In this document: positions 1-24,332 of the stretch, piece by piece
Numbering within the stretch: position 1 is the first letter of the stretch
How the letters are laid out: the number at the start of each line of letters is the position of its first letter
Source: Chytriomyces cf. hyalinus JEL632
Taxonomy: Eukaryota > Chytridiomycota > Chytridiomycetes > Chytridiales > Chytriomycetaceae
Assembly (NCBI GenBank): GCA_025435555.1
Contig: JAIWWG010000180.1
Span: 1-24,332 of the forward strand
Direction of reading: 5' to 3'
Length of the DNA stretch: 24,332 nt
The notes under the pieces: model-generated
The model's database searches: none
The model's input: the letters and a program-made list of their open reading frames with translations, nothing else
What the model was told of the DNA's origin: nothing
Made by a program: the position numbers and the translations under genes

Positions 1-1775
1 CTTTTGCTGTGCGTTCCTTGGCCAAGAGAGCCCAGTTGATGCCGTGTTGACTGAAGGGGATGCCAAGGTATGGTGCTGTCTGTGAGGAGGGGAGATCCGT
101 GCCATAGAGCTTGAGGGGACATTGCGCAGAGCAGGAGTTGGACCCAGGTAGATACACTTGGATGGCGAGAACCGGATTCCGACATCGTTGGACCATTCCT
201 CGCATGTTCGTAGCAAGACAGCAAGATCATGTTGGTTGGCGCCCACAAGCGATGTGTATCAGCAAACAGGAGATTGTTGAGGCGGATACCATTGATCATG
301 ATGCGCGGGATCCCAGGAGCATGGAGCCGGATTGAGAGACCATGGATGTGACAGTTGAAGAGCAGTGGCGAGAAGGTAGCACCCTGTAAAAGACCTCGTT
401 CATTGGCAATCGGATCACTAGTCACCCCAGCCACCACCAGACAGCACGAATTGTGGTCAAAAAGATCCTGGAGATGAATTCATCCAGCCCAAAGACTTGC
501 GAGAGCATTTGCCAGAGAACCCGTCGATCAGATGTCCAGCAGGATGGTTGATGCATGTTCATTGGTGTTCAGAGTGTCGTGGAGGACTATGGCTTGATCA
601 AGTGAGGACTGGCCGGGTCTGAAGCCACCTTGGAAGTCATCCAGTTGTTGCATTACAGGACTGAGTTCAGGGACAAGCAGCTGCTCATAGAGTCATCGGA
701 GTGTACATGTCAGCGCAATAGGCCGGTAGTTCGCAATGTCCTGGTCAGAGCCCTTCTTCTTGAAGACTGGCACAATGAGTGCCTTTCTCCAGTTGGATGG
801 GATGGTTGCAGCAGTGTGGATCATGGGCAGAAGTACGCCAAGGACATCAGCCTTACAGTCACCACCAGCTTTGATGAGTTCAGCTGGGATTCCATCGGAT
901 CCAGTAGCCTTGCCAAGAGGAAGCCCAGAGATTGCAGACTTGATCGCATCCAGAGTGAAGACTTCCAGAGTTGATCGCGAGTGGATTTCCTCAGGCGTGG
1001 GGGGTCCAGGTTGTGGGTGACCAGTGGGCATTGCACCGAAGGTAGTTCGAAAGTGTGCTGCATGCTCATTCATTTTCGCCGGGTCCAGTTTGCAGGTAGT
1101 GCGATCCTTTCATGACTTGACTCCTTTCACCATGCGCATAAATGATGACATGTTTTGGAGGACCGTGATCTTGTCAACAGCATCTTCGAAAAAGACTCGC
1201 TTGCAGGTGGTCAGATCGGCTCAGTACGTGCGTTGGTTATTGGTCAGCTCGGCAGCAAGTTGTTTGATTTTGAGACAGGACAGTTGTCCACGCTCAATTT
1301 CCTGTTGTACATTCACAAGCTCTTGCTGCGCGTTGTTGCGGCTTTGCTCAAGATAATCAGTCCAGAACTCTGACGGCAAGTGGTCAGCGACTTGAAGAAC
1401 CCCAATTGATTTTGATGCAGCATTTCGGAGCCAGGACAGGAAACATTCCCAGGACTCATTGATCAATTCTTGAGTTCTAGCATGGTTTGGTGTGTGAGTA
1501 ATGTTCAGGAGTAGGTCACGAGAAGTACTTCCCGGGAGGGGGGCGCCTACTGCAGGTTCAGCGGTGTGTGCATCGCACTGTGATGCACCCACGTTATACC
1601 CTGCAGCAGGGCTTTCCATGCGTGTTTGCAGCACATCCAGGCACATACATGCGTCCTGCTGCGTAGACAGAGATGGGTCACGAGTAGGACACTGGGGCGG
1701 GTGTGATGAGCTCGCAGAATGAGATGCTTGACTTCTGACAAACTCGGGTGATGCTGGTACAAGGGTGGGGGGCAC
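1..1775 (-). pseudogene. LINE ORF2 remnant (pre-RT region and reverse transcriptase)
   Basis: In an intact LINE this protein nicks target DNA and reverse-transcribes its own RNA. Here 1775-1221 is one open stretch of 184 codons. Its second half ('ESWECFLSWLRNAASKSIG', then a long Q/E/N helix) resembles the linker between endonuclease and RT. The frame breaks near 1220 and resumes at 1073-693 with RT blocks 0-2. The catalytic block-A region reads LLDI followed by a TGA stop (bases 530-528). The block-C box reads LLFADT where FADD is expected (about 253-266), which looks like loss of one Asp codon. No endonuclease domain is visible. Both catalytic aspartate sites are therefore damaged. Confidence 0.8.
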
Positions 1776-1809
1776 AAAATCGGTTAGTGACAGTGTGGCT
1801 GAAGCAGCA

Positions 1810-1814
1810 AAGCG
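1810..1814. repeat. Left target-site duplication of copia element A (AAGCG)
   Basis: AAGCG directly precedes the LTR start TGTTGAATTC and recurs at 6590-6594 directly after the 3' LTR end TTTCTACA. A 5-bp duplication is standard for Ty1/copia integration. It shows that 1815-6589 entered as one unit. Confidence 0.9.
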
Positions 1815-2274
1815 TGTTGAATTCAGTCGTAGGATGCGTAATTCTTTATTTACACATTGCCAATCTTAATTATTTCTTTACGATCACTCATCTTTCTTCT
1901 GGATGTTTTTCAGTCTCTGTCTTTTCATCCAATCATTTTATTTGATAGTTGTTTTACAAGCTACCTCTTTGTTCTGTTTTTTTTCTGATTCACACAATGG
2001 GTCACTTGACCATTGTTCTTAGTGTTTCGTATATGATATCTGCTTCTCCCTTGAGAACAGATCTTTATCTTCTACTATTTGCTCTCTGTTGCAGTATTGT
2101 TCTTATCGACTGTGTATATCCTTAGGTTAGCCAGTTATGATACTTCTTCTTTCTTACGCTAATAGTTGTATGATTCCTTAGTTGATATATTAAAGAGTAG
2201 TAACTATCGATACAAGCTTTAAGAACTTCACGAAGATCGCTATATAGTCATGTTCCAGCGCCTATATTTCTACA
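1815..2274 (+). repeat. 5' LTR of element A
   Basis: Starts TGTTGAATTC and ends TATTTCTACA, the TG...CA termini of copia LTRs, about 460 bp. It matches 3902-4359 in reverse and 6174-6589 directly. The LTR should hold the promoter and poly(A) signal. The AT-rich stretch 'ttgatatattaaagagtag' near 2185 could supply core promoter elements, but no TSS can be fixed. Confidence 0.9.
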
Positions 2275-2288
2275 CGTTATCAGCACCA
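2275..2288 (+). other. Primer-binding site complementary to the tRNA-Ile(IAU) anticodon arm
   Basis: The sequence cgttatcagcacca abuts the LTR end. Its complement, tggtgctgataacg, matches the anticodon stem-loop of eukaryotic tRNA-Ile (TGGTGCT-AAT-AACG as I recall it) at every position except the first anticodon base. That base is inosine in the mature tRNA and would be copied as if G, giving the C seen here. A primer ending around tRNA position 39-40 recalls Drosophila copia, which uses the 5' half of initiator tRNA-Met. The same site recurs in reverse at 3888-3901 and 20067-20080. Confidence 0.65.
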
Positions 2289-2335
2289 TTCTACTTGGAC
2301 GATTCAGTTTTATCAGAATATTTCAAGTTACAACA

Positions 2336-2973
2336 ATGTCAGACGATTCATACAAAGGACTTCCTGTCTTTGATGCAACGACTGAAAACTGGCCACTATT
2401 TTATCTGAAAGTTCGTCTCTACTTGGAGTCGAAGGATCTTCTATATATTATCACTCGTGACCGAGACGATCTACCTGTTGCTGGGGAATCAGCTGATCAG
2501 AAATCTCAACGTGTCAAGGAGGCCAGCACAAGAGCTAAAGACGATGTTAAAGTCAGAAGTCTCTTAGTCAACAAATTCTCGTCTGAGGCAGCCAATATGG
2601 TTGGCCGTGAGCCTTCAGCATTTTTAATGGTAAAAATTCTGGGTGAAAATTTTCAAAGTCAGTCAGCAAACTCAGTTCTAATTCGGCTGGACAAATTATT
2701 TGAGATCAAGTATGACTCTTCCAAGTCTATGTCGTCTCATATTTCAACCATCAATGCGTCAATTCAATCTTTGAAGGAATCTGGCGAACTTGATTGGGAT
2801 AAACTACATCAAGTAGTTCTGTTACGGTCGATCCCTCGTACTACTGAGTGGAATCCGATTACCAGTTCTCTCAAAACTATGGAGAGTGGTTTAACCAAGG
2901 AGAAAATTATTTGAACGTTGCTTGAAGCGGAAATCGATTCGAAATCCCAAGGAATGGGTCCACGGGAAAAATC
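2336..2973 (+). pseudogene. gag of element A, plus-strand copy, premature stop
   Basis: Encodes the capsid-like Gag that packages element RNA. The start MSDDSYKGLPVFDATTENWP and the following 'W..F..K.R.YLE' pattern are typical of copia Gag (UBN2-like fold). The ATG at 2336 lies 61 nt after the LTR. The reading frame ends at a TGA at 2912-2914, where the inverted copy has CGA (Arg), a single C-to-T change. Gag homology continues to 2973 and then meets the reversed LTR fragment. The C-terminal CCHC zinc knuckle is absent. Confidence 0.85.
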
Positions 2974-3185
2974 TGTAGAAATATAGACGCTGGCACGACT
3001 ATATAGCGATCGTCTTAGAAGTTCTTAAAGCTCGTATCGATAGTAACTACTCTTTTAATAGATCAACTAAAGACTCCACTATTAGCACAATAAACTAAGA
3101 AAGAATGTCGTAGCATGCAAACCTAAAGATATACGCAGTCGGTAAGAACAATACTGCAACAGAGCACAAAATAGTAGACGATAAG
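2974..3185 (-). repeat. Partial, diverged family-A LTR in reverse orientation
   Basis: Reads tgtagaaatatag... and reverse-matches the last ~210 bp of the family LTR, with many substitutions relative to the 1815 and 3902 copies. It most resembles the LTR piece at 24165-24332, so it belongs to a second LTR subfamily. It forms the loop of the large inverted repeat. Read on the minus strand it could be the remaining 3' LTR of a mini-element whose 5' LTR is 4359-3902. Its inner edge within about 3185-3200 is imprecise. Confidence 0.75.
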
Positions 3186-3840
3186 CTGTAGAACTTTTCT
3201 GAGATTTTTCCCGTGGACCCATTCCTTGGGATTTCGAATCGATTTCCGCTTCAAGCAACGTTCGAATAATTTTCTCCTTGGTTAAACCACTCTCCATAGT
3301 TTTGAGAGAACTGGTAATCGGATTCCACTCAGTAGTACGAGGGATCGACCGTAACAGAACTACTTGATGTAGTTTATCCCAATCAAGTTCGCCAGATTCC
3401 TTCAAAGATTGAATTGACGCGTTGATGGTTGAAATATGAGACGACATAGACTTGGAAGAGTCATACTTGATCTCAAATAATTTGTCCAGCCGAATTAGAA
3501 CTGAGTTCGCTGACTGACTTTGAAAATTTTCACCCAGAATTTTTACCATTAAAAATGCTGAAGGCTCACGGCCAACCATATTGGCTGCCTCAGACGAGAA
3601 TTTGTTGACTAAGAGACTTCTGACTTTAACATCGTCTTTAGCTCTTGTACTGGCCTCCTTGACACGTTGAGATTTCTGATCAGCTGATTCCCCAGCAACA
3701 GGTAGATCGTCTCGGTCACGAGTGATAATATATAGAAGATCCTTCGACTCCAAGTAGAGACGAACTTTCAGATAAAATAGTGGCCAGTTTTCAGTCGTTG
3801 CATCAAAGACAGGAAGTCCTTTGTATGAATCGTCTGACAT
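3082..3840 (-). CDS. gag of element A, inverted copy (longer open frame)
   Basis: Identical in its first ~190 residues to the plus-strand gag at 2336, apart from very few base differences. It keeps the frame where that copy has a stop: CGA Arg, then 'TLLEAEIDSKSQGMGPREKS'. From about 3199 downward the frame runs out of gag and into the reversed LTR fragment, so roughly the last 45 residues are LTR-derived and not Gag. No zinc knuckle is present. Expression would start from the reversed LTR at 4359-3902. A truncated Gag could act as a dominant interfering capsid protein, as known for yeast Ty1 copy-number control; that role is only an analogy here. Confidence 0.7.
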   Translation of the reverse strand: MSDDSYKGLPVFDATTENWPLFYLKVRLYLESKDLLYIITRDRDDLPVAGESADQKSQRVKEASTRAKDDVKVRSLLVNKFSSEAANMVGREPSAFLMVKILGENFQSQSANSVLIRLDKLFEIKYDSSKSMSSHISTINASIQSLKESGELDWDKLHQVVLLRSIPRTTEWNPITSSLKTMESGLTKEKIIRTLLEAEIDSKSQGMGPREKSQKSSTAYRLLFCALLQYCSYRLRISLGLHATTFFLSLLC

Positions 3841-3887
3841 TGTTGTAACTTGAAATATTCTGATAAAACTGAATCGTCCAAGTAGAA

Positions 3888-3901
3888 TGGTGCTGATAAC
3901 G
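3888..3901 (-). other. Primer-binding site of the inverted copy
   Basis: Exact reverse complement of the site at 2275-2288 (plus-strand reading tggtgctgataacg). It lies directly beside the reversed LTR end at 3902. Confidence 0.65.
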
Positions 3902-4359
3902 TGTAGAAATATAGGCGCTGGAACACGACTATATAGCGATCTTCGTGAAGTTCTTAAAGCTTGTATCGATAGTTACTACTCTTTAATATATCAACTAAGG
4001 AATCATACAACTATTAGCGTAAGAAAGAAGAAGTATCATAACTGGCTAACCTAAGGATATACGCAGTCGATAAGAACAATACTGCAACAGAGAGCAAATA
4101 GTAGAAGATAAAGATCTGTTCTCAAGGGAGAAGCAGATGTCAAATACGAAACACAAAGAACAATGGTCAAGTGACCCATTGTGTGAATCAAAAAAAACAG
4201 AACAAAGAGGTAGCTTGTAAAACAACTATCGAATAAAATGATTGGATGAAAAGACAGAGACTGAAAAACATCCAGAAGAAAGATGAGTGATCGTAAAGAA
4301 ATAATTAAGATTGGCAATGTGTAAATAAAGAATTATGCGTCCTACGACTGAATTCAACA
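3902..4359 (-). repeat. Full-length family-A LTR in reverse orientation
   Basis: About 458 bp, termini TGTAGAAATA...AATTCAACA on the plus strand, i.e. TGTTGAATT...TTTCTACA read in reverse. It is nearly identical to the 5' LTR at 1815-2274. It ends exactly where pol homology begins (4360). There is no 5-bp duplication around 2974-4359 (aaatc versus caacc), so this is not a simple secondary insertion. Confidence 0.9.
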
Positions 4360-6154
4360 CAACCAACGTCAAATTTGTGGAAATCAACATCACTGATCCT
4401 ATAAGTGATCAGGTCGCACCTCAAAATGTCGAATTTTATGGCGACGATATTGAGGATTCTCATGATCAGGAGGAGGTTGTTGATCAGGATGATGTCGAAA
4501 GTGTTGAATCTGAATTCAGTGAACTGGAGGAAGTAGCACCGCCTCGTCAATCATCACGTATTCCTGTACCACGTCAAATTTGTGCTTCATCAAGAAACTC
4601 AGTTCATTATGCTTTTCTATCCAACGGTATCAATGACAAGGACCCATGCATTGTGGAAGCTCGTACTGTTGAAATTAACCAACTCAAGAATTTTGGAGTT
4701 TGGGAACATGTACCGAAATCTAAAGATATGCACGTCATTGGGTGCAGGTTTGTTGATGTACAGAAAAAGGATTCTCAAGGTAATCCTGGTAAATTCAAGT
4801 CTCGATTGGTAGCTCAAGGTTTTACAATGATCGAGGGTGTCGAGTACTTTGACACGTTTGCACCGGTAGCCAGGCCGTATTCAATCAGGATGTTTATGAT
4901 CATGTGCTGTGATCACGATCTGGAGATGTATCAAGCTGACGTACGTAATGCTTTCGTTCAAGCCAAGCTGGATGACGAAGTGTACATGAGGCAACCTCCT
5001 GGATTTGAAGAGTACCCTTTTGGTAAAGATGTACCAACCGTTCTAAAGCTTCTACGGGCATTGTACGGTACAAAGCAAGCTGCTAGAGCGTGGAACAAGA
5101 CGTTTAGCAGTTCATTGAAAGATCTCGGTTTCAAGCCAAGTGTCTTCGACCCATGTATTTTCACACGTGGGAAACTCACGGACAAGGATTTCATCATGTT
5201 GATCCTGATCGTGGACGATTTTCTGTGTGGTATTGCCAGGAGCAACAAGTCTCTCTGGGCCAAGTTCGTTAAGGAGTTATCTGCCAAATTTGAAATCAAG
5301 GATTTAGGTGTAGTGGAACGTTTCGTTGGTATGCAAGTCATGAGGGACGAGTCTCGGATCTATCTATCACAGAAGCCATCTCTGGGTGAGATGCTAACTC
5401 ATTTTGGTATGACGGAAGCTACTACAAGGGAAATGCCAATGGTAGGCACTCCAGTAGCACCTTCAGATGACAACGACACCACAACACAACCTTACAGGAG
5501 TCTCATTGGATGTCTCTTGTACCCTACTCAATGGACAAGACCAGACCTAGCCTTTGCTGTTGGTAGTCTTAGTAGATTCAATAATAAGCCAAGTGATGTT
5601 CACTGGAAGCACGCTACCGATGTTTTACGGTACGTTAAACAATCACTGGACCTCTGTCTAGTGTTCACACGGTGCAAGGAGTTCCACCATGTCGGCTACG
5701 CGGATGCTGAATGGTTAACAGACACGATTGACTGTCGTTTCACATACGGCTACATCACGTTCTTGGACTCAAACATTATGCACTGGAAAAGTAAACGATC
5801 TGGAGGAGTTGTAGGTTCAACAACAGCTGCCGAATTGGAGAGCGTCTATATGTGCCTCACTCATATGATCTGGGAACGCGATTTACTCAAGTCTCTGGGA
5901 ATTGTAATGAAGAGGATGAAGATTTTCAATGACAATATGGCCTTGATCAAGATTCTGAACAGCGAAAGGATGCTGGACAGGACTAAGCACATGGCGGTGA
6001 AAATTGAGTTTATTTGTGAGTACATCAACAACAAGAGCTCAACGTGGAACACATCAGCACTACTGAAATGAAGGCTGACATGTTTACAAAGAGTCTTGGC
6101 AAGATTTTGTTCAAGAAGGGAGTGGATGGAATTGGTTTCGTAAGGCATACATGA
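4360..6154 (+). pseudogene. copia pol remnant: linker, reverse transcriptase and RNase H
   Basis: The open frame formally begins at an ATG at 4335 inside the reversed LTR, but pol homology starts at 4360. An acidic linker ('PPRQSSRIPVPRQ') precedes the RT. RT motifs seen: YFDTFAPVAR, ADVRNAFVQAKLDDEVYMRQ, LLRALYGTKQAARAWN, and the catalytic box as LIVDDFL (first residue Ile instead of Tyr, both Asp kept). RNase H motifs: YADAEW, STTAAELESVY, DNMALI and RTKHMAVK. The integrase and protease are missing. The frame ends at 6071. Homology ('VEHISTTEMKADMFTKSL') continues one frame over to a TGA at 6152-6154, which implies one base lost near 6037-6042. RT and RNase H look nearly intact, so the break is young. 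Confidence 0.88.
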
Positions 6155-6163
6155 TTGTACATG

Positions 6164-6589
6164 TGTGGAGGAGTGTTGAATTCAGTCGTAACTTTATTTA
6201 CACATTGCCAATCTTAATTATTTCTTTACGATCACTTTTCATCCAATCATTTTATTTGAAAGTTGTTTTACAAGCTACCTCTTTGTTCTGTTTTTTTCTC
6301 TGATTCACACAATGGGTCACTTGACCATTGTTCTTAGTGTTTCGTATTTGATATCTGCTTCTCCCTTGAGAACAGATCTTTATCTTCTACTATTTGCTCT
6401 CTGTTGCAGTATTGTTCTTATCGACTGTGTATATCCTTAGGTTAGCCAGTTATGATACTTCTTCTTTCTTACGCTAATAGTTGTATGATTCCTTAGTTGA
6501 TATATTAAAGAGTAGTAACTATCGATACAAGCTTTAAGAACTTCACGAAGATCGCTATATAGTCGTGTTCCAGCGCCTATATTTCTACA
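6164..6589 (+). repeat. Polypurine tract and 3' LTR of element A
   Basis: The tract tgtggaggag immediately precedes the LTR start TGTTGAATTC at 6174. The LTR ends TATTTCTACA at 6589. At about 416 bp it is shorter than the 5' LTR: it lacks ~13 bp just after the start and ~35 bp a little further in. Otherwise it is very similar. AAGCG follows. Confidence 0.88.
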
Positions 6590-6922
6590 AAGCGCGCAAA
6601 TGCGCTACGGTGGGGGTGTGGGGGTGCACTGAGAGAGTCCAACAGGGGGGGCACGGATGGTTTCAAACACTTTCTGTGTGGCTTCCTTAAGTGACTGTGG
6701 GGCACTGGCAAGGATGGCAGCACAGAGATTGACAGTGTGGGTGGCGTTGCAGAGTACAGCAAGGCATTTGGCAGCCTGTTCCTGCTGGGTGGGTTTGAGA
6801 GGCTGGCTATCGATGGCGAAAGCAAGAGGGTTGAAGGCGGCAGTGAGGACTTGTTGACTGCACTCTATAAGAACTTTCGCAACATCCACAACCACATCAG
6901 TTGGACAGTACAACTCTATTTT
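6590..6922 (-). pseudogene. Upstream remainder of the interrupted LINE
   Basis: If element A and one AAGCG copy are removed in mind, a minus-strand frame ('LSAPPHPHRSAFARF') runs straight into the frame at 1775 ('VPPTLVPASPEFVR') without a stop. These 333 bp are therefore the other half of the interrupted LINE. Another minus-strand frame from 6943 to 6605 ('DVVVDVAKVLIECSQQVLTA') is open but changes frame near 6630. Neither shows a domain I recognise. The right limit is where the 1.98-kb duplication begins. The bases 6590-6594 are the right AAGCG duplication. Confidence 0.6.
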
Positions 6923-7160
6923 TGATGTTTGAACCAAGTCCATCTAACATGCGCATATGCGTTCTCCAGTTTTCCATTTGGGACGCGTCTATTTGATTTT
7001 TTTTGTTTGGTGGGGTCTAACAAGAGACTTTTTTGTTATCGCTTTTGTTTACCGTGAATTACCGTGATCTCCGAGTCACTTTATTGCTTTGTTATATCTC
7101 TTTTTTTTTGTGTATATTGTTTGCTTTTTTTTTATTTTTGAGCGAATCGGGAGTGTAAAG

Positions 7161-7556
7161 TCAACAGCGGGAGGGAAAAAGAATGCCAAAGAGATGCATC
7201 CTTGTCACAAATACACTGTGTGTTGAGCTTCGAATAATCTGCACAGTTTTAATTTGAAGACCTTTCAGCTTGATTTCACCGTCCATTCTACCAAGAATCT
7301 GCTGCGACTGGGTGCAAAAAAACAAACAAGTCCCATTGTCGTCCAATATTCAGCGACTGTCCCAGAAGCAAACAAATGTCCTCATGTTGACATGCCGTCG
7401 AAAAAAATCCAACATGTGCTTTTGGTTTCGAACTCTGCAACTCTTGGACCCAACCGCGTTTTGATTCGGCACATCGAGTGCAGTGCCTGTCTGTCGCGTC
7501 TGATCAGCGTTTGAAACCGTTTCGATCAAGCGCCGCCAATCAAATCGAGCACTCAA
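7161..7556 (-). pseudogene. Remnant resembling the A7-A8 region of an adenylate-forming enzyme
   Basis: A single minus-strand frame from 7556 to 7161 is open except for one TGA. After the stop it reads ILDDNGT, then ILGRMDGEIKLKGLQIKTVQI. The spacing G-R-x-D-x-x-(I)-K-x-x-G-x-x-I matches the A8 core motif of acyl-CoA ligases and NRPS adenylation domains, and the preceding DDNG recalls the loop after A7. The rest of the domain is absent. It ends 27 residues later. An identical copy lies at 13477-13872, and a diverged piece of its 5' part at 20242-20322. The family call is tentative because it rests on one motif. Confidence 0.3.
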
Positions 7557-7567
7557 AATAATTTAAA

Positions 7568-7573
7568 TTTATT
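7568..7573 (-). terminator. Poly(A) signal AATAAA of the second candidate gene (copy 1)
   Basis: On the minus strand AATAAA lies about a dozen bases after the stop of the frame ending GFKFLKEN. This supports that frame as a true gene end. The equivalent in copy 2 is 13884-13889. Confidence 0.45.
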
Positions 7574-7582
7574 CGCAGCCCC

Positions 7583-8082
7583 TCAATTTTCCTTCAAAAA
7601 TTTGAAACCAAACCAGGTTGGCGGAATTCCAGGATGTACCACATCTGGCATTCGGTCAACACGTTTGCAATGGAACAAGTCCATCTGAGTTTGGCCCGTA
7701 TTCAGGGTGACTTGCTTCCATGCGTACTGGCTGGCTTGATGGTGAAAGAAGGGCTTTAGTGTCTTCAGAGGATACGTGCGTATTGTACGATATTCTCTTG
7801 GCTCCGATTGGTAATCGAGAAACGTACTAATCCTCGTCGTTTTGATCGGCTGAAGAAACCGAGGGAGTAGATGCAGATTTCGACGGAGTCCCTGATGCTG
7901 GTGCAGCAGATGCAGCTGCAAAAGGAGTTTGACTCAGCCGGCTTGGGACAGGGCTCGATGCAGCAGCTGGACTGGCGTTCGCTGCTAAATTTGTGGGAAG
8001 AAACAAACGGGTAAGATTGACGATGATGACGGATTCGATGCATTCACAACTAAATGGCTTATTTTCAGACTGTGGGCATGGT
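7583..8082 (-). CDS. Candidate host gene of unknown function downstream of the E2F promoter (exon structure unresolved)
   Basis: Two minus-strand stretches look coding. The first (about 8000-7827) is Ser/Ala/Pro-rich, contains 'TPSKSASTPSVSSADQNDED', and has a candidate splice acceptor with a pyrimidine tract (tttcttcccacaaatttag) at its start. The second (about 7830-7583), in another frame, reads 'QYAWKQVTLNTGQTQMDLF' and ends GIPPTWFGFKFLKEN, followed by AATAAA. The first minus-strand ATG after the promoter is at about 8082. I could not find splice sites that join the pieces in phase, and I recognise no family. The position downstream of a CCAAT/E2F promoter suggests S-phase regulation. A plus-strand reading also exists but is less convincing. 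Confidence 0.35.
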
Positions 8083-8164
8083 TGCTTCAAGAGTGAAGGA
8101 GGTGCAAGCAAAGAACGTTCGAAACGTTCCAGATATTGTGGGTGATGTTGACGTTGGTTTCACC

Positions 8165-8210
8165 TCTCGTCGCGCCAAAGAGAACCGAAGCGCACGCCCT
8201 GCCGATTGGA
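8165..8210 (-). promoter_or_regulatory. CCAAT box plus E2F-like site (promoter of the second candidate gene, copy 1)
   Basis: On the minus strand CCAAT (8209-8205) is followed about 30 bases downstream by CTTTGGCGCGAC, close to the E2F/DP consensus TTTSGCGC. The same block occurs in copy 2 (14481-14526), and a diverged homologue with a perfect TTTTGGCGCGAA lies on the plus strand at 16196-16238. CCAAT+E2F pairs are a known layout of G1/S promoters. Confidence 0.5.
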
Positions 8211-8365
8211 CGATGCAGAAGAGAGCAAGAACGGCGGAGGAAGGAAGGGAAGCGATGAACATCCAATGCCCCTTCCTTTACCAATAAAAAGTGGTGTCAG
8301 TGCAAAAGTGGTTCTGTCATTCTCTCCTTTCACGCATTTGAACCCAATCTCAAACAAGTCGCGCT

Positions 8366-8371
8366 TTTATT
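8366..8371 (-). terminator. Poly(A) signal AATAAA of the KEN-box gene (copy 1)
   Basis: Minus-strand AATAAA about 105 bases downstream of the KEN-box gene stop at 8476. The next promoter starts about 150 bases further, giving a tandem head-to-tail gene pair. Confidence 0.4.
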
Positions 8372-8475
8372 AAACACAATATGAAACAAACTCGATTAAG
8401 CGATGCGAACTTTCCCAAAAAGCCACACGTTTGCCAACTGAAAAAAAACAGGAACTGACAGACTCGATATTAATG

Positions 8476-8975
8476 TCAACGATCCTTATTGTTTGGCAGA
8501 ATGTCTGAAAGAACGTTTGAATATCTCAAAGGCGTTGGTGGCTTTTTTGCCAGGTGTCTCGTATCACCGTAAAAAGCCGATGCAGTCTCAGCCCGCGGAC
8601 GCTTTTGAGCCTTGGATGTTGAAGGGGCATATAATTGATGATGGTCCTTCAAGGGACTACGTGGGTTCAAACTGTGACTCGAGTGGGCGCTGCGTGCACT
8701 GGAACCCAGCTGCGCATCTTTTGCGCTATCACCTTCAGCCACATTGATACGTTCAGGAACTGCATTCTCCTTATCGGTTTCCAAAACATCATCCTCTGCA
8801 GGGAAGTATGCTTGTGAAATTTTGTTCCTTGGAACAGTGATTGTACACGTTTGATTAACGGAATCGGTGAATTGATGCTCAAGATCCTGGTGTATGCATC
8901 AGAACTTTTCCTCACCGCAGCGCATTTCAAAAATCCCATGACGCTGCGTTTGATTGAAGTAGCTGTGAATGACAT
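8476..8975 (-). CDS. Two-exon gene for a small KEN-box protein (copy 1, frame intact)
   Basis: Exon 1 runs from the ATG at 8975 to 8849. An intron of 53 nt (8848-8796, GTGTAC...CCTGCAG) is removed in phase. Exon 2 runs 8795-8476, for about 148 residues. Visible features: DKENAVPE holds a KEN box, the APC/C-Cdh1 degron; RSPLK and PTPLR are minimal CDK phosphorylation sites; 'KAQKRPRAE' is a basic patch that could be a nuclear signal; the C-terminus is NVLSDILPNNKDR. The protein is hydrophilic with no enzyme fold that I recognise. A cell-cycle-regulated, proteolysed nuclear protein is the natural inference. A related C-terminus survives at 20350-20405. The first ~25 codons lie outside the duplicated segment, so the start exon is the least certain part. 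Confidence 0.5.
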
Positions 8976-8994
8976 TGAGTCATCAGTTGATCAA

Positions 8995-9992
8995 GCCAAC
9001 ATCATGGAAGCAAGGAGGCCAAGAGGCACTCACGCGTTTTCAGCTACAGCCAAGAACCCACAGTCGATCAGAGAGGGGATGGAGGGGGACGACGTAGCGA
9101 GATGGAAGGATAATGCACTGGATGAATGGAACTTGTTAGTTGAGAATGGGACACGGGAAGGAATTGACTCAAGGAAGCAACCTACCGAAAATATGGCAGA
9201 CAGTAAGTCGGCACACGAGGGCAAGCAAGAGGCTACCGGAGAAATGGAGGAGCACAAGCCCCGACTGGTGGATACCCAGGTGGAAGAAGTGGAATATCAC
9301 GAAACCTATGCACCGGTGGCAAGATCTACAACAGTTGAAGTATTGAAAAGCATTTTGTTAGCAAAGGACGACCAGATCACGCAAATGGGCAATGTGACAG
9401 CTTACCTGCATTCGAAAATGGAAAGCAACATCAGGATTCGGATCCTGGAAGGATATAAGCTACTGGACCAGCAGACGGACAGGAACCAAGAAGGGTTGAA
9501 ACTCTCGAAAGGATTACACGCGACTAGACAAGGCGGTGACCTGTGGAAGAAGGAGTTCAACAGATTCAAGCACTTAGCATCAGATCCGGGATCGTTCAGA
9601 ATACATCGAAGGGGGAGCAAAATGCAAAGCACCTCAGGTGAGGAGGATGTCTTGATCACGACGGAAAATGAGGACCTGGGCAGAGGCGCAGACAGAGCCA
9701 GTGGCCAAGTAGAGTTCATCAGCAGAAATTGCGTGGATTGGAGATCAAGGAAGCAGAACAATGTAGCACTGTCATCAATGGAGGGAGTAGTGGAAGCATT
9801 AGTAGATGCCGACAAGGAGGCATTACGGAAAAAGAGCTACTCACCAAATTTGGTGCTTCAGGTGTCAAGACAAAGACCTGGGAGGACAACCGAGTAGCCG
9901 CAGCATCAAGCAATGATGCGATCATCAAGACAGGACAAGAAACACGGGAAACTACCAAAGAATGGAATATCAAGTTAGCATTCACCCAATAG
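8995..9992 (+). pseudogene. Element B pol remnant (RT/RNase H), open but catalytically dead
   Basis: One plus-strand frame stays open from upstream of 8995 to 9897. Copia landmarks in order: 'ARWKDNALDEWNLLVENGT', 'YHETYAPVARSTTVEVLK', 'NVTAYLHSKMESNIRIRI', 'LHATRQGGDLWKKEF', 'DPGSFRI'. The catalytic YVDD region is replaced by 'GEEDVLIT'. About 150 residues between RT and RNase H are deleted, joining 'ENEDL' to 'ASGQVEF'. RNase H then reads 'RSRKQNNVALSSMEG'. A frameshift near 9880 moves the last motif ('WEDNRVAAASSNDAI') to the frame ending at 9992. The gene cannot make active RT. Confidence 0.8.
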
Positions 9993-10090
9993 AAAAGTAC
10001 CAGAAGGCAGGCAGACTCACCGAAGCCAAGGAACAAGAGAGTTCCAGCGATTTCGAGCCAGGGAGGGCATGGAGTCCAGCGTCGCCGGGT

Positions 10091-10285
10091 AGGGGGAGTG
10101 TTGGAATCCCCGGCTGAGAGACACCGCTCATGACATTATCGTGAGGCAGTTGGGTGGTTCATGAGATTGTTTTGTTGATTCAGTGCCACCGACTTTCTTT
10201 AGTATATTTTTAACGGACATAAGTTTAAGTATTTAAGTTGGCATATTCGGACAAATAAAACGAACTCTATCACGCTATTTCAACA
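10091..10285 (+). repeat. Polypurine tract and 3' LTR of element B
   Basis: The tract agggggag (10091-10098) precedes an LTR of about 187 bp from TGTTGGAATCC to TATTTCAACA. The upstream 'cgtcgccgggtaggg' stretch is shared with element C. Near 10252 'aaataaaacg' could be the LTR poly(A) signal. Confidence 0.8.
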
Positions 10286-10314
10286 TTGCAGCCGAAAGGA
10301 TGGACAGAAGATGA

Positions 10315-10506
10315 TATCCCCAACACGACAATGAGGGTGACTATGAGGACGAGTTTTCAGTGCCTGAGGGAAGGTTTGAGCCTGTTGTCCATGATGGTGA
10401 CAGTTCGGGGGACCAGGCTGAGCGCGGCGATGTTGGCAGACGAGAGTGGCCACGGTTGCAGGAATGGGTCGATTCTGATGGTGCTGTTGATTCAGATCCT
10501 TTTTGA
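10315..10506 (+). pseudogene. Orphan acidic C-terminal coding fragment
   Basis: A plus-strand frame of about 63 codons (from TAT at 10315 to TGA at 10504-10506) is strongly acidic and hydrophilic: 'DNEGDYEDEFSVPEGRFEP' and 'WPRLQEWVDSDGAVDSDPF'. A similar frame one base over ('GWTEDDIPN') leads into it, which implies a single-base break near 10315. It begins about 30 bases after the LTR of element B, so it may be the 3' end of a host gene cut off by that insertion. I do not recognise the protein. Confidence 0.3.
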
Positions 10507-11267
10507 TGAGTCGGTCTTGTTTGAAACGCGTGGCTGTTTTTCGTTATCTTTGTTTTGTTTTGTATTGTTTTCTTTTTGGAAGTATCTTTTGTGAGAATGA
10601 GTTGCTTCAGTTTGATTGATCCTTTCTGAACGAGTATTTTCTGTGGTGTTTCGGTTTCGGTGTTTCGGACGCCGAAATGGCAGCGGTCAACAAAACAAAC
10701 AAATTAGTCCCGAGAAAAAGTTCCAAGAATTCAGCGGTCCAGCATCAGGAAACCAACCCGCCTCAGCACCTCGTCCACATCCACCTCTTCAGCTCATCTG
10801 CTCAGGCCAGCCGTCTTTCTGCTGCGTCCCGTTAACGACACTCGCTTCACTTTGCTTGCTCTCCGCTGCTTCTTCGCTGTCCCCGAGCTGACGACAAGAT
10901 AGCGCATCCGGCGCGTGTCTCAAGTGGAACTGCTCTCCTGTTTAATATATCATCTGTTTAAGGTGCGTTATCAACCTCTGTTTCTTCGCTGTGCCGTGTT
11001 TTCTCTCCCTTTTTGATATGCAATTGCCGTGTTTGCGCGTGTTTTGACATCCATCTAACGCACCGCTTTGTTCTTTCTCTGCGGCGCATTAGACAGTCTC
11101 GGTTATTCCTTTTTTTGCTGCTCGAGGCAACACATACCCAACCCAAGACAAGTCACACGGACGGTTTCTCATCTCCACCCTTTTCACACCTGCACATCGT
11201 GCAAACGGACCCCTTTGTACAAACAACCGTAGCGTGAGTGTTTGTCGTTTCTGAGATGCGTTTGAAG
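10507..11267. other. Intergenic stretch upstream of the cyclin gene, with one weak small ORF
   Basis: No gene that I can support. The best candidate is a plus-strand 52-codon ORF at 10677-10835 (start MAAVNKTNKLVPRKSSK, context gccgaaATGG). It is basic and could be a first exon, but nothing confirms it. The rest is T-rich, contains CT-rich stretches, and probably includes the cyclin promoter and 5' leader. Confidence 0.35.
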
Positions 11268-11331
11268 TTGAGCTAAACGCGACTCAGTGCCTCCCAATGA
11301 ATTGGGAGGCACTGAGTCGCGTTTAGCTCAA
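11268..11331. promoter_or_regulatory. Perfect palindrome (31-bp arms, 2-bp spacer) upstream of the cyclin start
   Basis: Left arm 11268-11298 and right arm 11301-11331 are exact reverse complements around 'ga'. Each arm carries a CCAAT pentamer at the centre side and AAACGCGA (an MCB/E2F-like CGCG core) farther out. The structure ends 49 bp before the predicted ATG. It could be a symmetrical regulatory site, a hairpin in the mRNA leader, or a fold-back artefact. Confidence 0.85.
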
Positions 11332-11380
11332 GTTTCTTTTCTTTTCACTGCGTTCTCATTGCTCTTTGACGCGCACACAG

Positions 11381-13248
11381 ATGTCCGAATCAACACCGAC
11401 CAATGGCAGAGGGCTTGTTGCACCCATGGATGATCTCATTCAAAGTAAATTGAATTGCATGCAACTCTTTAAACAGCTCACTTACTTTTTTCTTTTCTTC
11501 AGAGGTGGCTGTTGCTGATCCCGACGAATTCGATGATGATGAAGCATTGATGGCCCGCGCTAAAAAAATCCGAGAAGAGATGGAGAAGAAGAGTCAACTG
11601 GCATTACCATCGTCGAATTTGCTACTACCTCGTTTGCATGGAGATTCTGTGACGGAATTTCAACCCCAGCAGCAAATACCACAGCAGCCGGCAGCACCAT
11701 TCTCTTTTGGCAACAACATGCGGTATGAGTTTAAAATTGGCACGCCAGCTGGGCGGACATCGTGGCGAGAGACGGCATCAGATTCTCTTGCTAGCTCTCC
11801 TCTTAAATCTGCGTCTCGCAGTCCAGCACCTGCTCGCTTTGGCAATCCCTTCGAAAAGTCTTTTTTTCGACACCAATCAAGGAATGCGGAACTGTTTAAA
11901 ACGGTGGACCAGGACTTTTCTCGGTTGAAACAGAAACTATTGTCAAACGCAAACACCCCCGAGGTGAGATGATTCATTCGGCGGATGTTTGATTCTTTTT
12001 TGACAAGAAGTATTGTTTCAGGGGAAGCGGTCATTGCACTTCCATATGAAGCGGCTTGAATCCTACCAAGAGCGGGACATGTTTGAAAGGGCCATCAGCC
12101 CTTCTCTCTTTAACCAGCCGCAGATTAATGCTCAGTCGAGGGTGATCCTCTGTCAATGGATGAATGAAGTAATTTGATTTTGTTCATTCGCTTGAGCTCC
12201 CTTTCTCTAATACTTCCGCCCCGAACAAGTTTTGTTCCGACAAGCGCTTTCTCCGGTGCACATTCCACCGCGCCATCACAGTACTTGGACGTGTTCTTGG
12301 CGCACGAAAAAAACGTGTCTGTGGACACAGCTCCAAGTGCTTGGTGCGGCCGCGATTTTTTCCGCCGCAAAACTGGAGGTGCGTTTTTCCATTTTCACTT
12401 CTTCTTTCCGTGTCGTTTCTGATTGGAATATGGTTGCCAAAATCAGGAGCCCGAAGCGCTCTCCAAGCACTGGTTCCTGAATTTCGGGGACGACGACCAG
12501 GAAGCGCTTGGGGAGAAGGAAGGGCTTCTCCAGAAGTTCCATTCGAAAATGGTCATGCGGGTACAAACCTTATTTCTTTTCTTATCTGCGTGCTTGAATT
12601 TTTTTGATATTAACCAGTGTTCATTCATGCGTCATTCATTTTCTTTTAACAGCAAGTCGCCATCAAAGCCACGCCGTACGAATGGCTGCAAGTGTTCTTC
12701 CAGCACTTCGAAAGCTGCTCCAAAGCGTTGTCGTCCGAGCAACGCTTGTTTTTCATGACCGTATTGGACGTGGTGGTGCTGGCACCAGAGACTGCCAGCT
12801 ACCCAAGCAGTCTTCTGGCTGCCGCTGTCCTGTTTGCTGGGGGTTCAATGTCTGATGGTGAGAAAAAAATGCTCGTCTGGATTTTTCAACGCTTGTGTGG
12901 CGGCTGACTTAACTTTATTTCACAGAGGATATTACCTTGGCAACAGGATACGCCATCACCGGCGCCGATACGGTCGTTGTTCATATTTACGAAATATGGG
13001 TAGTTCTTACCTTTTCGGGGGCAGCGGAGGCCATGGACGATGCAGCGGAGGCCGTGGACGATGCAGCGGAGGCCGTGGACGATGCAGCGGAGGCCGTGGA
13101 CGATGCAGCCGTGACCGTGGAGGAGGACACGGAACAAGAGGACGACGAGGCAAAACCAACTGCCGCAGTGGTCGTGCCTGAAAGCCAACAGACTGTTGTT
13201 CCGGTCTCTACAGACCACCTGGTACGCAGTGTTATTTCTGATGTTTGA
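11381..13248 (+). CDS. Cyclin E-type G1/S cyclin, seven exons, with two +1 frame breaks
   Basis: A cyclin binds and activates a CDK. Exons: 11381-11444, 11503-11963, 12022-12168, 12230-12378, 12447-12560, 12653-12857, 12926-13248. All introns are GT-AG, 58-92 nt, and all phases fit. The N-terminal ~175 residues are Pro/Ser/Gln-rich with SP sites. The cyclin box begins 'SRVILCQWMNE' (like MRAILLDWLMEV) and continues to 'IFSAAKLE|E', giving the AAKLEE hallmark exactly across intron 4. The second cyclin fold reads 'PYEWLQVFFQHFE', 'YPSSLLAAAVLFAGGSMSD' and 'ATGYAITGADTVVVHIYEIW', matching cyclin E (e.g. SGYQWCDIENCVKWM) from memory. Inside exon 4 the frame must skip one A at 12278 and one at 12327 to keep gap-free cyclin homology. 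The tail is an acidic heptad repeat and PEST-like stretch. The last 10 bases lie in the duplicated segment, so the original 3' end may be lost. Confidence 0.82.
13021..13125 (+). repeat. 21-bp tandem repeat in the cyclin tail (AAEAVDD heptads)
   Basis: Four near-identical copies of a 21-bp unit (13021-13104) and a degenerate fifth (13105-13125) encode seven-residue repeats of the form AAEA(V/M)DD, then 'VEEDTEQEDDEAK'. The length keeps the frame. Such Ala/Asp heptads should form an acidic helix just after the second cyclin fold. Copy number is likely to vary between strains. Confidence 0.85.
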
Positions 13249-13476
13249 ACCAAGTCCATCTAACATGCGCATATGCGTTCTCCAGTTTTCCATTTGGGAC
13301 GCGTCTATTTGATTTTTTTTGTTTGGTGGGGTCTAACAAGAGACTTTTTTGTTATCGCTTTTGTTTACCGTGAATTACCGTGATCTCCGAGTCACTTTAT
13401 TGCTTTGTTATATCTCTTTTTTTTTGTGTATATTGTTTGCTTTTTTTTTATTTTTGAGCGAATCGGGAGTGTAAAG

Positions 13477-13872
13477 TCAACAGCGGGAGGGAAAAAGAAT
13501 GCCAAAGAGATGCATCCTTGTCACAAATACACTGTGTGTTGAGCTTCGAATAATCTGCACAGTTTTAATTTGAAGACCTTTCAGCTTGATTTCACCGTCC
13601 ATTCTACCAAGAATCTGCTGCGACTGGGTGCAAAAAAACAAACAAGTCCCATTGTCGTCCAATATTCAGCGACTGTCCCAGAAGCAAACAAATGTCCTCA
13701 TGTTGACATGCCGTCGAAAAAAATCCAACATGTGCTTTTGGTTTCGAACTCTGCAACTCTTGGACCCAACCGCGTTTTGATTCGGCACATCGAGTGCAGT
13801 GCCTGTCTGTCGCGTCTGATCAGCGTTTGAAACCGTTTCGATCAAGCGCCGCCAATCAAATCGAGCACTCAA
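13477..13872 (-). pseudogene. Adenylation-like remnant, copy 2
   Basis: Identical to 7161-7556, including the internal TGA and the GRMDGEIKLKG motif. Confidence 0.3.
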
Positions 13873-13898
13873 AATAATTTAAATTTATTCGCAGCCCC

Positions 13899-14398
13899 TC
13901 AATTTTCCTTCAAAAATTTGAAACCAAACCAGGTTGGCGGAATTCCAGGATGTACCACATCTGGCATTCGGTCAACACGTTTGCAATGGAACAAGTCCAT
14001 CTGAGTTTGGCCCGTATTCAGGGTGACTTGCTTCCATGCGTACTGGCTGGCTTGATGGTGAAAGAAGGGCTTTAGTGTCTTCAGAGGATACGTGCGTATT
14101 GTACGATATTCTCTTGGCTCCGATTGGTAATCGAGAAACGTACTAATCCTCGTCGTTTTGATCGGCTGAAGAAACCGAGGGAGTAGATGCAGATTTCGAC
14201 GGAGTCCCTGATGCTGGTGCAGCAGATGCAGCTGCAAAAGGAGTTTGACTCAGCCGGCTTGGGACAGGGCTCGATGCAGCAGCTGGACTGGCGTTCGCTG
14301 CTAAATTTGTGGGAAGAAACAAACGGGTAAGATTGACGATGATGACGGATTCGATGCATTCACAACTAAATGGCTTATTTTCAGACTGTGGGCATGGT
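13899..14398 (-). CDS. Second candidate host gene, copy 2 (exon structure unresolved)
   Basis: Identical in sequence to 7583-8082: a Ser/Ala/Pro-rich part, then a part ending GFKFLKEN followed by AATAAA at 13884-13889. It lies downstream of the CCAAT/E2F block at 14481-14526. Function unknown. Confidence 0.35.
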
Positions 14399-14480
14399 TG
14401 CTTCAAGAGTGAAGGAGGTGCAAGCAAAGAACGTTCGAAACGTTCCAGATATTGTGGGTGATGTTGACGTTGGTTTCACC

Positions 14481-14526
14481 TCTCGTCGCGCCAAAGAGAA
14501 CCGAAGCGCACGCCCTGCCGATTGGA
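14481..14526 (-). promoter_or_regulatory. CCAAT box plus E2F-like site, copy 2
   Basis: CCAAT on the minus strand at 14525-14521 and CTTTGGCGCGAC about 30 bases downstream, same as copy 1. Confidence 0.5.
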
Positions 14527-14791
14527 CGATGCAGAAGAGAGCAAGAACGGCGGAGGAAGGAAGGGAAGCGATGAACATCCAATGCCCCTTCCTTTACCAA
14601 TAAAAAGTGGTGTCAGTGCAAAAGTGGTTCTGTCATTCTCTCCTTTCACGCATTTGAACCCAATCTCAAACAAGTCGCGCTTTTATTAAACACAATATGA
14701 AACAAACTCGATTAAGCGATGCGAACTTTCCCAAAAAGCCACACGTTTGCCAACTGAAAAAAAACAGGAACTGACAGACTCGATATTAATG

Positions 14792-15230
14792 TCAACGATC
14801 CTTATTGTTTGGCAGAATGTCTGAAAGAACGTTTGAATATCTCAAAGGCGTTGGTGGCTTTTTTGCCAGGTGTCTCGTATCACCGTAAAAAGCCGATGCA
14901 GTCTCAGCCCGCGGACGCTTTTGAGCCTTGGATGTTGAAGGGGCATATAATTGATGATGGTCCTTCAAGGGACTACGTGGGTTCAAACTGTGACTCGAGT
15001 GGGCCGCTGCGTGCACTGGAACCCAGCTGCGCATCTTTTGCGCTATCACCTTCAGCCACATTGATACGTTCAGGAACTGCATTCTCCTTATCGGTTTCCA
15101 AAACATCATCCTCTGCAGGGAAGTATGCTTGTGAAATTTTGTTCCTTGGAACAGTGATTGTACACGGTTTGATTAACGGAATCGGTGAATTGATGCTCAA
15201 GATCCTGATGTATGCATCAAGATTGAATAA
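14792..15230 (-). pseudogene. KEN-box gene, copy 2, with two single-base insertions
   Basis: Same stop (14792), KEN box and CDK-type sites as copy 1. An extra C (minus strand G) near 15005 shifts the frame between the KEN box and the RSPLK site. An extra base at about 15166, right at the splice donor (AAACC|GTGTAC instead of AAAC|GTGTAC), upsets the exon phase. Both insertions would have to be absent for the protein of copy 1 to be made. Upstream, 'DAYIRILSINSPIPLIK' is kept, but no ATG is seen in frame, so its first exon is missing or different. Either a pseudogene or an assembly problem. Confidence 0.55.
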
Positions 15231-15251
15231 CCTGATCCGATATGAGCAAGC

Positions 15252-15277
15252 AAAAAAAAAAAAAAAAAAAAAAAAAA
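15252..15277. repeat. 26-base A run (poly-T on the minus strand)
   Basis: An uninterrupted run of 26 A. On the minus strand it lies between a possible donor (GAG|GTGACT at 15288) and a possible acceptor (GGATCAG ending at 15232), so it could be the pyrimidine tract of a ~57-nt intron. A retroposed poly(A) tail is the alternative. Confidence 0.85.
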
Positions 15278-15288
15278 GATGAAGTCAC

Positions 15289-15591
15289 CTCAGCAGCAGC
15301 AGCAACAGCAGCGGCAAAGTCTTGTATTTGCTGTTGAGTGAATGAAGGCTCAGCAGATTTCGACTGGGAATTTGTGACCGGAGCAGGATTGAGAGTGCGC
15401 GTTCCGTTCGAGCGTGGTGCAGCAGGAGCTCGCGACGGGGCCGTGTCCGTGTCCGTGTCCACATTATAAACTGGAGCCGTCGGTGGGGTAGTCTGGGTGA
15501 CTGGGACACTGGCCACAAGTGGGGCTGCTGTTGACTCAGAGTGACTCTCGGTTGCCTGCTGAGTAGATTGATGTGCGCAGGATGGAGGCAT
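15289..15591 (-). CDS. Ser/Thr/Pro/Ala-rich first exon of an unidentified gene
   Basis: From the ATG at 15591 (context caccATGCC) an open frame of 101 codons begins MPPSCAHQSTQQATESHSES. It contains the short repeat 'DTDTDTAPSRAPAAP' and ends 'QQQIQDFAAAVAAAAE' at a GT donor. It is low complexity with no domain. It may be the N-terminal exon of the KEN-box gene of copy 2, since it is on the same strand and just upstream, but the splice phase does not fit with either acceptor I tried. The exon could equally belong to a different, truncated gene. Confidence 0.4.
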
Positions 15592-16104
15592 GGTGTGTCG
15601 TTCGTATTCGTCGTTCGTCTTATGTTTTGGATCAAGTTCGGTTTTGTCAATACATGCGACCCGCCCGTTTTTTCTCGACCGGTAATTTTTTTCGGACATT
15701 GTGCGTTGTCAAAGAACCAAAACAGTTTCACACGCAGCCCACATTCCTCAGCCTCCAAGAAACAAAGGATTTGGAATGGATGCCTAAACAAGATCCCTGC
15801 AATCGCTTCAAGCCGCAGCTGAGATAAGAGTCGAGGGAAAGCAAACTTGGCTTTCTCAGGCACAAGTGAGGTAGCAGTTGATGCACACGATAGTTGTTCA
15901 CGCAGCTGGCAAATTGTTTCGTCTTTGTTTGCTTCGTATCAACGAATCGTCATCTGCTGCTGGCGGCCCGCATTTGAAATTTCCAAGAAAATTATTTGAC
16001 AAGCTCGCACGCGGACCGACAAAGCAGCAACGCTTTATTTCGGACTTGTTTTTACTTGCTCGAAAACCAAAACAGTTCACGCAACGCACACTAATTCATG
16101 GTGG
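15592..16104. other. Intergenic sequence, no supported gene
   Basis: Contains overlapping short frames only. Around 15890-16090 there are scattered short matches (cagctggcaaa, gctttatttcggacttg) to the region between the KEN-box gene and the CCAAT/E2F block in the duplicated segment. It may therefore be a strongly diverged, inverted extension of that segment. Confidence 0.4.
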
Positions 16105-16114
16105 CGGTTCTAGA

Positions 16115-16245
16115 GAAACGGGAGGGCATTAGATATTCGGAGCTTCCCTTCCTTCCTCAACCACTCTTGCTCTCTGCGCTCTTCTTCTGCATCTTCCAAT
16201 CAAGCAAGGCGTGTACTTCCGCTCTCTTTTGGCGCGAACATAGTT
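16115..16245 (+). promoter_or_regulatory. Third, diverged and inverted copy of the CCAAT/E2F promoter block
   Basis: Plus-strand sequence aligns with the minus strand of 8160-8285: shared runs include gcttcccttccttcctc, cttgctctct, tctgcatc and ggcgcga. CCAAT is at 16196-16200 and TTTTGGCGCGAA, a full E2F consensus, at 16227-16238. The spacing between the two motifs is kept although the sequence between has diverged, which suggests selection on the promoter. Confidence 0.6.
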
Positions 16246-16285
16246 GGAACCAACCTGTCATATCATCTAGATTTTCGAAACTTCA

Positions 16286-16466
16286 ATGAGCAAGAAAAAT
16301 AATAAGGTGAGGATTCCTTGCACCAAAAACGCTCCAAATATGCTCATTCTTGACGCTGCCGCAGTCTTTCTGCAATAGATGTACAGGGCTTCTCGCAGCG
16401 CGATCTCTTTCATTGTCCGAGCCGCTCTTCATTTGCTTTGTCCGCTGAGGTTCACTGCCATCTGCC
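16286..16466 (+). CDS. Possible truncated gene behind the third E2F promoter
   Basis: An ATG at 16286, about 48 bases after the E2F-like site, opens MSKKNNK and then a GT donor (GTGAGG). A 58-nt intron ending gctgccgcag (16307-16364) would lead to 'SFCNRCTGLLAARSL' and a stop near 16464-16466. Unspliced, the frame gives about 30 residues and stops. A downstream ATG at 16548 opens 'MALDSINGPDAVQKRRQIW', which is cut by element C. None of these is recognised. The copia insertion at 16626 probably destroyed whatever gene this promoter drove. Confidence 0.25.
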
Positions 16467-16620
16467 AAATTTTCTTCCACGCGTTTCGTTCGGTTTCTGT
16501 TTTATTTTCTTTGGAACACGTGTTCGAAATTCTCTTTACTGCTGCCGGATGGCTTTGGATTCGATAAACGGACCTGATGCTGTGCAGAAGCGGAGACAGA
16601 TTTGGAAATGCCCAATCGCG

Positions 16621-16625
16621 TTTTG
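16621..16625. repeat. Left target-site duplication of element C (TTTTG)
   Basis: TTTTG at 16621-16625 and again at 20242-20246 flank element C exactly. The sequence joined across the two sites (cgcgttttgat) matches the duplicated host segment near 7467, which confirms the boundaries. Confidence 0.9.
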
Positions 16626-16753
16626 TATTGAGATATGTGTGGAAAGAGTATTGTTTATTGTTGAATACACATACTCGTGAAAAATGAAATCATTGTGGCA
16701 CAGTCGAACAACTGACGGTGCCCCATAGCTGGGGGTTCCAACACTCCCCTACC
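16626..16753 (-). repeat. 3' LTR of element C and its polypurine tract
   Basis: The LTR is 16626-16743 (118 bp, minus-strand start TGTTGGAACC, end TCTCAATA). The purine tract ggtaggggag occupies 16753-16744. Compared with the 161-bp 5' LTR it lacks about 40 bp in two blocks. Confidence 0.85.
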
Positions 16754-18304
16754 CGGCGACGCTGTACACCAACCCCATCCTGATTCTGAATTTCTTGAAT
16801 TCGCTTGGTCCTTTCGCCTTGGTGAGTCCATCTGCTTTTTGGTCTTTAGTTGGGATGAATGCCAACTTGATGTTGCACTCCTTAATAGTTTCTCGTATGA
16901 TCGTGTCTTACCGAGCATATGTCTCGTATGGTCGTTTACGATCGCGTTCTTGCTTGACGCGATGGCCGCTTGGTTGTCCTCGTAAATGACAGTCTTAATA
17001 GCTGAAACACCCAAGTCAGTAAGTAGCTCCCTTAGCCACATGACTTCCTTTATGACATCCACTAACGCATTCACTTCAGCTTCCATGGATGATAGCGCTA
17101 CAGTTTTCTGTTTCCAAGACCTCCAAGTGACAAGGTTCCCTCCAACGAATATGGCGTGGCCACTTACCCCATATGCTCCTTCACTCAAGTGGCTAGCATC
17201 AACCCACGCCTTGATCAAGTTTTCTTTGCCGGCAGTGTACTTGAGTTCCATCTTGCTAGTATTCACCAAGTATCCAGTCAGCCGCTTCAGTGCTGTACAA
17301 TGTGCTTCTGTTGCCTTTGATGCAAATCTTCCCAGGTTGGCTGTTGCATACACTACGTCTGGTCTGGTTGACACTGACACATACATTACAGCTCCTAATA
17401 GGCGTCGATATTGCTCCATGGTTGACTCTGTTTCCTCATCTGGTAGCTTGATCCCAGCCTCTAATGGCGTCGTGTACTTTGTATGCTCTAGTTGGTACTG
17501 CTGTCCAATTGATTCCAAATAGCTTGATTGCTGGAAGTTCGCACATCTGTCCTTCAAGTCATATTTGATGACTGATCCAAGTAAGGTGTGTATCTCCCCC
17601 ATAAACTTGACTTTGTACTTCTTAACCAACTGGTTCTCCACCCACTTTTACAGGTCTTCATTGTCTGTTGCGATCAAGATGTCATCCATGAGCAAGGTGA
17701 TTAGCAGTTCACTCCCGTTCCGCTGGATTCTGAATAGTCCAGGGTCAGATACTGCTTGTTTGAATCCAACACTGACTGATGTCCCTTTGAACTCCTCATT
17801 CCACAGGTAGCCTCCTTGTTTGGTTCCATATAAACCCTTCAAGAGCCTCAATGCATGCCGTTTCCAATCAATCTGTGGATCCAATAGCTCATAGCCATCT
17901 GGAATTCGGATTACTACATTGTAATCCATCTTTGAATTAAGGTAAGCAGTTACGACATCCATCTGGGTGATTCGATATTGCTTTGCTCACGAAATGCTTG
18001 TCAACACTTTGATTGTTGTAGATTGTACAACTGGTGCAAATGTTTCATCGTAGTCCACTCCTTCGACTTGAGTGAATCCTCAAACAACTAGTCGCGATTT
18101 GTATTTCTTGAATACTCCTGCCGTGTCCTGTTTTTGCTTGTGGACCCATTTAGTGTCTGCAATGTTCTCAGTAGGCTCCTTTCTTAAGTCAATCACTTCC
18201 CAGGTCCTGTTCTCAACTAATGAATTCAGTTCATCCAGGATTGCATCCTTCCATTTTGGTGCATTGTCCCTCTTGAGTGCTTTTGGATCCTCAGTTGTTG
18301 CCAA
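16754..18304 (-). pseudogene. Element C reverse transcriptase and RNase H, broken
   Basis: Minus strand. 18304-18080 encodes the pre-RT region ('APKWKDAILDELNSLVENRTW'), stops, and resumes at 17962 with 'VVTAYLNSKMDYNVVIRI' and 'LYGTKQGGYLWNEEF'. The catalytic box reads LLMDDILIAT (Tyr-Val changed to Leu-Met, both Asp kept). A TAA at about 17647 follows 'ATDNEDL'. Then 17641 onward gives the connection domain and RNase H: 'RPDVVYATANLGRF', 'WVDASHLSEGAYG', 'TVALSSMEAEVNALVD', 'YEDNQAAIASS', 'DHTRHM'. Near the C-terminus a frameshift replaces the usual end with LTR-proximal reading. At least three lesions. Confidence 0.88.
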
Positions 18305-18395
18305 AAATGCGTAAGTGGCTCATCTCCTTTTTTCTTCAATGATGTTTGGATGAATTGATGTCTTTTGCAGCAACCTTGTCTCTTGGTTCCAGTAC

Positions 18396-19289
18396 TCACA
18401 CTGTTTGCTCTGGCATGGCTATCTTTGAACTTCTTGGCTGTGGTTGTGGCTGGGACAGTTGTTGTAAGACACAGATTGGTGATGGGCTTCTTGGCTCATC
18501 TTCGTCCTCTTGTTCTTCTGGTTCTGGTGTTTGAACTTCTTGCTGCCATTGTTGTGGAGGAACTCTTGTTGCAGCCGGTCTTGCAGGTCTTGTCCCAAAA
18601 TTTTCTTCTGATTCATCTTCTGAGTCCGAGAGTAGTTCCAGTGGTTTGTCTTCTGAGGATTCATTGTCTTCCTCTGGCTCCTGCTTGGGGAATTTCGCAT
18701 GGACTGATTCAAATATTCTGCCACTGTTGTCTTCAAGAAGCAGGTACCCTTTTTCCTTGATCCCCAGAATTCTGCACTTAACGCCCTTGTTGTCTAGCTT
18801 TCCACACTTGTGCCCGTTGATGTATGCAACACATCTTTCACCGAATTGTCGCATGTATTTCAAGTTTGGCTTCTTTCCTGTCAGCGCTACGAATGGAGTT
18901 TTGTTTCCAGCAGTTGCTCTTGTAGGACATCGGTTTCTGATTTAGACTGCCATCTCTAGTGCATATATCCAGTACTTCTCCTTGTTCATTTTTGTTTCTG
19001 CTAACATTGTTCTGCACATTTCTATCACAGTTCGATTCTTCCTTTCTGCAATTCCGTTCTGCTCAGGTGTATAAGGCGTTGAGGTATAGTGTTTGATTCC
19101 TTTTTCTTCACACCATTTCTTCAATTTGTTGTTCATAAATTCGCCTCCCCCGTTGGATACGATCACTTTTAATTTGTGGTTGTATTGAGTTTTGATCAAC
19201 TTGGTTATCTCAAGGATTCCTTGGAGTGCATCGCTCTTTCTGCCCAGAATTTTCGCAAATGTGCATCTGCTTCTCGTATCTGAGAGCAT
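18396..19289 (-). pseudogene. Element C integrase fragment and acidic linker
   Basis: 19289-18942 encodes the integrase core from 'LSDTRSRCTFAKILGRKSDA' to 'EQNGIAERKNRTVIEMCRTM' and 'YALEMAV', where a stop ends it. The catalytic second Asp motif SDNGGEF reads SNGGGEF, so the Asp is Asn. The Glu in GIAERKN is kept. The zinc-binding N-terminus and first catalytic Asp are deleted. 18863-18396 is the C-terminal linker, rich in Glu/Asp/Ser/Gln ('DSEDESEENF'), as in other copia elements. Confidence 0.82.
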
Positions 19290-19306
19290 GAGGACCGGTG
19301 TTCCAT

Positions 19307-20043
19307 TTATAAAGGTAAGATCCAGATTTCGCTATTCGCCTGGTGTTTCCACTTGTGCTGACCTTTCTTTCCCAACTCTTCTTGTAGTTTTAGATTCCAT
19401 GCACATGCTACAGTCCTCAATTTGAATCTTGTTGTGTTTTGTTTTGCCTGCATGGCTACTCCTCTACCAGTTCCTACTTCTTTGTTTTCGACTCGCATGT
19501 ACTCATACTCGGATATAATCTTTCCTTTGAATTCCTTGTAGCTGGTCATCAAGTTTGTCTGTGCTCTGATTGCTGGGAGGACATTCTCCCATGACTTAGG
19601 TAGGCTCCTCATGACCTGGTTGATCATGTCTGGGTTGCTGACAAGTTGTGTTCCAAGTACTTGTCGGTACTCTTCCAACTTTGCTAAGTGGTTGATTACA
19701 TCACCACCTCTTTCATTTTTAGACCTCTGAACATTGTCTGGGTTCAGAACAGCAGGTTCGTTTCATCTGATGCTGTGATATTCTTGACTGCAGCCATCAT
19801 TTCTTTTGCAGTAGTGGCTTCCCTAAGGTGCTCATAGAACTTAGGTAGGACTCTCTCCACTATCTTGCCCATGGCTTGCTCGTCCATTGCTAACCATTCT
19901 TTTAATTCTTTGGCTTTGGACTCTTCTGGTTTGGCTGTCTTTAGCGTGCTTCCGAGTTTCTTGGCGTTGAGGTGATGGCGTGTAGCAAACTCCCATTCCT
20001 GGTAGTTGTCCCCATTGTACAGTAGAGTGTCTTGTTTGCTCAT
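19307..20043 (-). pseudogene. Element C gag
   Basis: Start ATG at 20043, 24 bases after the primer-binding site. 'MSKQDTLLYNGDNYQEWEFA' is a classic copia Gag opening (W-x-F pattern). The frame breaks at about 19740, where a TGA-containing stretch follows 'ASDETNLLF', and resumes at 19678 with 'QVMRSLPKSWENVLPAIRAQ' and a basic tail to 19307. No CCHC knuckle is seen. Only 17 bases separate it from the integrase fragment, which marks the internal deletion. Confidence 0.82.
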
Positions 20044-20066
20044 GGTAAGATTCCTATAAGAGGTTA

Positions 20067-20080
20067 TGGTGCTGATAACG
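20067..20080 (-). other. Primer-binding site of element C (tRNA-Ile anticodon arm)
   Basis: Plus-strand reading tggtgctgataacg, identical to the family-A sites at 2275-2288 and 3888-3901 although the LTRs are unrelated in sequence. It abuts the LTR at 20081. Confidence 0.65.
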
Positions 20081-20241
20081 TATTGAGATATGTGTGGAAA
20101 GAGTATTGTTTATTGTTGAATACACGTCTCCTTTTATACTCATGAAAAATGAAATCATTGTGGCACAGTCGAACAGACAAAAATAATTTTGTTCCAGAAA
20201 GATCCAGAACTGACAGTGCCCCATAGCCGGGGATTCCAACA
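20081..20241 (-). repeat. 5' LTR of element C
   Basis: 161 bp, minus-strand start TGTTGGAATCCCCGG and end TCTCAATA. TTTTG follows on the plus strand at 20242. 'gagtataaaagg' on the minus strand (near 20140-20130) is a good TATA box. Confidence 0.85.
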
Positions 20242-20405
20242 TTTTGATCCCACACATCGAATGCAGTGCCTGTCTATTGCGTCTGATCAGCGTTTGAAAC
20301 TGTTTTGATCACGATCAGAAATGAGACACCCGGAGAAAAAACTATCAACATGTCTGAGAAATTCAAATGTACTTTCGGACATTCTGCCAAATAACAAGGA
20401 TCAGT
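20242..20405. pseudogene. Scrambled host fragments related to the duplicated segment
   Basis: 20242-20322 matches 7467-7545 in direct orientation (shared gcagtgcctgtct and cgtctgatcagcgtttgaaa), i.e. the 5' part of the adenylation-like remnant. 20350-20405 matches the KEN-box gene C-terminus in inverted orientation; the plus-strand frame reads LRNSNVLSDILPNNKD. These are pieces of a third, older copy of the segment, rearranged and then invaded by elements C and D. Confidence 0.65.
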
Positions 20406-20618
20406 TGTTGAATTTGTAGTAAAGGATAGTGTTTATTGTGGTGCAACCTTGACTTTAAATACTTGTAAATAAAGATGAAACAATAAATGTTAATTCCTTG
20501 GTGGCACGTAATTCCATATTCCGTTCCAAATAATTCACTAACAAACAACTGGAACCACTCAATGACGCAGATGAGGCCATCACGCCACTGAGGTTGGGGA
20601 ATCCAATACTACCCCTAC
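20406..20618 (-). repeat. 3' LTR of element D and purine tract
   Basis: Minus-strand start TATTGGATTCCCC (TG changed to TA) and end ATTCAACA, about 203 bp, preceded by ggtaggggtag. The left limit is inferred from the CAACA terminus shared with element B and from where KEN-gene homology stops. Confidence 0.65.
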
Positions 20619-22200
20619 CTGACCACGGCTTGAACATTGACCGCGTCTCGGAATCGCTCGAACTCTCCCGGGCCTTTGGCTTTCGTAAGTCTGTCTGCTT
20701 TCAGTTCTTTGGTTGGTGTGAACACTGACTGGATCTTATGCTCTTTCAGGGTCTCTCGCACAAATGTTGTTTTCGCTAGAATGTGATGCATCTGATTGTT
20801 GACTACTGCATGCTTGCTTGACGCTATTGCTGCTTGGTTATCCTCGTATATTGTGCTTTTGATGCCTGTGATTCCCAAGTCGGTGAGTAGTTCCTTGATC
20901 CAAACCACTTCCTTGATCACGTCAACTAACGCATTCACCTCTGATTCCATTGACAACAGTGCCACTGTTTGCTGTTTCCTGGATTGCCAGCTCACCAAGT
21001 TTCCCACCGCGTAAACTGCTTGTTCACTGATGCCGTAAGCTCCTTTGCTCAGGTGACTAGCATTGACGCTTCGATTTCTTGTGAATATCCCTTTTTGTAC
21101 TTGAGTTCGAACTGTCTTGTGTTCACCAGGTAGCCTGCCAGCCTGCGAAGTGCCGCCCAGTGTGTTTCAGTTGCGTTAGATGCGAATTGTTCCAAGTAAG
21201 CTGTTGCGTATGCAGTGTCAGGCCTTGTTGAGACTGATGCATACATTATTGCCCCCAACAGGCTTCTGTACTCGACTGCTAGTGGGCCATCAACTTCTTC
21301 TGGTAACTTCATCCCTAGTTCCATTGGTGTTCGCCACTTGGTGTTTTCTAACTGGTATCTTGACCCAATTGACTCGATGTAGCTGGTTTGCTGGAAACTT
21401 CCTGTCCTGCTCTTGGCTTGGTACTTGATGACTGAACTGAGTAAGGCATGTACCTCCCCCATAAAAGTGATTTTGTACTTCTTGACCAATTCTCTTCCAC
21501 CCAGAGCCTGAGTTTTTTGTTGTCTGTTGCCACTCGGATATCATCAACTTACAAGGTGATACATAATTCACTCCCCCATTTTTCGATTCTGAATAGTCCA
21601 GGATCTGCTGACGCTTGCTTGAAACCGATGATGATGAGAGTTCCCTTGAATTCTTTGTTGCACAGGTATCTGCCTTGCTTGGTGCTGTAAAGCCCCTTTA
21701 GTAGTCTTAATGCTTGTTCCCTGCAGTTGACATCTGGATCCAGTAGCTCATAGCCTTCTGGGATGCAGATGATGAGGTTGCAGTCCATCTTTGAATTCAG
21801 GTATGCCATTACAACATCGATTTGGGTGATCTTGTAACTGTTTGCAAGTGCGATGCTAATTATGACCTTGATCGTAGTAGTCCTTACTACTGGTGCGAAT
21901 GTCTCATTGTAATCTATCCCCTCAACTTGCGTGAATCCCCGAACTACCAGTCTTGACTTATACTTCTCGAATACCCCGGCTGCATCTTGCTTTTTCTTGT
22001 GGACCCATTTTGTGTCGGCTATGTTTGCACTTGGTTCTTGTCTTGGGTCAATGATTTCCCATGTTCCATTTTCCACCAGTGAGTTGAGCTCATCCTGTAT
22101 TGCGTCCTTCCATTTTGGTGCATTGTCTCTGGCTAGTGCTTCGGCTGTCATTGGTGGGTCTTCCAGGGTTGCTGTAAAAGCATAAGTAGCTTTCCATCTT
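20619..22200 (-). pseudogene. Element D reverse transcriptase and RNase H, broken
   Basis: 22151-21549 encodes 'APKWKDAIQDELNSLVENGTW', 'YNETFAPVVRTTT', 'VVMAYLNSKMDCNLI' and 'LYSTKQGRYLCNKEF'. The catalytic box reads L-stop-VDD: the Tyr codon of YVDD is TAA. 21489-21049 gives 'YRSLLGAIMYASVSTRPDTA' and the connection domain. After a frameshift near 21050, 21007-20615 gives RNase H ('TVALLSMESEVNALVD', 'YEDNQAAIASS', 'TKELKADRLTKAKG'). Inactive. Confidence 0.87.
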
Positions 22201-22763
22201 TTCCTGTGAATGATGTTTGACTGATCTACTGATAAATTGATGTCCTTCTGTGCTGGTTTGTCACTCGTGCTGGTGCTGGGCTTGGTGGTGCTTCTGGTTC
22301 TTCTTGTTGATATTGTGGTTCTGGCTGTTGTGGTTCAAGTTCTACTTGTTCCTCTGGTTCTTGCTGTTTGGTTCATGTGGGTTCTTCCTTGCTGAGTGGG
22401 GCTTGTTCTTGTGCATTCTCATCTTCAGAGTCTGATAGGAGTTCTGGTGGTTTGCCTCAGACTTGGCTGGTAGGTTGGTAACTTGCAAACTTTACATGTA
22501 CTGATGTGAAGATTCTCCCGGTAGCTTCTTCCAATAGCAGGTAGCCTATTTCCCTGATCCCTAGTACTCTGCAGCGCATGCCCTTTGCATTGAACTTGTC
22601 CCGCTTGTGTTGGTCAACGTATACTGTGCATGGTGCCCCAACGGTCTGATGTTCTTGAGGTTTGGCTTGTTTCCAGTGAGTGCCTCAAGTGGTGTCTTGT
22701 TGGGTGTTGTTGATCTTGTTGGACATCTGTTTCTGATGTAGACTGCCATTTCAAACGCGTAGG
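22201..22763 (-). pseudogene. Element D integrase C-terminal part and linker
   Basis: On the minus strand 22763 downward reads 'FEMAVYIRNRCPTRS' and 'TPLEALTGNKPNLKNIRPLG', the conserved end of copia integrase, followed by a Glu/Gln/Pro-rich linker (about 22440-22230) in shifting frames. The stretch is cut by the element E LTR at 22764. Confidence 0.78.
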
Positions 22764-22921
22764 TGTTGTGAGGGTGCTTTGGGCACACGGCTGGATGCTA
22801 GGACAGGGGTGGGAAGTCAGGAGGAACCGAGAGTATTTGGAGGATGGAAAATTATTGTTTATTAAGACGTTGTTCATTTGGAGTTCTTGTGGCTGGAATC
22901 GCCTCTCAACACTTCCCCTCA
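22764..22921 (-). repeat. 3' LTR of element E and purine tract
   Basis: Minus-strand LTR starts TGTTGAGAGG at 22911 and ends CCTCACAACA at 22764 (148 bp), with tgaggggaag just upstream (22921-22912). The flanking GTAGG at 22759-22763 should be the target duplication; its partner is outside the window. Confidence 0.72.
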
Positions 22922-23160
22922 AGTCTGTCACAGTGAACGAGACTGAGCGTACACTTGGTTTGTTCGTGCTGTGCGCAGGGAATGCTTCCCCTGAAGTGTA
23001 GCGTAGTGGTAGTGAAGAGTGTAGGTGTCATAATAAAAGTAATTTGTTGGTGTCGTAAAAAACCCTTTGGGAAAAATGTGGTGCGTGACATAAAAAAAAT
23101 TGCGATTGTCATTGTTAGATCCGTTGCCGAAAAACCCCATGGGAAAAAGTGGGCAGGACA
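22922..23160. other. Element E untranslated region between pol and 3' LTR
   Basis: No coding pattern fits. It is A/T-mixed with G-rich patches, and the phrases cccatgggaaaaagtggg and cctttgggaaaaatgtgg are short imperfect repeats. It lies between the pol stop and the purine tract. Confidence 0.5.
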
Positions 23161-24164
23161 TCAGGCAGGAATGTCACGGCTGTGCGAGGTAAGGAACTCG
23201 GTGAGGGGCAGGAGGCCTATTAAGCAACAGAGTTTTCTGAAGCTGAACTTTTCGAGTGGTTTCGTGAGCAGGTTGGCTCGTTGTTCCTTTGTTCCAATGT
23301 GGTGGATGGCAATCGTGCCGAGCTGGACCAGTTCTCGAATGAAGTGGTAGTGGTGGGCAATGTGTTTCGATTGGTGAGTGTAGATGTCGCTCGTGCATTG
23401 TGCAATTGTTCCTAAGTTGTCTTCAAAGATAGAGATAGGGAGTGCAAGCGGGAGATGGACAGCAGCATGGAGGTTTGTGAAGGTGAGAGTTTCGCATCCA
23501 CTGATGGCCATGTATTCTGCTTCGGTGGATGAGAGTGCGACAGTAGTAGTCTTGGTGGATTTCCAGCTGATGCACCATCAGCAAGGATAACGGTGAGGCC
23601 AAGCTGGGATCTGCCATCTGTGAGGTGAATGTGGAATGCGGCATCAGCATATCTGACGATTTGCGTGATTCCTCTGTTGGAGTAGGAGATCCCTGCATCA
23701 ATCGTGCCAGTGAGGTATTGAAAACCTTGCATGAGTTTGTTCCAGTGTCGATTTGACGGTTTCTGATTATGTGTTGATAGGTAGCTGACTGCAGTGCTTA
23801 TGTCAGGTCTGCAGGAAACTGCGGCGTAGTTGAGGCATCTGGCAGCAGCAAGGTATTCTTTCACATCAGCAGTTTCTTCATCATCTGTAATGGGAATGGT
23901 TTTGGAGTTAGGTTGAAGAGGTACATTTCTTCTTTTCCTGCCATTGGGGTCCCAGTGTTTGCGGAAGCGCTGCAGAATTTCTTTTATGTAGTTCGATTGG
24001 TGAATAAAGAATCCAGACGGATTCCTCACTATCTGAAGACCAACAAATTGCGAGAGTTCTCCCAAGTCGCGAAGCTTGAATTCGGTCTGAAGTGTAGCAA
24101 CGGCTTTGTCACAGGCTTTGGCAGATCCGAACATGGCTAGGTCATCGACGTAGCAGCTCAGGAT
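23161..24164 (-). pseudogene. Element E reverse transcriptase end and RNase H, one frameshift
   Basis: Minus strand from 24164: 'YVDDLAMFGSAKACDKAV' with an intact YVDD, then 'FKLRDLGELSQFVGLQIVRN', 'YIKEILQRF', 'CRPDISTAVSYLS' and RNase H 'VRYADAAF'. After 'DGASAG' near 23570 the frame shifts by one base. In the new frame 'STEAEYMAISG', 'FEDNLGTIAQ' and 'HQSKHIAHHYHFIRE' follow, to a stop near 23161. Apart from the shift, all RNase H acidic residues are present. The N-terminal part is cut off by the LTR at 24165. Confidence 0.87.
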
Positions 24165-24332
24165 TGTAGAAATATAGTCGCTGGTACACAGCTATATGGC
24201 GATCTTCATAACAGTCCTTAAAGCTCGTATCGATAGTAACTACTCTTTTAATAGATCAACTAAAGACTCATTGTTAAATATCAGTCTCAAGTGATGGAGC
24301 ACTGCTTACTTCAATAAAGGTTAATTCTCCCT
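24165..24332 (-). repeat. Family-A LTR (diverged subfamily), reverse orientation, running off the right edge
   Basis: Starts tgtagaaatatag and follows the reversed family-A LTR for about 115 bp, closest to the fragment at 2974-3185 (shared cgtatcgatagtaactactc and aatagatcaactaaagactc). After about 24280 the similarity fades. It interrupts the RT of element E. It may be a solo LTR or the end of an element lying to the right. Confidence 0.72.

Follow-up and report, generated by a model that had tools for sequence, protein, structure and literature searches.

The window analysed here, 24,332 bases in length, is an entire contig (C91) of a 37.8-Mb genome assembly in 242 contigs. It carries an LTR retrotransposon (element A, 1815-6589) that, judged by its gag and RVT_2 matches and its paired TG...CA LTRs with a 5-base target duplication, is of the copia type. 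A second, short element of the same family (mini-element C, 2974-4359) lies antisense within A. The parts of the two elements, with element positions given on the scale of a yardstick family copy (C182), are as follows.

1810-1814: left copy of the target-site duplication AAGCG, directly before the LTR start and repeated at 6590-6594
1815-2274, plus strand: 5' LTR of A, 460 bp, TG...CA, with a three-letter combination in common with the 3' LTR
2275-2973, plus strand: leader and first part of gag of A (PF14223 Retrotran_gag_2, E = 1.4e-12), forming the left arm of an inverted repeat together with the 5' LTR
2973/2974: junction of A gag with the intact U5 tip of an antisense LTR, one match in the genome
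2974-3185, minus strand: 3' part of a subfamily-B LTR (LTR positions 247-460, putative R-U5), 99% identical to the C210 copies and 82% to subfamily A
3183-3185, minus strand: 3-base microhomology CTT where C gag passes into the subfamily-B LTR, one match in the genome
3183-3901, minus strand: gag and leader of C, to element position ~1177, from alignment to family copies
3902-4359, minus strand: complete LTR of C, forming the right arm together with the gag part, with 0 mismatches over 458 bases to the 3' LTR of the C46 copy
4359/4360: junction of the intact U3 tip of C with A pol at ~2705, one match in the genome
4360-6173, plus strand: remaining 3' half of pol of A, with RVT_2 reverse transcriptase (PF07727, E = 1.6e-52)
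6174-6589, plus strand: 3' LTR of A, with two internal deletions identified by LTR comparison
6590-6594: right copy of the target-site duplication AAGCG, pairing with 1810-1814

The target duplication that an earlier, sequence-only reading of this DNA had reported around the larger element is confirmed, with AAGCG on both sides of 1815-6589. A purine-rich tract ends the pol stretch (4360-6173), just before the 3' LTR. Three letters are common to the two LTRs of A; each of them, taken singly, is present in some other LTR matches. Because the combination of the three is found in none of the 32 other LTR matches (31 elsewhere and that of C itself), the outer parts of A very probably represent a single insertion. 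The gag gene of A stops at element position ~1157 (query position 1159), and its pol restarts directly after the tip of C at ~2705, with ~1.55 kb of A absent in between. In addition, the frame at 2336-2914 is cut by a stop that all 10 other tallied gag copies lack. With this stretch missing and its gag interrupted, A is defective. The Gag-like frames comprise 192 residues in A and 252 residues in C, and the suggestion that truncated Gag might interfere with capsids is a guess.

Self-comparison of the window recovers the near-identical reverse-complement arms described earlier as an inverted repeat (1815-2973 and 3203-4359) that is 98.8% complementary over 1161 columns (aligned span 1814-2974 versus 4360-3202). 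The length of this match is far beyond chance, and a repeat search recovers it as two pieces. Each arm opens with a complete, inward-pointing LTR (1815-2274 on the plus strand and 4359-3902 on the minus strand), as had also been claimed. Between the arms there are 12 substitutions, 8 of them in the LTR and 4 in gag, and one 2-base indel. What had been taken for a loop of about 230 bp is indeed a spacer between the arms; it is not unique sequence, however, since 2974-3185 aligns to the last 214 positions of the LTR of a second subfamily and the remaining 17 bases (3186-3202) are further gag of C. The right arm as a duplicate of the left is likewise ruled out. The two gag pieces end differently (~1157 in A and ~1177 in C), and the LTR of C has no mismatch to the C46 LTR, 8 mismatches to that of A, and none of the three-letter combination of A, which indicates that C is a different copy from A.

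Read on the minus strand, C consists of a complete 458-base LTR, the leader, gag to ~1177, and then the subfamily-B LTR from position 247 to its tip. Both outer tips are intact, the U5 tip abutting A gag and the U3 tip abutting A pol. No target duplication is present around C; the five flanking bases are AAATC on the left and CAACC on the right. Searches of the genome with the three junctions of C, allowing up to three mismatches, gave one match each, at this site, and the reversed patterns used as a control gave 0 matches.

The family to which these elements belong is multi-copy, with at least 45 matches to the left arm on many contigs (40 of 67 candidates scored). Six copies were compared at both LTRs. 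Three of them have no LTR difference and matching 5-base flanks, one further copy has matching flanks (four of six in total), and the C182 and C46 copies are without matching flanks. The identical LTRs in three of the six copies checked point to recent movement of the family, while the yardstick copy on C182, itself without a target duplication, indicates that recombined copies exist. Subfamilies A and B have nearly identical U3 and near-identical gag and differ by about 18% in R-U5 and by 5% in pol. The gag of the C176 and C204 copies differs from that of A at 7 of 699 bases, and the C46 copy has a subfamily-B LTR at its 5' end and a subfamily-A LTR at its 3' end. This patchwork suggests template switching between co-packaged RNAs of the two subfamilies.

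Several family copies have unusual surroundings. The C46 and C176 copies have an identical 5' flank over the 85 bases fetched and different 3' flanks, which may reflect a duplication, a recombined copy or a misjoin. In the C46 region 433929-440108, the mixed-LTR copy is bordered by pol and then LTR sequence of a relative, both antisense, with a Piwi-domain match (439689-440108) beyond them. On C210 (601003-607181), a second copy in parallel orientation interrupts a family copy at query position 774-778 and is accompanied by a 5-base duplication.

An assembly artefact, either a fold-back or a misjoin at a repeat, was weighed as a rival. In its favour, the contig is only 24,332 bases long and has a further LTR piece of the family close to its right end, two other contigs (C84 and C107) break off within family copies, and the one-sided flank common to C46 and C176 implies misjoins, duplications or recombined copies in the family. 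A fold-back error, which should give identical arms mirrored at a single point, is nevertheless unlikely on these data, because the arms differ at 12 sites, their gag pieces end at different points, and a third sequence is enclosed between them. Further, the two tip junctions offer only about one base of homology for a misjoin, and the two LTRs of A are linked across the whole structure by their letter combination and target duplication. We therefore regard an assembly artefact of either type as very improbable.

Differences private to each element were tallied against the sampled copies to compare the ages of A and C. Copies with more than 7% mismatches or an alignment below 85% of the length were excluded, leaving 10 gag, 21 LTR, and 12 pol matches. 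The count is 1 private change over 1159 bases for C and 19 over 3390 for A (the latter a recount); three sites were omitted from this count, namely the edge of a 3'-LTR deletion, a site common to the LTRs of A, and a site common to both arms. At the rate of A, 6.15 private changes would be expected in C, and the probability of one or fewer is 0.015 (computed with 18 changes for A, before the recount of 19). Fisher's test on the private changes gives P = 0.06, and a clock based on the differences between the two LTRs of A gives P = 0.02 if 4 mismatches are counted and 0.08 if 3 are. CpG transitions account for 8 of the 19 changes in A and 0 of 1 in C; a ninth candidate in pol, which resembles a CpG transition only through a change in its neighbour, was left uncounted. 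Such transitions fit the 11 DNA methylase matches in the genome. A single gag variant is carried by both arms and is missing from all 10 remaining gag copies in the tally, a hint that the arms are more closely related or have undergone gene conversion with each other. Taken at face value, the counts moderately favour C being younger than A.

What the sequence shows directly is the anatomy: the three junctions, parents from two subfamilies, a stretch of A that is missing, and a target duplication flanking A. From this we infer a route of reverse transcription, a route of joining, and an order in which A came first and C later. Our preferred explanation, held with moderate confidence, is that C is a defective chimeric mini-copy that inserted antisense into an older family member, A, with the loss of ~1.55 kb of A. 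C probably formed in a virus-like particle containing RNAs of both subfamilies. Minus-strand strong-stop DNA of subfamily B (R-U5) would have jumped to gag at the 3-base match and not to the 3' R region. Synthesis would then have continued across gag, the leader, and the 5' R, after which the usual jump and plus-strand priming at the purine tract would have produced a short double-stranded cDNA, intact at both LTR tips. This chain of a strong-stop jump, a second jump, and plus-strand priming follows the standard scheme of LTR reverse transcription. The subfamily-B piece begins at LTR position 247, 29 bases below a TATA-like word at position 218, and a position below this word could be the transcript start and hence the start of R. 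If position 247 is approximately the first base of the RNA, the subfamily-B piece is what minus-strand strong-stop DNA copies. The start site is putative, since there are four TATA-like words in this LTR and the 29-base distance is a post-hoc fit. The tips of the resulting cDNA would have joined A gag and A pol separately. Two half-site integrations that were not paired, or capture of the cDNA at a double-strand break, could each account for this; in both cases the tips would stay intact, part of the target would be lost, and no target duplication would arise. The inversion appears to have come about by accident during reverse transcription and insertion, and each of its junctions was found at one place only. 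Against this explanation, it requires two unusual steps in succession, and another recombination history is possible.

A rival explanation begins with a full-length mosaic, with a subfamily-A LTR at one end and a subfamily-B LTR at the other, inserted antisense in A; its middle (from gag to position 247 of the subfamily-B LTR) and part of A would have been deleted later. A copy with mixed LTRs does exist on C46, and the 3-base microhomology at the inner junction is of the kind that end joining can leave. As a precedent the C46 copy is weakened by the flank in common with C176, so it may itself be recombined or misjoined. Against this explanation, one deletion would have had to stop exactly at the U3 tip of C, the other would have needed a chance end point 29 bases below a TATA-like word, and the absent target duplication requires an additional event. 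We found no second instance of the chimeric inner junction, outside of A, elsewhere in the assembly. Deletion after integration is considered unlikely.

The exact LTR tips at both joints with A, a sister element, and the target duplication carried by A as a whole are also consistent with autointegration, in which the ends of C attacked the cDNA of A inside the particle and the chimera then integrated as one unit with the AAGCG duplication. Autointegration of Ty1 and retroviruses can reportedly yield inverted products in which an LTR tip is joined into the interior of its own kind (PMC4751563). The products described there are circles derived from one molecule (PMC4751563), whereas the arms here originate from two copies and are part of an element in a chromosome. 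Concerted autointegration would also be expected to leave 5-base copies on both sides of C, where AAATC and CAACC differ and ~1.55 kb has been lost between them, and C looks younger than A, albeit weakly. We regard this explanation as improbable.

The insertion of a chimeric mini-copy into A resembles two other processes known from LTR elements. According to a preprint, Ty1 cDNA was inserted at double-strand breaks in yeast, with the 3' LTR region as a hotspot and many of the inserts apparently replication intermediates (PMC10802722). The loss of target at C without a target duplication would fit such capture. In this case, however, the target is a family copy, the cDNA would have had both tips and parts of two subfamilies, and only the product is seen. 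Nested Ty1/copia elements also have a copy within a copy of the same family, as in the C210 copy interrupted with a 5-base duplication, but the insert C is antisense, internally deleted, chimeric, and without a target duplication. Literature searches on nested inverted LTR elements and on transposon hairpins with small RNAs gave no clear precedent for the anatomy of A and C among the papers listed.

The arms were expected by the sequence-only reading to give more than 1 kb of double-stranded RNA. A long duplex is indeed predicted, with the computed fold of 2062-4113 reaching -1759.5 kcal/mol and 909 in-register arm-to-arm pairs; this corresponds to -0.857 per base, compared to -0.28 for the pol of A (one control stretch). 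The duplex would be ~0.9 kb and not 1.16 kb, because transcripts from an LTR promoter would omit U3; this hairpin size assumes a transcript start near 2062. A 5'-LTR transcript that reads past ~4112 would fold into this ~0.9-kb duplex, which resident Dicer could cut. Absence of Dicer and Argonaute genes, named earlier as evidence against a silencing role, is not what the genome shows, as Piwi-domain (16), RNase III (6, including two tandem pairs), and RdRP (13) matches are present. These are exon-wise matches rather than gene counts, and some of the silencing-gene matches contain stops. One of the tandem RNase III pairs matches solved chains named Dicer, Dicer-like, or Dcr-1, and the same pair has a PAZ match below the curated cut-off. 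Silencing is thus possible, since the genome has Dicer-type, Piwi, and RdRP genes.

On this basis the locus might act as a source of hairpin RNA, in which read-through or convergent LTR transcription would yield double-stranded RNA whose Dicer products silence the family, along the lines suggested for Mu killer. The inverted arms with inward LTRs, the computed fold, and the Piwi, Dicer-type double RNase III, and RdRP matches are consistent with this proposal. Each junction is present at one genomic place only, though, and the identical LTRs and matching flanks of three of six copies point to recent movement of the family, which is weak evidence against strong silencing. Such movement is at odds with complete silencing by the locus, although silencing that is partial or began recently would be compatible with it. 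A silencing function is therefore doubtful in our estimation, and any silencing effect of the locus is probably minor or absent. The proposal concerns the effect of C and can be compatible with its proposed origin.

The maize locus Mu killer provides the closest parallel. The report on it describes Mu killer as a MuDR element with an internal deletion, one end present twice, and mudrA duplicated in inverted orientation (PMC3440606). The locus described here is similar in having inverted copies of one element end, a missing middle, and the potential for a long hairpin (PMC3440606), and Dicer, Argonaute, and RdRP sequence matches are present in the host. The earlier comparison to the architecture of Mu killer holds for the inward LTRs, the long inverted arms, and the folding potential. 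A difference is that each arm here derives from a separate copy, with a third LTR piece connecting the two. In addition, Mu killer is a plant DNA transposon for which silencing was reported, whereas the present locus is a copia LTR element known from sequence alone. The hairpin step is in dispute for Mu killer as well: plants undergoing silencing are reported to have made short antisense transcripts unable to form large hairpins, although minor longer transcripts might still contribute (PMC3440606). A Mu-killer-like role of the locus is possible. In structural terms it is a rearranged nested copia element, a known kind of structure, with a possible hairpin function.

It is not settled how a new transposon family first comes to be silenced; natural rearrangement of a copy has been put forward as one trigger. 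The locus has an anatomy suited to such a trigger, in a genome with the machinery, and its three single-occurrence junctions would allow transcripts and small RNAs of the locus to be told apart from those of other family members. Its anatomy also provides a readable record of an apparently failed reverse-transcription jump between two subfamilies. The full sequence of events, in which a strong-stop jump gave an integration-competent mini-element whose backwards landing founded a hairpin-RNA locus silencing its own copia family, is considered clearly improbable as a whole; if true, it would be an LTR-retrotransposon counterpart of Mu killer.

Other repeats are present in the remainder of the window. 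A 1.99-kb direct repeat (6917-8901 and 13233-15219) is 99.8% identical between copies spaced 6.3 kb apart and is associated with a copia reverse transcriptase frame at 8851-9897; it may represent the very long terminal repeats of a second element, or else a tandem duplication. Two further stretches (16730-18282 and 20595-22141) are 68% alike, the second overlapping a copia reverse transcriptase frame at 21549-22151 (E = 5e-31). A weaker copia reverse transcriptase match, below the curated cut-off, is located at 23412-24134. An LTR fragment of the family of A and C (24164-24271) lies ~60 bases from the right end of the contig, and this repeat may be what ended the contig. A tandem array of about four copies of a 21-base unit (13021-13125) is contained in an open frame on the minus strand (12886-13293), and a 70-base near-perfect palindrome (94%) is present at 11265-11334.
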